From positions 1 to 64,000 of the forward strand of contig CAILMI010000009.1 in the NCBI GenBank assembly GCA_903835255.1: a stretch of DNA of 64,000 nt, given 5' to 3'. Positions 1-64,000 of the stretch are shown here, in pieces. Made by a program: the position numbers and the translations under genes. The notes beneath the pieces are model-generated. The model ran no database searches. It worked only from the letters and a program-made list of their open reading frames with translations, and was not told the DNA's origin. Numbering within the stretch: position 1 is the stretch's first letter; every line of letters starts with the position of its first letter. This DNA is from an uncultured Verrucomicrobia subdivision 3 bacterium. GTDB taxonomy: Bacteria; Verrucomicrobiota; Verrucomicrobiia; Limisphaerales; UBA11358.

Positions 1-1
1 C

Positions 2-1861
2 GACGACGACTACATCACGAACAATCCCCCGGTCAAGCAGGGGCTGACCTGGGCCGGCCTCCGCTGGGCGCTGACCACCTGGCACGCGAGCAACTGGCAT
101 CCTCTGACCTGGGTCTCCCACATGGCTGACTGCTCGCTCTTCGGGCTCAACGCCGGGGCGCACCACTTTGTCAGCGTCCTCCTCCACGCCGCCAATGCGG
201 CATTGCTCTTCCTCCTGCTGTTCCGGCTGACCGCCGGGCTGTGGCCCTGCGCGTTCATCGCCGCGCTGTTCGCCTGGCACCCCCTCCACGTGGAATCCGT
301 CGCCTGGGTCGCCGAACGCAAGGATGTCCTCAGCACCTTCTTCGCCCTGCTGTCGCTCTTGAGCTACACCCGGTACGCAAAAGAAAACTGCCGTCGCAGC
401 TTCTGGTTCGCAGTCCTGTTTCTGGCGCTCGGACTCATGGCTAAACCCATGCTCGTGACCCTCCCTTTTATCCTCCTTCTCCTGGATCATTGGCCCCTTC
501 GCAGAACCGGCTCAGAGTCGCCGGCCGCATTGCTCCGCGAAAAAACTCCGTTCTTCCTCCTTGCTGCCGCCGCCTGCGTCGTGACCTTCCTCGCCCAACA
601 CCAGGGGGCCGCCGTGGCGACACTGGAGAAAGTTTCTCTGGCCTACCGCCTGGAAAACCTGCCCGTGGCTTACGCGGGGTATCTGTCCAAGATTTTCTGG
701 CCGGCCAACCTCGCTGTCTTTTATCCGCTGCCGGAATGCTATCCCGCCGCTACCGTGGCCGCTGCGATCGCCGTACTCATCCTGATCTCCGTCGGCGCCT
801 GGCGCGCGCGCAAGGGCAGCCCATACGGAATCATCGGCTGGCTCTGGTTCCTCGGGATGCTGGTGCCGGTCATCGGCCTGGTGCAGGTCGGCGATCAGGC
901 GTTAGCCGACCGCTACACTTATTTTTCCGCCACCGGCATCTTCCTCGCCGTCACCTTCGGGGCCGGCGCGCTGGCCCGACGATTTTATGTTCCCGGGGCG
1001 CTGCTGACCGTCGTCGCTGCGGGAATCCTCGCCGCCTGTCTGGCGCTGACGGTGCACCAGCTGCGCTACTGGCGTAATGCCGAAACCCTGTTCCGCCACG
1101 CCATCGCTGTCACCGGCGAGAACGAGACAGCGCAGCTGAACCTGGGCGCCGCCCTCGAATCGAAAGGGGATTGGAAGGGCGCGCTGATCCACTACCGCGA
1201 GGCTCTCCGACTGAATACCAAATCGTATGAGGCGTTCAGCAACATCGGCAAAATCCTCTACGAACAAGGTCAGCCCGCCGCCGCCCTAGAATACTGCGTC
1301 CAGGCCGTCCAAATCAACCCGGGTCGGGCCACCCTGCACAACAATCTCGCCCTCGTGCTCGCCGAATTGGGGCGCTTCGATGAGGCCATTCAGGAATGCT
1401 CCCTCGCCATCCAACTGGACCCCCGCTACGCATCCCCCCGTTTTCAAATGGGCAAACTATTGTTAAAAAAAGGCCTCGGAACCGAATCAATTGCCAATTT
1501 AAAAGAGGCGTTAACGATAGAGCCTGATAATTATCCGATGCTGGTTTATGTGGCTCGCGTGCTGGCTTCGGATGAGAATCCGCAGGTCCGGAACGGGGCG
1601 GAAGCCGTTGCCCTGGCTGTCCGGATCCAGCGTCTCAGTCCGCAGCCCCAGCCGGTGGCGCTGGATACGATGGCGATGGTCTATGCGGAGGTGGGGAACT
1701 TTAAGTTAGCGCGCCAGCTTCAGGAACAGGCGGTGAACCTGACCGAGGTCGCGGGCCAAAAAGAGGATGCGGCGGCTCTGCGCAACCGGCTGGAACACTA
1801 CGCGCAGGGTCAGCCTTGGCGGGAATCCTTCCGGATCACCCCGGCGCCAGGAACAAAATAA
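2..1861 (+). CDS. Membrane glycosyltransferase-like protein with TPR tail (5' end outside window)
   Basis: The reading frame is open from base 2, so the gene starts before the window; the first ATG at 122 is internal. The visible part is 619 residues. The first ~340 are hydrophobic with many membrane spans and begin with DDDYITNNPPV, an acidic loop of the kind seen in O-mannosyltransferase/TMTC-like proteins, followed by NWHPLTWVSHM. From about residue 375 there are at least four tetratricopeptide units (for example NLGAALESKGDWKGALIHY). This layout, a GT39-like membrane domain followed by TPRs, is common in Verrucomicrobiota. The likely role is transfer of sugar from a lipid carrier to exported protein. 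Substrate is not readable. It ends against the convergent toxin-antitoxin region. Confidence 0.8.
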   Translation, partial: DDDYITNNPPVKQGLTWAGLRWALTTWHASNWHPLTWVSHMADCSLFGLNAGAHHFVSVLLHAANAALLFLLLFRLTAGLWPCAFIAALFAWHPLHVESVAWVAERKDVLSTFFALLSLLSYTRYAKENCRRSFWFAVLFLALGLMAKPMLVTLPFILLLLDHWPLRRTGSESPAALLREKTPFFLLAAAACVVTFLAQHQGAAVATLEKVSLAYRLENLPVAYAGYLSKIFWPANLAVFYPLPECYPAATVAAAIAVLILISVGAWRARKGSPYGIIGWLWFLGMLVPVIGLVQVGDQALADRYTYFSATGIFLAVTFGAGALARRFYVPGALLTVVAAGILAACLALTVHQLRYWRNAETLFRHAIAVTGENETAQLNLGAALESKGDWKGALIHYREALRLNTKSYEAFSNIGKILYEQGQPAAALEYCVQAVQINPGRATLHNNLALVLAELGRFDEAIQECSLAIQLDPRYASPRFQMGKLLLKKGLGTESIANLKEALTIEPDNYPMLVYVARVLASDENPQVRNGAEAVALAVRIQRLSPQPQPVALDTMAMVYAEVGNFKLARQLQEQAVNLTEVAGQKEDAAALRNRLEHYAQGQPWRESFRITPAPGTK

Positions 1862-1867
1862 ATCGCA

Positions 1868-1907
1868 TGAGCGGGGCGGAGAATTCGCCAGTCGCGGTTT
1901 TCACCGT
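1868..1907. repeat. 40-bp exact copy of a purL 3' segment
   Basis: These 40 bases are identical to 3403-3442, inside the 3' end of purL, in the same orientation. Read leftwards, the frame gives [12 protein letters not shown] as in PurL. Upstream in that frame the sequence (VVKVSDDRF) is also PurL-like but no longer identical, so this is probably a remnant of a duplicated or foreign purL end. The two copies flank the toxin-antitoxin genes and the pseudopilin as direct repeats. Confidence 0.85.
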
Positions 1908-1963
1908 GAACCTGTCGTCGCTGACTTTCACGACATAGAGTGCGTCCTGGCAGCATGGGTTGC

Positions 1964-2279
1964 TCAAAAGTTCTGCTTGTCTGGGATTTCCGGTTCGCTC
2001 CGCGCGCCGTGCCAGATACGGACAATGGCGACACACTGTTTTTCCGCCAGAACTTTGTAAATGATGCGGTAAGGGCGAAGAATGATCTCGCGAATCGTTT
2101 CATCACTTTCTTCCGGCACAACTCGGCCAATCTGGGGGGAACCGAGCGAGAAAATCCACTTTGGAGATGAGTCGATAGCCGAATGTTTCTGCCGCGGCGG
2201 AATTGTCTTCGGCGATGAAAAACACGATAGCCTGCAAATCGTCGAGCGCCTGTTCCGACCAGATTATTTTGAAAGCCAT
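1964..2279 (-). pseudogene. ParE/RelE-family toxin, frameshifted
   Basis: Translation from the ATG at 2279 gives MAFKIIWSEQALDDLQAIVF, a typical ParE/RelE start, and continues to LISKVDFLARFP. There a run of six G (2134-2139 on the plus strand) holds one base too many, and the frame soon stops. Removing one base restores QIGRVVPEESDETIREIIL and then PYRIIYKVLAEKQCVAIVR to a stop at 1964, about 104 residues in all, the normal length of the family. The start overlaps the end of the antitoxin by 16 bases, as expected for a module. It is either a real inactivating frameshift or a homopolymer error in the sequence. Confidence 0.8.
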
Positions 2280-2449
2280 GAAGCAAGCTGCCGTTTGACT
2301 TCATCGTGCGGGATAGTCTGGCCATGCTCAATCTGGTTAAGTCCTTTGCGGACGGCAGCCAGGAATTCCACCCGCTCGGCGATGACGTTTAGACTGGCAT
2401 CATCCGGCAGGCGCTCAATGCAATCCAAAACCAGTTGTTTGTCGCTCAT
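2264..2449 (-). CDS. Antitoxin of a ParE/RelE-type module
   Basis: This 61-residue acidic protein (MSDKQLVLDCIERLPDDASL... IPHDEVKRQLASWLSK) matches the short antitoxins that precede ParE-type toxins. The C-terminal HDEVKRQLASWL segment is the usual toxin-binding tail. It is intact and starts 10 bases after the stop of the pseudopilin gene. The toxin gene begins inside its 3' end. Since the toxin frame is broken, the antitoxin may be an orphan. Its promoter would have to lie in the 3' end of the pseudopilin gene. Confidence 0.75.
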   Translation of the reverse strand: MSDKQLVLDCIERLPDDASLNVIAERVEFLAAVRKGLNQIEHGQTIPHDEVKRQLASWLSK

Positions 2450-2458
2450 GCCGAAAAA

Positions 2459-3289
2459 TTAGCCTCTCCCGAAGGCTTTGCAAGCGGGATTCCGGCAATG
2501 GAGTTGCGGCGACAATTTTTCGCGGTGCGGCAAATAGTCGCGGTTCCAGCGAACCAAGGCGTCGTCGCTGGTGTCTTCAAAGAGAAATTTCAGCGTCGGC
2601 GATTCGGCGTGGCCGTCGCAAAAGACCACGTTGGCTTTGCCTTGGTGACGGGTATTACTTCTTTGGGTGCTTCCCATTTCATCTTGCACCCCATCCGTTC
2701 GCCAGAGCAGATACCAACTATCCTGAACACCGGCTTTGCCTCCCTTAAACCCATCGCCAATAGCTATCATTTTGCTTGGGCTAACAACCTCTGACCCGCT
2801 AATCGGTGGGGCGGGATTGCGTTCTGATGAACGCACCATCCATAAATGTTGTCCACCCAATCCAAGCGAGTTTGTCTCTGTTCCCGAACTCATGCCATAA
2901 GCGTTGTATCCATAGTCTGAATATCCCATATAGCCATTCGGCTGATACGCGGCAGGACAATGCCAGATGCCTGGCGGAGGATTATCCAGCGTCTTTTGAG
3001 CGCGCGCAGGAACATCTAATGCGCGCGATAGAATTTTATCCCAGAGTTTGTCGCCATTGTCAGGCTGCCGTAACGCAACCAGCGGATAGAAATGATTGTC
3101 CGAAACAAATCCCTGTAAAGTGATTCCTAGTTGCCGGACATTATTGACGCATTGAATTTGCCGCGCTCGTTGTAAACTGCGTGACAAAGCTGGCAGCAAG
3201 AGCGCGGCGAGAATCCCGATGATGGCGACAATGACCAAAAGTTCTATCAGCGTGAAACCAGTTTGTTCACAATTAATTCGCCTTTGCAT
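2459..3289 (-). CDS. Type II secretion/type IV pilin-like pseudopilin (H-X9-DG protein)
   Basis: The protein has a prepilin leader and hydrophobic helix, GFTLIELLVIVAIIGILAAL, with the G|F cleavage site and the conserved Glu at +5. Near the C-terminus, HQGKANVVFCDG is the H-X9-DG processing-associated motif found in the many pseudopilin-like proteins of Verrucomicrobiota, Planctomycetes and Lentisphaerae. The ATG at 3289 is chosen because it gives a short leader (MQRRINCEQTG); a TTG at 3307 in the same frame lies inside the purL terminator hairpin. These proteins are usually numerous orphans in their genomes; a surface or secretion role is inferred. It lies between the 40-bp direct repeats. 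Confidence 0.85.
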   Translation of the reverse strand: MQRRINCEQTGFTLIELLVIVAIIGILAALLLPALSRSLQRARQIQCVNNVRQLGITLQGFVSDNHFYPLVALRQPDNGDKLWDKILSRALDVPARAQKTLDNPPPGIWHCPAAYQPNGYMGYSDYGYNAYGMSSGTETNSLGLGGQHLWMVRSSERNPAPPISGSEVVSPSKMIAIGDGFKGGKAGVQDSWYLLWRTDGVQDEMGSTQRSNTRHQGKANVVFCDGHAESPTLKFLFEDTSDDALVRWNRDYLPHREKLSPQLHCRNPACKAFGRG

Positions 3290-3296
3290 GAAACTA

Positions 3297-3329
3297 AAAC
3301 AACGCAACCGGAAATTGGTTGCGTTGTTT
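3297..3329 (-). terminator. Intrinsic terminator after purL
   Basis: A perfect 13-bp stem (AAACAACGCAACC with its complement, 7-base loop) lies 24 bases after the purL stop. On the minus strand it is followed by TTTTAGTTT. This would end the purS-purQ-purL transcript just before the pseudopilin start. Confidence 0.8.
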
Positions 3330-3352
3330 CTGAATGTGTTTTCAACAGAGGA

Positions 3353-5812
3353 CTACGCCATCGCGCGGGCGATGCTGTTCCACCAGGCGTCGTGCAATTC
3401 GGTGAGCGGGGCGGAGAATTCGCCAGTCGCGGTTTTCACCGTCAACGTGGTGCCGCCGACGTGGCCGATCTGGACCGCGGGAACGCCCATGAGCTTGGCG
3501 CGCTCAACGACTTTCACAGCGTCCAGCGGTTTGCAGCTGATGACGATGCGCGATTGCGTTTCGCCGAAGAGCAAAGCATCGAGGCGAACCTGTAGCGGCG
3601 GTCTATGACCGCCGTTCGCATCTAAGCTGTTTTCTCGGCGGTCACAGACCGCCGCTACAGATGACAAATCAACCGTCGCGCCGATAAGGCGCGGTGTTTC
3701 ACGGGCGATGAGCTGGCTGATGCAGCTTTCCGCCAGCGCGACGGCCAGGCCGCCCTCGCTGCAATCGTGCGCGCTTTTCACCAGGCCGGACTGGATCAGG
3801 CCGATGAGCGTGGTGTGGAGCGTCTTGGCGACTTCCAGATCGCACCGCGGCGGCGAGCCGTTCTTTTGGCCGTGGACAACTTGCAGATACGCGCTGCCGC
3901 CAAGGCCTTGCAGCGGCGTGGATTCCACCGCGTCGCCGAGCAGGAGGATGGCGTCGCCTTCGTCCTTGAACCATTGCGTGGTGACGTGCTCCCGCTTCTC
4001 GATCAGGCCGACGACGGAAATCGTGGGCGTCGGATCAATCGGGCCGGCGGGGCTTTGATTGTAGAGTGAGCAGTTGCCCCCGGTGACGGGCGCATTGAAG
4101 GCTTTGCAGCCTTCCGCCAGGCCGCGCACGGATTCCTTGATCTGCCAGAACAGCTCGGGCTTGAGCGGGCTGGGCATGTTGAGATTGTCCGTCGCTCCCA
4201 GCGGCAACGCTCCGGAGCAGGCCAGATTGCGGCACGCCTCGGCCACGGCAATTTTTGCGCCTTCGTAGGGATCGAGATAAACGTAGCCGCCGTTGCAATC
4301 CACGGTCATGGCGATGAGTTTTTCAGAAACGGTCGGGTCGCCCACTTTGGCGGCGAGTTCCGCGCTCATCACCGGCAGGGAATCCGTCTTGATGCGGATG
4401 ACCGCCGCGTCGCTGCCCGGCAGCACCACCGAGCCGTCCCGGACTTGGTGATCGTATTGGCGGTAGACCCAGTTCTTCGAGGCAATGCTCGGCCACGCCA
4501 GCAGCTTCTTCAAATCTTCGGCGGGCGTTGTGGTGTCGGCGATGCCGTTGAGGCGAAACGCTTGCACGTCTTTCAGATACGCGGGCTCGACGGCGTCGCG
4601 CTGATACACCGGCGATTCGTCGGCGATCTTGCGCGCGGGAATGTCCACGACCAGTTTGCCGCCGTGGCGCACTTTCATGTGGCCGGTGTCGGTGATGATG
4701 CCGATCTCGGACCACGGCAGATCCCATTTATCGAAAATGCGCTTCACTTCCTCTTCGCGGCCCTTGTGGACGACGATGAGCATGCGCTCCTGCGATTCGG
4801 AGAGCATGATTTCATAGCTGCTCATGTTCGGTGCGCGCTGAGGAACTTTGTCGAGCTCGATCTCAATGCCCGTGCCGGCGCGCGCGGCCATTTCGCAGGT
4901 GGAACAGGTCAAGCCCGCCGCGCCCATGTCCTGCATGCCCGCGACGCACCCGGTGGCGAGCAATTCGAGGCACGCTTCGCAGACGAGCTTCTCCATGAAG
5001 GGATCGCCCACCTGCACCGCGCCGCGCTGCTGCTCAGCGGATTCCTCGGTCAAATCCTGCGACGCAAACGCTGCGCCCGCGAGACCGTCGCGGCCCGTCG
5101 CCGGGCCCACATAAAACACCGGGTTGCCCACGCCCTTGGCTGCGCCGCGCGTGATCTGGTCATGGCGCAGCACGCCGAGGCAGAACGCGTTCACCAGCGG
5201 ATTGCCTTGATAGGTCTTGTCGAAATACACCTCGCCCGCCACGGTCGGGATGCCGAAGCAATTCCCGTAGTGCGCAATGCCGCTGACGACGCCGGCGAAG
5301 AGGCGCCGGTTGTTTTTCAACTGCGCTTCTTCTTCCGCTTCTGTAGCGGCGCTCTGTGAGCGCCGTTCTTCGCCATCCGTCGGCGGTCGCAGACCGCCGC
5401 TACAGATCGGCCCGAAGCGCAGCGAGTTCACCGCGCACACCGGCCGCGCGCCCATCGTGAAGATGTCGCGCACGATGCCGCCCACGCCGGTGGTCGCGCC
5501 CTGAAACGGCTCGACCGCGCTGGGGTGGTTATGCGACTCGATCTTGAACGCGATGGCGATGCCGTCGCCGATGTCGATGATGCCGGCGTTTTCCTCGCCC
5601 GCGCCGACGAGGATCTTGGGCGACTGGGTGGGAAAGGTCTTGAGCAGCGGCTTGGTGTTTTTGTAGCTGCAATGCTCGCTCCACATCACGGAAAAGATGC
5701 CGAGCTCGGTGTAGCTCGGCGTGCGGCCGAGGATTTCCACGGCGTGGGCGTATTCTTCCGGCGTGAGGTTATGCTTGGCAACCAACTCGGGGGTGATGGC
5801 GGGTTCGGTCAT
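3353..5812 (-). CDS. purL: Phosphoribosylformylglycinamidine synthase subunit PurL
   Basis: PurL makes FGAM from FGAR with ATP and ammonia supplied by PurQ, the fourth step of purine synthesis. The small-type PurL fold is clear: [20 protein letters not shown] near the N-terminus, [20 protein letters not shown] (residues ~92-111), GGNCSLYNQ, and a C-terminal HDAWWNSI. At 819 residues it is longer than the usual 730-750. Part of the excess is two low-homology inserts, residues ~137-161 and ~718-740, encoded exactly where palindromic repeats lie (5341-5405 and 3590-3660). Both keep the frame. The order on the minus strand is purS-purQ-purL, with 133 AT-rich bases between purQ and purL. Confidence 0.95.
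3590..3660. repeat. Palindromic repeat inside the purL 3' region
   Basis: This has two 25-bp inverted arms, CTGTAGCGGCGGTCTATGAC... and its complement, with one mismatch. Each arm is itself an imperfect palindrome (CGGCGGTC/GACCGCCG), with a 21-base centre. It resembles REP-like elements. It is read through in frame by purL, adding about 22 residues ([18 protein letters not shown]). Confidence 0.85.
5341..5405. repeat. Second copy of the palindromic repeat inside purL
   Basis: The arms CTGTAGCGGCGCTCTGTGAG... and ...CAGACCGCCGCTACAG are nearly the same as in the copy at 3590-3660, with a shorter centre. It also sits in the purL coding frame, adding a segment that begins [18 protein letters not shown] between the FGP and LFAGVVSG motifs. 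Confidence 0.85.
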
Positions 5813-5945
5813 GACAAAAATAAAATAATAAATTTACGGCAAAAAATTCTTTAACCGCGAACGGCGCGAAATGCGCGAACAAGCATACAAAAATTCTTTT
5901 CGCGTCTTGGGCGTCTTTCGCGGTTATTAATTCCAATCTTTGTTA

Positions 5946-6656
5946 TCAAGCTCTCGCCGCGACAGTCTTGTTCTTCAAAGCGGCAAAAATGCTTTCAAAA
6001 ATCCATTTGCCGTCGTCGCTGCCGAGCAGGGATTCGCAGGCGCGTTCGGGATGCGGCATCAGGCCAGCCACATTCCGCTTCTCATTGCAGATGCCGGCGA
6101 TGTTTTGCACGGCACCATTCGGATTCGCGGCGTCGGTCAGGTTGCCGCCCTGATCGCAGTATTGCCACAGGATCTGGTGGTTGGCCTTGAGCTTTGCGAG
6201 CGTTTCAGTGTCGGCAAAATAGCAGCCTTCGCCGTGGGCGATGGGAACGCGCAGAATTTTCTCCGCCGGAATCCGGCTCGTGAACGGCGAATCGTGCGTG
6301 GCGGTCTTGAGAAAGACGTTTTCGCAGTGGAATTGCAGGTCGCGGTTGCGGATGAGCGCGCCGGGCAGCAGGCCGGCCTCGGTGAGGACTTGAAAGCCGT
6401 TGCAGATGCCCAGCACCAGGCCGCCGTTGTCGGCGAATTGTTTCACGGCCTGCATCACCGGGCTGAACCGCGCGATCGCGCCGCAGCGCAGGTAATCGCC
6501 GTAGCTGAACCCGCCGGGCACGATGACGGCGTCGGTGTCGCCGAGCGAGGCATCCTTGTGCCAGACCAGCCGCGCGGAATGGCCGAGCAGGCGGACGGCG
6601 TGGACGGCGTCCTGATCGCAGTTGCTGGCGGGGAATTGGAGAACAGAAAAATTCAT
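5946..6656 (-). CDS. purQ: Phosphoribosylformylglycinamidine synthase glutaminase subunit PurQ
   Basis: PurQ hydrolyses glutamine and feeds ammonia to PurL. It is a class I glutamine amidotransferase: the nucleophile elbow GICNGFQVL (catalytic Cys), VPGGFSYGDYLRCG in the first half, and MPHPERA with the catalytic His and Glu near the end. The ATG at 6656 gives MNFSVLQFPASNCDQDA, matching the family N-terminus. An ATG at 6683 overlaps the purS stop (ATGA) and would add nine residues, so it cannot be excluded. Length ~236 residues is normal for the stand-alone subunit. Confidence 0.93.
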   Translation of the reverse strand: MNFSVLQFPASNCDQDAVHAVRLLGHSARLVWHKDASLGDTDAVIVPGGFSYGDYLRCGAIARFSPVMQAVKQFADNGGLVLGICNGFQVLTEAGLLPGALIRNRDLQFHCENVFLKTATHDSPFTSRIPAEKILRVPIAHGEGCYFADTETLAKLKANHQILWQYCDQGGNLTDAANPNGAVQNIAGICNEKRNVAGLMPHPERACESLLGSDDGKWIFESIFAALKNKTVAARA

Positions 6657-6679
6657 GATCGATCGACGGGCGAATGCCG

Positions 6680-6922
6680 TCATTCAATTTCCAGCTTGTA
6701 GTCTTCGATCACCGGGTTGCTGAGCAGCTTGTGCGCCGCCTCGTTCAAGGCTTTATGTGCGGCGGCCTTGTCGGTGCCGGGCGCGAGGTCGATCTCGATG
6801 TATTTGCCGATGTGGACGCCGGTGACGCCGGAGTAGCCCATGTGTTCAAGGGCGGTCTGGACGGTTTTGCCCTGGGGATCCAAGACGGCTTTTTTCGGGG
6901 TGATGATGATTTTTGCTTTCAT
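6680..6922 (-). CDS. purS: FGAM synthase subunit PurS
   Basis: This 80-residue protein (MKAKIIITPKKAVLDPQGKT...) is the small bridging subunit of the three-part FGAM synthase. It shows the family's VLDPQGKTVQTALEHMGY segment and the YKLEIE end. It lies directly before purQ with adjoining or overlapping ends, consistent with one PurSQL complex made from one transcript. It is divergent from zwf across an 80-100-bp gap. Confidence 0.93.
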   Translation of the reverse strand: MKAKIIITPKKAVLDPQGKTVQTALEHMGYSGVTGVHIGKYIEIDLAPGTDKAAAHKALNEAAHKLLSNPVIEDYKLEIE

Positions 6923-7023
6923 GCGCGCGGCCGTGATTTTGCCGCAAGCCGGTGCGCCGGGCGAGGTTTTTTTGAAAACAAGAAACGTTGAAATGATATC
7001 GATTTTTGAATAAGGTCGGCACC

Positions 7024-8574
7024 GTGCACATTTTAAACTCTTTGGACAAGGCTCCCGGGGGCAATGGCGACCGGAAAAATCTGGACACCTGCTCCATCGT
7101 CATCTTCGGCGCCAGCGGCGATCTGACCGCCCGCAAGCTCATCCCCGCGCTCTACCATCTGTTTAAGGAAAACCAGATGCCGGCGACGTTCCGCGTCGTC
7201 GGCTTTGCGCGCCGCGAGAAGACGGATGCGGTGTGGCGCCAGGAGTTGCGCACCGCGCTCGAGCAGTTTTCCCGCACCCATCCGGTGGACAATGCGGTCT
7301 GGGCCGCCTTCGCGGACAATATTTTTTATTGCGTGGGCGACCTGACCGATGACGCCGCCTACTCGAAGCTCGAGGCCCGGCTGAGCGCCTTTGGCGACCC
7401 GGCCCTGCGCGAAAACCTCCTGTTTTATCTCGCGATTTCCCCGAGCCAGTTCGGCGAAGTGGTCGAGCAGGTCCATCGCTCGCAGCTATTGAAGCGGGAG
7501 GGCCCCGGCTGGCAGCGCATCGTGGTGGAAAAGCCCTTCGGCCACGACCTGGCCTCGGCGCACAAGCTCAACCACGAGCTGACCCGCTACGCCAATGAAT
7601 CGCAGGTGTTCCGCATAGACCATTACTTGGGCAAGGAAACGGTGCAGAACATCCTGATGTTCCGCTTTTCCAACTCCATTTTCGAGCGGCTCTGGACCCG
7701 CGAATCCGTGGATCATATCCAGATCACCGTCAGCGAAAAAATCGGCGTGGGGGAGCGCGGCGGCTATTACGAGGAGGCCGGCGCCCTACGCGACATGGTC
7801 CAAAACCACATGCTGCAGGTCCTGTCCCTCATCGCCATGGAGCCGCCCGTGTCGCTGGAGGCCGAGTCCGTCCGCGATGAAAAGGTGAAGCTGCTCAAAT
7901 CCATCCGCCCGCTCACCTCCGAGGACGTCGCCCGCCAGATCGTCCGGGGCCAGTATTTCGCCGGGGCGGTCGGTGGACAGCCGCGTCCCGGCTACCGGCA
8001 GGAGACTAAGGTGAAGCCGGACTCGAATGTGGAGACGTTTGCGGCGCTGAAATTGTTCATCGACAACTGGCGCTGGAGCGGCGTGCCGTTTTATCTGCGC
8101 ACCGGCAAAAATCTCCCGATGAGCGCCAGCGAAGTGCGGATCCAGTTCCGCCCCACGCCCAATGTCCTGTTCGCAGCCCAATGCGGCACGCAGCTCGACG
8201 CCAATGCGCTCACCCTGCGGCTCCAGCCCAACGAGGGCATCTCCCTGCACTTCAATGGCAAGGTCCCCGGGATGAGCCTCGGCATGCGGCCCGTGCGCAT
8301 GCACTTCAGCTACGATTCCGAGTTCGGAGCTTACACGCCCGAGGCCTACGAACGACTTCTGCTGGAGGCCATCGCCGGCGATGCCACGCTCTTTATCCGC
8401 CACGACGAAGTGGAGACGGCGTGGAAAATCGCTGATTCGATCCGCACCGGCTGGGAGGGCAAGCCGCTGACCAACCGGGAATTTTATGCGGCGGGCACCT
8501 GGGGCCCGATCGCAGCCGACGATCTGCTGGCGACACTCGGCCACACCTGGCACGAGCCGCAAGTCATCAAGTGA
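7024..8574 (+). CDS. zwf: Glucose-6-phosphate 1-dehydrogenase
   Basis: It oxidises glucose 6-phosphate to 6-phosphogluconolactone with NADP, entering the pentose phosphate pathway. Visible motifs are the nucleotide-binding IFGASGDLTARKLIPALYHL, VEKPFGHD, and the active-site RIDHYLGKETVQN. Length is ~516 residues, as in the family. No ATG is available. GTG at 7024 is preferred because AAGG lies eight bases before it; a TTG at 7006 would extend the protein by six residues. A possible promoter for it lies in the short divergent gap with purS (TTGAAA at 6972). Confidence 0.93.
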   Translation: MHILNSLDKAPGGNGDRKNLDTCSIVIFGASGDLTARKLIPALYHLFKENQMPATFRVVGFARREKTDAVWRQELRTALEQFSRTHPVDNAVWAAFADNIFYCVGDLTDDAAYSKLEARLSAFGDPALRENLLFYLAISPSQFGEVVEQVHRSQLLKREGPGWQRIVVEKPFGHDLASAHKLNHELTRYANESQVFRIDHYLGKETVQNILMFRFSNSIFERLWTRESVDHIQITVSEKIGVGERGGYYEEAGALRDMVQNHMLQVLSLIAMEPPVSLEAESVRDEKVKLLKSIRPLTSEDVARQIVRGQYFAGAVGGQPRPGYRQETKVKPDSNVETFAALKLFIDNWRWSGVPFYLRTGKNLPMSASEVRIQFRPTPNVLFAAQCGTQLDANALTLRLQPNEGISLHFNGKVPGMSLGMRPVRMHFSYDSEFGAYTPEAYERLLLEAIAGDATLFIRHDEVETAWKIADSIRTGWEGKPLTNREFYAAGTWGPIAADDLLATLGHTWHEPQVIK

Positions 8575-8589
8575 CGGGGCTCCACCCGG

Positions 8590-9093
8590 ATGCAAACGCT
8601 CGAACCGCCCGACTCGCACCACCTCAATGCCGCCCTCGGCTGGCTGGAGCTAGGAAGTGTTGGGGAGTCGCGCGCCGAGTTGGCTGAAATCTCACCCCTC
8701 CACCAGCGGCACCCCGCCGTGCTCGACGTCCGCTGGAGAGTGTGTGCGCAGCAGGAAGAATGGCGCGCGGCCCTGGAGATCGCCTGTTCGGAAATGGAAG
8801 TTGCGCCCGGGGACCCCTCGGGCTGGCTGCATCGCGCGTACGCGTTGCGGCGTGTGCAGGACGGAGGTCTGGCGAAGGCATGGGAGGCTCTGCTCCCGGC
8901 GGCTGAAATCTTTCCCGAAGAGCCGGTCATTGCCTACAACCTGTCCTGCTACGCCTGCCGGATGCAGCAGCTGGACCTGGCGCGGCACTGGTTTCATCGC
9001 TCCGTGGCAGCGGGCCATAAAGAGGCCCTCCAGCAAATGGCGCTGGCGGATGAGGATCTGCAGCCGCTGTGGGCCGAAATCCAGAATCTCTGA
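8590..9093 (+). CDS. Small TPR-like protein
   Basis: This 167-residue protein is helical, with TPR-like units (LNAALGWLELGSVGESRAEL; VIAYNLSCYACRMQQLDLAR; HWFHRSVAAGHKEALQQMAL). It has no signal peptide or membrane segment. It lies 15 bases after zwf and just before an ABC ATPase, so it may be co-transcribed. It was recognised only at the level of the repeat fold; partner and role are unknown. Confidence 0.75.
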   Translation: MQTLEPPDSHHLNAALGWLELGSVGESRAELAEISPLHQRHPAVLDVRWRVCAQQEEWRAALEIACSEMEVAPGDPSGWLHRAYALRRVQDGGLAKAWEALLPAAEIFPEEPVIAYNLSCYACRMQQLDLARHWFHRSVAAGHKEALQQMALADEDLQPLWAEIQNL

Positions 9094-9100
9094 AGACCCT

Positions 9101-9985
9101 ATGACTCAAAAAAAACCCCTGTCCGCCCGCCGCCTTCCATCCGCTTTCCAAAACAGGGACAGTATCGATCCGGTCGAAAGGGGTCGCGGACTCATTCTGG
9201 AAGTGTCCGGGCTCCGCATGGTGCGCGACGGGACGGTGATTTTGGATGGGGTGAACTGGCGGGTGCGGCCCGGGGAGCACTGGGTGATTCTTGGCGGGAA
9301 TGGTTCGGGAAAGACATCCCTGCTGAGTGCGCTCACCGGCTATCGGATGCCCACATCGGGGGCGATTTCGCTGCTTGGAGAAACCTACGGTGAATCCGAC
9401 TGGCGCGAATTGCGAAAGAGGGTCGGCCTAGTCAGCTCCTCGGTCCGGCAGAAGATGGCCGATCCCGAGCCCGCGCTTGAAACCGTTGCCAGCGGCAAGC
9501 ACGCGATGATTGATCTCTGGGGCCGGGTGACGCGGGCAGAGAATGCCGAGGCGTCCCGGCTTCTCAAACAGGTTGAGTGCGGCCATCTCGCCGACCGTCC
9601 GTGGGGCGTGCTTTCGCAGGGCGAACGCCAGCGCGTGCTGGTGGCCCGGGCGCTCATGGCCCGTCCACGCGTGCTCATCTTGGACGAGCCCTGCGCCGGG
9701 CTGGATCCCGCCGCGCGCGAACATTTTCTGCAATTTCTCCAGCGGCTCGGCACCCAAGCGCATCCTCCCACGCTGGTGCTGGTGACACATCATGTGGAGG
9801 AAATCATGCCGGTGTTTTCACGCGTGCTGGTTTTGAAAAACGGCGGGGTGCTGGCGGCGGGGTCCAAGCCGGAGGTGTTGAATTCCAAAAACCTGTCCCA
9901 GGCATTTGGAACGCGGATGCGCCTGAACCGGTCCGGTCGCCGTTACGCATTGACCGTCACGGGCAAGACCCGGGGGATGATGTGA
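9101..9985 (+). CDS. ABC transporter ATP-binding protein (ModF/YlmA-like)
   Basis: A single ATP-binding cassette: Walker A GGNGSGKTSL, signature LSQGERQRVLVARAL, Walker B VLILDEPCAGLD, and H-loop VTHHVEEI. The N-terminal ~35 residues are variable. The sequence style (GEHWVILGGNGSGKTSLLSAL) is that of the ModF/YlmA group of soluble cassettes, which often lack a clear partner permease; none is next to it here. The ATG at 9101 follows the TPR gene by seven bases. A longer frame from 8657 is only the shadow of the TPR gene. Substrate is unknown. Confidence 0.85.
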   Translation: MTQKKPLSARRLPSAFQNRDSIDPVERGRGLILEVSGLRMVRDGTVILDGVNWRVRPGEHWVILGGNGSGKTSLLSALTGYRMPTSGAISLLGETYGESDWRELRKRVGLVSSSVRQKMADPEPALETVASGKHAMIDLWGRVTRAENAEASRLLKQVECGHLADRPWGVLSQGERQRVLVARALMARPRVLILDEPCAGLDPAAREHFLQFLQRLGTQAHPPTLVLVTHHVEEIMPVFSRVLVLKNGGVLAAGSKPEVLNSKNLSQAFGTRMRLNRSGRRYALTVTGKTRGMM

Positions 9986-10004
9986 GCGGCGGGCGTTCTG
10001 GAGA

Positions 10005-11588
10005 TTAGTGCGGCAGCAGGGTGTAGGAATGGGCGATGGAACCGCCGGGCGTTCCTTCCGTCCGCAGAAAATCGACCTGCGCCCGCTCGGGTGAAACGGT
10101 CAAGCGCAGGATGCCCGGGCTGGGGAGGAGAACCCCCTGCCGATATCCGTATTCCGCGGCGCTGCGGAGGTCGCCGCCGGCATGGCTGGGTTGCGGCACC
10201 TCCTGATAGACGATGCCGTCGAGGTCCTGCTTGGCGTATAAATGGTCATGGCCGTGAAACACGGCGCTGACTTTGTTCTGTACCAGCAGCGCATGGATCG
10301 GCATGGGCCAGCCCGGGCGCTGGTCGGCGAACGCGGCGATGCCATCCAGGTTGCGCCCGCCCCACTCGAAGAATTTCGCCGCCTCCGCGCCCCCGCGCCC
10401 TTCCCGGGTCTCGCCGCCAACGAGGTGGTGGATGAAGATGAATTTGTATTTTGCACGGCTGGTCTCCAGCGTTTGTTTGAGCCAGTCATATTGCGTCCGC
10501 CCGAGCGTTCGATACCAGTTGTCGCTGTCCCGCTGCGCGCGGGGCGTAAACCAGAACGGGTCCAGCACCACAAACAGGGCGTCGCCCCACTCCCACGCAT
10601 AATAATTTTCCAAGAGGCCGGCGGTTTTATCCGGCGTGGCATTGCCGGTGTAGAACCCGTCTGGCCGTGGATTGGGGAAATATTTTTTCCGCAGCGCGTT
10701 CGCCCAGACGGTCATGTTCGTGGCCGTGCCGTCACTGTACCGGCCCATTTCGCCGTCGTGATTGCCCAGTGCAAGAAATACCGGCGCCGCCTGCCCGATC
10801 ACGCCAAAATAGTAACGCTGAGCCAGGTATTGCGGGGCCGCTTGCCAAAACTCGGCGTACTTCTCGGTCATGAACGTGTCGCCGAGATCTATATGAAAAT
10901 CCGGCTTCGCGGCGCGCGCGTTGGTGAGGCTTTGCAGATAAACCCCAGGCGCCGTGCCCCGGTCGAGATGCGAATCCGCCTGGAGCGTGAACGTAAAAGA
11001 GCTTCCCGGAGGGCGGGCGGTGTGAAACGTGGAGGCCATCCCCGGCGCCCGCCGGGGGCGGTACTCGTAAAAATATTGGGTGTCCGGCCGGAGCGAAGAG
11101 AGAGCGAATTCCACCGGAACCCCGGCCTGCAGTCGGCGCGGCGGCGTGTGGTCCGTGAGTTTGTCCGGCTGAATTCCGTAGGCAATGACGCCTTCGTCGT
11201 CCTGATAGCTCAACACGCTCAGGGTCATTCCAGTGGATGTCGGTCGCGCCAGGATCACATCGAAGGGATGTGCGGGGACCTCCGCACGAAACTCGCTGGC
11301 CGGCAGACCGCGCGCGCCGCCTTTCCGGTCGGCCGCAACCCCCAGCACTGCCAGCGCCGCTGAGAGGATGATCAGGGCGCACCTTGAACCTGAATTCCGA
11401 AATTGGGTCTGGCCAATTATGGTGGGGACAGCGCTGCGCTGTCCCCACCCGCGCCGGGCGGGCGGAACAAAAGGGGCATTGGAGCCCCTCTCCCCAGCCC
11501 TCTCCCCGCTCATGCTTCGCGGGCCGAGGGGGTGGCTGCACGAGATCGTTGCCCGCTTCGGAGATTGGGTTGAAATCTTTTTTCTCAT
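10005..11588 (-). CDS. Purple-acid-phosphatase-like metallophosphoesterase (second paralogue)
   Basis: A calcineurin-type phosphoesterase with a fibronectin/PAP-like N-domain. Metal ligands are seen in QADSHLD, DLGDTF, ALGNHDGE, FIHHLVGGE and FHGHDHLY. It is a paralogue of the gene just upstream, whose stop overlaps the ATG here (ATGA at 11585-11588). The 5' end is odd: about the first 65 residues are encoded by a dispersed repeat (11385-11534) and look like noise. A hydrophobic export signal (CALIILSAALAVLGVAA) begins right after it but has no ATG, GTG or TTG of its own in front. Either translation starts in repeat sequence or a rare start is used. The substrate is probably an extracellular phosphoester. 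Confidence 0.8.
   Translation of the reverse strand: MRKKISTQSPKRATISCSHPLGPRSMSGERAGERGSNAPFVPPARRGWGQRSAVPTIIGQTQFRNSGSRCALIILSAALAVLGVAADRKGGARGLPASEFRAEVPAHPFDVILARPTSTGMTLSVLSYQDDEGVIAYGIQPDKLTDHTPPRRLQAGVPVEFALSSLRPDTQYFYEYRPRRAPGMASTFHTARPPGSSFTFTLQADSHLDRGTAPGVYLQSLTNARAAKPDFHIDLGDTFMTEKYAEFWQAAPQYLAQRYYFGVIGQAAPVFLALGNHDGEMGRYSDGTATNMTVWANALRKKYFPNPRPDGFYTGNATPDKTAGLLENYYAWEWGDALFVVLDPFWFTPRAQRDSDNWYRTLGRTQYDWLKQTLETSRAKYKFIFIHHLVGGETREGRGGAEAAKFFEWGGRNLDGIAAFADQRPGWPMPIHALLVQNKVSAVFHGHDHLYAKQDLDGIVYQEVPQPSHAGGDLRSAAEYGYRQGVLLPSPGILRLTVSPERAQVDFLRTEGTPGGSIAHSYTLLPH
11385..11534. repeat. Dispersed MITE-like repeat, copy 1
   Basis: It begins with TGAACCTGAATTCCGAAATT, close to the ends of the copies near 39, 49.9 and 56.2 kb. 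It contains a 12-bp hairpin GTGGGGACAGCG/CGCTGTCCCCAC (11422-11448) and a CCCCTCTCCCCAGCCCTCTC tract also seen in other copies. It overlaps the 5' end of the metallophosphoesterase gene. Confidence 0.7.
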
Positions 11589-13135
11589 GGCGTTTTTCGG
11601 GGCTGGACCGAATAGCTATGGGCTACTTCGCCGGTTTTGCGGAGAGCGGTTTCATCCTTGGCCAGATAGCTCCGCACGTATTCCACCGTCACTTTTTCCG
11701 GCGACACAGTGACGCGCAGGTGCCCCGAATTGGGGAGCTTCACGCCGGACAGGTAGCGGTCTTCGTTGTGGGTCTGATAGCCTGGATCGGCGGGCATGGG
11801 GACTTCCTGATAGATCAGGCCGTCGCGTTCCTGGCGGCAGAAAAGATGGTCGTGGCCCTGAAAGAAAATGGTGACGCCATGCTTGACCATCAGCGGATGG
11901 ATTGGCAGCGCCCAGCCGGGTCGTTTTCGATCGAATTCCCACTCGCCGCGCTTGTTCCGGCCGCCCCACTCGTACAGGTCGCATTCCTCCACGCCGCCCC
12001 GCCCTGTACCGAGAACATGATGGGCAAAGACGAATTTATATTTCGCCCGGCTCTGCTCCAGCGTCCGCCGGAACCATTGATATTGCGCATCGCCGAGCGT
12101 CAGGCCCCACCCGTCGCGCTGTTTTCTGTCTGCAGGACCGTTTTTTCCGCCGCCCGCACCCTCTTCCTGAAAGCCGTTGTCCACCTGCGCGGGCGATTGC
12201 CAGTAGTTGTCCAGCACCACAAACAGCGCGTCGCCCCAGGTCCAGGCGCAATAATCCTTCAGCAGACCGATGCCTTTCAAGGGCGCGGTGTCGCCGGAGT
12301 AAAACGAATCCGGCGCCGGCGTGGGGTAGTAGCGGTTGCGGGCATTTTGAGCCAGGACGGCGACCTCATGACGGACCCCGGCCTGGTTGAAATTGAAGAG
12401 CGATGCCTGCTCGTGATTGCCATTGAGCAGGAAAAGGGGCGCGGACTGGGCGATCAGCCCCAGAAAGGGGCGCTGGAGGGTGTAGCGTTCACCCACGGTC
12501 GCGGCGTTGACCTCGCGCACTGGGGCGACGCTGAAATCATCCCCCATGCACAGGTAGAAGTCGGGTTGGGCGGAGGCTGCGGCGAGCAGGGTGCGCGCGT
12601 ACAAAGCGGGGTCGCTCATCTGCGGGCGTTCCGGGTGCGAGTCGCCCTGAACTGCAAACTGGAATGTGCTGCCGGGAGCGCGCTGGGTGTGGAAGCCGCA
12701 CTCCGGCCGCGACTGGAAGACCGGTTCGCCCGGACGGCGGAAATTCAGGCGGTAGTAATAGCGCGTGTCCGGCTTCAATCGATCGAAGGTCGTCTCCACG
12801 GGTTGTCCGGCTGCCACTTTCAGAGGACCTGTTTTGTGATCATATCCGGCTGACTGGGTTCCATATTCGAAAAAAACCTCCATCGGTTCCCGGGCCAGTG
12901 CGCTCACCGTCACCGACCGGTCGGTGACTCGTCCCAGGACCAGCGAGATCCGCTCGAACGCCGCCAGCTCGGGTGGCAGCTCATATCCATCCGCACCTCG
13001 GTTCCGGTTGCCGCCCTTCCCGCCTCGTTTACGGTCGGCCGGACGGGGGAGTTGCGCGAGGGCCGGGGTGAGGAGTCCGGCCAGAGTTGAGGCGATAAGG
13101 GCTAGAAATCGTCTGCGGCTGGTCAGCCATTTCAT
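11585..13135 (-). CDS. Tat-exported metallophosphoesterase (first paralogue)
   Basis: 516 residues. The N-terminus SRRRFLALIASTLAGLL carries a twin-arginine motif and hydrophobic core, so it is probably exported folded by Tat. A PAP-like N-domain (VTVSALAREPMEVFFEYGTQ; LKPDTRYYYRLNF) precedes the phosphoesterase with QGDSHPE, CMGDDFS, LNGNHEQ, FAHHVLGTG and FQGHDHLF as metal-binding motifs. It lies 29 bases after the YHYH gene and overlaps its paralogue downstream, so the three look like one transcript. Loading of the metals in the cytoplasm would explain the Tat signal (inference). Confidence 0.88.
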   Translation of the reverse strand: MKWLTSRRRFLALIASTLAGLLTPALAQLPRPADRKRGGKGGNRNRGADGYELPPELAAFERISLVLGRVTDRSVTVSALAREPMEVFFEYGTQSAGYDHKTGPLKVAAGQPVETTFDRLKPDTRYYYRLNFRRPGEPVFQSRPECGFHTQRAPGSTFQFAVQGDSHPERPQMSDPALYARTLLAAASAQPDFYLCMGDDFSVAPVREVNAATVGERYTLQRPFLGLIAQSAPLFLLNGNHEQASLFNFNQAGVRHEVAVLAQNARNRYYPTPAPDSFYSGDTAPLKGIGLLKDYCAWTWGDALFVVLDNYWQSPAQVDNGFQEEGAGGGKNGPADRKQRDGWGLTLGDAQYQWFRRTLEQSRAKYKFVFAHHVLGTGRGGVEECDLYEWGGRNKRGEWEFDRKRPGWALPIHPLMVKHGVTIFFQGHDHLFCRQERDGLIYQEVPMPADPGYQTHNEDRYLSGVKLPNSGHLRVTVSPEKVTVEYVRSYLAKDETALRKTGEVAHSYSVQPRKTP

Positions 13136-13164
13136 AGGTTCGGGGGAGGCGAAGGATTCGCGCC

Positions 13165-14655
13165 CTAGCGCCCGGGCGGCTCGGCCTTGTATCCTGCCGG
13201 CAGGTCTGTTTCGTTGGGCTGTAGCTCTCCATCGTGATTGGAGTCGGCTTTGTCAAACATCCGCAGGGCTTCCCGGGTTAAGGACGCCCGGGTGATGACG
13301 CCGGTTTCATCCAATAACTCCTTATAATGCTGCTTCGCGTAACCCCCCATGGGCGACCGCACCGGCGGGCCGTTATATTCATCCGCCGTGAGCCGGCCAT
13401 CGTGGTTCTGATCGTATCCGTCAAAAACCCGGTTCACTTCGGTCAGCAGCTCCGCCCGCGTCAGAATGCCATCCCGATTCAAATCCATTTCCAGCGCGTG
13501 CACCTTCATCCAAGGCTGGCGGTTTGGATTGCGCGGAGGGCGGGGGCTGATTGCTTCCGTCGGCCGGTCAGGCGGATCGCCGGCGGGCGGCGAAGCATCG
13601 GAGCCTGAATAGGTGGCCGTGGTGGTTTTGCCGGACGTGTCCGTGAACTCAAAGCGGACCGAGCCGCCGGCCTCGGCATAACGCAGCTGCGCTTTCTGTC
13701 CCCCCAAGGTGTAGTCCAGCGTGTGCCCGGTTGCGTCCGGGGTGGACTTGAAATCCGTGATGACGGCGCCGGGCAACGGCTTTGTGGCGGGGCGCACCGG
13801 CCGGGCGCGCGGCTGCGGATCCACCTGCCCGCCGCGTTCGGTGACCACGCCGTGGAAGCCCCCGTTCAGGTAGGGATATTTGAGGGAGGCATGATAATGA
13901 TAGCCCAGCGACGGTGTGGTGTGTCCGTCAAACCCGTCCAAATGGGCGGCGGGCGCGCCGTCGGGCTCCGTCAGGCCGTAAATCGGATAGCCATCCAGCG
14001 CGAACGCGATGGGCTGATTGGAGCCGGCGATCCGCTGCAGATGCAGCGGCGCGATGTGATAATGATAATCATCCGCGCGCCCGGCATGGCCGCCAAATTC
14101 ATCCAGTTCCCCCGCCAGATACGTGTCGGTGCGGCCGTCGTTCTTGATGGGATTAAAGATGGGCACCCCGTTCACGGCGAGGGCGATGGCGCCCCGAAAG
14201 AAATGCGTTTTGGCCGAAACCGGATTCGTCGCCGCTTCCGGCTGCAGCGGGAACTGCCAGGCGTTTGCCCCCACATAGGCCTGAGGCAACGGCACCTGCT
14301 GCTGCCAGGCCGTGATGCCCACCATCATCCGATGCGCCGGCATCCCGTCGGATTCCACGAAGAAGAACGCCCCGTCGGCATGCGTCTTCACCCGGTCCGC
14401 GAACGGCAGGAAGGCGCCGGAAAGGAAAGCGGCTCGCGAAGTGCCCCCTCCGGAGCCGACGCCGGCAGGATTGGAAATCACAGGGGCCGGCGGCATGATG
14501 CTGGAATCATAATGGACGACGCCGGCCTGGGCGGGATTATCGATGAGATGGGCGGGGCAGTTGGGGCGGCCGACCACACCCAAGAGTGCGGCGGCGAGGA
14601 GCCAGCGCCGGATTATAAAATGACCAGCACAGCCCTGCGGGGAGATCTGTTTCAT
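13165..14655 (-). CDS. Secreted YHYH-domain protein with C-terminal EF-hands
   Basis: It has an N-terminal hydrophobic signal (WLLAAALLGVVG) and then a YHYH domain with two signature motifs, DDYHYHIAPL and LGYHYHASLKY, with GYPIYGL between them. The C-terminal third contains EF-hand calcium loops: DLNRDGILTRAEL, DQNHDGRLTADEY and DSNHDGELQPNE. The YHYH family is of unknown function; metal binding through the histidines is likely but inferred. It is the first gene of a set with two exported phosphoesterases. The 496-residue length and the YHYH plus EF-hand combination fit an extracellular metal-dependent role. Confidence 0.85.
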   Translation of the reverse strand: MKQISPQGCAGHFIIRRWLLAAALLGVVGRPNCPAHLIDNPAQAGVVHYDSSIMPPAPVISNPAGVGSGGGTSRAAFLSGAFLPFADRVKTHADGAFFFVESDGMPAHRMMVGITAWQQQVPLPQAYVGANAWQFPLQPEAATNPVSAKTHFFRGAIALAVNGVPIFNPIKNDGRTDTYLAGELDEFGGHAGRADDYHYHIAPLHLQRIAGSNQPIAFALDGYPIYGLTEPDGAPAAHLDGFDGHTTPSLGYHYHASLKYPYLNGGFHGVVTERGGQVDPQPRARPVRPATKPLPGAVITDFKSTPDATGHTLDYTLGGQKAQLRYAEAGGSVRFEFTDTSGKTTTATYSGSDASPPAGDPPDRPTEAISPRPPRNPNRQPWMKVHALEMDLNRDGILTRAELLTEVNRVFDGYDQNHDGRLTADEYNGPPVRSPMGGYAKQHYKELLDETGVITRASLTREALRMFDKADSNHDGELQPNETDLPAGYKAEPPGR

Positions 14656-14709
14656 GGCGTCACTTTATATCGGAAAACCTTAAGGTGAGATGAAGCGGCG
14701 GCCCGCTAT

Positions 14710-15429
14710 TCAATACCCCGCGGCTTTGGACGCTTCCGGCCCTTTCACTAGGGCGACGCTGGCCGAGGTGCCGAGGCGTGTCGCCCCGGCCGCAATCATC
14801 GCCAGCGCGGTTTTGAGATCGCGAATGCCCCCCGAGGCCTTGACCCCGAAGGTCGACCCCACCGTCTCCCTCAACAGTTTCACGTCGTCCATCGTCGCGC
14901 CCCCGGTGCTGAAGCCGGTGGAGGTCTTGACGAACTGGGCTCCGCTTTCAACCACCAGGCGGGCGGCGCGGATCTTCTCGGCCCGCGTCAGCAGGCACGT
15001 CTCCAGAATCACCTTCACCGTGCGTTGATCGGCAGCTTCCACGACGTCCTGCAATTCTCGCAGGACGAAGTCATCGTCGCCTTCCTTGAGCCGGCCCACA
15101 TTCAGGACGATATCAATCTCATGAGCGCCCGCCTCGATGGCGACCCGGGTCTCAAAACACTTCACCGGATCCGACATCGCCCCGAGCGGAAATCCCACGA
15201 CGCAGGCAATCTTGACGCCGGTGCCCTCCAGCAGGCGCCGGGCCTGATCGACCCGCGATCCATTGACGCAAACACTGAAAAAGCCGTGCTCGCGCGCCTC
15301 GGCGCAGAGCTGCTCGATGTCCCGGGCCGTGGCTTCAGGTTTCAGCAGGGTGTGATCGAGAAAGCGGGCGAGGTTGGCGGCCGCGGCCTCTCCAGGGATG
15401 GGGTCCTGATTATTAGGAGGATGATTCAT
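14710..15429 (-). CDS. deoC: Deoxyribose-phosphate aldolase
   Basis: It cleaves 2-deoxyribose 5-phosphate to acetaldehyde and glyceraldehyde 3-phosphate in nucleoside breakdown. The class I aldolase motifs are FLDHTLLKPEAT, VCVNGSRV, VVGFPLG, the Schiff-base lysine in FVKTSTGFSTGGAT, and VKASGGIRD with the second conserved lysine. 239 residues is slightly longer than the family because of an N-terminal ~20-residue extension (MNHPPNNQDPIPGE). It lies between the YHYH gene and the PIN-phoH gene, all on the minus strand, with gaps of ~50 bases. Confidence 0.93.
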   Translation of the reverse strand: MNHPPNNQDPIPGEAAAANLARFLDHTLLKPEATARDIEQLCAEAREHGFFSVCVNGSRVDQARRLLEGTGVKIACVVGFPLGAMSDPVKCFETRVAIEAGAHEIDIVLNVGRLKEGDDDFVLRELQDVVEAADQRTVKVILETCLLTRAEKIRAARLVVESGAQFVKTSTGFSTGGATMDDVKLLRETVGSTFGVKASGGIRDLKTALAMIAAGATRLGTSASVALVKGPEASKAAGY

Positions 15430-15478
15430 TTTTAAATCAGGAAGGGGGCGTGTGCGGCATCCGCGGCGGCCCGGCAGC

Positions 15479-16801
15479 TCACAGGATGTTTGCGGCCAGT
15501 TCCGCTAGCTCCGAGCGTTCTCCCTTCTGCAATTCGATGTGCGCCGCGATGGCCTGATCGCGGAAACGGCTGACGATGTAATTAAAGCCGTTTGAGGAGG
15601 AGTCCACGTAGGGATTATCGATTTGGTAGGGATCGCCGGTGAAGATGATTTTCGTGCCGTGACCGACGCGGGTGATGATGGTCTTGGCTTCCAGAGGGGT
15701 GAGGTTCTGCGCTTCGTCGATGACCATGAACTGGTTGGCAATGCTGCGCCCGCGGATGTAGCTCAAGGCCTCCACCACAATGCTGCCGGAGCGCATCAGG
15801 TCGGCGCTGCGGCGGTGGTCGTGCCCCATGTTCAGGTCGCTCAGCATTTCGAGCGCGTCGTGGATGGGCTGCATCCAGGGCGCGAGCTTTTCCTCCAGGG
15901 ACCCTGGCAGGAAGCCTAGTTCTTTCCCCATGGAAATGGTCGGGCGCGCGACGACCAGCCGTCGGAATTCCCGGTCGAGCACGGTGCGCTTCAGGCCGGC
16001 GGCCATCGCAATCAGGGTTTTGCCTGTGCCGGCCTTGCCCATGAGGGTGACGAGTTTGACGCGGTCATCGAGCAGGGCGTCGAAGGCAAAATGCTGTTCC
16101 CGGTTGCGCGGCTTGATGCCCCAGACCCCCTCCCGGCAATCGATGATGGGCACCAGCCGGGAGCCGGTCGCATCCACCTTGGCGAGCGCCGACTTTTTCG
16201 GGTTCGCCGCGTCCACCAAGGTGCAGAATTCGTTTGGATAATATTTTTTCCCGGGGTCCAGCACCAGCTCGCCCTGAGCGCGAAAGGCGGCGAGCTGGTC
16301 GGGGGTGACGTTCATATCCACCATGCCGGTGTAGAGATCGGTCAGGAACACGCGGTCGGTCTCATAATCCTCAGCCTGCAAGCCCAGGGCGTCGGCCTTG
16401 ATCCGGAGGTTGATGTCTTTGCTGACGAGGATGGCCGGGTTCTGCGGCTGGCTTTTCTGGAGGCCGGCCGCCATCATGAGGATGCGGTTGTCCACGCTGT
16501 CGCTGTTCAGGATGTGGCGGACGTCGATGGCCAGATCGCCGCCGCTTTTCGGGAAAGCGATCTGGAGCCGGCCTCCGTTGGGCAGTTTCACCCCGGCGCT
16601 CAAGCTGCCCTCGCCGCGAAAGCCGTCCAGCATCCGGGAGACCTTCCGCGCATTCTGGCCGAGCTCGCTGGATTCGCGCTTGAACCGGTCAATCTCCTCA
16701 ATGACTTCGATGGGAATCACCACCTGGTTCTCCTTGAAATTGAGGAGCGAGTGGGGATCGTGGAGCAGGACGTTGGTGTCGAGGATGTAGTTTTTTTTCA
16801 T
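15479..16801 (-). CDS. PhoH-like ATPase with N-terminal PIN nuclease domain
   Basis: A PhoH2-type protein: a PIN domain (residues 1-~140; YILDTNVLLHDP with the first acidic residue, IPIEVIEEIDRFK, and a later acidic cluster) fused to a PhoH ATPase (Walker A GKAGTGKTLIAMAAG, Walker B FMVIDEAQNLTP, GDPYQIDNPY). Members of this family act as RNA helicase/nucleases. The ATG at 16801 gives MKKNYILDTNVLL; a GTG nine bases upstream is in frame but unnecessary. 440 residues is the usual length. Confidence 0.9.
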   Translation of the reverse strand: MKKNYILDTNVLLHDPHSLLNFKENQVVIPIEVIEEIDRFKRESSELGQNARKVSRMLDGFRGEGSLSAGVKLPNGGRLQIAFPKSGGDLAIDVRHILNSDSVDNRILMMAAGLQKSQPQNPAILVSKDINLRIKADALGLQAEDYETDRVFLTDLYTGMVDMNVTPDQLAAFRAQGELVLDPGKKYYPNEFCTLVDAANPKKSALAKVDATGSRLVPIIDCREGVWGIKPRNREQHFAFDALLDDRVKLVTLMGKAGTGKTLIAMAAGLKRTVLDREFRRLVVARPTISMGKELGFLPGSLEEKLAPWMQPIHDALEMLSDLNMGHDHRRSADLMRSGSIVVEALSYIRGRSIANQFMVIDEAQNLTPLEAKTIITRVGHGTKIIFTGDPYQIDNPYVDSSSNGFNYIVSRFRDQAIAAHIELQKGERSELAELAANIL

Positions 16802-17133
16802 GATGCACACCGGGGATTTGATTTTTTTAAGGATGTCCTATGGGGATGCCATTGTTGGGGTGTTCCTGCGTGAGTTGTCAGAGCTACGAACGGTCCCAGG
16901 TAAGCGCCCGAGGTCTGCTTTTGAAGGGGGGCGCCGGGAAATTCCGGGGTCTGGCTTTGAACCAGACAGGCCGGACTCCATGGAAATTGAATCAATTCAA
17001 TCATTTCAACTGTTCCTAGCGCCCGACCCGCGCACTTTAGGTTTCGACCTAGGTGCTGACAAGCGGAAAGGGCGTCAATTTCAAAAGTATTTTTATCTTG
17101 CCCGGATTTGTCTTGCGGGGCCACTCTCGCCTC
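16802..17133. other. Intergenic region, no gene recognised
   Basis: 332 bases separate the divergent PIN-phoH and HEAT-repeat genes. No ORF with a coding look, no repeat of the dispersed family and no recognised RNA were found. The stretch must hold both promoters. A short palindromic tract TTTAGGTTTCGACCTA lies near 17036-17051. Confidence 0.5.
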
Positions 17134-18639
17134 ATGAAAACCTCCCCGCTATCGGTCGCCCTCGCTGGTCTCTTCGCCTGCCTTTCTCTGCCGCCCAATG
17201 GCCAGTCGCGGGAAAGCGTGTCGCCCCTGCGCTACAAATTCCCCGGCGGCCAGACCAATGTCTATCGCGTGGAATATTCCGTGAGCGGGGAGAACGGCAC
17301 GGAAACGAACTTCGGCACCCTGTTCCTCGTGCCGCTTCCGGCGGATCCTGGCGTCCTGCGCCTTTCCTGCCGGGCGACGCTGGAGACCAAGCGCAGTCCC
17401 GGACGCCCGCCCTTTGGCTATTATGGCGGATATGGCGGACCCTCCGGCCCCGGCGTCCGGCTGCCGGAAGGGTGCGAAATCCAGGTGGATGATCAGGGCC
17501 ATGTGTTGCGCGTGTCGGGTGATTATCCCTTGCCGGCACCGCTGGGCGAATTGATGCAAAGCCTGATTCCGCCGCTGCCAGCCACCTTGAAATCCTCATG
17601 GGAAACCGAGGGCCCGGTTTCCGTGATGGACGACCCGCTGTGGCTGGGTCCGGGCAACGCCTTTTTCAGTGCGCAAAACTACGGCCCGCCGTTTTTCATG
17701 AACTACGGCCCGCGTTCGCCGCTGGCCGTCATCAACGCCACGCAACATCTTCAGTGGCGCCTTGCCGGCAACACCCCCGAAACTGTCACCCTGCACCAGC
17801 AGCTCTCCCTCGTCAGCCTTCTCCAGACGGGCGGCGAGCCCCGGCTTGCGGCCCGCGGCGGGGGCGATCTGGTTTTTGACCGGGCGGCGGGGCTTTTTCA
17901 AAAAATCGACCTCGAGTTTGATACCGCCACGCAGACGGAAAACAGCACCCGCAAAGCCAAGGTCCGCATTGCCTATCGGCAGTTGCAGGGGGCTGAACTG
18001 GAGGCGGTGCTCAATCCGCCGCCGGCGCCCGCGCCGCCTGCGCCGCATCCGCTGACCGGCGCGGAAGTGGCCCAGCTCATCAACGAGCTGGAGTCCGACA
18101 GCCCGGACACCCGGCGGACGGCGGCGGGTCGATTGCGCGACATCACATTAGAAGCGCCCTCGCCTAAATTATTAAATCTGGCGATGGGCTTCTTGACGAA
18201 TCCGGATGCGTCCCTCCGCCAATCGGCGGCCCCTTTTGTCTGCCGATATGCTGCGGGCGAACAGGTCCCTGCGCTCTTGAAGCTGTTGAAGGATCCGGAC
18301 TGGGGCTTGCGGCAAAACACCCTCAAAGCCATCGCCCGGCTCAAGGATGAGCGCGCCATCGCACCGCTGGTGGATTTGATTGCCCGGGGCGGACAAATGA
18401 ACCAGCCGTCTCAGGAGATCAATGCCTGCCTGGCCGGTTTTGGTCCGGCGGCGGAAAGCGCGGTTTTGGAATTATTGAGGGAGCGAAACGCCGAGACCCG
18501 GCGGCAAGCCTGCGGCCTGCTCCAGCAGATCGGAACGGATAAAAGCCTGGAATCGCTTCAGAAACTGGTCGGCGATCCGGATCCCGCGCTCAGTCAGGCC
18601 GCTGTGGAGGCCCTCCGCGCCCTCCAGGCCCGCCAATGA
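17134..18639 (+). CDS. Secreted protein with C-terminal HEAT repeats
   Basis: The ATG at 17134 begins a signal peptide (MKTSPLSVALAGLFACLSLP). The first ~330 residues form a beta-rich domain of unknown kind with an RVEYSVSGENGTETNFGT stretch and a proline-rich linker PPPAPAPPAPHP. The last ~160 residues are HEAT/PBS-lyase-like repeats: VPALLKLLKDPDWGLRQNTL, AIARLKDERAIAPLVDL, SLQKLVGDPDPALSQAAVEA. The protein is probably periplasmic or surface bound and binds a partner through the repeats. No enzymatic motif is seen. Confidence 0.8.
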   Translation: MKTSPLSVALAGLFACLSLPPNGQSRESVSPLRYKFPGGQTNVYRVEYSVSGENGTETNFGTLFLVPLPADPGVLRLSCRATLETKRSPGRPPFGYYGGYGGPSGPGVRLPEGCEIQVDDQGHVLRVSGDYPLPAPLGELMQSLIPPLPATLKSSWETEGPVSVMDDPLWLGPGNAFFSAQNYGPPFFMNYGPRSPLAVINATQHLQWRLAGNTPETVTLHQQLSLVSLLQTGGEPRLAARGGGDLVFDRAAGLFQKIDLEFDTATQTENSTRKAKVRIAYRQLQGAELEAVLNPPPAPAPPAPHPLTGAEVAQLINELESDSPDTRRTAAGRLRDITLEAPSPKLLNLAMGFLTNPDASLRQSAAPFVCRYAAGEQVPALLKLLKDPDWGLRQNTLKAIARLKDERAIAPLVDLIARGGQMNQPSQEINACLAGFGPAAESAVLELLRERNAETRRQACGLLQQIGTDKSLESLQKLVGDPDPALSQAAVEALRALQARQ

Positions 18640-18692
18640 TTTTCCCGGCGCGCACCCTTTACAGCACCGGCCGACAAAGCTAAAATCGTCCC

Positions 18693-19358
18693 ATGGCTGC
18701 CGAGTATGATTCAACCGAGTTTGTGGACACCGATTTTCAGGCGCACAAATCGCCTCTGGCCGCGTCTGGCGGCGACCCGCTCCGCGCCCCCACCCGCGAC
18801 GAGGTGGATCGCAGGGTGGTCGAGGCCCAGCAAAAGCTGGCCGAACTGAAGCGCGCCCAGGATAGCCTGGAGCGGGAGCGCGCCTCGCTCGAGGAGCTGC
18901 GCCGCCGCCAAGCGGAATTCCAGACCGGCCGCCAGGAGATGGTCCACAACCTCACGCGCGGCCTGGGCCTGCTGGAGGAGTCCGAGTTCAATACCCGCCG
19001 CGAAGCCGAGCAGATGCTCAAGACCATCGCGGATTTTCGCAGCGCTTTGGCCAAGATCGAGTCCGTCCATGAGGAATCCTGGACCAAGGAAAATTTCAGC
19101 GTGGAACTGACCCGCGGGCTCACCGCCGTGGAAAACGCCCGCATGGAGTGGAACGCCGCCCGGTTGAAAACTGCCGCGCTCTCCCCGGAAGCGTTGAAAA
19201 AAACCGAGAGTGAGGACGCGCCGCCGGCTCCTGCCCTGGCGCTCACCCAGTTGAGTTTTGGCGACCTCTGCAAACTCGGGCTGGCCTTTACCTGGCCGCT
19301 CATGGTGGTCGCCCTGGTCGCCCTCGGCATTTTCGTGGCCGTGCTGCTTCGCCGTTGA
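18693..19358 (+). CDS. Coiled-coil protein with C-terminal membrane anchor
   Basis: 221 residues. Residues ~30-90 are a charged coiled coil (EVDRRVVEAQQKLAELKRAQ... SLEELRRRQAEF), followed by a helical middle. A single membrane segment lies at the very C-terminus (FTWPLMVVALVALGIFVAVL). It was not assigned to a family. It is followed nine bases later by another short coiled-coil/membrane protein, and the pair may act together at the cytoplasmic membrane. Confidence 0.75.
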   Translation: MAAEYDSTEFVDTDFQAHKSPLAASGGDPLRAPTRDEVDRRVVEAQQKLAELKRAQDSLERERASLEELRRRQAEFQTGRQEMVHNLTRGLGLLEESEFNTRREAEQMLKTIADFRSALAKIESVHEESWTKENFSVELTRGLTAVENARMEWNAARLKTAALSPEALKKTESEDAPPAPALALTQLSFGDLCKLGLAFTWPLMVVALVALGIFVAVLLRR

Positions 19359-19367
19359 AAGCCGCGT

Positions 19368-19883
19368 ATGGCTTTCCTCAAGAAAAAACCGGATCCCATT
19401 ACCGACCGGGCCCGCGACCTCAACCAGGAGCTGGCGGCGCTGGCCTCAGAGATTCAAAAGCTCGATGCCCAGATCCAGCGCGCGCCCACCCCCAAGCTGC
19501 GCTCCACCGCCCTGCCGCAGGGCGCCGCGGCGATGCCCCCCCCCGAGCCCCCGCAGGCTCCGGTCACACACGAGCCGGTCTTTGAAAAAATCAACCAGGA
19601 ACCGCTTCAGTCCCGGCCCGACAGCGAATCCCCCGAGCACTTCAACGAACTGGGGGTGCGCAAATATGATCTGCCGGCCTTGTGGAGCCGCCTGCGAAAC
19701 CATTTCCGCCGACCGACCTCCAGCAACCCGCGCCTCGTGAACTATCTCGCCGCTGGCGGTGTCCACGGCCTACGCCCCATGCGGTATGAGCGGCGCGTGG
19801 CCCGCAACCGATTCATCCTCCTGGTGATTGTGTTATTTCTAATCCTGCTCGGAGTCATCTCTCTCTTGGTGAAAAACCATTGA
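19368..19883 (+). CDS. Small tail-anchored membrane protein
   Basis: 171 residues. A short N-terminal coiled coil (ARDLNQELAALASEIQKLDA), a proline-rich stretch (MPPPEPPQAP), a conserved-looking EHFNELGVRKYDLPALWSR segment, and one C-terminal membrane helix (FILLVIVLFLILLGVISLLV). No family recognised. Its stop abuts the ATG of the methyltransferase-like gene downstream, suggesting one transcript. Confidence 0.75.
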   Translation: MAFLKKKPDPITDRARDLNQELAALASEIQKLDAQIQRAPTPKLRSTALPQGAAAMPPPEPPQAPVTHEPVFEKINQEPLQSRPDSESPEHFNELGVRKYDLPALWSRLRNHFRRPTSSNPRLVNYLAAGGVHGLRPMRYERRVARNRFILLVIVLFLILLGVISLLVKNH

Positions 19884-20384
19884 ATGCAGACCAGAAGCGA
19901 GTTTGTCACTCTGAGAGCAGCCACTGCCAGGGGTGAGTTCATCGCCCACTATTCAGAAAGAGGGCTGGCTGCATTAAGTTTTCCCGGGAGAGGATCGGCG
20001 GGCGGCGCCGATCGGACGCCGCCCCGCGGCGTCCCTTCCAAAATTGACCGCTGGCACCGCATCACTTCCAAGGTATTAACGGAAATGTTCGCTGGCCGCG
20101 ACCCGCTCGTGCTCCCCCCGCTGGACCTGAGGGGGACGGCATTCCAGAAAAGCGTCTGGAACGCGCTGAAGGAAATCCCGCGCGGGGAGACAAAAAGTTA
20201 CCGGGACATCGCGGTGGCGATTGGCCGGCCTCAGGCGGTGCGGGCTGTGGGCGGCGCCTGCGCTGCCAACCCGGTGCCGATTCTAGTGCCCTGCCACCGG
20301 GTGCTGGCTGCGACTAAAAAACTCGGCGGCTTCTCCGCCGGCGTGGAGTGGAAACGCATCCTGTTGTCCCTGGAGCCGAGCTGA
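19884..20384 (+). CDS. ogt: Methylated-DNA-[protein]-cysteine S-methyltransferase
   Basis: It removes alkyl groups from O6-alkylguanine onto its own cysteine. The active-site motif VPCHRVLAATKKLGGFSAG is complete with the acceptor Cys, and the DNA-binding helix GETKSYRDIAVAIGRPQAVR precedes it. 166 residues is usual for Ogt-type proteins. The N-terminal half (ARGEFIAHYSERGLAALSFP) is the family's shorter domain. The start codon follows the previous stop directly. Confidence 0.92.
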   Translation: MQTRSEFVTLRAATARGEFIAHYSERGLAALSFPGRGSAGGADRTPPRGVPSKIDRWHRITSKVLTEMFAGRDPLVLPPLDLRGTAFQKSVWNALKEIPRGETKSYRDIAVAIGRPQAVRAVGGACAANPVPILVPCHRVLAATKKLGGFSAGVEWKRILLSLEPS

Positions 20385-20429
20385 AAATCGCGTGGATTTT
20401 TATGGTCCAGGGATGCCCTCGGCCGGACA

Positions 20430-21407
20430 TCATTCGGCCGTGCGCCGGATGATTTCGCGCAGCGTCGTCTGCGGCTTGAAGTGCACGAAGCGCTCCAGTT
20501 TTTCCACCCGTGGCTTGCGGCGGCGCATGTCGTCAAACCCCGGCGCATAAGCCTGATCATAGGGGATTTTTTCAATCCGGGATTTCGAGCCCAAGGTGGC
20601 CACGACGAGTTGCGCGAGTTCCTGGATCGAAACCTCCTCCGTGCCCCCGATGTTGAAAATTTCTCCGCGCGCCGGGGCGCACTGGCGCAATCGCACCAGC
20701 GCCTCCACCACGTCATCGACGAAGCCGAAGCAGCGCGATTGGGCGCCGTCCCCGAAAACCCGCAGCGGGTCGCCGCTCTTCGCCGCCGCAATGAACCGGG
20801 GCAGCACCATCCCATGTTGACCGGTCTGGCGGGGTCCAACGGTGTTGAAGAGCCGCGCGATGGTGACCGGCAGGTTTCTTTCGCGCGCGTAGGCGAGCGC
20901 GAGAAATTCATCGGTGAGCTTGGAGCAGGCGTAGCTCCAGCGGGATTGTCCCGGCGGTCCGATGAGCAGGTCGTCCTCCTCGCTGAATTCGGGCTTCAGG
21001 CTTTTGCCGTAAACTTCCGAGGTCGAGGTGAGCAGCAGCGGCGTGGCGTGTTGGGCGGCGGCGCGCAGCAAAATCTGGGTTTCATTGAAGCTCGCTTCCA
21101 GCACGTGCAGCGCGGACTTCACCACCAGGTCCACGCCCACCGTCGCCGCCAGGTGGAACACAAACCCGGCCGACGCCACCAGGTCTGGCAGTTCCGCGCA
21201 ATCGCAGATCCTCGAGGGAAAGATCCGCAGACGCGGGTTGGATTTTACCGCGCTTAAATTGTCAGGGCTGCCGGTCGAAAAATCATCAATCACCACCACG
21301 GTTTCCCCGTCTTTCAACAGCCGCTCGACGAGGTGAGAGCCGATAAAGCCCGCGCCTCCGGTGACGAGGATGGGGGCGCTGCGAGGGCCTTCAGGGGGAG
21401 CGCTCAT
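20430..21407 (-). CDS. NAD-dependent nucleotide-sugar epimerase/dehydratase
   Basis: An extended short-chain dehydrogenase: nucleotide motif VTGGAGFIGSHLVERLL, acidic DDFSTG, catalytic YxxxK in WSYACSKL, RLFNTVGPRQTG and FVDDVVEAL. It resembles UDP-glucose 4-epimerase/UDP-glucuronate decarboxylase enzymes that supply sugars for envelope polymers; the exact substrate cannot be fixed. Its ATG overlaps the stop of the amidase gene upstream (21404-21407), so the two are translated from one transcript. Confidence 0.88.
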   Translation of the reverse strand: MSAPPEGPRSAPILVTGGAGFIGSHLVERLLKDGETVVVIDDFSTGSPDNLSAVKSNPRLRIFPSRICDCAELPDLVASAGFVFHLAATVGVDLVVKSALHVLEASFNETQILLRAAAQHATPLLLTSTSEVYGKSLKPEFSEEDDLLIGPPGQSRWSYACSKLTDEFLALAYARERNLPVTIARLFNTVGPRQTGQHGMVLPRFIAAAKSGDPLRVFGDGAQSRCFGFVDDVVEALVRLRQCAPARGEIFNIGGTEEVSIQELAQLVVATLGSKSRIEKIPYDQAYAPGFDDMRRRKPRVEKLERFVHFKPQTTLREIIRRTAE

Positions 21408-22603
21408 GGCGGGGTGGGACGGGATATTTCTATTGCCGACCCGCCGCTTTCCGGGCGGGGGCTTTGGGCGGCGGCGTTCAAGTTCAAGGCGGCGGCGAGG
21501 GCTTCCGCCAGCTTTTGCCGGAAGCCGGGGTCTTCGATCCGTTGCGCCTCGGCGGGATTCGAGAGGTAGCCGCCTTCCAGCAGGACGGCCGGACGTTTCT
21601 GCCCGCGCAGCACGCCCAGGAACCGGGCATGGCGCAGGCCGCGGTCCTCTTCGCCGGCCGCATGAAGCAAGGCGCCATGAAGCCGCGCCGCCAGCGCCTG
21701 GTTTTCGGCGTCAAAGGCGTTGTTGGGAAAGGACTGCGTCCAGGTGTCATCGTAGCCCCGCGTCAAGGTGGAGGGCATGCCCGCGGGCGTGAGGGAATAA
21801 GTTTCCAAGCCAGATTGCCGGGTGTCAGGCGCGGCGGAATTGAAATGCAGGCTGAGAAATACATCAGCATGATGCGCTTCCGCAAAGGCGACCCGGTTCG
21901 AGAGTGCAATGTCCGTGTCGTTCGTGCGGGTGAGGAACACCTGCCAGCCGCCGGCTTCCAGCAGCGGCGCGAGCCGCTTGGCCCAGTCGAGCGTGAATTC
22001 CTTTTCCCCCCGTCCGGTGCGGACGCTTTTGGTGCCGGCATTGATCCCGCCGTGACCCGGGTCAATGACGATGACGGGATGGGGCCCGAACATCAGCGGT
22101 GGGGGGGACAGCAGGGGTTCCAAATTCTTTTGCAGGTCAAGGCTGTGGAGGAAAACCTGGCCGTCAATGAGCTGAGGTTCAAATCCTAAAAGGATTTCCA
22201 TTCCGTTCCAATTGGCCTCGCGGCTGCCCAGCGCCAGAATCATCGCCCCGCTGTCCGACCTGACTTGATACGAGACCAGCGGGGTTTTGGAAATCAGCCG
22301 GGGCGCAGGGAGATGGCGCTCCGCCGCCCAGCGGTTGAGGGAGGTCCAGGTTGTCACCGGAACGGGCGCCGGCTTCGAAAGGGCCGCGGGAGGGCGCTTG
22401 GATTGACCCGCGGCGGCGGGGCTGATTTTGGAGTGCGTCGGGCGGGTCAGGGGCACGGCTTCGGGATCCGACCAGTTCAAGGAGGAGGCGCCCGGGGACG
22501 GCGGCGGGGATGTGATGGGCTCCTCCGCCAGTGGCGACGTGGTGGCGCAGCCCGCCCCAAAGAGCAGCGCGCCTAGTAAAAGGATTCCCGCAGGCTTGAA
22601 CAC
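21404..22603 (-). CDS. N-acetylmuramoyl-L-alanine amidase lipoprotein
   Basis: A zinc amidase that cuts the stem peptide from peptidoglycan. The Amidase_3 domain begins HPVIVIDPGHGGINAGTKS (zinc His), with LSLHFNSAAP and a catalytic Glu in VLLEGGYLSNPAEA. GTG at 22603 gives MFKPAGILLLGALLFGAGC, a lipoprotein signal with lipobox FGAGC; the TTG at 22627 is less likely. It should be anchored in the outer or inner membrane. It is coupled to the sugar epimerase downstream. Confidence 0.88.
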   Translation of the reverse strand: MFKPAGILLLGALLFGAGCATTSPLAEEPITSPPPSPGASSLNWSDPEAVPLTRPTHSKISPAAAGQSKRPPAALSKPAPVPVTTWTSLNRWAAERHLPAPRLISKTPLVSYQVRSDSGAMILALGSREANWNGMEILLGFEPQLIDGQVFLHSLDLQKNLEPLLSPPPLMFGPHPVIVIDPGHGGINAGTKSVRTGRGEKEFTLDWAKRLAPLLEAGGWQVFLTRTNDTDIALSNRVAFAEAHHADVFLSLHFNSAAPDTRQSGLETYSLTPAGMPSTLTRGYDDTWTQSFPNNAFDAENQALAARLHGALLHAAGEEDRGLRHARFLGVLRGQKRPAVLLEGGYLSNPAEAQRIEDPGFRQKLAEALAAALNLNAAAQSPRPESGGSAIEISRPTPP

Positions 22604-22780
22604 ATCGCAATTGTGCGGAACCCCCAAGCGGACTCAAGTGGATTCGGGCCGCTGCGGATTTTTGAGACAGCGCCGGCGGGCGGATCCCGCACTCCGCTCG
22701 CCCGGATTCCTCCGTCCGGGTTTTAAAAATACGATGCAGGATTGGTTGCCCGTTTTGAGCGGCTTGGCCATAATTCGACC

Positions 22781-23338
22781 GTGAAAATTCTCGTTGCCAT
22801 CACCGGCGCCACCGGCGCGCTTTACGCCCAGCGGCTGCTCGACAATCTGGATCCGCAGGAACACGAGATCCACGTGGTGCTCAGCAATTATGCCCATCAG
22901 GTCATCGCTGTGGAACTTCCGTCCGGCCTGCGCCTGCCGCCCGGCGTGCCGGTGCACAGCCTCAAAAGCATGAATGCCCCCTTCGCCAGCGGCTCCAACC
23001 CGCCGGACGCCATGGTGGTGATCCCCTGCACCATGGGCACCATGGGCCGCATCGCCAACGGCTTCAGCGAGGACGTCCTGCTGCGCGCGGCGGATGTGAC
23101 GCTGAAGGAAAAGAAAAAACTGATCCTCGTTCCGCGCGAGACCCCGCTGAGTCTGATTCATGTCAAAAACATGGAGCTGCTCATCCTGGCCGGCGCCACC
23201 ATCCTGCCGGCCAACCCAAGTTTTTATTCCGGAGCGGATTCCGTGGTGCAGGTCGTGGACACGGTCGTCGCCCGGGTGCTGGATCATCTCGGCGTGGCGA
23301 ACAAGCTGGCGCCGCGCTGGGCGGAGGAAAATGAGTGA
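22781..23338 (+). CDS. ubiX: Flavin prenyltransferase UbiX
   Basis: It makes prenylated FMN, the cofactor of UbiD-type decarboxylases. Motifs: VAITGATGALYAQRLLD (FMN loop), VVIPCTMGTMGRIANG and LVPRETPLS. GTG at 22781 gives the family N-terminus MKILVAITGATGA. It is followed by a UbiA-type prenyltransferase 44 bases on. In this phylum the pair most likely serves menaquinone synthesis by the futalosine route (inference from context, since no ubiquinone genes are seen). Confidence 0.92.
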   Translation: MKILVAITGATGALYAQRLLDNLDPQEHEIHVVLSNYAHQVIAVELPSGLRLPPGVPVHSLKSMNAPFASGSNPPDAMVVIPCTMGTMGRIANGFSEDVLLRAADVTLKEKKKLILVPRETPLSLIHVKNMELLILAGATILPANPSFYSGADSVVQVVDTVVARVLDHLGVANKLAPRWAEENE

Positions 23339-23382
23339 AGGAAGCATCGCCCCAACTCCAATCTGGAATGATCCGGCCTTGA

Positions 23383-24279
23383 ATGTTTTCCATCATTAAC
23401 AAGTGGGGTTCGTTTGTGCGCTTCTCGCACACGGTCTTCGCGCTGCCCTTTGCGCTGGCGGCGATGATGGTGGCCGCGCGGGAGCATCGCGGCTGGCCGG
23501 GCTGGCGCACCTTCGGTCTGATTCTGGCCGCCATGGTCTGTGCGCGAACCTGCGCGATGGCCTTCAACCGCATCGTGGACCGCAAGTGGGACGCGCTCAA
23601 CCCCCGCACGGCAAACCGGCATCTGCCCAGCGGTCAGATTTCCCTGGCCAGCGCCGTGTCGCTGTGCGTGTTGGCGGCGGCGGGATTGATCGCGGCCAGC
23701 TGGGGTTTGAATCCGCTCTGCTTCCACCTTTCACCTGTGGCGCTGGTGCTGGTTTGTTTTTATTCGCTTACCAAACGGTTCACGGATTACACCCACGTCT
23801 TTCTCGGAATCGCGCTGGCGGTGGCGCCGATCGGCGCATGGCTGGCGGTGAAGGGGACGGAAGTCTCCCCGCTGGAAGTCCTGCAGATGGCCACGCTCGC
23901 GCTCGCCATCGTGCTCTGGCTGGTGGGCTTTGACATCATTTACGCGCTGCAGGATTACGAGTTCGACCAGTCGCACGGCCTGCGTTCGCTGGTGGTGGCG
24001 TGGGGTCCGCAGAACGCGCTGGCCGGAGCATTTCTCGCCCATATGATCATGTGCGGCCTCCTGCTCGCCTTCGGCCTGCTCTGCCATTTCCGCATCGCCT
24101 ATCTCCTCGGCTGGCTGATCATCGTCGCCTGTCTGGGGATGGAGCACTGGATCGCGCGCCGCCGAAGCCTGAACTGGATTAATGTCGCCTTCTTCCGTCT
24201 GAATGCAGTTGTGGGCGCGGTGTTTCTGGTGGTGGTGGCCGCTGAAGTGATTTTCCAGGGCGGATTCAGGCTCCGATAA
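23383..24279 (+). CDS. UbiA-family aromatic prenyltransferase (MqnP-like)
   Basis: An integral membrane prenyltransferase of 298 residues with about eight helices. The two Asp-rich motifs are NRIVDRKWDALNPRT (first) and DIIYALQDYEFDQ (second). It has the length and style of the 4-hydroxybenzoate polyprenyltransferase group; next to ubiX it is probably the MqnP step of the futalosine menaquinone pathway. A UbiA role in ubiquinone synthesis cannot be excluded from this window alone. Confidence 0.88.
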   Translation: MFSIINKWGSFVRFSHTVFALPFALAAMMVAAREHRGWPGWRTFGLILAAMVCARTCAMAFNRIVDRKWDALNPRTANRHLPSGQISLASAVSLCVLAAAGLIAASWGLNPLCFHLSPVALVLVCFYSLTKRFTDYTHVFLGIALAVAPIGAWLAVKGTEVSPLEVLQMATLALAIVLWLVGFDIIYALQDYEFDQSHGLRSLVVAWGPQNALAGAFLAHMIMCGLLLAFGLLCHFRIAYLLGWLIIVACLGMEHWIARRRSLNWINVAFFRLNAVVGAVFLVVVAAEVIFQGGFRLR

Positions 24280-24351
24280 CGCCCGGGAAAATCCGCCGCC
24301 GTCGCTTCCCGAAAGTTTTCGGGCACCCGCCCTCATCGCCCACGAAACCTG

Positions 24352-24442
24352 ATTCAACCCCAATTCCGAAACGCAGGCGAACCAACCTAGCAGGCGTCGC
24401 TGCCTGCACTCCCTTTCTTCCATGAAAATGGAGGAGAGGGCG
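24352..24442. repeat. Decayed dispersed repeat in the ubiA-murJ gap
   Basis: The gap 24280-24550 holds no gene. It carries a worn end (CAACCCCAATTCCGAAAC) and the hairpin tract CCCTTTCTTCCATGAAAATG...GAGGAGAGGG, which recurs at 56190-56220 (inverted) and 59890-59925. It is convergent space between ubiA and murJ. No T-rich terminator is obvious. Confidence 0.55.
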
Positions 24443-24550
24443 GGGAGAGGAGGGACGTTCCAAGGGCTGCAAGAGTCCGGCGTTCGGGTTCAAGCGCTGA
24501 CGCGCTGGGCTGGTGTGGGTGAGCACCGGGTGGGTCGCCCCGGCTTCATG

Positions 24551-26122
24551 TCAGGTCGGGCGCCTGAATTTCCGGAACGCAAAGGCCGTCAGCTCCTGTG
24601 CCGCCGGCACCTTGAAGATCAGCGCCAGTGCGGTGTAAACCAGCCCGGCCGCCGTGGCGGGCACAAACACCGCGCCGAGTTTCCGCGCAAGGGTGGCGTG
24701 GCCCAGGGCGTTTTCCCAGAACTGTGCGCCTTGCCATGCCATTAATCCTGCCATCACGCCCGCGATTCCCAGGGGCAGAAAGGTGGCGCGCAGAGGGGCG
24801 AGATCCAGCCGCCCAATTTTTTTGCGCAGGGCAAAGAACAGCAGTCCGGCGTTGCAAACCGAGGTGAGGGTGTTGGCGATGCCGAGGCCGCCCTGTTTCA
24901 GGGGCAGGATGAGCGCGATGGCGATCAGTAGGTTTAATATGAGGCAGGCCAGGCTGATCTTCATCGGCGTCAGGGTGTCGCCCAAGGCGAAAAAAGCGCG
25001 GGATAGGATGTTGACCGTGGAGAAAGCGACCAAGCCGGGGGCGAGGCAGAGGAGCGCCAGCGCGGTGCGTTCGGTGGAGGCGGCGGTGAAGGCGCCCCGC
25101 TCAAAAATCAGCCGCACGATGGGCTCCGCCAGCACGACTAGCAAAATGGCGGCAATTAGATTAGCGAACAGCAGCGTGCTAATGCCCTCCCGGAGGGTGG
25201 AGCAAAATTCCGGGTAGTTTTTTTCCAGGGCCAGCACCGACAGGACCGGCAGCAGAAAGGTCGCCAGCGAAATGCCGAACATCCCCTGCGGCAATTCCAT
25301 CAGCCGCACGGCATAGTCGAAGGAGGCGTTGATTTGCGGGTTGATGGCGAAGGCGAGCCCCTGCACGAGGAGCACGTTGAGCTGAAAGGCGGCCACCCCG
25401 ATGATGCCCGGAATCATCCGCGTCGTGACCAGGCGCGTGGTTTCGTTTTTCCACGGCGAAACCCAGCGGTAGCGGAAGCCCTCGCTCCGGAGGGTTGGCA
25501 ATTGAAAGGCCGCCTGCGCCACGCCTGCCACCAGCACCCCAAAGGCGAGGGCGAACACCTGCCGGGAGAGCCGCTGATCCTCCGGCAGCGCCAGGCCCAT
25601 TCGCGGCGCCAGCCAGAGGACCGAGGCGATCATCACAACATTGAGCATCGTGGCACCCATCGCCGGAATAAAAAAATGGCCGCGCGCGTTGAGCATGCCC
25701 ATGAACGCCGCCGCCACACAGACCAGCAGCATGTAGGGGAACATCACCCGCAATAGCCGCAGCATGAGGTCCGTGTTCTCGCTGAACTGGTGCGCGCTCA
25801 GCGCCAGGGAGAGGCCGATCATGGTCAGGCCAATCAATCCGGCCGCCACGATGACCAGGCCGGAAATCACCGCGTTGGCCGCCCGCCACATCTCAGCTTC
25901 CCCGTGCGTTTTTTCCTTGGCGGTGAAGATGGGGATGAAGGCCGCCGTCAGCGCGCCCTCGCCCAGCAGGCGGCGGAACAGATTGGGGATGGTGAAGGCG
26001 AGCTTGAAGGCGCCCGCCACTGGTGAGTCCCCCATGAAGCCGGCATAGACCATCTCGCGCACCATGCCGAGCAACCGGCTCAACAGGGTGGCCGCGGCCA
26101 TCGCACCGGAGGCTTTCAGCAT
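24551..26122 (-). CDS. murJ: Lipid II flippase MurJ
   Basis: It moves lipid II across the inner membrane for peptidoglycan synthesis. A polytopic protein (~523 residues, about 14 helices) with the family start SGAMAAATLLSRLLGMVREM, DSPVAGAFKLAFTIPNLFRR and LLGEGALTAAFIPIF. The ATG at 26122 (MLKASGAMAAATLL) is preferred; a TTG 51 bases upstream is in frame. It is divergent from the U32 gene across ~215 bases that contain a perfect tandem 13-mer (CGGCCGACCTCCA twice, 26258-26283). Confidence 0.93.
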   Translation of the reverse strand: MLKASGAMAAATLLSRLLGMVREMVYAGFMGDSPVAGAFKLAFTIPNLFRRLLGEGALTAAFIPIFTAKEKTHGEAEMWRAANAVISGLVIVAAGLIGLTMIGLSLALSAHQFSENTDLMLRLLRVMFPYMLLVCVAAAFMGMLNARGHFFIPAMGATMLNVVMIASVLWLAPRMGLALPEDQRLSRQVFALAFGVLVAGVAQAAFQLPTLRSEGFRYRWVSPWKNETTRLVTTRMIPGIIGVAAFQLNVLLVQGLAFAINPQINASFDYAVRLMELPQGMFGISLATFLLPVLSVLALEKNYPEFCSTLREGISTLLFANLIAAILLVVLAEPIVRLIFERGAFTAASTERTALALLCLAPGLVAFSTVNILSRAFFALGDTLTPMKISLACLILNLLIAIALILPLKQGGLGIANTLTSVCNAGLLFFALRKKIGRLDLAPLRATFLPLGIAGVMAGLMAWQGAQFWENALGHATLARKLGAVFVPATAAGLVYTALALIFKVPAAQELTAFAFRKFRRPT

Positions 26123-26337
26123 GTTCGACACCGCCCGCAGGTTAATCCGCCCGCCCCCAACTCCCAAGTCCAAAGTCCTGAGTTCAAAGTTAGAAAATTC
26201 AAACTTTTACAGACCCGTCTGCACCGGATTGCGGCAGCAACGGAATGTCTGCCCAGTCGGCCGACCTCCACGGCCGACCTCCAGTCTGGTCATCGGCGGG
26301 AATTTGCAGTACTGTTCCGCCTCAACGATTCAAAACC

Positions 26338-28968
26338 ATGATGGCACCTGTTCCCGCGTCCGATGTTCCGCGCGCCGATTCCTTGCGCGCGCCCGTTCTT
26401 CTGCCGGAACTGCTCGCGCCGGCCGGCGATTGGGAATGTGCCAAGGCCGCCGTCGAAAACGGTGCGGATGCGATCTACTTCGGCCTGGACAAGTTCAACG
26501 CGCGGATGCGGGCCCATAATTTCACCGAGGCCGACCTGCCCCGGCTCATGGAATTTCTGCACCGGCGCGGCGTCAAGGGCTATGTGACGTTCAACACGCT
26601 AGTGTTTCAGAATGAGCTGCCCGACGCGGAAGCCTATCTGCGCGCCGTGATTGCCGCCGGCGTGGATGCGGCCATTGTCCAGGATGTGGGCATCTGCCGC
26701 CTGATCCGCCGGCTCTCGCCTGATTTTCCGATCCACGCTTCCACGCAGATGACCATCACCAGCGCGGCCGGCGTGGCCTTCGCCCGCGACCTCGGCTGCC
26801 ATCTCGCCGTGCTCGCCCGTGAATGCAGCATTCCGGAGATTGAGAAGATCCGGGCCGGCGGCGGGGCGGAGGACGGACAGCTAAGAACAGGGGATTTAAT
26901 GTTCTCTCCTCCTTCGCTCCCGCTGGAGGTTTTTGTGCATGGCGCCTTGTGCGTGGCTTATTCCGGCCAGTGTCTCACCAGCGAATCGCTCGGCGGCCGC
27001 TCGGCCAACCGCGGCGAATGCGCCCAGGCCTGCCGGATGCCCTATGAGTTGTTTTCCGACGGCCTCCCGGTGCCGCTGGGCGACCGGCGCTATCTGCTGA
27101 GCCCCCAGGATCTGGCCGGGCTGGACGTATTGCCGGAACTCGTGCGCGCTGGCGTGGCCTCGCTCAAAATTGAGGGCCGGCTCAAGTCGCCGGAATATGT
27201 CGCCAGCATCACCCGGGTCTATCGCCAGGCCCTGGATCGTCTCCGGGCGACGCCGGAGGATTCGTCCTCGGAGTCGGCTTCCGCTCCTGAACTCGGAACG
27301 CCGAGGTACGACATGGAGATGTCGTTCTCCCGGGGCCTGCACACCGGCTGGTTTGGCGGCATCAATAACCAGCGCCTGGTCCATGCGCGCTTCGGGAAAA
27401 AACGCGGCGTGTTCCTGGGCGCCGTCACCCGGGTCCAGGGCGGGAAAGTGACCCTGCATCTGGAGGCCCCTTTGAAACTGGGCGACGGCGTGGTGTTCGA
27501 TGCCGGACGGCCGGACGAAAAGGAGGAGGGCGGGCGCATCTATGGAATCAAGCATTTCCAGAACCAGTCCACGCGCACCCAAGAATCCGTTCTGGAGTTC
27601 GGGTACGGCAACATTGATTTCAATCGCGTCCGCGTCGGGGACAAGCTGTGGAAGACGAACGATCCCGAACTGGACAAGCGCCTGCGCCAGAGTTTTGCCG
27701 GCGATGCCCCGCGCTTTCAGCAGCCCATCGACATTGAAGTCCACGGCCAGGTTGGCCAGCCGCTCACGGTCATCGCGCGGGATGAAGCCGGTCATGTGGT
27801 TCAGCTCGACTCCGCCCTGCCGCTGGTTCGGGCGGAAAAGCAGCCGCTCACCACGGAACGGTTGCGGGAACAGCTGGGCCGGCTCGGGGGCACCCCCTTC
27901 CGGATGGGCGCGCTGAAGAATGATTTGACCGGCGAGGGGATGTTGCCCATGAGCGAGCTGAACCGGCTGCGGCGGGAAATGGCTGCGGCGCTGGAAGCCC
28001 TCCGGGCCCAGCCCCAGCGGTGGCAGCTGAATGAGACCGGAAGCCAGGTGTCCGGTATGCAACCCGCGACGACCCTGGCCCCTCCCTCCTCCACCCTTCC
28101 TGAGGCGGAATTGATTGTCCTGGTCCGCAACGCAGCGCAGCTGGAGGCTGCCTTGAAATGCGGGGTGCGGACGGTGTATTGCGAATTTGAAGATCCCAAA
28201 AAATACCGCGAAGCCGTCACAACGTTCCACACGGCCTACGGCTGTTCTGTTGGTTCCCCGGGCGGGCCCCAGCCCAGCATCTGGGTGGCGCCCCCGCGCA
28301 TCTTCAAGACGGGCGAGGAATGGATTTTGAATCTGGTCCGCTCCTGCAATGCCGACGGCTATCTGGTCCGCAATTATGATCACCTGAAGTTTTTCGCCGG
28401 CAGCCGGCTGCGCGGGGATTATTCGCTCAATGTGGCCAATGGGTTGGCGGCGGACTATTTCAAGAACCGCTTCGGGCTGGAGCGCATCACCCCGTCCTAC
28501 GATTTGAATCACACGCAGCTGGAAGCGCTGCTGCGGGCGGCGCCGCCGGAGTGGTTTGAGGTCACCATCCATCAGCACATGCCGATGTTTCACATGGAGC
28601 ACTGCGTGTTCTGCGCGTTTCTTTCCAGCGGCACGGATTACAAGAACTGCGGACGTCCGTGCGACACCCATGTCGTCACGCTGCGCGACCGCGTGGGGGC
28701 CCGCCACGCGCTCAAGGCGGATGCCGGCTGCCGCAACACGGTGTTTAACTCCCAGACCCAGTCTGGCGCGGAGTACATCGTCCCGATGATGGCGCTGGGC
28801 GTGCGCCATTTCCGCGTGGATTTTTTGGATGAGACGCCGGAAATAGTGGAGCGCACCTTGACCCGCTACCGGCAGCTGTTGCGCGGGGAAATAGACGGGA
28901 CACAGCTCTGGCGGGAGCTGAAGCTGATGAACCAACTCGGAGTCACCCGGGGCCAGGTCGGAAAATAA
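26338..28968 (+). CDS. U32 family protein (RlhA/TrhP-like) with C-terminal extension
   Basis: 876 residues. The U32 core shows LLPELLAPAGDWECAKAAVE, GADAIYFGLDKFNARMRAHN, IHASTQMTITS and the Cys-bearing RSANRGECAQACRMPYEL, followed by KIEGRLKSPEY. The long second half includes a Cys-rich block (MEHCVFCAFLSSG, NCGRPCD, ADAGCRNTVFN). In E. coli such proteins hydroxylate rRNA or tRNA with an iron-sulfur centre, not peptide bonds. The length matches the large two-part U32 members. ATG at 26338 is used; upstream in-frame starts lack homology. Confidence 0.88.
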   Translation: MMAPVPASDVPRADSLRAPVLLPELLAPAGDWECAKAAVENGADAIYFGLDKFNARMRAHNFTEADLPRLMEFLHRRGVKGYVTFNTLVFQNELPDAEAYLRAVIAAGVDAAIVQDVGICRLIRRLSPDFPIHASTQMTITSAAGVAFARDLGCHLAVLARECSIPEIEKIRAGGGAEDGQLRTGDLMFSPPSLPLEVFVHGALCVAYSGQCLTSESLGGRSANRGECAQACRMPYELFSDGLPVPLGDRRYLLSPQDLAGLDVLPELVRAGVASLKIEGRLKSPEYVASITRVYRQALDRLRATPEDSSSESASAPELGTPRYDMEMSFSRGLHTGWFGGINNQRLVHARFGKKRGVFLGAVTRVQGGKVTLHLEAPLKLGDGVVFDAGRPDEKEEGGRIYGIKHFQNQSTRTQESVLEFGYGNIDFNRVRVGDKLWKTNDPELDKRLRQSFAGDAPRFQQPIDIEVHGQVGQPLTVIARDEAGHVVQLDSALPLVRAEKQPLTTERLREQLGRLGGTPFRMGALKNDLTGEGMLPMSELNRLRREMAAALEALRAQPQRWQLNETGSQVSGMQPATTLAPPSSTLPEAELIVLVRNAAQLEAALKCGVRTVYCEFEDPKKYREAVTTFHTAYGCSVGSPGGPQPSIWVAPPRIFKTGEEWILNLVRSCNADGYLVRNYDHLKFFAGSRLRGDYSLNVANGLAADYFKNRFGLERITPSYDLNHTQLEALLRAAPPEWFEVTIHQHMPMFHMEHCVFCAFLSSGTDYKNCGRPCDTHVVTLRDRVGARHALKADAGCRNTVFNSQTQSGAEYIVPMMALGVRHFRVDFLDETPEIVERTLTRYRQLLRGEIDGTQLWRELKLMNQLGVTRGQVGK

Positions 28969-28997
28969 CCCCGGCGGCGCCCGTCCGCCCGCACGGA

Positions 28998-30296
28998 TTA
29001 CTTTTGCCAGGGGGCGGTTTTTTCGTCCGCCCAGATTTTAGCCACGGCCTGGCGCGTGCGCACGGCGGCAAACCGCCGTCCGTTGACTAGGACCTCGACC
29101 GGGAGCGCGCGCGCATTGTAGTTGGAGCCCATGACCGATCCGTAGGCGCCCGCGCTCAGCAGAGCGATGGCGTCGCCTTCGCCCAGCTTCGGGAGCGGGC
29201 GGTTTTTGCAGAAGTAATCCCCCGATTCGCAGATGGGTCCGACCACATCGGATGAAACTTGGGCGCCGCCCTTGCGGGTGAGGGGTACGATTTCGTGGTA
29301 GGCGTCGTAGAAGGCTGGGCGGATGAGGTCGTTCATCGCCGCGTCCACGATGAGGAAATTCTTTTTGCCGGTGCGTTTGACGTATTCCACGCGGGTGACG
29401 AGGATGCCGGCGTTGCCGGAGATGAAGCGGCCGGGCTCGATCAGGATTTTAAGGCCCAGCGGCTTGAGCAGCGGCACGAGGCGCGCGGCGTAGGTGGCAG
29501 GGGTCAGCACTTTTTTTGCCGCCGCCGACCGCCACCATTCCGGCGTGCCGCTGGCGAGCGCCGGGTCGTAGACGATGCCCAGTCCGCCGCCGATGCTGAA
29601 AAATTCCAGCCCGTGGGCCGCCTTCAGTTGGGCCACGAGCGGCAGCACCTTGCGCACCGCCAGTTCGAACGGCCGGGCCTCGGTGATCTGCGAGCCGATG
29701 TGCATCTGGACCCCGCGCAGCCAGAGGTTTTTCAGCTTGCGGGCGCGCGAATAGACGCCCTCGATGTTTTCAAAGGCGATGCCGAACTTGTTTTCGTAGG
29801 TGCCGGTGGTGATTTTGGAGTGCGTCTTGGCGGACACATTCGGGTTCACGCGCACAGCCACCGGCGCCCTTTTTTTAAGGCGGGCGGCGACCTGATTGAT
29901 GCGGTGCAATTCCGGTTCGCTCTCGACGTTGAAGGAGTAAATTCCCCGGCGCAGGGCAAACTCAATCTCCTCCACAGTCTTGCCCACGCCGGCAAAGACG
30001 CAGCGGCTGGGGTCGCCGCCCGCGGCGATGACGCGCTGGAGTTCCCCGCCGCTCACGATGTCGAACCCGCCGCCGAGATCGGCCATGGTGCGCAGCACGG
30101 CGAGGTTCGAGTTGGACTTCATCGCAAAGCAGACCAGGTGGTCGAGCGGCGCCAGCGCCTGGTCAAGTTTCTGGAAATGGCGGGTCAGCGTCCGCTGGGA
30201 ATAGACATAGAGCGGCGTGCCGAATTTTTCAGCCAGGGTCTGGACGGCGACGCCTTCGCAAAACAAGCGTTTACCAACATAACGGAAATCGTGCAT
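28998..30296 (-). CDS. lysA: Diaminopimelate decarboxylase
   Basis: A PLP enzyme that makes lysine from meso-diaminopimelate, the last step of the pathway. Motifs: the PLP lysine in CFAMKSNSNLAVL, MHIGSQITE, FSIGGGLGIVYD, EPGRFISGNAG and the substrate-binding Cys in GPICESGDYF. 432 residues, normal. Its gene is convergent with the U32 gene. A small exported protein and its terminator lie upstream on the same strand, so lysA probably has its own promoter in 30297-30346. Confidence 0.95.
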   Translation of the reverse strand: MHDFRYVGKRLFCEGVAVQTLAEKFGTPLYVYSQRTLTRHFQKLDQALAPLDHLVCFAMKSNSNLAVLRTMADLGGGFDIVSGGELQRVIAAGGDPSRCVFAGVGKTVEEIEFALRRGIYSFNVESEPELHRINQVAARLKKRAPVAVRVNPNVSAKTHSKITTGTYENKFGIAFENIEGVYSRARKLKNLWLRGVQMHIGSQITEARPFELAVRKVLPLVAQLKAAHGLEFFSIGGGLGIVYDPALASGTPEWWRSAAAKKVLTPATYAARLVPLLKPLGLKILIEPGRFISGNAGILVTRVEYVKRTGKKNFLIVDAAMNDLIRPAFYDAYHEIVPLTRKGGAQVSSDVVGPICESGDYFCKNRPLPKLGEGDAIALLSAGAYGSVMGSNYNARALPVEVLVNGRRFAAVRTRQAVAKIWADEKTAPWQK

Positions 30297-30346
30297 GGGG
30301 AAGAGTTTAAGGTTCAGAGGAAAAAGTTCAAGTTCTGGAAAAGAAA

Positions 30347-30375
30347 AACCCGCCGGAGCGATGGCTCGGCGGGTT
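30347..30375 (-). terminator. Intrinsic terminator after the small exported protein gene
   Basis: A GC-rich stem AACCCGCCG...CGGCGGGTT with a four-base loop; on the minus strand it runs into TTTTTCTTTT. It lies 17 bases after the stop of the gene at 30392-30820. Confidence 0.8.
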
Positions 30376-30391
30376 CGATAAAAAGCGGAGT

Positions 30392-30820
30392 TCAGGGCTC
30401 AGACAGCACTTTAGCGCGCAGCATGTGATACTGCTCCGGAGTGATCTGGTCGGCCTTGTATTTTGCCAGCAAGGCAGACAGCCGCTGCGCCTTGGTCAGG
30501 GTGAGGGCCGGAATCATGTCGACGCTCGCCTGGGGCGCCGGCTTAGTCGGGGTGAGGGTGGCTGCGGGTTTGGTCGCCGGTTTCACCGGGTCTGCTTGAA
30601 GCATGTGAACGGAGCCGTCGGAGCCGACCTCGAAATTAACGGGGGTCCCGGGCGTCACAGATATGGCGGAATCGACGGGGGCGGTGAGGGGCTGGTCGGC
30701 CTGTTCCATCAATAGCTTGCGCGCCGCGGCCTGGGCGGGATTGTCCTCCGCTTGGAGGGAGGCGAGGCTCGCGCCCAAGGCCATAAGGCAGGCGGCGGAT
30801 GAGAATTTGGAAATTAGCAT
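30392..30820 (-). CDS. Small exported protein of unknown function
   Basis: 142 residues with a signal peptide (LMALGASLASLQAED). The middle is low-complexity Pro/Ala/Thr (PVKPATKPAATLTPTKPAPQ). The C-terminus (AQRLSALLAKYKADQITPEQ) looks like the short helical SHOCT-type tail seen at the end of many Verrucomicrobiota proteins. No enzyme motif. It has its own terminator. Confidence 0.7.
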   Translation of the reverse strand: MLISKFSSAACLMALGASLASLQAEDNPAQAAARKLLMEQADQPLTAPVDSAISVTPGTPVNFEVGSDGSVHMLQADPVKPATKPAATLTPTKPAPQASVDMIPALTLTKAQRLSALLAKYKADQITPEQYHMLRAKVLSEP

Positions 30821-30840
30821 GTCACTTTTTTACGCCAAGT

Positions 30841-31866
30841 TCAGGCCTGATGCAACAGCTTTCCGGCGGAGGGGAACTGGCGGCGCCACAGGCACGGCAG
30901 GGGATAGCTGGCCAGCGAGCGCAATAAAACCCCATGCACCTCCTGGCGCGAGACTTTCACGCGCAGCTGCAATGCGGCCGGATCCGCCCCGCGCAGCTTT
31001 TGAATCGTCCGCGCGCCGAGCAGCACCGGCCACGCGCACGCGAGGCGGACCCGGCATTGCGAGAAGGGCAGGGTGTTGGTGTATCTCCAGCCGGCAGCGA
31101 GATGCGCCTCCGCCGCGTCCAGATACTCCCGGTAGAGGGGCAGGAACTTTCCTGCGTTATCGGCCGACAGCAGTGTTTCGGGGGTCAGCCCGGCGGCCGC
31201 CAATCGGTCGGCCGGCAGATAGCAGCGTCCATTTTTTAAATCCGCTGGCAAATCCCGCAAAATATTGACGAGCTGCAATCCCCGCCCGAAACGGATGCCG
31301 TCGGCGACCAGTCGCGCCTCGTCCAGCTCCGCGCGGGGAAATAAATGCGCCCGGCAGAGCTTTGTCCAGAATTCGCCCACGCACCCGGCCACGCGATAGG
31401 TGTAGTCTTCCAGTTCATCCGCCGTTTTCAGCGCCGCGATTTTTCCCGCGCCCGCCCCGGCAAACCGGCGCAGATCCAGCTCCTGCCCGCTGGTAATGGT
31501 GACCAGAACCTCCCGGACGAGTTGTAGATCGGCGGCCGAAAGCGTTGCCAGCAGGGCGAGGCTGGCCCCGGCCTTTTCCAGCAGGATTTTTTCGGCGGGC
31601 GACCCCTGGTGTTCTGCGAGATCGCGGAAATCCACCGGCCCAGCCGGGGAGCCCAGAAAGTGCTCGCGCAGAAGTTGCAGCGCCTGCAGCCGTTGCGTGA
31701 GCGGGACGATTTCGGTGTCGGCGATGGTGTCGGTGGTGCGCGCGAGCAGGTAGGCCAGGCCGATTTGTTGGCGCACGGCGCCCGGCAGCACGCGCAGCGT
31801 CAGGTAAAAGGAGCGCGCCGTGGTGCGGAGCAAATCGTTCACTGTATCGGCGGACAGGGGCGACAT
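30841..31866 (-). CDS. Squalene/phytoene synthase family protein
   Basis: A trans-isoprenyl diphosphate head-to-head synthase. First Asp motif LARTTDTIADTE, second VNILRDLPADLKNGRCYLP; N-terminal TARSFYLTLRVLP carries the usual SF/Y pair. ATG at 31866 gives MSPLSADTVNDLLRTTARSF; an ATG at 31902 is also in frame. It could make squalene, dehydrosqualene or phytoene. Because the desaturase cluster at 39-47 kb looks C30-type, a farnesyl-diphosphate-using (C30) role is the better guess. It lies 20 bases past the small exported protein gene and divergent from the M4 protease. Confidence 0.85.
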   Translation of the reverse strand: MSPLSADTVNDLLRTTARSFYLTLRVLPGAVRQQIGLAYLLARTTDTIADTEIVPLTQRLQALQLLREHFLGSPAGPVDFRDLAEHQGSPAEKILLEKAGASLALLATLSAADLQLVREVLVTITSGQELDLRRFAGAGAGKIAALKTADELEDYTYRVAGCVGEFWTKLCRAHLFPRAELDEARLVADGIRFGRGLQLVNILRDLPADLKNGRCYLPADRLAAAGLTPETLLSADNAGKFLPLYREYLDAAEAHLAAGWRYTNTLPFSQCRVRLACAWPVLLGARTIQKLRGADPAALQLRVKVSRQEVHGVLLRSLASYPLPCLWRRQFPSAGKLLHQA

Positions 31867-32065
31867 CGTTGGGCATTCAATAAACCATAAATGGGGGGAC
31901 ATTGTCAGCAAATCGTTTTGACGCAAATCGCATTGCCGCCCCGCTCGGGCGCCCGCGCTGCGGGCAACTTGTCGTTGCGTTCGGCGCTGGGCTGGATTAG
32001 GAGTGAATCCGTTCGGGAAGTTGTCGCTGGAAAGGAAGTCGGAAATCACATTGAAGGATGTCATC

Positions 32066-33136
32066 ATGAAAAAAAGTCACGTCGCCCCCTGTTCTATCCC
32101 CGTCGGTTGCCCGGTTTGCACCATCATTCCCTCTCACATGCTGCGCCATTTATCCCGGCACGGACCGGCTGCGCTCCGTGAAAAGGCGTGGCAGACGCTG
32201 CAGCATTCCGAGCGGCTGCGCGGTCAGCGCGATGTGCTGGCCGGCTTGGGCGCCGGGAGGTGGGGTGTGTCCCCGGGGTCCAAGCGCCGCACCATTTATG
32301 ATCTCAGCCATGACACCGTCCTGCCGGGCAAGCGGGTGCGCGGCGAAGGCGACGCCAAAAGCCGCGATGTCCACGTCAACGAGGCCTATGATCATTCCGG
32401 TGTGACCGCCGATTTCTTTCGGCAGGTGTTTGGTCGGAATTCCGTGGATGACCAGGGCATGCGGCTGGATTCCTCGGTCCATTATTACACGGATTTCGAC
32501 AACGCTTTTTGGAATGGTGCGCAGATGGTGTACGGGGATGGCGATGGGGTCGTTTTCCAGCGCTTCACCAAATGCCTGGATATCATCGGGCATGAGCTCA
32601 CGCACGGTGTCACCCAATATGAGGCCGGCCTTGCCTATCAGGGGCAGTCCGGCGCGCTCAACGAATCCTTCTCCGATGTGTTCGGCTCGATGGTGAAGCA
32701 GTGGAAGAAAAAACAGACGGTTGCTGGGGCGGACTGGTGGATCGGCGAGGGGTTGTTTGCCCGCGGTGTCCGGGGCGATGCCCTGCGATCCTTGAAGGCG
32801 CCCGGCACCGCCTACGACGATCCGCAGATTGGCAGGGATCCGCAGCCGGCGCACATGCGGGATTACGTGAAAGGCGGGGCGGATCACGGCGGCGTCCATA
32901 CTAATTCTGGTATTCCGAACCATGCTTTTTATTTGGTGGCCACCGCGCTGGGAGGCCATTCCTGGGAGAAGGCCGGCAAGATCTGGTATGACACCCTGTG
33001 CGCGGTGTTGAGGCCCCATGCCACCTTTGCGGATGCCGCCCGCGGCACCCTGCGCTCCGCCGGCATTCTCTATGGCAGCGCCAGCCGGGAACAGGATGCG
33101 GTGAAATCCGCCTGGCAGCAGGTGGGCGTCCTCTGA
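32066..33136 (+). CDS. Protealysin-like M4 metalloprotease
   Basis: A thermolysin-family zinc protease of 356 residues: zinc site IIGHELTHGVTQYE, third ligand Glu in GALNESFSDVFGS, catalytic His in GGVHTNSGIPNHAFY. The short N-terminal propeptide contains CTIIPSHMLRHLSRHG, the protealysin-like precursor motif; no ordinary signal peptide is present, as in that group. ATG at 32066 is chosen because AAGGA stands seven bases before it. It is followed 60 bases later by an emfourin-type inhibitor, the known partner of such proteases. Confidence 0.9.
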   Translation: MKKSHVAPCSIPVGCPVCTIIPSHMLRHLSRHGPAALREKAWQTLQHSERLRGQRDVLAGLGAGRWGVSPGSKRRTIYDLSHDTVLPGKRVRGEGDAKSRDVHVNEAYDHSGVTADFFRQVFGRNSVDDQGMRLDSSVHYYTDFDNAFWNGAQMVYGDGDGVVFQRFTKCLDIIGHELTHGVTQYEAGLAYQGQSGALNESFSDVFGSMVKQWKKKQTVAGADWWIGEGLFARGVRGDALRSLKAPGTAYDDPQIGRDPQPAHMRDYVKGGADHGGVHTNSGIPNHAFYLVATALGGHSWEKAGKIWYDTLCAVLRPHATFADAARGTLRSAGILYGSASREQDAVKSAWQQVGVL

Positions 33137-33196
33137 TAGTCCGCGCGGTAAATAGTGCGGGACGGTGCCGCCCTCGGGGCCTTTGATGTTTCGAAC

Positions 33197-33502
33197 ATGC
33201 GACTCAAACTCATCCGCACCGGCGGGGTTGCCGGGCTCGCGCCGCCGCCCGTGGTGGTGGACACGGCGGCCCTGCCCGAAAAAGAGGCGCAGCGCGTCGC
33301 GGCCCTGGTGGCTGAAGCCCGCTTCTTCCATCTGCCGGCGGTGGTCCGGAGCCGGAAACCCCAGCCGGATCGTTTTCAATACTCGCTGGTGATTGAGCAG
33401 GAAGGCGGACGCCGGCACGCCGTGCGCTGCGATGAAGAGGCTGCTTCCGGGGCGTTGTGCCGTCTGCTCCACGCCGTCCAGACCCTGAAGAACCTGACTT
33501 AA
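33197..33502 (+). CDS. Emfourin-like inhibitor of the M4 protease
   Basis: A 101-residue protein beginning MRLKLIRTGGVAGLAPP. The short beta-rich pattern (TGGVAG near the start, an EAQRVAALVAEARFF helix, FQYSLVIEQEGGRRHAVRCD) fits emfourin, the proteinaceous inhibitor encoded beside protealysin. Assignment rests on that pattern and on the gene order. ATG at 33197 is preferred over an in-frame GTG at 33155. It is convergent with argH; AAGGGTGGCCCTT between them may be a weak shared terminator. Confidence 0.75.
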   Translation: MRLKLIRTGGVAGLAPPPVVVDTAALPEKEAQRVAALVAEARFFHLPAVVRSRKPQPDRFQYSLVIEQEGGRRHAVRCDEEAASGALCRLLHAVQTLKNLT

Positions 33503-33538
33503 AATTCCAAGGGTGGCCCTTCTAAGCCTGCGGATTTT

Positions 33539-34939
33539 TCATGAAAGCTGTTGGCGCCAGCGCTTCAATTGTTTGGCGACTTCCTTCGTGCCCGGGGCGC
33601 CGGTTTGATTCCGCTGGGCCATCGCCGTTTTCAGATTGAAGACGTCCAGCGCATCGCGGCCAAAGTGTTTATCCACGGACTGCAGCTCGGCGAGGGTCAG
33701 TTGGTTCAGAGGCTTGTCGGATTTTTCCGCCAGCGCCACCACCGCGCCGACGGCGTGGTGCGCAGGCCGGAAGGCCAGTCCCTGGCGCACGAGATAATCC
33801 GCCAGGTCGGTCGCGAGCAGGGCCGGGTCGCTCGCGGCGGCGGCGCAGGCGGGGCGGTTGACCTGCGTGTGCGACAGCATTGCCGCCATGAGCCGCGTCG
33901 AGGCCCGCACGGTGTCGGCGGTGTCGAACAGCCGCTCCTTGTCCTCCTGCAAATCCCGGTTATAGGTCATCGGCAGCCCTTTGAGCAGCGTGAGCAGCGA
34001 CATCAGGTTCCCGAAAACCCGGCCGGTTTTGCCGCGCGTGAGCTCGGCGATATCCGGGTTTTTCTTCTGGGGCATGAGCGAGGAGCCGGTGGTGTAGGCG
34101 TCGGCGATCCGGATAAAATGAAATTCCGCGCTGGCCCAGAGGATGACGTCCTCGGCAAGCCGGGAGAGGTGCGCGGCGAGCAGCGCGCCGGCGGCGCAGA
34201 ATTCCACGGCAAAATCCCGGTCGCTCACCGCGTCCATGGAATTTTGCGTGAGCTGGACCCGGCGGTGGATATCGAGGAATCCCAGCTGGCGCGCCACGAA
34301 TTCGCGGTCGAGCGGCAGGGTGCTGCCGGCGATGGCCCCGCTGCCGAGCGGGCAGACATTAACGCGCGCGCGGCAGTCCCATAGCCGATCGCAGTCGCGT
34401 TCCAGCATCTCCACATAGGCGAGCAGATGATGGGCGAAGGCGACGGGTTGGGCGCGCTGGAGGTGGGTGTAGCCGGGGATGAGGACTCCGGCGTTCTGTT
34501 CGCCGAGCGAGACGAGCGCGCGCTGGAGGCCGGCAATGTCGCCGAGCAGCGCGGTGATTTCATCGCGCAGCCAGAGCCGCAGGTCGAGGGCCACCTGATC
34601 ATTGCGGGAGCGGGCCGTGTGCAGTTTCGCGCCGGCGGGAACCCGCCGGGTCAGCTCGGCCTCGATGTTCATGTGGACGTCTTCCAGCGCCGGCTTCCAG
34701 GTGAATTTGCCCGCGCTGATTTCCCGGCCGATTTGGTTCAGTCCGCGCGCGATGGCATTTTTTTCGGTCCGCGTGAGCACGCCGATTTTGTGGAGCATGG
34801 CGGCGTGGGCGAGCGAGCCCTGAATGTCGTGCCGCCACAGGCGCCAGTCGAAGGAGATGGATTCGGTGAATTGCGCGACCTCGGCGGCGGGTCCGCCGGC
34901 GAAGCGTCCGCTGCGGGACACGGGGGATTTTCTCTTCAT
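33539..34939 (-). CDS. argH: Argininosuccinate lyase
   Basis: It splits argininosuccinate to arginine and fumarate. Motifs of the fumarase/aspartase superfamily: HTARSRNDQVALDLRLWLRD, YTHLQRAQPVAFAHHLL and the signature GSSLMPQKKNPDIAELTRGK. ATG at 34939 (MKRKSPVSRSGRF) gives 466 residues, the normal length; the longer frame to 35257 runs through the opposite gene's promoter and has no homology. The gap upstream (34940-35096) holds an AACGCAAAG-type tract also common in related genomes. Confidence 0.94.
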   Translation of the reverse strand: MKRKSPVSRSGRFAGGPAAEVAQFTESISFDWRLWRHDIQGSLAHAAMLHKIGVLTRTEKNAIARGLNQIGREISAGKFTWKPALEDVHMNIEAELTRRVPAGAKLHTARSRNDQVALDLRLWLRDEITALLGDIAGLQRALVSLGEQNAGVLIPGYTHLQRAQPVAFAHHLLAYVEMLERDCDRLWDCRARVNVCPLGSGAIAGSTLPLDREFVARQLGFLDIHRRVQLTQNSMDAVSDRDFAVEFCAAGALLAAHLSRLAEDVILWASAEFHFIRIADAYTTGSSLMPQKKNPDIAELTRGKTGRVFGNLMSLLTLLKGLPMTYNRDLQEDKERLFDTADTVRASTRLMAAMLSHTQVNRPACAAAASDPALLATDLADYLVRQGLAFRPAHHAVGAVVALAEKSDKPLNQLTLAELQSVDKHFGRDALDVFNLKTAMAQRNQTGAPGTKEVAKQLKRWRQQLS

Positions 34940-35096
34940 AAGCCGGCTTCTTTTAACGCAAAGCGGCAGGGACGCAAAGGCATTTCCGTTCCGCCTCTGG
35001 CCGCCTGTCACTGGGGATGGTGGATTATTAAAAGCCGCACATCTAAAAAACCGTATTGCTGTCGGTGTGGGACTGTGGAATGTTCCCGCCGCTGCC

Positions 35097-35966
35097 ATGA
35101 GTGAATTTAAATATGCCTGTCCCGTTTGCGGCCAGCACATGCGATGCGATGTCTCGCAGTCGGGCGCCGTCATGGAGTGCCCCACATGTTTCCAGAAGAT
35201 CACTGCCCCGCAGTCCCCGGCAGCCGGGTCGGAGCAGAAGTTTGTTTTGACGGGCACTCGGGCAGGGGAGCGTCCGCTTCCTAAAATAGCTTTGGAAACC
35301 CCTGTCGCCCCGCCGTCGCCCCGCCATTTTTCCGGTCTGATTCTCCTCCTGATCCTGGGTGTCTGCCTGGCGGGGGTGGGCGTGTGGGTTGTTCGAGAAA
35401 AACGGTTTCAAGCTTCCGCCAGAATCCTCCCGCCCTTAAGCCCGGTTCCCGCAGCGGAAGTTTTGCAGCTGGAACCCCCTGGCAAATCGTCCGCTGCGGC
35501 AGCGCCCTTGAGCGGTCCAAGCTGGAGTCTGACGCTCGGCACCAATGCGATTGCTGAGACGCCCGTTGCGGGAAGGATTCACGGACAGGATTTTAGCTTG
35601 GAGCGCGCTGCTTTTCAAAACGGCTCGCTCGTGCTGCGCGCCGGCCTGCACGGGCCGGTGGAGTTTGGCGCCATTATCAATTTTAGCGGCGCGACACCGG
35701 AAGCGCTGTCGGGCCGGATCCTCAATGTGACGACCAATGCCGAAAAGGCGGCGCGTGTGACGTTGCGCTGGAAAGACGGGGCCGGCATGGGGCAGAAAGA
35801 ATTTTTCGATGGCGGCTATGCGCTGCGGCTGGAGTTTGGAATCCTGGCGAACAGCCATCTGCCGGGAAAGATTCATCTTTGCCTGCCGGACGCGGATGAG
35901 AGTCATCTGGTGGGGGCGTTTATTGCGGACGCGCGCAAGCCCAAGCCCAAGGCGCCGAAAAAATAA
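35097..35966 (+). CDS. Zinc-ribbon membrane protein of unknown function
   Basis: 289 residues. The N-terminus holds a CxxC...CxxC zinc ribbon (ACPVCGQHMRCDVSQ, MECPTCFQKI), then a linker and one membrane helix (FSGLILLLILGVCLAGVGVW). The remaining ~180 residues are beta-rich and extracytoplasmic, with SWSLTLGTNAI and GRIHGQDFSLERA. Proteins with this N-terminal ribbon plus membrane helix are frequent in Verrucomicrobiota. No function assigned. Confidence 0.78.
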   Translation: MSEFKYACPVCGQHMRCDVSQSGAVMECPTCFQKITAPQSPAAGSEQKFVLTGTRAGERPLPKIALETPVAPPSPRHFSGLILLLILGVCLAGVGVWVVREKRFQASARILPPLSPVPAAEVLQLEPPGKSSAAAAPLSGPSWSLTLGTNAIAETPVAGRIHGQDFSLERAAFQNGSLVLRAGLHGPVEFGAIINFSGATPEALSGRILNVTTNAEKAARVTLRWKDGAGMGQKEFFDGGYALRLEFGILANSHLPGKIHLCLPDADESHLVGAFIADARKPKPKAPKK

Positions 35967-36050
35967 GGTGCCGCGCCCGGGCGCCGGCGATTTCAATCCC
36001 TGTTTCAAATCCTGCTTGCGGGAACAGGCGTGCTGCCAAATCATGGCCGC

Positions 36051-37304
36051 GTGAACATTGAACTCATCAACACCGGCAGCGAATTATTGCTGGGCCGCGT
36101 TCTCAACACGCATCAGCAATGGATCTGCCGGCGCCTGGCCGACCTCGGCTACGTGGTGACCCGCCAGGTGGCTGTGCCGGACACGGCGCGCGACATCCAG
36201 CAAGCCGTCCGCGAGGCCCTGGAGCGGGCGCAGCTGGTGATCGTCACCGGCGGCCTGGGGCCGACGTCGGACGACATCACCCGCGACTTGATCGCCCAAC
36301 TGCTGGGAAAAAAACTCGTGCGCGACCCGGGAATTATGGCGCACATCGAGGGTTATTTCGCCGCGCGCCAGCGCCCGATGCCTGCCAACAACGACGTGCA
36401 GGCGATGGTGCCGGAGGGGGCCCTCGTTTTACCGAACCCCAATGGCACTGCCCCGGGGCTGGCAATGAGGGTTGGGGCGGTGGGGAAGGTTCCCCAATGG
36501 CTGATTCTGCTGCCCGGTCCCCCGCGCGAGTTGCGTCCCCTGTTTGATGCGGACGTGGTGCCGCTGCTGCAGCGGGAATTTCCGCTGGCGGCCGCTTTTG
36601 TCTGCCGAACCTTCCGGAGCGCCGGCCTGGGCGAATCGGCCGTGCAGGAAAAAATCAAGGCGCCTCTGGAAGCGCTCGTGGCGGCCGGGTTGGAGGTGGG
36701 CTATTGCGCGCGGGTGGGTCAGGTGGATGTGCGTCTGACCGCCAGCGGTGCGCAGGCGGCGTCCCTCGTGCAGCAGGGTGGGTCAGTAGTGCGGGGCCTT
36801 CTTAGCGCCAATATCTACGGTTTGGACGACGAGGTCATGGAAGCCGTCGTCGTGGGGCTGTTGACCGGCCGGCACCAGACGCTGGCGCTGGCGGAGTCCT
36901 GCACGGGCGGCGGTCTGGCCAACCGCATCACCCATGTGCCCGGGGCATCGGCTGTTTTTCTGGGCGGCCTGGTGACCTACAGCAACGCGGCGAAGCAGGC
37001 CTTTGCCGGCGTCCGCGCGGAGACCCTGGGCGTTCACGGTCCGGTGAGTGAGGCGGTGGCTCGGGAGATGGCCTCCGGCACCCGCGAAAAGTTCGGGGCG
37101 GATTACGCCCTGGCCGTCACCGGCATCGCTGGCCCGGGCGGCGGCACGCCGGAAATCCCCGTGGGCACGGTCTTCATCGCGCTGGCGGATGCGTCCGGCA
37201 CGGTGGTGGAGCGGCGGTCCAACGTCTATGAGCGGGCCCTGTTCAAGGAGTTAACGGCGCAGCAGGCGCTGGAAATATTGCGGCGCCGGCTGATTTCTGC
37301 TTGA
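36051..37304 (+). CDS. cinA: CinA family protein (NMN amidohydrolase/MoCF domain)
   Basis: Two domains: an N-terminal MoCF_biosynth domain (INTGSELLLGRVLNTHQQWI; VTGGLGPTSDDITRD; LLPGPPRE) and the C-terminal CinA domain (LALAESCTGGGLANRIT; AVTGIAGPGGGTPEIPVGTV), which has NMN deamidase activity in studied members. GTG at 36051 starts MNIELINTGSELLLG; an in-frame GTG at 36030 is an alternative. 417 residues is standard. Confidence 0.92.
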   Translation: MNIELINTGSELLLGRVLNTHQQWICRRLADLGYVVTRQVAVPDTARDIQQAVREALERAQLVIVTGGLGPTSDDITRDLIAQLLGKKLVRDPGIMAHIEGYFAARQRPMPANNDVQAMVPEGALVLPNPNGTAPGLAMRVGAVGKVPQWLILLPGPPRELRPLFDADVVPLLQREFPLAAAFVCRTFRSAGLGESAVQEKIKAPLEALVAAGLEVGYCARVGQVDVRLTASGAQAASLVQQGGSVVRGLLSANIYGLDDEVMEAVVVGLLTGRHQTLALAESCTGGGLANRITHVPGASAVFLGGLVTYSNAAKQAFAGVRAETLGVHGPVSEAVAREMASGTREKFGADYALAVTGIAGPGGGTPEIPVGTVFIALADASGTVVERRSNVYERALFKELTAQQALEILRRRLISA

Positions 37305-37358
37305 GGGCCAAAAACTTTGGCGTAGAGTGGCGTCAGCTGAATTAAACCCCTTCTAAAA

Positions 37359-38660
37359 ATGTCGTTAACCCCTCAATCCCCGGGCCCCGGGCCGGACGCC
37401 GCAACGGAATCCCCCGGGCTGGAACCCGCCCCCAAGCGCCGCGGCACCCTTTTGATTGTGGATGATGAGGAGGGGCCGCGCCAGGCGTTGCGCATGGTCT
37501 TCAAGGACGAGTACGATCTGTTGATGGCGGAGGACGGCCCCGCGGCCATCGAACTGGCCCAGAGCCACGATATTGATGTGGCGGTACTGGACATTCGCAT
37601 GGCGGGCATGTCGGGCATCGAGGTGCTGGAGCGGCTCAAGTATGTGAAGCCGGACATGGAGGCGATCATGCTGACGGCGTTCGAGACGACCGACACCATC
37701 CGGCAGGCCCTGCGGCTGCGGGCGTGTGATTATCTCAACAAGCCGTTTGACCTGGCGGCGATGCGTTCCGCCGTGGGCAAGGCGATGCAGCGGCGCCGGC
37801 TGGAAAGCGAAATCAACACCGGCGCGGAAAAAGTCCAGGAGCTGCTGGTCGAGCTTCAAAATCAGCGGATCGAGGAGCAGATTGCCAAGAAGCGCGGGGA
37901 CATCTACGCCAGCATCATCCACGACATCAATGGCCCGCTCACGGTCATCTCCGGGTTCGTGCAGATTTTGAACCAGCGGTTCAATCGCGCCGAGCGGATG
38001 GAGGTGGAGGACTTGGAATTCGTCAAGCACCGCCTGGATATCGTCACCCGGCAAACGACCAATTGCATCGAAATCTCCCGGCGCTATCTGGATATTCTGA
38101 GGAACAAGCCCGGCCAGCCCATCGCCCCGCGGGTGGGCGTGAACCAGCTGCTCAAGGATCTGGAACATCTGCTGCAGGTGCATCCGAGCCTGCAGGAGAA
38201 CGATTTTAGCATCATGCCGCTCGAGGAGGATATCGGCGTCCTGGTCAATGGCACGGATGTGATCCAGATTTTGCAGAATCTGGCGGTCAACGCTTTTCAA
38301 AGCACGCACTGGCCGCATCGGGTGGAAATCTCCGGCGACGTGCTGCGGGAGCCGATGGATTGGGCGGCGATCAAGGACAGTCCGAACGACCGGCTGTTGA
38401 ATGTGGAGAACGTGGGGCACGCCGCGCCGCTGGTGAAGTTGCAGGTGCGCGACACCGGCCCGGGCATCCCGCTGGAGGTGCTGCCGAAAATCTTCCAGGC
38501 TTACTTCACCACCAAGAGTCCGCGCGAGGGCACGGGTCTGGGGCTTAACATCGTCCAGCGCCTGATCAAGGAGGGCAATGCCGCCCTGCACGTGCACACG
38601 CAGCCCGGCGAGGGCACGACCTTCACGGTCTATCTGCCGGGAGCGGAGCTGGTCAGGTAA
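37359..38660 (+). CDS. Response regulator-histidine kinase hybrid (receiver first)
   Basis: 433 residues. An N-terminal receiver (LLIVDDEEGPRQALR, phospho-Asp in VAVLDIRMAGMSG, LTAFETTD, and KPF) is followed by a short coiled coil, a HisKA region with SIIHDINGPLTVISGF (phospho-His) and a HATPase domain (QILQNLAVNAFQ, RDTGPGIPLEVL, GTGLGLNIVQRL). There is no sensor or membrane domain, so it is cytosolic and probably takes phosphate from another kinase to control its own kinase activity. No output gene is adjacent. Confidence 0.88.
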   Translation: MSLTPQSPGPGPDAATESPGLEPAPKRRGTLLIVDDEEGPRQALRMVFKDEYDLLMAEDGPAAIELAQSHDIDVAVLDIRMAGMSGIEVLERLKYVKPDMEAIMLTAFETTDTIRQALRLRACDYLNKPFDLAAMRSAVGKAMQRRRLESEINTGAEKVQELLVELQNQRIEEQIAKKRGDIYASIIHDINGPLTVISGFVQILNQRFNRAERMEVEDLEFVKHRLDIVTRQTTNCIEISRRYLDILRNKPGQPIAPRVGVNQLLKDLEHLLQVHPSLQENDFSIMPLEEDIGVLVNGTDVIQILQNLAVNAFQSTHWPHRVEISGDVLREPMDWAAIKDSPNDRLLNVENVGHAAPLVKLQVRDTGPGIPLEVLPKIFQAYFTTKSPREGTGLGLNIVQRLIKEGNAALHVHTQPGEGTTFTVYLPGAELVR

Positions 38661-38933
38661 GGGTTTTTAGCGTCCGCGCTTGAGCCCCAGCACGCCCGCG
38701 CCATCGCCTGCCCCCCTCCGGCCGGGTCGCTCGACTCCATCTTCCCGTTTGGCTTGCAGGCCAAATAAGAGGGATAAAAATTAATATACAAGTAGGCTAC
38801 GCTCTTGCGAACACCCTCGCCCAGCGTGGCCTGGTTTGGGGTGGCGCGTACGCAGTCCAAGAAACCGGTCGGTCCGGCCCGCGTGAATTGGCAGCGGCGG
38901 CGGGCAGGGGGCTGTCCGGCGGGACCCTGATTT

Positions 38934-39185
38934 TTAAACCCGAACTCTGAAATAGGAGTGCGCGCCGCAGGGTACGGGCATCGCGCTGCGATGCCCCCGC
39001 CCAGCAGGGCGGAACGAATGGGGATAAGAGCCCGCTTTGCCTGATTGATTTCCGTCGCCTGACGCTGCGCTCGGCGACGGGGACGCCGCAGCGCGGCATC
39101 TCTACCTGGAGTGTTGTGTCTTCCTAGACCCTTGAACCCGAATTTTGAACCATGAACCGCTTGGGCTTCGGAGTTCGGGTTAAAC
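38934..39185. repeat. Dispersed MITE-like repeat, copy with terminal inverted repeats
   Basis: The ends are TTTAAACCCGAACTCTGAAA and, inverted, GTTTAACCCGAACTCCGAAG. Inside are a 9-bp hairpin GGGCATCGC/GCGATGCCC and, near 39133, an extra CCCGAATTTTGAA. No ORF. It occupies most of the gap 38661-39253; the rest shows nothing recognisable. Confidence 0.7.
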
Positions 39186-39253
39186 TGACGGATGCGCTCC
39201 GCTGAAGGCGTTCAGTTCCCTATTAATTCGCCGCCCCGCGGAAGAAGCCTTGA

Positions 39254-39349
39254 TCAGGCGCTCCGGCGGGAGGTGGCCGGCGCCGCCTTGGGCTTTTCTT
39301 TTTTCTTCTTCCGGATTTCTTTTTTCTGACTGCGGTTGCCTTTGGCCAT
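39254..39349 (-). CDS. 31-residue lysine-rich protein
   Basis: This short ORF gives MAKGNRSQKKEIRKKKKEKP followed by KAAPATSRRSA and a TGA. Very short basic proteins starting MAKG(N/Q)xRS and rich in KKEKKKPK are widespread in bacteria and usually missed by gene callers. No function known. It stands alone between a repeat and the carotenoid-type operon. Confidence 0.55.
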   Translation of the reverse strand: MAKGNRSQKKEIRKKKKEKPKAAPATSRRSA

Positions 39350-39422
39350 AATTTTATTTTTTAAGTGGACGCCCAGTTCAGCAGGTTGCCGCTGACTTTA
39401 CAACGGGGAATCACGGGAGATT

Positions 39423-41150
39423 TCAGTTGCTGTCTTTGCTTGTCCGTGGCGCAGGCTTGTCCGCCTGCGGATGTTTGATTTCCTGGAGGGCCTGGAGGGC
39501 CTGGAGGGTGCTGTGTGCCAGCCGTTGCAGCGGCGCGGGGGAGCACTCGCCGTGTTCGCTGGCCAGCACACGGCCGGCGGTGTCCAGCAGGAAGACGTTG
39601 GCCTCATTCTCCCGGCATGGCAGCGCAGCCGGCAGCCGGCCCGAGGCGTCCAGAAGGATGGGATAGCTGCACTGTTGGCGGAATCTTCTGCGGATGAGTC
39701 CCTGGACCCACCCGGGGGCTCCCCGGATATCCGCCACGCCCATCAGGGGCAGGTCCTGACCGCAGCGCGCCTTGAGCGCCACCACCCATGCGGCGATTTG
39801 GTCTGACCCTTTCCGGTCGGAGATAATTAAAATCATTGGCGCGGATTGAGGGAAATGGATGGAATGGTTGGTGCCAAACTGATCAGACAGGTCAAAGCTG
39901 GAGCAGACCCAATTTGTTGCGGCCGCCGCGGTGTCAGCGGAATCGGCCCGGCCCGGACTGGCGGCCAGCAGCGTTGCGAGGGCGAGCATCGGAATAATCC
40001 GGGTAACGTCCGAGGGGGGCGGAGCAGAAGACGCCGGATATTCCCGATTTTTCCAGCGCATTGGGCGGCCCCGGATTTTCCGGGCCAGCGCCTGCCATTG
40101 GATGAGGAGCAGTCCGAGGACGCCGAGGGGGTGCAGCAGGGCGCCCGCCCAGGATTGGCGGAAGCGCCGGGCCGCAATCAGCCGCGGCAGGAGCGCGAGT
40201 CCGCTGGCTAGAGCGGCCAGAAAAAACGCCCGCGATCCCGGTGCCGCCAGCAGCAGCAGGACGAACGGAAGGATTTGGCCGAGCCCCAGCAGGAGGGTGA
40301 AGGGCAGGATTCGGGCGGGGGCCGCGAGGCCTTCGGTGGCGTTTTTGCCCAGGCCGCGCCAGGTTTCCGCGTTGGTGCAATACATCCGGCAGGTGGCCAG
40401 ATCCGTGGCATCAAACAGGTCCGTGGCCCATCCGGCCTGGCGGAATGCGCGCGGCAGCCGGAGGCCGTCGTGCAGGGATTCCCGGAGGCCCGCATGGCCG
40501 CCGCATTTCTGATAGGCATCGCGCCGGGCGATGAAGAGCTGTCCGCAGCCGGCGGCGAACGCGGGCGCCGTGGTCTCACGCATCCGGCGCAGCGGGAGGA
40601 ATCCGAGCAGAATGAAATGGATCAGCGGTATCAGCAGCCGTTCCGCCAGCGTACCGGTTTCCTGGCGCGGCACGCCGCTGGCCAGCCCGGCCTCGCTCTG
40701 CGCCATCCACGCCGTCAGCCGTTGAATCGCATCGGGCGCCAGGCGGACATCGGCATCTAAAAAAATCAGCCACGGATGCCGGGCCAGTCCGGCCAGAACA
40801 TGACAGGCATGGGGCTTGCCGCACCAGCCGGCTGGCAGCGGCGGCGCCGTTTCCAGGCGCACCCGCGGGTCGCGCGCCGCGAGGGCGGCGACGAGGGCCG
40901 CGGTGCCGTCGGTGGACTGGTCATCGAGCACGATGACTTCCAGCGCGGGTGCGGGGCAGGCGAGCACGGCTTCGAGGGTGGCGCGGAGGTTGAGTTCCTC
41001 ATTGCGCGCCGGGATCAGGACGCTGACCGGCGGTACGGGGTCGGGGCCGGATTTTGGGAGTCGGCGATAGGCCGAAAGGTTGGCCAGAAAAAGGCCGCAG
41101 GGCAGGGCGGCTACAATCAGGGCGAGGAAGGCCAGGATTTCCAGATTCAT
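39423..41150 (-). CDS. Family 2 glycosyltransferase fused to a redoxin-like domain (CrtQ-like)
   Basis: Residues 1-~375 are a membrane glycosyltransferase like CrtQ of staphyloxanthin synthesis: N-terminal helix, PVSVLIPARNEELNLRATLE, LDDQSTDGTAALVAAL, DxD in FLDADVRLAP, and several C-terminal helices. A further hydrophobic segment (MLALATLLAASPGRA) then leads to ~150 residues (~414-560) with a thioredoxin-like pattern (PMILIISDRKGSDQIAAW... YPILLDASGRLPAAL... NVFLLDTAGRVL) but no CxxC. The fusion is unusual. ATG at 41150 overlaps the acyltransferase stop (ATGA). It is the last gene of the operon and probably adds a sugar to the carotenoid end group. Confidence 0.8.
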   Translation of the reverse strand: MNLEILAFLALIVAALPCGLFLANLSAYRRLPKSGPDPVPPVSVLIPARNEELNLRATLEAVLACPAPALEVIVLDDQSTDGTAALVAALAARDPRVRLETAPPLPAGWCGKPHACHVLAGLARHPWLIFLDADVRLAPDAIQRLTAWMAQSEAGLASGVPRQETGTLAERLLIPLIHFILLGFLPLRRMRETTAPAFAAGCGQLFIARRDAYQKCGGHAGLRESLHDGLRLPRAFRQAGWATDLFDATDLATCRMYCTNAETWRGLGKNATEGLAAPARILPFTLLLGLGQILPFVLLLLAAPGSRAFFLAALASGLALLPRLIAARRFRQSWAGALLHPLGVLGLLLIQWQALARKIRGRPMRWKNREYPASSAPPPSDVTRIIPMLALATLLAASPGRADSADTAAAATNWVCSSFDLSDQFGTNHSIHFPQSAPMILIISDRKGSDQIAAWVVALKARCGQDLPLMGVADIRGAPGWVQGLIRRRFRQQCSYPILLDASGRLPAALPCRENEANVFLLDTAGRVLASEHGECSPAPLQRLAHSTLQALQALQEIKHPQADKPAPRTSKDSN

Positions 41151-41959
41151 TGCGCGCCGTGCTCCTTTTGGAAGGACTGTCCGCGCAGTCGGGCTTGCAT
41201 CGAGCGCCACCAGTCGTAGAGGCCGCCCTGGCCGGCCCCGCCGCGCAGCAGGGTTTTAAACTCCGCCGGATCCCGCCGCTGGACCTGAAGGGTGAGCGCG
41301 TCCTGCGTGGCGGCCAGTTTCTGCTCGAACAGCGCCGTCCATCCGGCGGCATCGCGGCTTGCGGCGTCCGCCGCGCCGATAGTCACCGGCTCGCCAAAGC
41401 GCACCAGGATTTCCGGCAGCCGCTCTTCCCAAAAAATGAGCTCGGTGGCCATGGGCAAAAAGACCGCCCCCTCGGCGCGCGCCGCCAGATGCCCCAGCCC
41501 GGCCTCAAATCGGACCGGCCGTTCGCGCACATCCGCAAAGCGCCCCTGCGGCGTGATCAATAGCAGGGTGTCGGGCGCGCTCAGGAGATTGTTGGCGGTG
41601 CGGAGAAATTGCGCCGCGCCCCGCCGCGTGCTGCGCTCCACCCCGAAGAATCCGAGCTTCCGGAACAGTTTGTATTTTTGGAGCGCGGCCGCATCCATCG
41701 GCGCAAACGCATTGCGACCGCCAAAGAATTCCGCCTTTAACACCAGCCCCACCAGCGGATCCCACCACGAGGAATGGTTGCCATAAAGGACCAGCGCCCT
41801 GGCAGTGTCCGGAGGCGGAAACCCGTCGCGCGCGACGCGGAGTGAATGAAAATGGCGCCGCAGGTATCGGCGGGAATAGGCGATGAACCAGCGGAGGAGC
41901 CAGGGCGAAATTACCGGACCCGACTCCTCCGCCGGGCGAGATCGGTTCGGCTGGCTCAT
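41147..41959 (-). CDS. PlsC-type acyltransferase, possible carotenoid acyltransferase (CrtO-like)
   Basis: A 270-residue acyltransferase with the HX4D motif NHSSWWDP, the FGVERSTRRG block and LITPQGRFADV (PEGTR-like). In the staphyloxanthin route the last step is addition of a fatty acid to the sugar; position between the oxidase and the glycosyltransferase makes that role likely here, though the family also acts on glycerolipids. ATG at 41959 has a strong GGAGGAGGG just upstream, rare in this window. The 88-base gap before it contains a short GC stem (42011-42023) followed by GTTTTATTTT on the minus strand, a possible weak attenuator. Confidence 0.8.
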   Translation of the reverse strand: MSQPNRSRPAEESGPVISPWLLRWFIAYSRRYLRRHFHSLRVARDGFPPPDTARALVLYGNHSSWWDPLVGLVLKAEFFGGRNAFAPMDAAALQKYKLFRKLGFFGVERSTRRGAAQFLRTANNLLSAPDTLLLITPQGRFADVRERPVRFEAGLGHLAARAEGAVFLPMATELIFWEERLPEILVRFGEPVTIGAADAASRDAAGWTALFEQKLAATQDALTLQVQRRDPAEFKTLLRGGAGQGGLYDWWRSMQARLRGQSFQKEHGAQ

Positions 41960-42047
41960 ACCCTCCTCCGCGCGTTGCCTAAGAGGTTGCCCGCCCAAAG
42001 AAAATAAAACTCCGGCTCCCGGAATCTGTTTTTTTTGGGAGTGAGAT

Positions 42048-43604
42048 TCATGCGGTCTGGGAGAGGAGTTCGGATTCGGGGGAAAGCGACCCGGTCCCGC
42101 CATCCCGGTCGAGCGTGTCGCCGGCGATCCAGCCGCTCATAAGCACCATGGGCATGCCTGGGCCGGGATGCGCGGCGCCGCCCGCCAGATACAGCCCGCG
42201 CACATCCGGCGACCGGTTGCCCGGCTTGAAGGCGCCCAGGAAACGGCCGTGACTGGCCAGCCCGTAAATCGCCCCGTCCAACACCTGATACCGGTCGTGG
42301 ATATCCTGGGGCGTCAGCGCCCGCTCGAACACGATCCGGTCCTCGATGTCCTTCATGCCTCCGGTGGTCTTGAGCTTGTCCAGGATGACCTTCCGGTAGC
42401 TGGGGAAAAGCGTGCGCCAGTCGTGATGCGGTCGCAGGTGCGGCGTGTGGACCAGGACGTACAGGGCCTCGCCGCCGGCGGGCGCGGTGCCGGGTTCGCT
42501 GCAGGTGGTCGCCGCCAGATAGCAGGTGGGATCGGGGGCGGGCTCCCCTTTTTTATAGATGAAATCAAACTCCTCATGCGGGTCGCGGCTGAAGACGAAG
42601 TCGTGATGGGCCAGGTGCTCATAGCGGCGGTTCAGGCCGAGATACAGCACCACGCCGGAGCAGGCGGGCTCGTAACGGCGGCGCCGCTCGAATGCGGCTC
42701 CTGCCGGTCCCCCGAGCAGTTCGCGGTGGGTGCGGACCGAGTCGCTGTTGGAGACTACGGCCGACAGCTCGATTTCCCGGCCGTCGCCGGTGCGCACGCC
42801 GGTGACGGCGCCCTCGCGGGTCAGGATTTTATCAATCGGGGTGCCGGTCTGGATTTCCACGCCGAGTTCCCGCGCGAGGGCGGCCAGCGCGCGGGGCACG
42901 GCCGCGGTGCCGCCGAGGGGGTACCAGATGCCCTCGTCGGTCTGCATATGGGCGATGCCGCACAGGACCGCGGGGGAGCCGGATGGCGAGGAGCCGACAT
43001 ACTGGGTGAAGTGGTCCATCATCTGCGCCACGCGTGGGTCCGGGGTGTGCGCGCGGACGACGCCGGCCACCGTGCGGCCCATCTTCATATTCATCACGTC
43101 GCTCAGGACGCCCGGCTGGAGCGAGGCCTTGAAGTCGAACATGTCGCGCAGGCCGCCGATGGGCTTATAGAAAAAATAGCGCTGGGAGATGTCGTTGAGT
43201 TTTTTGGAAAGCTCCATGAACTGCCGGTAACGGGCGCCGGAGCGGGTGCCGGGCGAAAACAAGTCGAGCCGGTCGGCCATCGCCGCTGTGTCCTGCTCCA
43301 GATCGAGGCGGGAGCCATCGGCGAAGAAACAGCGCCATTGGGGATCGAGGCGCACCAATTCGAGATAGTCCTCTATCCGACGCCCGGCTTCGCTGAAGAT
43401 GCGCCGCAGCACGGAGGGGATGGTCACGATGGTCGGGCCCATGTCGAAACGGAATCCTCCGCCCTCGAGCACCGCCGCCTTGCCGCCCAGCCAGTCGTTG
43501 CGCTCGAACAGGATGACGCGATGGCCCCGCGCGGCCAGGGTGCAGGCCGCCGCCAGGCCGCCCAGACCGCCGCCGATGATGCCGATGGGAAGAGACTTTT
43601 TCAT
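42048..43604 (-). CDS. CrtP/CrtN-type carotenoid oxidase or desaturase
   Basis: A 518-residue FAD protein of the CrtI/CrtN family: dinucleotide site GIIGGGLGGLAAACTLA, FERNDWLGGKAA, FDMGPTIVTIPS, and C-terminal LYLAGGAAHPGPGMPMV. Paired with another CrtN-like enzyme and an aldehyde dehydrogenase, it is most simply the oxidase that converts the terminal methyl of a C30 chain to an aldehyde (CrtP/CrtNb role), but sequence alone does not separate desaturase from oxidase. Its ATG overlaps the dehydrogenase stop. Confidence 0.82.
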   Translation of the reverse strand: MKKSLPIGIIGGGLGGLAAACTLAARGHRVILFERNDWLGGKAAVLEGGGFRFDMGPTIVTIPSVLRRIFSEAGRRIEDYLELVRLDPQWRCFFADGSRLDLEQDTAAMADRLDLFSPGTRSGARYRQFMELSKKLNDISQRYFFYKPIGGLRDMFDFKASLQPGVLSDVMNMKMGRTVAGVVRAHTPDPRVAQMMDHFTQYVGSSPSGSPAVLCGIAHMQTDEGIWYPLGGTAAVPRALAALARELGVEIQTGTPIDKILTREGAVTGVRTGDGREIELSAVVSNSDSVRTHRELLGGPAGAAFERRRRYEPACSGVVLYLGLNRRYEHLAHHDFVFSRDPHEEFDFIYKKGEPAPDPTCYLAATTCSEPGTAPAGGEALYVLVHTPHLRPHHDWRTLFPSYRKVILDKLKTTGGMKDIEDRIVFERALTPQDIHDRYQVLDGAIYGLASHGRFLGAFKPGNRSPDVRGLYLAGGAAHPGPGMPMVLMSGWIAGDTLDRDGGTGSLSPESELLSQTA

Positions 43605-45106
43605 GTGTGATCCGTGGAATTTGAACGGTGTTTAAGAGATTTTAAAATCTGGGTCAGACCCTGCCAGCGCATCCGCCAGCCGCGCCCGTGCGCGGCCCGG
43701 ATGTAGCCCGTAAATAATGCGGAGTCGCCCGCGTGCGGGGCGTCCAGATGGGGCCGGGCCTTTCCGCGGCGGACAGAGAGAACCTTGGGCGCGGTCATTT
43801 CCAGCAGGCCTTCCGAGCCGCGTGTGACGCCAAAGCCGCTGCGGCCCCGTCCGCCAAAGGGCAGGCGCGGGTCCGCGGTGGGCACAATCACATCGTTGAT
43901 GATCACCCCGCCGACGCGGAGGCGGGCAGCCAGGGAGCGGGCCGCGGCTTCGTCGCTACTGAACAGGGTGGCGCTGAGGGCGTAGGGGCATTGCGCTGCA
44001 AACGCAATCGCCTCCTCGTCATTGGCCACGGTAAGGAGCGAGAGCACCGGGGCAAAAATATCCTCACGCACCAGCCGCATCCCAGGTGTGACACCGGTGA
44101 AAATCAGCGGCAGGCGGAGTGAGCCGTCCGACGCGATGGCTCCGGTCAGCAGGCGCGCGCCCGCAGCCAAAGTTTCCCTGAGGAGTTCTGCCAGGTGTGG
44201 ATTTGGCGGCAGGGTGTCGTTGGTATTCTTATCGGGAGGGAATCGCCGAGACAGGCGGTCGGCGAGTTCCGCCGCCCGGGTGGGATGCACCAGCACGCGG
44301 CGCGGGGCGATGCAGGTGGCGCTGCCGTTGAGGCGCAGTCCAAAGGCAAGGGATCGGACGACCAGATCTAGATTCGCGTCGTCGCGAACGATCAGGGCGT
44401 CGCAACCGGAGAGTTCCACCGTGGCGGGCGTGAGGGTGGTGGCGCATTGGTGGAGCACCGCTTCGCCGGTTGTGGTATTGCCGGTCAGGAAAACTTTGTC
44501 CACGCCGCACCGGATGGCGGCTTGCGCTGCGGCGGGCGTTTCCGGAAGCACCTGGCAGAGGTTGGAATCCAGTCCCGCGTTTGCGAGGAGTCTGGCCAGT
44601 GCCGCAGCGGCAGGTCCGCCTCCGTGTCCGGGCTTGATTAGAACGGCGTTGCCGGCGGCGAGCGCTTGCAGCATTTGTACGCCTGGCAGGAAGAGCGGGT
44701 AATTGCCGGGCCCGATGAGGAGCACCACGCCGTGAGGTTCGCGGTGAATCTCGCTGCGCAGGCCGCCCAGCCAGAACGGCCGCCCGCGCGGGCCCAGGCG
44801 CCGGGGCTGGAGCGTTTTCCGGGCGGTGCGCTCGAGAAAACGGCAGGCCTCGGCCAATGGCAACACCTCAGAGGTCAGAATTTCAGCGATAGAACGGGGG
44901 CGTAGTATGGCGGCGGACTCTGCGAGTGCGATCGCCTGTTCCGCTATCAAGGCGCGGACGCAGCGCAGCTTTTTTAGTCGGATTGCCACGGGCAGCGCGC
45001 TCCAGTTGGTCTGCGCGCTGCGCGCCGTGAGGATGGCCTGATTGACCCTGTCCTCCAGCACGCTGTCCGCGGCGACGGTGGGGTCGCGATGAATCAAGGC
45101 GGTCAT
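43601..45106 (-). CDS. Aldehyde dehydrogenase, probable carotenoid aldehyde oxidation
   Basis: A 501-residue NAD(P)-dependent aldehyde dehydrogenase: LIGPGNYPLFLPGVQMLQAL, LIKPGHGG, FLTGNTTTGE, catalytic Glu in VELSGCDA and catalytic Cys in LNGSATCIAPRRV. Both ends overlap CrtN-family genes by four bases. The order crtN-ald-crtN is the one known from C30 carotenoid clusters of methanotrophs, and AldH oxidises the carotenoid aldehyde to the acid in staphyloxanthin synthesis. The last ~45 residues are an unusual extension. Confidence 0.85.
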   Translation of the reverse strand: MTALIHRDPTVAADSVLEDRVNQAILTARSAQTNWSALPVAIRLKKLRCVRALIAEQAIALAESAAILRPRSIAEILTSEVLPLAEACRFLERTARKTLQPRRLGPRGRPFWLGGLRSEIHREPHGVVLLIGPGNYPLFLPGVQMLQALAAGNAVLIKPGHGGGPAAAALARLLANAGLDSNLCQVLPETPAAAQAAIRCGVDKVFLTGNTTTGEAVLHQCATTLTPATVELSGCDALIVRDDANLDLVVRSLAFGLRLNGSATCIAPRRVLVHPTRAAELADRLSRRFPPDKNTNDTLPPNPHLAELLRETLAAGARLLTGAIASDGSLRLPLIFTGVTPGMRLVREDIFAPVLSLLTVANDEEAIAFAAQCPYALSATLFSSDEAAARSLAARLRVGGVIINDVIVPTADPRLPFGGRGRSGFGVTRGSEGLLEMTAPKVLSVRRGKARPHLDAPHAGDSALFTGYIRAAHGRGWRMRWQGLTQILKSLKHRSNSTDHT

Positions 45107-46659
45107 GCGGCGACGGCGTCCGTGTCGCGGGCGTGCGCCATCGGCAAGCTGGGTGCGCCGGCAATTTTTTTCCAGTCGACGCTACGGCCAAAATCCTCGA
45201 GCAGGAGGCGGGAGCTGATCCGAGCGCTTTCGAAAATCACCGGCAGGCCGCTGCCGGGGTGGGTGCCGCCGCCGACGAGGTACATCCCCTCCAGATCTTC
45301 AAACCGGTTGTTGGGGCGGAGGTGCAGCATCTGGTCGAGGCTGTGCGCCAGATTAAAAGTTGCCCCCCGGTAAATCTCATAGCGCGTGTCCCAGTCGGCC
45401 GGTGTGATGACGCGTTCGTAGCGGATCCGGGATTCCACCCCGCCAAAGCCGGCCTTGGCAATCTGCCTTAGGAGGAGGTCGCGGAATTGTTTTTTTTCCT
45501 TTGCCCAATCCACGTTGGGATGCTGGTGGGTGACCGGCGCGAGCACGTAGAGCGCGCTGTGGCCGGGCGGCGCGAGCGTGGGATCGGTGACGCTGGCATT
45601 CTCGACGTAGAAGGAGGGGTCGGCGCTCAGGACGTGGCGTCCCTCGATCTCGTCGAGGTTGCGCGTGTAGTCTTCGGCGATGTGAATGTTGTGGTGCGGC
45701 TCCTCGTACCGTCCCTCAAGGCCCAGATAGAGCATGAAGGTCGAGCAGGAATATTTTTTCCGGGCCAGCTTCCGGTCTGTCCAGCGCCGCCGCAGAGTGT
45801 CTGGCACCAGGGTTTGCATCGCCCGGGCGAAATCCGCATTGACCACCACAGCGTCGGCGGGATGGGTGCCATCGGGGGTGCGCACGCCCACGGCCTTGCG
45901 TCCGGCGAACAGGATCTCTTGGACGGGCGCGTTGAGATGGATTTCCACTCCCAGCCGTTCTGCGACGCGCGCCATGGCGGCCGTGATTGCGGCGCAGCCG
46001 CCTTTGGGATGCCAGACGCCGTGTTCGTATTCGAGGAAGCTGAGGATGCTGAACAGGCTGGGGCAGCGGAACGGCGACATGCCCAGGTATTTGGACTGGA
46101 AGCAGAAGGCGAGCCGCACGCGCTCATCCTTGAAAAAACGGCGGAGGGAGGCGTCCACGGATTGATGCGGCCGCAGCATCGGCAGCATTTTCAGCAGGCG
46201 TTTGTCCAGCAGGCTCTTCCAGCCCTTGAAATCCATCTCCAGGCACGGCTCCATGAGCGCGAGCTTGGCGCGGTTTTCCGCGAGGAACCGCCGGAAACCG
46301 GGGGCATCGGCGGGGGCCAGCGCAGCAATCTGCTGCTCCATCCGGGCCGTGTCCGCCGTGCAATCCATCCGCCCGCCTGCCCCGAAGGTGAGCCGGTATT
46401 GCGGATCCAGCCGTGTCAGTTCGACCTCACGCCGCAGATCTGCGCCGCCGATCCGGAAGATCTCCTCCAGAACGCGCGGGTAGAGAAAAAACGTCGGGCC
46501 GAGATCAAACGTGTAGCCGTCGGCCTGGAGATGGGAGGTGCGCCCGCCGACCAGAGGCAGCCGCTCCAGAATTTTCACGCGCACCCCCTGGCTGGCGAGC
46601 AGGATGGCTGACGCGAGTCCGCCGGGTCCGGCGCCGATGATGATGACTTGCCGGCTCAT
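45103..46659 (-). CDS. CrtN-type carotenoid/squalene desaturase
   Basis: First gene of the leftward operon, 518 residues. FAD site VIIIGAGPGGLASAILLASQ, ERLPLVGGRTSH, FDLGPTFFLYP, and C-terminal MYLVGGGTHPGSGLPVI. It belongs to the CrtI/CrtN desaturases; in this setting it probably desaturates a C30 chain (squalene or dehydrosqualene). A C40 phytoene desaturase role is the alternative. No Shine-Dalgarno is visible before the ATG. A promoter and regulator sites lie 60-90 bases upstream. Confidence 0.85.
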   Translation of the reverse strand: MSRQVIIIGAGPGGLASAILLASQGVRVKILERLPLVGGRTSHLQADGYTFDLGPTFFLYPRVLEEIFRIGGADLRREVELTRLDPQYRLTFGAGGRMDCTADTARMEQQIAALAPADAPGFRRFLAENRAKLALMEPCLEMDFKGWKSLLDKRLLKMLPMLRPHQSVDASLRRFFKDERVRLAFCFQSKYLGMSPFRCPSLFSILSFLEYEHGVWHPKGGCAAITAAMARVAERLGVEIHLNAPVQEILFAGRKAVGVRTPDGTHPADAVVVNADFARAMQTLVPDTLRRRWTDRKLARKKYSCSTFMLYLGLEGRYEEPHHNIHIAEDYTRNLDEIEGRHVLSADPSFYVENASVTDPTLAPPGHSALYVLAPVTHQHPNVDWAKEKKQFRDLLLRQIAKAGFGGVESRIRYERVITPADWDTRYEIYRGATFNLAHSLDQMLHLRPNNRFEDLEGMYLVGGGTHPGSGLPVIFESARISSRLLLEDFGRSVDWKKIAGAPSLPMAHARDTDAVAA

Positions 46660-46716
46660 GTTTTTGAAAAAATGGGGGCTGCGGGCGCGGGGCTATAGTT
46701 GCCAATCACGTCTGGA

Positions 46717-46745
46717 AATATGTCCAAGTTGATTCCTCTTGTCCA
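46717..46745 (-). promoter_or_regulatory. Candidate sigma-70 promoter of the carotenoid-type operon
   Basis: On the minus strand TGGACA (46745-46740) and CATATT (46722-46717) are separated by 17 bases, giving a leader of about 50 bases to the ATG at 46659. Both boxes overlap TGTCCAA-type sites, which is what a repressor-controlled promoter would show. Confidence 0.45.
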
Positions 46746-46905
46746 ATGTTTGTCTCACTATTTTAGGGTGTCCTAAAAAGGCTGAACGGCGGGGTTCCAA
46801 TGTGATTTCAATAGGTTTTATCTTGATTAAACGGGGATGGGTTGGGACAGTGCCGGAAAGTCGCCGGGGCGTCTGTTTATCTTTTGTCTAAATTATAATG
46901 TCCAA
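46720..46905. promoter_or_regulatory. Cluster of TTGTCYAA-type direct repeats, putative regulator sites
   Basis: Copies on the plus strand: ATGTCCAA (46720), TTGTCCAA (46739), TTGTCTCA (46750), TTGTCTAA (46884), ATGTCCAA (46898). The second and third start exactly 11 bases apart. ATGTCCAAGTT and TTGTCTAAATT fit the 11-bp CarH half-site pattern nTGTnnAnnTn as I remember it; the others fit partly. A palindrome TTTTAGG-N4-CCTAAAA (46761-46778) lies between the clusters. Confidence 0.5.
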
Positions 46906-47836
46906 AGCGCATTATGCGATCCAGGCCGTCGTCCGCCGCACGGGGTTAAGCGCCCATCGCATCCGTGTCTGGGAGCGGCGCTATGGGGCGATCGCGCCGG
47001 AGCGCACACCCGCCGGACGCCGGCTGTATTCCGAGGCGGAGATGGAGCGACTAACGCTGCTGAGGGATGCTCTCCGGGCCGGTCACCGGATTGGCCAGAT
47101 CGCAGCCCTGTCGCTGGCCCAACTCAAAAAACTTGGGGTGGACATGCATCCCTCGGTTCCGGCGGGATCCCGTCGCCGCCTCCCGTCGCGGCTTTCGTAT
47201 CTGGAAGACTGTCTGGTGGCGGTGAAGCGGCTGGATGCCCGGGGGTTGGAGTCCGCCTTGAATCGGGCGGTCGCGGATTTGGGGTCGCAGGGGGTGTTGC
47301 AGCGCGTCGTGGCGCCGCTGGTGCAGACCATTGGCGACCTTTGGCGGTCGGGCGCCTTGACCGCGGCGCATGAGCGTTTTTCCAGTGCGGCCCTCCGGGT
47401 TTTTCTGGGGCATGCGGCTGGGGCGTTTTCCCTCCCGGCGACCGCGCCCGGGCTGGTGGTGGCCACTCCGTCGGGCCAGATCCACGAACTGGGCGCGCTG
47501 CTGGTCGGGGCGGCAGCGGCTAATCTGGGGTGGCGCGTGACGTATCTTGGCGCGGGCCTGCCAGCGGCCGAAATTGCCGGAGCCACAAAACAGAGCGGGG
47601 CCCGGGCCGTGGCGCTGAGCCTGGTCTATCCGGAAGACGACCCGCAGCTCGCAGCGGAGCTGGTCCGGCTCCGCGGATTGCTGCCAGCCGGCATGCCCCT
47701 TCTTCTTGGAGGGCGGGCCGTTCCGGCCTACGCCGCCGCCCTGAATAAAATCAAGGCCCTTAAAATCAAGGATCTGGTGCACCTGGGGGAGACACTCGAC
47801 GCCCTCCGTGCGCCGTCCCGAAAAAACAAACGATGA
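46898..47836 (+). CDS. MerR-family regulator with B12-binding domain (CarH/LitR-like)
   Basis: 312 residues. The MerR helix-turn-helix (residues ~6-75; VVRRTGLSAHRIRVWERRYG) is followed by a four-helix segment and a cobalamin-binding Rossmann domain with QIHELG (His196, the lower B12 ligand) and VTYLGAGLPAAEI. In CarH the light sensor also needs W-x9-EH and a His right after the Trp. Here Trp149 and Glu159 are kept but both histidines are arginine (Arg150, Arg160). So B12 binding is plausible while classic photoresponse is doubtful. Divergent from the carotenoid-type operon and first gene of a three-gene set. No Shine-Dalgarno; a TTGTCTAA site lies just before the ATG. Confidence 0.87.
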   Translation: MSKAHYAIQAVVRRTGLSAHRIRVWERRYGAIAPERTPAGRRLYSEAEMERLTLLRDALRAGHRIGQIAALSLAQLKKLGVDMHPSVPAGSRRRLPSRLSYLEDCLVAVKRLDARGLESALNRAVADLGSQGVLQRVVAPLVQTIGDLWRSGALTAAHERFSSAALRVFLGHAAGAFSLPATAPGLVVATPSGQIHELGALLVGAAAANLGWRVTYLGAGLPAAEIAGATKQSGARAVALSLVYPEDDPQLAAELVRLRGLLPAGMPLLLGGRAVPAYAAALNKIKALKIKDLVHLGETLDALRAPSRKNKR

Positions 47837-48042
47837 ACTCTTTTTTTAAACCTAATATCAGCCCCCGCGGACGCTGGGTGCGCGGGATCGGTGCCGTCGG
47901 CTTACTGATTGGTGCCGGCTTTGCCTTTGCCGCCTCTTTCTGGCTGGGCCTGGTGCTGGCGGTCTCCGGCGGCTTTGTGCTGTTCGAGGCATTGCGCGGC
48001 TGGTGCGCCCTGCGGGCGTGCGGCATCAAGACCAAGCTTTAG
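47833..48042 (+). CDS. DUF2892-like small inner-membrane protein
   Basis: 69 residues with two membrane helices (GAVGLLIGAGFAFAAS and LGLVLAVSGGFVLFEAL) and the end RGWCALRACGIKTKL, typical of the YgaP-type DUF2892 family, with two cysteines. Its ATG overlaps the regulator stop (ATGA). Function unknown; the coupling suggests it is part of the same response. Confidence 0.75.
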   Translation: MNSFFKPNISPRGRWVRGIGAVGLLIGAGFAFAASFWLGLVLAVSGGFVLFEALRGWCALRACGIKTKL

Positions 48043-48052
48043 GGCGCGCCTT

Positions 48053-48496
48053 ATGAACGAGTTCATTTTTGAAACCGAGCTTTGGCTGCCGCATCCGCGC
48101 AACGAGGTGTTCGCCTTTTTTGGCGACGCCCATAATCTGGAACGGATCACGCCGCCCTGGGTAAACTTCGCGGTGCTCACGCCCGCCCCAATTGTAATGC
48201 GGCCGGGCATCTTGATTGATTATCGCATCCGCATCCACGGCGTGCCGGTCCGCTGGCGCACGGAAATCAGCGCGTGGCAGCCGCCGTTTCAGTTTGTGGA
48301 TGAACAGCGGCGCGGCCCCTACCGGCTCTGGCATCATACCCACACGTTTGAGGAGCGGGAGGGAGGCACGCTCTGCCGCGACCGGGTGCGATATTGGCCA
48401 AGGGGCGGGGCGTTGATGAACTGGCTGTTCGTTCGTAAGGATGTGGAGCGGATTTTTGAGTACCGCCGTCAACGTCTGGTGGAAATCTTTCCCTGA
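48053..48496 (+). CDS. SRPBCC (START-like) ligand-binding protein
   Basis: 147 residues: FETELWLPHPRNEVFAFFGD, ERITPPWVNFAVL, GTLCRDRVRYWPRGG. This is the cyclase/dehydrase-like SRPBCC group that binds hydrophobic ligands and recurs near LitR/CarH-type regulators. It lies ten bases after the DUF2892 gene. A role in carrying or modifying a carotenoid or lipid is possible but inferred. Confidence 0.82.
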   Translation: MNEFIFETELWLPHPRNEVFAFFGDAHNLERITPPWVNFAVLTPAPIVMRPGILIDYRIRIHGVPVRWRTEISAWQPPFQFVDEQRRGPYRLWHHTHTFEEREGGTLCRDRVRYWPRGGALMNWLFVRKDVERIFEYRRQRLVEIFP

Positions 48497-48726
48497 CCCG
48501 GCTATGAGGATTGGGCCTTGATCGCGGAGGTCGGCGGAGGTCGCCATGTTTTGGAGCCGCTATTTCCGGCGACTTGCTCCCCACGCTGAAAGCTCTGCGT
48601 CGGGGAATCCATCTCCGGCGACCGCCGTCTCGGCGCAGGGCCGGTTTTGTCCGAGGGGCGCGGCTGCCTAAGGACGTGAACGGTTTTGATGGCACGCGCG
48701 CGCGGTTTCCGCTTTGATGGAGGCCC

Positions 48727-49461
48727 ATGACGCCACTGCTTTTCATCACCGGCACCGACACCGGCGCCGGCAAGACCGTGCTGACCGCGCTCCTGACCCG
48801 GCATCTCCGCGCGCAGGGCATCCATGCGGCGGCCTTCAAGCCGGTCTGCTCCGGCGGCCGGGAGGATGCCCGCATCCTTCACGACGCCCAGGACGGGGAG
48901 CTCACGCTCGATGAAATCAATCCCTGGCATTTCCGCGCGCCCCTCGCGCCCGCGCTGGCCGCGCGACGGGAAAATCGCCGCGTTTCGCTCCCGATTATCC
49001 TCGAGCATCTCCGCCGATTCCAGCGGCGCTTTGACTGCGTCCTGGTCGAGGGGGCCGGAGGGCTGCTGAGCCCGCTGGGTGACGGTTTTAATTCGCGCGA
49101 TCTGATCGCCGCGCTGCGCGCCACCCCGCTCCTTGTGGCCCCCAACCAGCTTGGGGTTGTGAATCACGTGCTGCTCACCTTGGAGGCGCTGCCCCCGGGA
49201 TGGGCCCGTCGGGCGCAGGTCATTTTGAGGTCAACGCCCCGGCCGGGTGCCGCCGCCAAGAGCAATCCGAATTTTCTGGCCGGTTTGATCGGCGCGGAAA
49301 AAATAGTGTCCCTGCCGTGGCTGGGGAAGGATTTTGCTGCGGCATCTGCCTTGAAAAATCCGGCGGTGCGTCGCGCGTTGCGGGAGCTGGCCGGAGCCGC
49401 GGGGCTGGATGGCGGGGGGGGACCTGCGTGGAATCGTGGAAGGGTCAGCGCTCTGTGCTGA
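48727..49461 (+). CDS. bioD: Dethiobiotin synthetase
   Basis: It closes the ureido ring of dethiobiotin using CO2 and ATP. P-loop FITGTDTGAGKTVLTALL, substrate segment AAFKPVCSGGREDA, and LVEGAGGLLSPLGDG. 244 residues. No other biotin gene is beside it. The 230 bases before it hold no gene; the last ~35 residues look degenerate and run towards repeat DNA. Confidence 0.9.
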   Translation: MTPLLFITGTDTGAGKTVLTALLTRHLRAQGIHAAAFKPVCSGGREDARILHDAQDGELTLDEINPWHFRAPLAPALAARRENRRVSLPIILEHLRRFQRRFDCVLVEGAGGLLSPLGDGFNSRDLIAALRATPLLVAPNQLGVVNHVLLTLEALPPGWARRAQVILRSTPRPGAAAKSNPNFLAGLIGAEKIVSLPWLGKDFAAASALKNPAVRRALRELAGAAGLDGGGGPAWNRGRVSALC

Positions 49462-49469
49462 ACTCACTG

Positions 49470-49640
49470 GCCCCTCTCCTCGCTCAAGCTTTCGCGGGGC
49501 GAGGGAGAAGACCCGGGATCGTGGCCAGCGTGGTAGAGCCTGGCCTGCCTCGTTCGTCGAGTGAAAGGGGTTCATTTCAAACTCGATTTTGGAGTTGAGC
49601 TGGGAATGAAGCGGTTCGGTTCGACTGCCTCTAGCAGTTC
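49470..49640. repeat. Dispersed repeat module after bioD
   Basis: It contains CCCCTCTCCTCGCTCAAGCTTTCGCGGGG-type sequence shared with 59737-59780, and CATTTCAAACTCGATTTTGG...GTTGAGCTGGGAATGAAG shared with 56236-56276 (inverted) and 59825-59860. The remainder of the 49462-50093 gap up to the element at 49825 shows palindromic GCGCCGTCCCGGGG copies but no gene. Confidence 0.6.
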
Positions 49641-49824
49641 TTGGCAACTTTGGGACAGGTAGGGCGCGTCACTCCGTGCGCGCCGTCCCGGGGCATAAGG
49701 TGACCCGGGTTGGCAATAGCGCCGTCCCGGGGACTGCCCGCCCTACCCGCCGGTGTCCCAAGGTCAAGTTGAACTGCCATAGCGTCGGGTTCGTTTTGTG
49801 AGCGGATTTCCTTCAATGACGCTA

Positions 49825-49941
49825 TGAGCCCGAATTCCGAAATGGGGAGGGGTGGCGCGTAAGCCCTGGCACAATTGGTTCCGCCGGCTCCGCGCTGCCC
49901 CTACCATTTTCCGCAAAGGATCGCTTCGGAATTCGGGATGA
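49825..49941. repeat. MITE-like repeat with perfect 13-bp terminal inverted repeats
   Basis: CCCGAATTCCGAA (49829-49841) is repeated exactly, inverted, at 49925-49937. About 117 bp long, no ORF. The ends match those of the elements at 38.9 and 56.1 kb. Confidence 0.75.
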
Positions 49942-50093
49942 ACTCGGCTCAGGTCTTGCCCCTTGGCGTCCTTGTCCCCTTGACGGTTCATTCGGACTGC
50001 AGGGTTCCGGCTGAGTCCCCTTTTGAATTCGGCGGCCGACAGAAAAAGACTTCGAGGTTGCCAATCGCGCTGCAAACCCGCTAAATGAGGGAA

Positions 50094-50582
50094 ATGTCAA
50101 CGGTCGCTGAACAGCTGCGCCACGCGCGCGAAGCCAAGAATCTCACAGTCGAACAGGTCGCGGAGATGACCAAGATCCGCACCGACCATGTCCGCGCCCT
50201 GGAAGAGGGAAACTTCAGTGTGTTTTCCGCGCCGGTTTATATCCGCGGCTCGGTGAAAAATTACGCCTCCCGCCTCAAACTCGAACTCCCTCCTCTTATG
50301 GCCGCGCTGGATGCGGAACTGGGCCGGACGGAAGACTTCAGCGAACCCCCCTCGTTGAGCGAGGAATCCGGCAAGCCGATTGACCGCGTGATGTTTCTGC
50401 TGGCGAAGCTGAATCTAAAAACAGTGCTGGCCGGCGTGGGCCTTCTGGGGATTGTCCTGGTCGTCCTGCTAATCAACTCCGTCTTGAAGCACCACAAGAG
50501 CGGCGATTCCCTGAAGAACCTACCGCCTGCCCGCTATGAGCCGGCCAATCCCGGCAATACCCTGCCGCTGCCGAAACGCTGA
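50094..50582 (+). CDS. RodZ-like helix-turn-helix membrane protein
   Basis: 162 residues. An N-terminal Xre-type HTH_25 domain (AEQLRHAREAKNLTVEQVAE; VYIRGSVKNYASRLKL) and one membrane helix (VLAGVGLLGIVLVVLLINSV), the RodZ layout, with only a short outer tail. RodZ links the cytoskeleton MreB to the wall machinery; whether this short form does so is open. AGGG lies just before the ATG at 50094; an ATG at 50085 is also in frame. Confidence 0.78.
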   Translation: MSTVAEQLRHAREAKNLTVEQVAEMTKIRTDHVRALEEGNFSVFSAPVYIRGSVKNYASRLKLELPPLMAALDAELGRTEDFSEPPSLSEESGKPIDRVMFLLAKLNLKTVLAGVGLLGIVLVVLLINSVLKHHKSGDSLKNLPPARYEPANPGNTLPLPKR

Positions 50583-50713
50583 CCCCGGGTAAGTCTCCGC
50601 CGGAGCCGCAAGTGCCTCACCTTTTCTAAGGACGATTCGAGGGGTGATGGAAGGCAGCCTGAAAAAGGGGGTGCATTGAGCGGAAATTAATCCCTGCCAG
50701 TCCCTGTCCCCGC

Positions 50714-51316
50714 TCACATGTCGTTCAAATAGATTTCCCGATTGCGCCACAGATAAATGATCCCCGACATCGCCGTCAGCCCGACCGTGAGCCAGAGCAT
50801 GACCGCCGTAAATCCCGGCGCCCAGGGCATCAGCCAGGCCTGGGCGGCGGCCGGCCATTCCGGGCAGGCATCGACCACCAGCAGCGCGATGAGGGCCACG
50901 ATCTGGGAGATGGTCTTGTGTTTGCCGTAGCGCTCGGCGGCCAGCACGATGTTTTTGGAAGCCGCCAGCAGCCGCAAGCCGGTGATGGCCAGTTCGCGCG
51001 CCACGATGATCACCACCATCCAGGCGGCCAGCTTGACCGGCGCGTCCGGATACAGATGAGTGCTTTCGACAAAAGCGATGAACGCCGAACACGTCAATAC
51101 TTTGTCCGCCAGCGGATCCATCAGCTTCCCGAAATTGGTGATGAGGTTGCGCGCGCGGGCAATGCGGCCGTCCAGAAAATCCGTGATGCCGGCGAGACAG
51201 AAAAACAGCAGCGCCCAGGTGTGACGGAACGGAACCGCCCACGGCCAGAACAGGACCCAGAGGAAGACCACCGTCAGTCCAAAGCGCGACACGGTGAGCT
51301 TGTTGGGCAGGTTCAT
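50714..51316 (-). CDS. pgsA: CDP-diacylglycerol-glycerol-3-phosphate 3-phosphatidyltransferase
   Basis: It makes phosphatidylglycerol phosphate. The CDP-alcohol phosphotransferase motif DFLDGRIARARNLITNFGKL continuing into MDPLADK is complete, and the protein (200 residues) is mostly membrane helices, starting MNLPNKLTVSRFGLTVVF. It follows apgM on the minus strand. No terminator is obvious in the gap to the convergent RodZ-like gene. Confidence 0.92.
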   Translation of the reverse strand: MNLPNKLTVSRFGLTVVFLWVLFWPWAVPFRHTWALLFFCLAGITDFLDGRIARARNLITNFGKLMDPLADKVLTCSAFIAFVESTHLYPDAPVKLAAWMVVIIVARELAITGLRLLAASKNIVLAAERYGKHKTISQIVALIALLVVDACPEWPAAAQAWLMPWAPGFTAVMLWLTVGLTAMSGIIYLWRNREIYLNDM

Positions 51317-51388
51317 TTAATAATTCAGCGCGGATTTCCGGACCGCGGCCTGAATCCTTCCAGCGGCGAGACCCGGGCGGAATGATTT

Positions 51389-52612
51389 TCAGGCGCCAAA
51401 CTTGTCGAACATTTGGGCATTGGCCTGCATGAGGCGGATCATGAATTTGGCCGGGAACACCCCGAGTGATCCGCTGTTGGCGCCGGTCTCGGTGAAACGC
51501 TCCAGCTTGTCCGACCCGCTGGCGGCGGAATGGATCATGACCGGCTGCGGATGCCAGGAATGGCCGCGCAGCGCGCACGGGGTCGAATGATCGCCGGTCA
51601 CGACAAACACATCGGGCTTTTTCTTGAGAAGGATCGGCAGCGCGGCGTCGAAATCCTCGATGGCTTTCTTCTTGGCCGCGAAGTTGCCGTCCTCGCCGTA
51701 TTTATCCGTGTATTTATAATGGATGAAGAAGAAATCGTAGTTGTCGTATTCCTTGAGGTAGCGCTCGAACTGCTCCTGGATGGTCTGCGGCCCCTCGATT
51801 TTAGCCATGCCGACGAGCTGTGCCAGGCCCTTGTACATGGGATAAACCGCCAGGCACGCGGGCCTGAGCTGGTAGCGGTCCACAAACAGGGGGATTTCCG
51901 GCTGGTGAGCGATGCCGCGCATGAGGAACCCGTTCGCGGGCTTCTCCTTCGCGAGCACCGGCAGCGCGGCCTTGTAAAAATCCGCGATCAGCTTCGCCAT
52001 TTTCTTCTGCTTCAGATTTTTCGGGTCGCGCGGCTTTACCGCAGGAATCACAAACCCTTCGCGATTGGGATCCGCATCCGTCAGCGGCCCTTCGAGCCCT
52101 TTGCCCCGGAACACAACCACAAAGCGGTGCTCCTTCCCGGCTTTGATGAGGACTTGGGTGTCGCCGATTTTTTTGATTTTAGAGGAGAGCAACGCCACGA
52201 GCTTTTCGCAGGTTTCGGTGGGAATGCGGCCAGCGCGACGGTCGGTGACAATGCCCTTGGCGTCGAGGGTGGCGAAATTGGCGCGGGCGCAGACGTCGCC
52301 CGGCTTCAACTCCAGGCCGAGGCCGAGCGCTTCGATGACGCCGCGGCCGACCTGGAATTCCAGGGGGTCGTAGCCGAACAAGCCGAGATGGCCCGGTCCG
52401 CTGCCGGGGGTGATGCCCGGCGCCACGGGAATCATGCGGCCCTGCGCAGACTCCCGGGCGATCCGGTCGAGGTTCGGCGTCGCGGCCGCCTCGAGGGGAG
52501 TGAGGTAATTTTGCTGCCGGGTCGCGATGTCGCCAAGGCCATCGAGCACGACCAGGACATGTTTCGTTTTGGTTTTGAGGGTCAGCTCCGAATAAAGCGC
52601 ATCCAAACTCAT
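51389..52612 (-). CDS. apgM: Cofactor-independent phosphoglycerate mutase, archaeal type
   Basis: It interconverts 3- and 2-phosphoglycerate. The alkaline-phosphatase-like fold is marked by VLVVLDGLGD, PNLDRIARES, GSGPGHLGLFGYDP, YKYTDKYGEDGNF, and metal ligands in VVTGDHSTPCALRGHSWHP. 407 residues, the ApgM size, not the ~510-residue GpmI. ATG at 52612 is used; the TTG 18 bases upstream is unnecessary. Divergent from ygfZ. Confidence 0.9.
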   Translation of the reverse strand: MSLDALYSELTLKTKTKHVLVVLDGLGDIATRQQNYLTPLEAAATPNLDRIARESAQGRMIPVAPGITPGSGPGHLGLFGYDPLEFQVGRGVIEALGLGLELKPGDVCARANFATLDAKGIVTDRRAGRIPTETCEKLVALLSSKIKKIGDTQVLIKAGKEHRFVVVFRGKGLEGPLTDADPNREGFVIPAVKPRDPKNLKQKKMAKLIADFYKAALPVLAKEKPANGFLMRGIAHQPEIPLFVDRYQLRPACLAVYPMYKGLAQLVGMAKIEGPQTIQEQFERYLKEYDNYDFFFIHYKYTDKYGEDGNFAAKKKAIEDFDAALPILLKKKPDVFVVTGDHSTPCALRGHSWHPQPVMIHSAASGSDKLERFTETGANSGSLGVFPAKFMIRLMQANAQMFDKFGA

Positions 52613-52696
52613 GGGTTCATGGTGCAACAAATCCGCCGGAAATCAATTCGATTCCGTTTTGCATCGCGCCGATTCACTGACATTATTTTGCCAGTG

Positions 52697-53857
52697 ATGC
52701 ACCCCTTGATGTTAAACGAAGTTCACCGCAGCCTCGGCGCGCGGTTCGCTGAACGGAACGGAAACGAGATCATTCATGACTACGGCGACTGGCGGGCCGA
52801 GCATGCCGCCTTGCACGCGTCGGCGGGCGTGGTGGATTTGAGCTTTCGCTCGCGCTTCTGCCTTGTCGGCGGTGACCGGGCGCGCTTCCTGCACGGACAG
52901 GTGACCAACGACGTGAAAAAACTCCGCACTGGCGAGGGCTGCTACGCCGCCATCACCACCGCCAAGGGCAAAATGGAGGGAGACCTGAACATCTTCGCCC
53001 TGGCGGAGGAATTGCTCGTGGATGCCGAGCCGGGGCTGACTGGGAACCTCTCCGCGCGCCTCGAGAAATACATCGTCGCCGACGATGTGCAGATTGTGGA
53101 TGCCGCGCCGCACTACGGATTGCTGAGCGTGCTGGGGCCGAAGGCCGAAGCCGTTATTCACGCGCTCGGATTATTCGCCGCCCTTCCCGCCCAACCCCTG
53201 GGGTCGGTGAAGGTTTCTGACCCCACGCTCGGCGAGATTTATCTGATAAACAACCCGCGCCTCTCCAGTTTTTGTACAAGCCGGAGCGCCGGGGCTCCCG
53301 CGAAGGAGGCGCCCCCCCTTACGCGCATGGACTCCTGTCCTTTTGGCTTTGATCTTTTTGTCCCCAACCACTCGCTTGGGGCGGTGGCGGACAAATTGAT
53401 TGCCGCAGCGAAAGCGGCCGGCGGTCGGGCGATCGGCGATCAGGCGTTTGAGGCGGCGCGCATCGAGGCGGGTATTCCGCGGTTCGGCGCGGACATGGAT
53501 GCCGCGAACCTCCCGCTGGAATGCGGCATTGAGAGCCGGGCGGTCACCTACAGCAAGGGGTGCTACATCGGGCAGGAAGTCATCAACCGCATCCACAGCG
53601 TGGGCCATGTGAACCGCGAATTGCGGGGCCTGCGCCTGGAAGCGGGCTTGAAGGAGTTGCCCGTGCGCGGCGACCGGCTTTTTCACGCGGGCAGGGAGGT
53701 GGGCCACGTGACCAGCGCGGTGAACTCGCCGCGGCTCAACGCCAACATCGCGCTCGGCTACGTGCGGCGCGAGGTCTTTCAAATGGGCAACCTATTGACC
53801 CTGCCCACCGCGTCAGGGGAAAGTGCGGCAACCCTCGTGGAACTGCCCTTTGCATGA
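52697..53857 (+). CDS. ygfZ: Folate-binding protein YgfZ
   Basis: A GcvT-like tetrahydrofolate protein supporting iron-sulfur cluster enzymes. The signature KGCYIGQE is intact, with FLHGQVTNDVKKL and RIEAGIPRFGADMD before it. 386 residues; an insertion-like stretch (SSFCTSRSAGAPAKEAPPLT) around residue ~195 is unlike the family. ATG at 52697; ATG at 52709 is possible. The longer frame running back to 51530 is only the shadow of apgM. Confidence 0.88.
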   Translation: MHPLMLNEVHRSLGARFAERNGNEIIHDYGDWRAEHAALHASAGVVDLSFRSRFCLVGGDRARFLHGQVTNDVKKLRTGEGCYAAITTAKGKMEGDLNIFALAEELLVDAEPGLTGNLSARLEKYIVADDVQIVDAAPHYGLLSVLGPKAEAVIHALGLFAALPAQPLGSVKVSDPTLGEIYLINNPRLSSFCTSRSAGAPAKEAPPLTRMDSCPFGFDLFVPNHSLGAVADKLIAAAKAAGGRAIGDQAFEAARIEAGIPRFGADMDAANLPLECGIESRAVTYSKGCYIGQEVINRIHSVGHVNRELRGLRLEAGLKELPVRGDRLFHAGREVGHVTSAVNSPRLNANIALGYVRREVFQMGNLLTLPTASGESAATLVELPFA

Positions 53858-53882
53858 TGCCAACGGGCTCGAGGGGGGCTGT

Positions 53883-53911
53883 TTGACAAGGCGGAACGGC
53901 TATGATTAAAT
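53883..53911 (+). promoter_or_regulatory. Candidate sigma-70 promoter for the riboswitch-transporter unit
   Basis: A perfect TTGACA (53883-53888) is followed after 17 bases by TTAAAT (53906-53911). TATGAT (53901-53906) is a better -10 match but too close. It lies directly upstream of the riboswitch candidate; the predicted start falls at or just inside its first stem. Confidence 0.55.
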
Positions 53912-53913
53912 CG

Positions 53914-54065
53914 TGCCTGTTGCAGCCTAAATCCGGTTTTCTTCCTGAAACCGGATGCGGGAGACCCGAATTCCTCAAGATCGGTTGGGGAGGGGGCGCA
54001 GGAGTCCGGGCAACCGGCTTCCAGGCCACTTTTCAGGCCCAGCCCGACAGCTAATCTCGCAGGCA
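53914..54065 (+). promoter_or_regulatory. c-di-AMP (ydaO-yuaA) riboswitch
   Basis: Conserved ydaO-type blocks appear in order: hairpin ATCCGGTTT/AAACCGGAT (53931-53956), GCGGGAGACCCGAATTC (53957 on), ATCGGTTGGGGAGGG (53979 on), and CCCGACAGCTAATCTCGCAGG (54042-54062). The closing stem P1 pairs TGCCTG (53914-53919) with CAGGCA (54060-54065). The blocks match the B. subtilis ydaO leader closely. The gene after it is a KimA-like transporter, the classic target. No clear terminator follows, so control may be at translation. Confidence 0.85.
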
Positions 54066-54144
54066 AATGGAAGGGCGATTTTCTGGAGACGCAGGTGCGG
54101 GCTTCACCGTTCCCACCAAAAGCAGGCAAAGACGAAAGTCGCAT

Positions 54145-56127
54145 ATGAAAGTGTTCCATTTGGTGAAAGACGTGGTGATTGGCCGGGCGCGAAACCTCTC
54201 GGACAAAAACATCTTCCAGCACATGTCGTTGGTGGCGCTGCTGGCCTGGGTCGGCCTGGGGGCCGACGGATTGTCCTCCTCCTGCTACGGCCCGGAATCT
54301 GCCTATGTGGCCCTGCTGAACCACAAGTTTCTGAGTTTGTTTGTGGCCGCGGCCTCGGTGCTGACCATCGTGGTCATCTGCGCCAGCTACTCGCAGATCA
54401 TCGAACTCTTCCCCACCGGCGGCGGCGGTTATCTGGTGGCGAGCAAACTGCTTTCGCCCACGGCGGGGGTGGTCTCGGGCTGCGCCCTGATCGGGGATTA
54501 CGTGCTGACCATCGCCATCAGTGTCGCCAGTGGAACGGACGCGCTCTTCAGTATGTTCCCCGTCGGCTGGGCGCATTATAAAACGGAATTTGCGGTGGCG
54601 GGGATCATTTTCCTCACCCTGTTGAACCTGCGCGGCGTCAAGGAATCGGTGGTGCTATGGCTGCCGGTTTTCTTCCTCTTCGTGGCCACGTTCAGCTTCG
54701 CCATTCTTTACGGAATCGTGTCCCACATCGGGGACTTGCCGGGCATCGTCCAGGGGCTGGAGGCGGACGTGCGCTCGGATTATTCGGAAGTGGGGTTCTG
54801 GGGGCTGATCGTTGTGATCCTGCGCGCCTACAGCCTGGGGGCCGGTACCTACACGGGAATTGAGGCGGTCAGCAATGGCCTGTCCGTCCTGCGCGAGCCG
54901 CGCGTGCAGACCGGCAAGCGCACGATGATCTACATGGGGGCCTCGCTGGCGTTCGTGGTCGGCGGCCTGCTGCTGGTCTACCTGCTCTATCAGGTTGTGC
55001 CGGTGGAGGGGAAGACGCTCAACGCCGTGCTGTTTGAACAGATGACCTCGGCCTGGCCCGCCTGGCTGGGCAAAACATTTGTGGTGTCCGCGCTCGCCTC
55101 CTCGGCAGCACTGCTGCTGATCGCCGCTCAGACGGGCTTCCTTGGCGGGCCGCGCGTGCTGGCGAACATGGCGGTGGACCGCTGGATGCCCACGCGCTTT
55201 GCCACCTTGAGCGACCGGCTGGTGACGCAGAATGGCGTCCTGCTGATGGGGCTCGCCGCACTGCTGGTGGTGCTGGCCACCGCCGTGTTTGCGGGCGGCG
55301 GCCTGGTGAACACCCTGGTGGTGCTTTACAGCATCAACGTGTTCATCACCTTCAGTCTCTCCCAGCTGGGCATGGTGCGCCACTGGTGGGCCGATCGCTC
55401 CCGGACCCCCCGCTGGCGGCATAAAATCCTCATCAACGGGTTAGGGCTCCTGCTCACCAGCGGCATCCTCATCTCCCTCTGCGTCGTGAAGTTTTTTGAG
55501 GGCGGCTGGATCACTCTGATTGTCACCGGGCTCCTGGTCTGGGCGGCCTTTGGCGTGAAACGTCATTACACCCAGACCCAGGTCCGTCTGCAGCGGCTCA
55601 ATGAGCTGGTCTCCGTGGCCACCCTCAAGGAGACGTCCCTCCCCGCCCGGCCGGCGCCCGCCTGCGACCCCGGGGCGCGCACCGCCGTTTTCCTGGTTAA
55701 CGGGTTCAACGGGCTGGGCCTGCACACGCTGCTGGCGGTGATACGGATGTTTCCTAAGGTGTACCAGAACTTCGTCTTCGTGCAGGTGGGCGTGCTGGAC
55801 GCGGGCAATTTCAAGGGCGCGGCGGAGGTGGACAACCTTCGCGACCATTCGCAGCGCGAAGTGGATCGCTACGTCCACTACATGCGCCAGCACGGGTTTT
55901 ATGCCGAGTCGAAAATTGCGCTCGGTACGGACATCGTGGACGAGGCGGCCAACGCGTGCGACGGCATCGCGCAGCGTTTTCCGCAGGCGCAATTCTTCGC
56001 CGGCCAGCTGGTGTTTCAGGACGACCGCCTGATCACCCGCCTGCTGCACAACCACACCGTGTTCGAACTGCAGCGCCGGCTCTACCGCCATGGCTGGCCC
56101 ATGCTCATTCTGCCCATCCAGGTTTAA
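54145..56127 (+). CDS. APC-superfamily potassium transporter, KimA-like
   Basis: 660 residues: about 12 membrane helices and a C-terminal cytoplasmic domain of ~150 residues (TAVFLVNGFNGLGLHTLLAV to the end). The first helix motif GADGLSSSCYGPESAYVALL is the form seen in KimA/YdaO high-affinity K+ importers, and the c-di-AMP riboswitch upstream supports potassium or osmolyte transport, shut off at high c-di-AMP. An amino-acid permease is the alternative. ATG at 54145 is preferred; the upstream extension to 54067 is leader RNA. Its stop codon lies inside the end of a dispersed repeat. Confidence 0.83.
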   Translation: MKVFHLVKDVVIGRARNLSDKNIFQHMSLVALLAWVGLGADGLSSSCYGPESAYVALLNHKFLSLFVAAASVLTIVVICASYSQIIELFPTGGGGYLVASKLLSPTAGVVSGCALIGDYVLTIAISVASGTDALFSMFPVGWAHYKTEFAVAGIIFLTLLNLRGVKESVVLWLPVFFLFVATFSFAILYGIVSHIGDLPGIVQGLEADVRSDYSEVGFWGLIVVILRAYSLGAGTYTGIEAVSNGLSVLREPRVQTGKRTMIYMGASLAFVVGGLLLVYLLYQVVPVEGKTLNAVLFEQMTSAWPAWLGKTFVVSALASSAALLLIAAQTGFLGGPRVLANMAVDRWMPTRFATLSDRLVTQNGVLLMGLAALLVVLATAVFAGGGLVNTLVVLYSINVFITFSLSQLGMVRHWWADRSRTPRWRHKILINGLGLLLTSGILISLCVVKFFEGGWITLIVTGLLVWAAFGVKRHYTQTQVRLQRLNELVSVATLKETSLPARPAPACDPGARTAVFLVNGFNGLGLHTLLAVIRMFPKVYQNFVFVQVGVLDAGNFKGAAEVDNLRDHSQREVDRYVHYMRQHGFYAESKIALGTDIVDEAANACDGIAQRFPQAQFFAGQLVFQDDRLITRLLHNHTVFELQRRLYRHGWPMLILPIQV

Positions 56128-56450
56128 ACCCGAATTCTGAAGTGGGCCAGCCTCCCATGGCCCTTCGAACGGATAAACGGCCTCCCCGCCCTCTCCTCCA
56201 TTTCATGGAAGAGAGGGAGTAGGCAGTCGACCTGCGCCTCTTCATTCCCAACTCAACTCCAGAATTGAGTTTGATATGAACCCGAATCCTAGAGTGGGCC
56301 GTTGCGGAAAATGGCAGGGACAGCGCAGCGCTGTCCCTGCCCGCGCGGAGCGGGGGCACAAATTGGGCCAGGTTTTATGGGCCACCGCAGTCGTTCCGCC
56401 GCCTGTGGACCGGGACGGCATCCCTATCCCATTTCGGAATTCGGGTTTAA
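56124..56450. repeat. Composite MITE-like repeat between kimA-like gene and rpoD
   Basis: The outer ends TTAAACCCGAATTCTGAA and TTTCGGAATTCGGGTTTAA are inverted repeats (14 bp perfect). Inside lie an internal end-like GAACCCGAATCC (56279), the hairpin GGGACAGCGCAGCGCTGTCCC, and the module shared with 49.6 and 59.8 kb. The left end supplies the stop codon of the transporter gene. No ORF. Confidence 0.75.
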
Positions 56451-56503
56451 CCGACCTATCGCCTGGAAGGACCGGCCCGAAGCCGCGCCTGATGACCAGC
56501 AAA

Positions 56504-56537
56504 AAACCGCCTGCGACCCGGGCGTCGCAGGCGGTTT
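56504..56537 (-). terminator. Intrinsic terminator after rpoD
   Basis: A perfect 14-bp stem AAACCGCCTGCGAC with its complement and a six-base loop; on the minus strand it ends in TTTTTT. It lies 18 bases past the rpoD stop. Confidence 0.9.
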
Positions 56538-56554
56538 GCTGAATTTCAAATCGA

Positions 56555-58444
<1,890 letters not shown>

Positions 58445-58930
58445 AAATTATAAAACCCAATGAATTGGCTTGAGTTCAGAGAAATGGGGCGGATTCACCC
58501 CACGACTTCCGCGCTCCCGACAAAGGTGCCTTCACCCACTGTACTTCGGGAGAGAGCGAACACCAGAGGACCAACGCCCCGCGATCTTAGCCGTTTCCAA
58601 GGCAACTTCAAGCAGAATCGCAGCCGCCGGAACGAAAGGATTTCATCAAATAGCCCATGGTTCCCCCCTGTTTTTGGTGGAACTCACCCCGATTTTTGGC
58701 CCCGTGAAGAAAATGCATTCGCAGGGGAAAAAGCCGCTGACACTGCATCCCCCAAAACAGTGAGGATCTGTCATGGCCGCAGTGACGAGGCATCCGCTAT
58801 TATTCCATACCTTGGACCTGCTCCCTTCGGGCCGCTGGCCGCGGTGGCGAGGTGCGTGCTGGCGCTCTTTGCCGTCGCAGTGAAACTTGTCGCTTGAAAC
58901 TTGGGACTTCAGGCTGGAGACTCCCGCCGC
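58445..58930. other. Intergenic region, no gene recognised
   Basis: 486 bases between the divergent rpoD and trpA genes. Short frames here lack start signals and homology. No copy of the dispersed repeats and no recognised riboswitch or T-box was found. It must contain the rpoD and trpA promoters and could hide a small RNA. Confidence 0.5.
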
Positions 58931-59731
58931 ATGAATCGCATCGTAGATCAATTCGCCCGGCTGAAGCGCGCCGGCCAAAAGGGGTTTGTGGTTTACATCG
59001 GAGCCGGCGATCCGGATCTGGAAACCACGCGCCAGCTGGCGCTCGCGTTTGACCGGGCGGGGGTGGATGTGCTCGAGCTGGGCGTGCCGTTCAGTGATCC
59101 CCTGGCCGACGGTCTAGTTAACCAGCTCGCCGCCCAGCGCGGGTTGGAATCCGGCACCACTCCGCCGAAATTGCTGGAGACCGTGGCCGCCATCCGCCGG
59201 GACTCCCAAATCCCCATCGTCCTCTATATTTATTTCAATCTCATCCACCGGGTCGGCCTGGAATCCTTCATCGCCGCGGCGGCCGCGGCGGGGGTGGACG
59301 GATTGCTGGTGCTGGATTTGCCGCCGGAAGAGAGTGAGCGCTATGAAGCGCTCATGAGCGCGGCGGGGCTGTGTCACATCTATCTGGTGGCACCGACCAC
59401 GCCGGACGACCGTATGGCGCTGATTGTCCGGCGCGGCAGCGGTTTTATTTATTACATCTCTCGCGCGGGTGTCACGGGGATGCAGGCGAGCGTCGCCGGG
59501 AATCTTGCCTCCCAGATTGCCAAACTGCGCGCGCACACCGGGCTGCCCATCGCAGTCGGTTTTGGCGTCTCCAATCCCGAACAGGCCAAAACGGTGGCCA
59601 GTCACGGGGACGCGGTCGTGGTCGGCAGCGCCATCGTGAACCAGATTGCGGAGCACGGCCGGTCGCCCACGCTGGTGGCCCAGGTGAGCGCATTTGTGAA
59701 GGCGCTGGCGGACGCGGTGAAGTCGGTGTGA
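58931..59731 (+). CDS. trpA: Tryptophan synthase alpha subunit
   Basis: It cleaves indole-3-glycerol phosphate to indole, which passes to TrpB. Catalytic Glu and Asp in LELGVPFSDPLADG, phosphate loop near GFGVSNPEQ, YYISRAGVTGM. 266 residues. The segment after DPLADG (LVNQLAAQRGLESG) departs from the common PVIQRA. It stands alone without trpB or other trp genes. Confidence 0.93.
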   Translation: MNRIVDQFARLKRAGQKGFVVYIGAGDPDLETTRQLALAFDRAGVDVLELGVPFSDPLADGLVNQLAAQRGLESGTTPPKLLETVAAIRRDSQIPIVLYIYFNLIHRVGLESFIAAAAAAGVDGLLVLDLPPEESERYEALMSAAGLCHIYLVAPTTPDDRMALIVRRGSGFIYYISRAGVTGMQASVAGNLASQIAKLRAHTGLPIAVGFGVSNPEQAKTVASHGDAVVVGSAIVNQIAEHGRSPTLVAQVSAFVKALADAVKSV

Positions 59732-59736
59732 GGGGC

Positions 59737-59930
59737 CCCTCTCCCCGGCCCTCCCCGCTCAAGCTTTCGCGGGGCGAGGGGGAAGGCTTGCGCCGGTCGT
59801 GGCCTCGTTCGGCGGGTGAATACGTCAATTTCAAACTCAATTCTGAAGTTGCGCTTGGCATTCAGTGGCGTGGTTCGACTGCCTTTGCTCCCTCTCTTCC
59901 ATGAAATGGAGGAGAGGGCGGGGGGAGGCG
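59737..59930. repeat. Dispersed repeat module between trpA and the histidine kinase
   Basis: CCCCGCTCAAGCTTTCGCGGGG hairpin, then AATTTCAAACTCAATTCTGAAG, GGTTCGACTGCCT and CTCCCTCTCTTCCATGAAATGG...GGAGAGGG, all found in other copies at 24.4, 49.5 and 56.2 kb. It fills the convergent gap; no terminal inverted repeat is clear in this copy. Confidence 0.6.
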
Positions 59931-59948
59931 CTTGGGGATCCCGATTTG

Positions 59949-60704
59949 CTAGGAATGGCGCATCGGCAACGAGAGGCTGAACAGCGAGCTCTTGCCTGGC
60001 ACGCTCTCCACATGGATGGTGCCGCGGTGTTCCGTCATGATGCGGTGGGAAATTGCCAGCCCCAAGCCGGTGCCGTTTTTCTTGGTCGTGAAAAATGGCT
60101 CGAACAGACGTTCCGTAATTTCCGGAGTAATCCCCATCCCCGTGTCCCGGATCTGGATGATTAAAAAGGGCGGGTCAACGTCCCCGGCGCCCCTCTCGGT
60201 GGTGACGGTCAGCAGGCCGTTCGGCCCCATCGACTCGACCGCGTTGAGCAGCAGGTTCATGAACACCTGTTGCAATTGGCCGCCATCCCCCTGCACCGTG
60301 TCGGCATCGGCGCGGTAATTTCTTTTGAGCGCTATCAGCTTTGTGCTGATCAGCGGCTGCAGCAGCCGCAGCGCTTGATCCAGCACCTCGTGGACGCGGA
60401 CGGGCTGGTGGGTGGCCTGCTGGGGGGCGGCGATCCGCATCATCTGCGTGGCTAGGGCGTCGATGCGTATGAGTTCGTTCCGGACGACCTCGCCCATCTC
60501 CGCATTCTGATTTTTTTCCAGCAGCAAATCCACGAAGGTCTTGATGGCGACCAAGCCGTTCTTGATCTCGTGCGCCATGCCCGCCGACAGCATCCCTAGG
60601 TTTGCCAGCCGGTCGAGCCGCTGCATTTTTTCAGGCGAGGCCAGCGCGGAGGCGCGCTGAGCGGATCGGGCCGAATGCGGCGCTGGGTCTGAAACCGGTG
60701 ACAT
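59949..60704 (-). CDS. Soluble histidine kinase without sensor domain
   Basis: 251 residues. After ~45 variable residues comes the H-box SAGMAHEIKNGLVAIKTFVD, then HATPase motifs QVFMNLLLNAVESM, RDTGMGITPEI, FEPFFTTKKNGTGLGLAIS. No membrane or input domain, so it is cytosolic and needs a partner for sensing; no receiver is adjacent (the REC-kinase at 37.4 kb is 22 kb away). ATG at 60704 is preferred over 60767. Divergent from ribBA. Confidence 0.87.
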   Translation of the reverse strand: MSPVSDPAPHSARSAQRASALASPEKMQRLDRLANLGMLSAGMAHEIKNGLVAIKTFVDLLLEKNQNAEMGEVVRNELIRIDALATQMMRIAAPQQATHQPVRVHEVLDQALRLLQPLISTKLIALKRNYRADADTVQGDGGQLQQVFMNLLLNAVESMGPNGLLTVTTERGAGDVDPPFLIIQIRDTGMGITPEITERLFEPFFTTKKNGTGLGLAISHRIMTEHRGTIHVESVPGKSSLFSLSLPMRHS

Positions 60705-60838
60705 AGGTGCAGGTGTGAAATTACGAGGCGCCGAGGCACCGCGCCAGCGAAAACGCACCGAGTGCAAAAATGGGCGGGAGGGTGATAGACTGAATCGGCT
60801 GGAATTTTACCGGCCAGCGAATATGCTGGGTCTGCCAA

Positions 60839-62038
60839 ATGAAAAAACAGTTTGATCCCATCGAGTCGGTCATCGCCGACCTCCGCCGCGGAAAAATGGT
60901 CATCGTCGTGGACGATGCCGACCGCGAGAACGAGGGGGATCTGGTGATGGCCGCGCAGCACGTCACGCCGGCAGCGGTGAATTTCATGGCTCGGTTCGGG
61001 CGGGGCCTCATCTGTGTTCCGACCACGGGCGAGCGGCTGCAGCAGCTGGGAATCGACCGGATGGTGCAGCAGAACCGCGAGAGTTTCCGGACCGATTTCC
61101 AGGTGAGCGTGGATGCGGCGCGCGGCATTGGCAGCGGCATCAGCGCCGCCGACCGTGCCAAAACCATCAGCCACATGGCGGCGCCTACTGCGGTGCTGGA
61201 AGACCTGGTCCAGCCCGGCCACATCTTCCCGCTGCGCGCTCGCGCGGGGGGGGTGCTGCAGCGCGCCGGCCACACTGAGGCCGCCGTGGATCTGGTGCGC
61301 CTTTCCGGCTGCCGCCCCATTGGGGTGATCTGTGAAATCATGAATGACGACGGCACGATGGCGCGGCTGCCGGCGCTGCTGAAATTTGCCCGAAAACACA
61401 AACTCAAGCTCTGCACGATTGCCTCGCTGATCGAGCACCGCCGCATCGCTGAGAAGCTGGTGGAGCGCGTGGAGGTGGTCCAGCTTCCGACGGACTACGG
61501 GGAATTTGCGCTGCACCTCTACCGCTCCAAGCTTGATGGCAAACATCATCTGGCCCTGGTGCGCGGCAATCTGGCGGGCAAATCCAAAGTGCTGGTGCGC
61601 GTCCACAGCGAATGCCTGACCGGCGACGTGTTCGGGTCGCGGCGCTGCGATTGCGGGCCGCAGCTGCATCAGGCTATGCGGCAGGTGGCCGAGGCGGGGT
61701 GCGGGGTGATTGTCTACATGCGCCAGGAAGGGCGCGGCATTGGTCTGGCGCCGAAGATTCAGGCCTACAAGCTGCAGGAGCAGGGCTACGACACTGTGGA
61801 GGCCAACGAGAAGCTCGGCTATGGCATGGACCTCCGCGAATATGGGCTCGGCGCCCAAATCCTCTGCGATCTGGGCCTGAAAACCATCCGGCTGCTGACG
61901 AACAATCCCAAAAAAGTCGTCGGGCTCGAGGGCTACGGCCTGACCATCACCGAACAGGTGCCGATTAAGGTCCAGCCCAATCCCCACAACGCCGGCTATT
62001 TGAAAACGAAGCGGGAAAAACTCGGGCATCTGCTTTGA
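60839..62038 (+). CDS. ribBA: Bifunctional DHBP synthase/GTP cyclohydrolase II
   Basis: Two early steps of riboflavin synthesis. The N-terminal RibB half has VVDDADRENEGDLVMAA, RAGGVLQRAGHTEAA and GVICEIMNDDGTMAR. The C-terminal RibA half has the zinc motif GSRRCDCGPQLHQAM, YMRQEGRGIGLAPKI and LLTNNPKKVVGLEGYGL. 399 residues, standard fused length. No FMN riboswitch is visible in the 134 bases upstream. Confidence 0.95.
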   Translation: MKKQFDPIESVIADLRRGKMVIVVDDADRENEGDLVMAAQHVTPAAVNFMARFGRGLICVPTTGERLQQLGIDRMVQQNRESFRTDFQVSVDAARGIGSGISAADRAKTISHMAAPTAVLEDLVQPGHIFPLRARAGGVLQRAGHTEAAVDLVRLSGCRPIGVICEIMNDDGTMARLPALLKFARKHKLKLCTIASLIEHRRIAEKLVERVEVVQLPTDYGEFALHLYRSKLDGKHHLALVRGNLAGKSKVLVRVHSECLTGDVFGSRRCDCGPQLHQAMRQVAEAGCGVIVYMRQEGRGIGLAPKIQAYKLQEQGYDTVEANEKLGYGMDLREYGLGAQILCDLGLKTIRLLTNNPKKVVGLEGYGLTITEQVPIKVQPNPHNAGYLKTKREKLGHLL

Positions 62039-62098
62039 TTTCAGGCCCGGGGCCAATTCGCTGCTTTCCTTCATGCCTCCTGCTGCTATTCTGAGCCC

Positions 62099-63340
62099 AT
62101 GCCTTTTAGTAAATTAGGACTTGCCCCGGCCATCGTCGAGGGCGTCAAAGCGATGGGTTACGTTGACCCGACGCCCATCCAGCTGCGCGCCATTCCCTTG
62201 GTGCTGGCGGGTAAGGACGTCATCGGCAGCGCGCAGACGGGGACCGGCAAAACCGCCGCATTCGGCCTGCCCATCCTCTCGAAAATCGGCCAGCACAGCG
62301 ACATCGGGCCCCGCGTGCTCATCCTGGAGCCGACCCGCGAACTCGCCGCGCAGGTGGAGACCGCCTTTCATGATTTCGCCCGCTTCACCAACCTGAAGAC
62401 CACCGTCGTCTTTGGCGGCGTGGGTTACGGCAAACAGAATGATGAATTGAAAGCCGGCACGGACATCGTCGTCGCGACGCCGGGACGGCTGCTGGATCAT
62501 CTGGAGCAGGGCACGCTGCGCTTGGACAAGGTGGAATTTCTGGTGCTCGACGAGGCCGACCGCATGCTGGATATGGGTTTCCTGCCCGACGTGCGCCGCA
62601 TCGTGGACAAATGTCCGCGGGCCCGCCATACCTCGCTGTTCTCGGCCACCGTGCCGCCGCAGATCGAGACCCTCATCCAGTGGGCCATGCACAGCCCCGA
62701 AACCATCGAGATCGGCGCGCGCCGCAGCCCGGCGGAAACGGTCAAGCACGTCATCTATCCGGTGTCTGACACGCAAAAGACCGACCTGCTGCTAGAGCTC
62801 CTCAACCGGGTTAACTACGACTCCGTCATCATCTTCTGCCGCACCAAGCACGGGGCGGATCGCGTGGCCAACACGCTTAAGCGCGACAATCACGCCGTCT
62901 GTGTGCTGCACTCCAACCGAACGCAGAAGGAGCGCGAGCAGGCGCTGCAGGGATTCCGCGAGGGCAAGTACGAGGTGCTCGTCGCCACGGACATCGCCGC
63001 GCGCGGGCTGGACATCGCGGACGTCAGCCATGTGGTCAACTACGACGTGCCGCAGCATCCCGAGGATTACATCCACCGCATCGGGCGCACGGGCCGCGCC
63101 GAGGCCACTGGCGATGCCTTTACCATCATGATCGCGGAGGACGCCCCGCACGTCTTCGCCATCGAACGCTTTATCAGTCAGACCATCCCGCGCGTGAAGC
63201 TGGAGAATTTCAACTACACCTACACCGCGCTGTTCGAGGACAGTAAGCCAGGCGCGAAACCCGGCGGTTTCCCCGGCAAGGCCCGCGCCGTGCGGGTCCA
63301 TGGCGGCTACCATTTCGGCCCCGCAAAGCGGAGACGGTGA
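62099..63340 (+). CDS. DEAD-box RNA helicase, RhlE type
   Basis: 413 residues: Q motif and GYVDPTPIQLRAIP, motif I SAQTGTGKTAAFGLP, Ia EPTRELAAQ, II VLDEADRMLDMGF, III FSATVP, V ATDIAARGLDIADV, VI HRIGRTGRAEATGD. The short basic tail (AKRRR) is like RhlE. It unwinds RNA duplexes in ribosome assembly or decay. Starts 60 bases after ribBA. Confidence 0.93.
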   Translation: MPFSKLGLAPAIVEGVKAMGYVDPTPIQLRAIPLVLAGKDVIGSAQTGTGKTAAFGLPILSKIGQHSDIGPRVLILEPTRELAAQVETAFHDFARFTNLKTTVVFGGVGYGKQNDELKAGTDIVVATPGRLLDHLEQGTLRLDKVEFLVLDEADRMLDMGFLPDVRRIVDKCPRARHTSLFSATVPPQIETLIQWAMHSPETIEIGARRSPAETVKHVIYPVSDTQKTDLLLELLNRVNYDSVIIFCRTKHGADRVANTLKRDNHAVCVLHSNRTQKEREQALQGFREGKYEVLVATDIAARGLDIADVSHVVNYDVPQHPEDYIHRIGRTGRAEATGDAFTIMIAEDAPHVFAIERFISQTIPRVKLENFNYTYTALFEDSKPGAKPGGFPGKARAVRVHGGYHFGPAKRRR

Positions 63341-63508
63341 GCGCGGGGGGGCGGTAAGCAGAGGCCGGCGGTGATCCCGCCCATTCCAGGCGAGAGCGCT
63401 GGTACGTGGCGGAGAAGGGTTGGCGTTGAAATACTGGACGGTTTTCAAAACGCCCGGCGAAGGCAAACAGCCGCAAACAGTCGGTTTGAAATCCGCCCGC
63501 CTCCCGGC

Positions 63509-64000
63509 TCACTTCATCGCCGCATAGACGTGATGCACGTCGTCGTGGTCGTCGAGGGCATTGAGGAAATCCACCACATCCTTGTGCGACGCGGCGTCCA
63601 GTTCGCGGAATTCCTTGGCCACGTAGCGCATCTCCGAGGCGGTCACATTCCAGCCCGCGGCCTTCAGCGCCTTGGAAACGGCGTCCAGCTCCTTGATGGT
63701 GGTGAAAAAGCGCGCGCCCTTCTGTCCGGCGGGAACCTCCTCTGCCTCCAGCGGCTCCACTTCATTGGCGCCGGCCTCAATCGCATCGCCCTCGGCATCG
63801 CGGCTCGCGTCGGCATGGGTGGCCTCGACCACGCCGAGGTGGTTGAAGAAAAACCCGATGCTGCCGGGCTGGCCCATGGAGCCGGCTTTGAACAGGTTGC
63901 GGATCTCCGGGGCGGTGCGGTTGCGATTGTCGGTCAGGCATTCCACGATGACGGGGATCTTGTGCGGCGCGTAGCCCTCATAGACGACGGTCTCGTAGCT
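63509..64000 (-). CDS. yebC: YebC/PmpR family regulatory protein (5' end outside window)
   Basis: The minus-strand frame is open to the window edge, giving 163 residues of the C-terminal two thirds: YEGYAPHKIPVIVECLTDNR, NRTAPEIRNLFKAGSMGQPG, GARFFTTIKELDAVSKALK. YebC/TACO1 proteins act in translation of difficult sequences or as regulators. The ATG-like internal start at 63946 is not the true one. It ends convergently with the helicase; the 168-base gap shows nothing else. Confidence 0.9.
   Translation of the reverse strand, partial: SYETVVYEGYAPHKIPVIVECLTDNRNRTAPEIRNLFKAGSMGQPGSIGFFFNHLGVVEATHADASRDAEGDAIEAGANEVEPLEAEEVPAGQKGARFFTTIKELDAVSKALKAAGWNVTASEMRYVAKEFRELDAASHKDVVDFLNALDDHDDVHHVYAAMK

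Follow-up and report, generated by a model that had tools for sequence, protein, structure and literature searches.

A CarH-type regulator with an altered Wx9EH cap beside a carotenoid gene cluster in the Verrucomicrobiota

Known B12 photoreceptors and the protein at this locus

In the adenosylcobalamin (AdoCbl) photoreceptor CarH of Thermus (TtCarH), whose numbering is used here for positions 131, 132, 140, 141, 142 and 177, Trp131 stacks against the adenosyl group and Glu141 forms a hydrogen bond with it; upon illumination, the cobalt comes to be ligated by His132 (PMC10442372). The H132A variant of TtCarH is mostly tetrameric in the light and water ends up on its cobalt; the paper describing this variant itself mentions an earlier report of disassembly. 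The light-state spectrum of TtCarH, with His on the cobalt, has its band at about 359 nm, and that of the aquo/hydroxo form, as in H132A, at about 352 nm. AdoCbl photoreceptors characterised so far include proteins with Arg, Gln or Tyr at position 132 (PMC11796333). In both CtMerR (Arg) and SasPcob (Gln), light removes the adenosyl group and the product is aquo- or hydroxocobalamin, with no bis-His state (PMC11796333; PMC10979010); illuminated SasPcob is a monomer in which the Glu/His helix has moved (PMC10979010), and the CtMerR light structure, obtained anaerobically, did not monomerise. The Wx9EH cap motif serves to call proteins B12 photoreceptors. Its EH pair was reported as absolutely conserved and critical among CarH homologues (PMC8156234), is part of the published light-sensing signature (PMC11796333) and, in SasPcob, connects the adenosyl group across the dimer interface (PMC10979010). 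CarA of Myxococcus has kept the B12 motif and has a damaged Wx9EH.

We analysed a 64-kb stretch of DNA (hereafter the window) carrying a carH gene and its carotenoid neighbours (Table 1). The original prediction of a CarH-like regulator is borne out by homology to TtCarH over the full length of the protein (phmmer against 3whp/5c8d, E ~1e-25, residues 4-308 aligned) and by the Pfam domains MerR_1, B12-binding_2 and B12-binding, all above their cut-offs. An AlphaFold2 model built with 62 homologues as input has a mean pLDDT of 90.9, with values below 50 confined to the inter-domain linker and the C-terminal tail, and the best Foldseek matches of this model in the PDB are all TtCarH.

We then compared the protein with the published definitions of the family. 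The N-terminal MerR winged helix with a C-terminal four-helix/Rossmann B12 module is the arrangement of class I CarH/LitR proteins, and the sequence also places tandem 11-bp direct repeats, another class I feature, at a carotenoid promoter. The B12 motif D/ExHx2Gx41SxT/Vx22-27GG is found with its lower-ligand His and the right spacing (Q194-I-H196-E-L-G199, S241, V243, G271-G272), its first D/E being Gln as in 137 of 150 homologues. Of the SignatureFinder motifs for a light-responsive cobalamin-binding domain (GxxW, EH, GxxH, GxxxP), three are present as GDLW, GQIH and GAGLP and the fourth reads ER for EH; the intact Wx9EH of class I is likewise replaced by W149-x9-E159-R160. The top NCBIfam family is the CarH equivalog NF052513, whose cut-off of 400 bits the protein, scoring 114.5, does not reach. 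Since the domain, B12-motif and operator definitions fit and those based on Wx9EH, SignatureFinder and NCBIfam do not, we call the protein a CarH-type regulator with an altered cap rather than an established class I CarH.

Table 1. Coordinates of the features described at the carH locus, in window positions
Feature	Position	Strand	Basis
Glycosyltransferase family 2 with C-terminal extension	39423..41210	-	PF00535; CruG/HpnB-like below cut-off
Acyltransferase (PlsC-like)	41147..42103	-	PF01553
Second CrtI-family desaturase	42048..43604	-	TIGR02734, 404.9 bits
Aldehyde dehydrogenase of the carotenoid cluster	43601..45106	-	PF00171, E=5e-82
CrtI-family desaturase (first gene of the divergent crt cluster)	45103..46659	-	TIGR02734, 531.9 bits (cut-off 238)
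Sigma70-like crt promoter TGGACA-17-CATATT, within the operator	46717..46745	-	Consensus match only
Operator-like 11-bp direct repeats ATGTCCAAGTT (46720), TTGTCCAATGT (46739), TTGTCTCACTA (46750)	46720..46760	+	PWM scan
Lone repeat TTGTCTAAATT, immediately before the carH start	46884..46894	+	PWM score 14.2
carH, 312 aa	46898..47836	+	Internal stops absent; Pfam, TtCarH alignment, AlphaFold2/Foldseek
CarH domains	MerR residues 6-71; four-helix B12-binding_2 102-170; Rossmann B12-binding 186-282		Pfam
Trp149 (TtCarH W131; adenosyl-stacking, Wx9EH)	47342..47344	+	Codon reading and alignment
Arg150 (for TtCarH His132, bis-His upper ligand)	47345..47347	+	CGG
His158-Glu159-Arg160, HER (family consensus HEH)	47369..47377	+	Codon reading (CAT 47369-47371, GAG 47372-47374, CGT 47375-47377) and homologues
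His196, lower axial cobalt ligand (QIHELG; TtCarH H177)	47483..47485	+	CAC
Small ORF, 69 aa, overlapping the carH end	47833..48042	+	Adjoins carH in at least 36 of 130 loci
SRPBCC/polyketide_cyc protein, conserved carH neighbour	48053..48496	+	PF03364; in at least 40 of 130 loci

Carotenoid genes, operator and promoter

The divergent crt genes are laid out in a way that resembles acyl-glycosyl carotenoid-acid clusters. CrtI_A homologues lie close to carH in at least 31 of 130 homologous loci, a count that, like those for the two genes after carH (Table 1), is a lower bound since many loci are short. The recurrence of the 69-aa ORF and the SRPBCC gene after carH in many Verrucomicrobiota loci suggests a conserved carH operon. 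Also present in the genome are two SQS_PSY-type synthases, of which one lies at 30943-31830 of the window, a cobalamin riboswitch and a gene for a PduO-type adenosyltransferase; this last gene contradicts the idea that AdoCbl would be unavailable to the host.

To delineate the operator, we used the regions upstream of 125 homologues, in which identical 5-mers occur at 11-bp spacing 291 times versus ~55 times at other distances. The resulting motif reads wTGTCTAnnTw and corresponds, on the opposite strand, to the TtCarH operator repeat nAnnTnnACAn (PMC8156234). A repeat matrix built without the window's own sequence was used to score 13-mers across the 64 kb, and four of the ten best sites (starts 46719, 46738, 46749 and 46883) fall within the 238-bp gap between crtI and carH, the single repeat just upstream of the carH start being the best-scoring repeat site of the whole window. 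The three operator repeats are spaced by 19 and 11 bp, and this 0/+19/+30 architecture recurs upstream of 36 of the 125 homologues, window included; in several close relatives it stands at the same distance from the carH start codon, give or take a base or two. Judged by sequence, the window thus has the DNA elements with which a CarH repressor would interact, and decay of the operator was ruled out by the conservation of the repeats and the promoter. In relatives, the +19 repeat is frequently TGTCAA, which is TTGACA on the other strand; the crt -35 box and this operator repeat therefore seem to share their bases.

Cap residues across the CarH family

To assess how unusual the cap is, homologues were collected from the window's order, other Verrucomicrobiota, GTDB contigs and plasmids, and residues were counted over 178 non-identical sequences, the window protein among them. 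The alignment to TtCarH pairs W149 with W131, R150 with H132, H158 with E140, E159 with E141, R160 with H142 and H196 with H177. Together with the codons, it confirms that lower-ligand His196, Trp149 and Glu159 are present and that Arg150 and Arg160 replace both cap/upper histidines; as had been predicted, the residue that follows the Trp cannot provide bis-His ligation in this protein.

Trp131 and Glu141 were each found in 177 of the 178 sequences and His177 in 176. Position 132 is Arg in 101, Gln in 38 and His in only 8, the rest having other residues, and position 142 is His in 176 and Arg in 2. The description of the light-sensing histidines as lost holds up in part: Arg142 is unusual, whereas His132 cannot be said to have been lost from a position that is almost never His in the family. 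Arg after the Trp, the main point of the original prediction, is on these counts the family's common state, with characterised precedents, and what is unusual is only that Arg has replaced the final Wx9EH His, a single substitution. A loss of both histidines in one event was rejected on the same grounds, R132 being the family norm and only R142 rare.

The only other carrier of Arg142 is a MAG sequence (L045) that differs at 8 nucleotides from a sister (L048) with His142. The maximum-likelihood tree requires two changes to Arg at this position and, since the near-identical sister of L045 has His, Arg142 arose twice, independently. H142R might be a mutation of recent date, harmful or close to neutral, or an error in a MAG consensus, in a gene that is losing light sensing, with no new mechanism involved. 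The closeness of L045 to its His-bearing sister indicates that such changes appear without obvious compensation, and among 78 columns conserved at 95% or more the window protein, which sits on a long branch, deviates at four (V21R, V32I, N40G and H160R), the highest count of the set. Yet the next sequences reach three, its ORF is intact and its operator conserved, and a base-call error in both cases is unlikely given the same change in an otherwise invariant column of two unrelated MAGs. We hold this explanation to be quite improbable.

The window protein has an additional His, H158, directly before the Glu, and the corresponding position 140 is His in 144 of the 178 sequences and Gln in 23. 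His140 might thus be a relocated upper ligand that replaces His132 and binds cobalt after light: in the 177 sequences with an intact Trp, His132 and His140 never occur together (7 have only His132 and 143 only His140), and four changes on the tree are required to account for where His132 occurs. Against this, an independent-pairs test of the exclusion on the tree was not significant, 27 of the 177 have neither His, and in illuminated CtMerR and SasPcob the cobalt carries water or hydroxide (PMC11796333; PMC10979010). We regard a relocated ligand as very doubtful, and the His132/His140 exclusion as a lead, not a result; it does single out a concrete candidate residue, position 140. We know of no structure that puts this residue near the cobalt.

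A third possibility is a CarA-like, B12-independent repressor, with light acting through another pathway or not at all. The incomplete motif of the window protein recalls the damaged Wx9EH of CarA. CarA is, however, defined by the absence of the Trp and the Wx9EH flanks, and the window protein keeps Trp149, its flanks and the Glu. Our search of the genome for a second CarH copy, which could have taken over light sensing, found none; the sole other match was to the B12 domain encoded within a large ORF of C61. A CarA-like repressor is highly unlikely in our view.

Other departures from the family pattern were seen in the survey. The few Verrucomicrobiota homologues with His132 (L178, L185, L166, L167 and L189) all have Gln at position 140. 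One sequence from a Verrucomicrobiota MAG (L021:1501-2451) has Cys for the lower-ligand His (GQICELG) with an intact EH cap, the sole such case among the 178. On plasmid 2 of Gemmatirosa kalamazoonensis (NZ_CP007130.1; L239:1501-2253), the homologue has Val for the cap Trp and Arg for the Glu, and its lower-ligand His is gone (GQFEELG); this protein is probably cobalamin-independent, a CarA-like loss in the Gemmatimonadota. In a member of the window's genus (G016; L004), an in-frame TAG interrupts the DNA-recognition region (EKR*GAV) of the CarH homologue, a possible pseudogene. Two CarH copies occur in several genomes of the order (for example G165, G266, G109, G088 and G121), and the order-level genome survey found no CarH in most species of the window's own genus at the threshold used.

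Proposed light response and comparison with known systems

We consider it fairly probable that the window protein is a dark-state, AdoCbl-dependent repressor of the crt genes that is relieved by light without bis-His ligation, and has an adenosyl cap that has been tuned or weakened. An altered but retained light switch is favoured because the Trp, the Glu, the lower His, the operator and the AdoCbl-supply gene have all been kept. From these features we infer its cofactor, oligomerisation, repression, light response and the effect of Arg160 as follows. In the dark, AdoCbl would be bound base-off through His196 with its adenosyl group capped by Trp149 and Glu159, and the oligomerised protein would sit on the 11-bp repeats that overlap the crt promoter. 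Illumination would break the Co-C bond and release the adenosyl group, leaving aquo- or hydroxocobalamin on His196; the Glu-bearing helix would then move, loosening the oligomer and freeing the crt promoter. The bis-His step of TtCarH would be omitted, as for SasPcob and partly for CtMerR. Arg160, a private change, probably modifies the polar contacts that form a network at the adenosyl/dimer interface and would tune affinity or light sensitivity with the sensor type unchanged. It could keep, strengthen or break the EH network there, and H142R may impair AdoCbl binding, since the EH pair is described as absolutely conserved, critical and part of the light-sensing signature. Evidence against the repressor model comes from the mostly tetrameric state of illuminated TtCarH H132A and from residues R176 and D201, which are not kept.

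The original prediction went further, to a sensor without B12 photochemistry or with a different cobalamin, and this finds no support: R150 is no argument against light sensing, since CtMerR and SasPcob, with Arg and Gln there, photolyse AdoCbl, and such a reading also faces the PduO adenosyltransferase gene and the intact carotenoid operator and promoter. Non-photochemical sensing is possible but unsupported. In its fullest form, the H142R change atop R132 would have broken the cap and left a non-light cobalamin sensor, or a reader of methyl- or hydroxocobalamin or of redox state. The rarity of H142R, a change within a motif described as critical if AdoCbl is to be recognised, together with the intact lower-ligand His, is consistent with such a sensor; the intact adenosyl-contacting Trp and Glu (PMC10442372), the adenosyltransferase, the conserved crt operator and the working precedents for R132 argue against it, and we judge it unlikely. 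We find it rather doubtful, though somewhat worth entertaining, that the protein is a natural CarH-type regulator with both Thermus upper-face histidines changed to Arg in which light, or some other signal, is read through a different upper-face chemistry, either a water/hydroxide-ligated state gated by Arg160 or ligation by a relocated His158.

The published signature would reject the window protein (ER for EH) despite its full carotenoid operator and context, and the protein bears on whether the last His of Wx9EH is truly needed. The bis-His end state of TtCarH through position 132 is, for its part, unavailable to most of the family members found here.

Among known systems, TtCarH (CarH/LitR; PDB 5C8D/5C8E/5C8F) shares with the window protein the domain order, the cap Trp and Glu, the lower-ligand His, the 11-bp direct-repeat operator and the divergent carotenoid genes. 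It differs in H132 and H142, both Arg in the window protein, and in the salt-bridge/interface residues R176/D201, which are Ile/Gly, at an overall identity of ~28-29%. CtMerR (PDB 8JBS/8JBT), an AdoCbl photoreceptor, is likewise of the MerR type with Arg after the Trp, but retains the His of the EH pair where the window protein has Arg. The photocobilins SasPcob and AbDPcob have the same four-helix/Rossmann AdoCbl module and also lack His132; both respond to light, SasPcob without bis-His ligation, as we suppose for the window protein, from which they differ by a biliverdin-binding globin domain and a kept EH pair. CarA of Myxococcus xanthus likewise combines MerR and B12-binding parts, is found at carotenoid genes and has a damaged Wx9EH, the damage being of another kind: CarA has lost the Trp and its flanks and kept the EH, whereas the window protein has kept the Trp and the Glu and changed the His.
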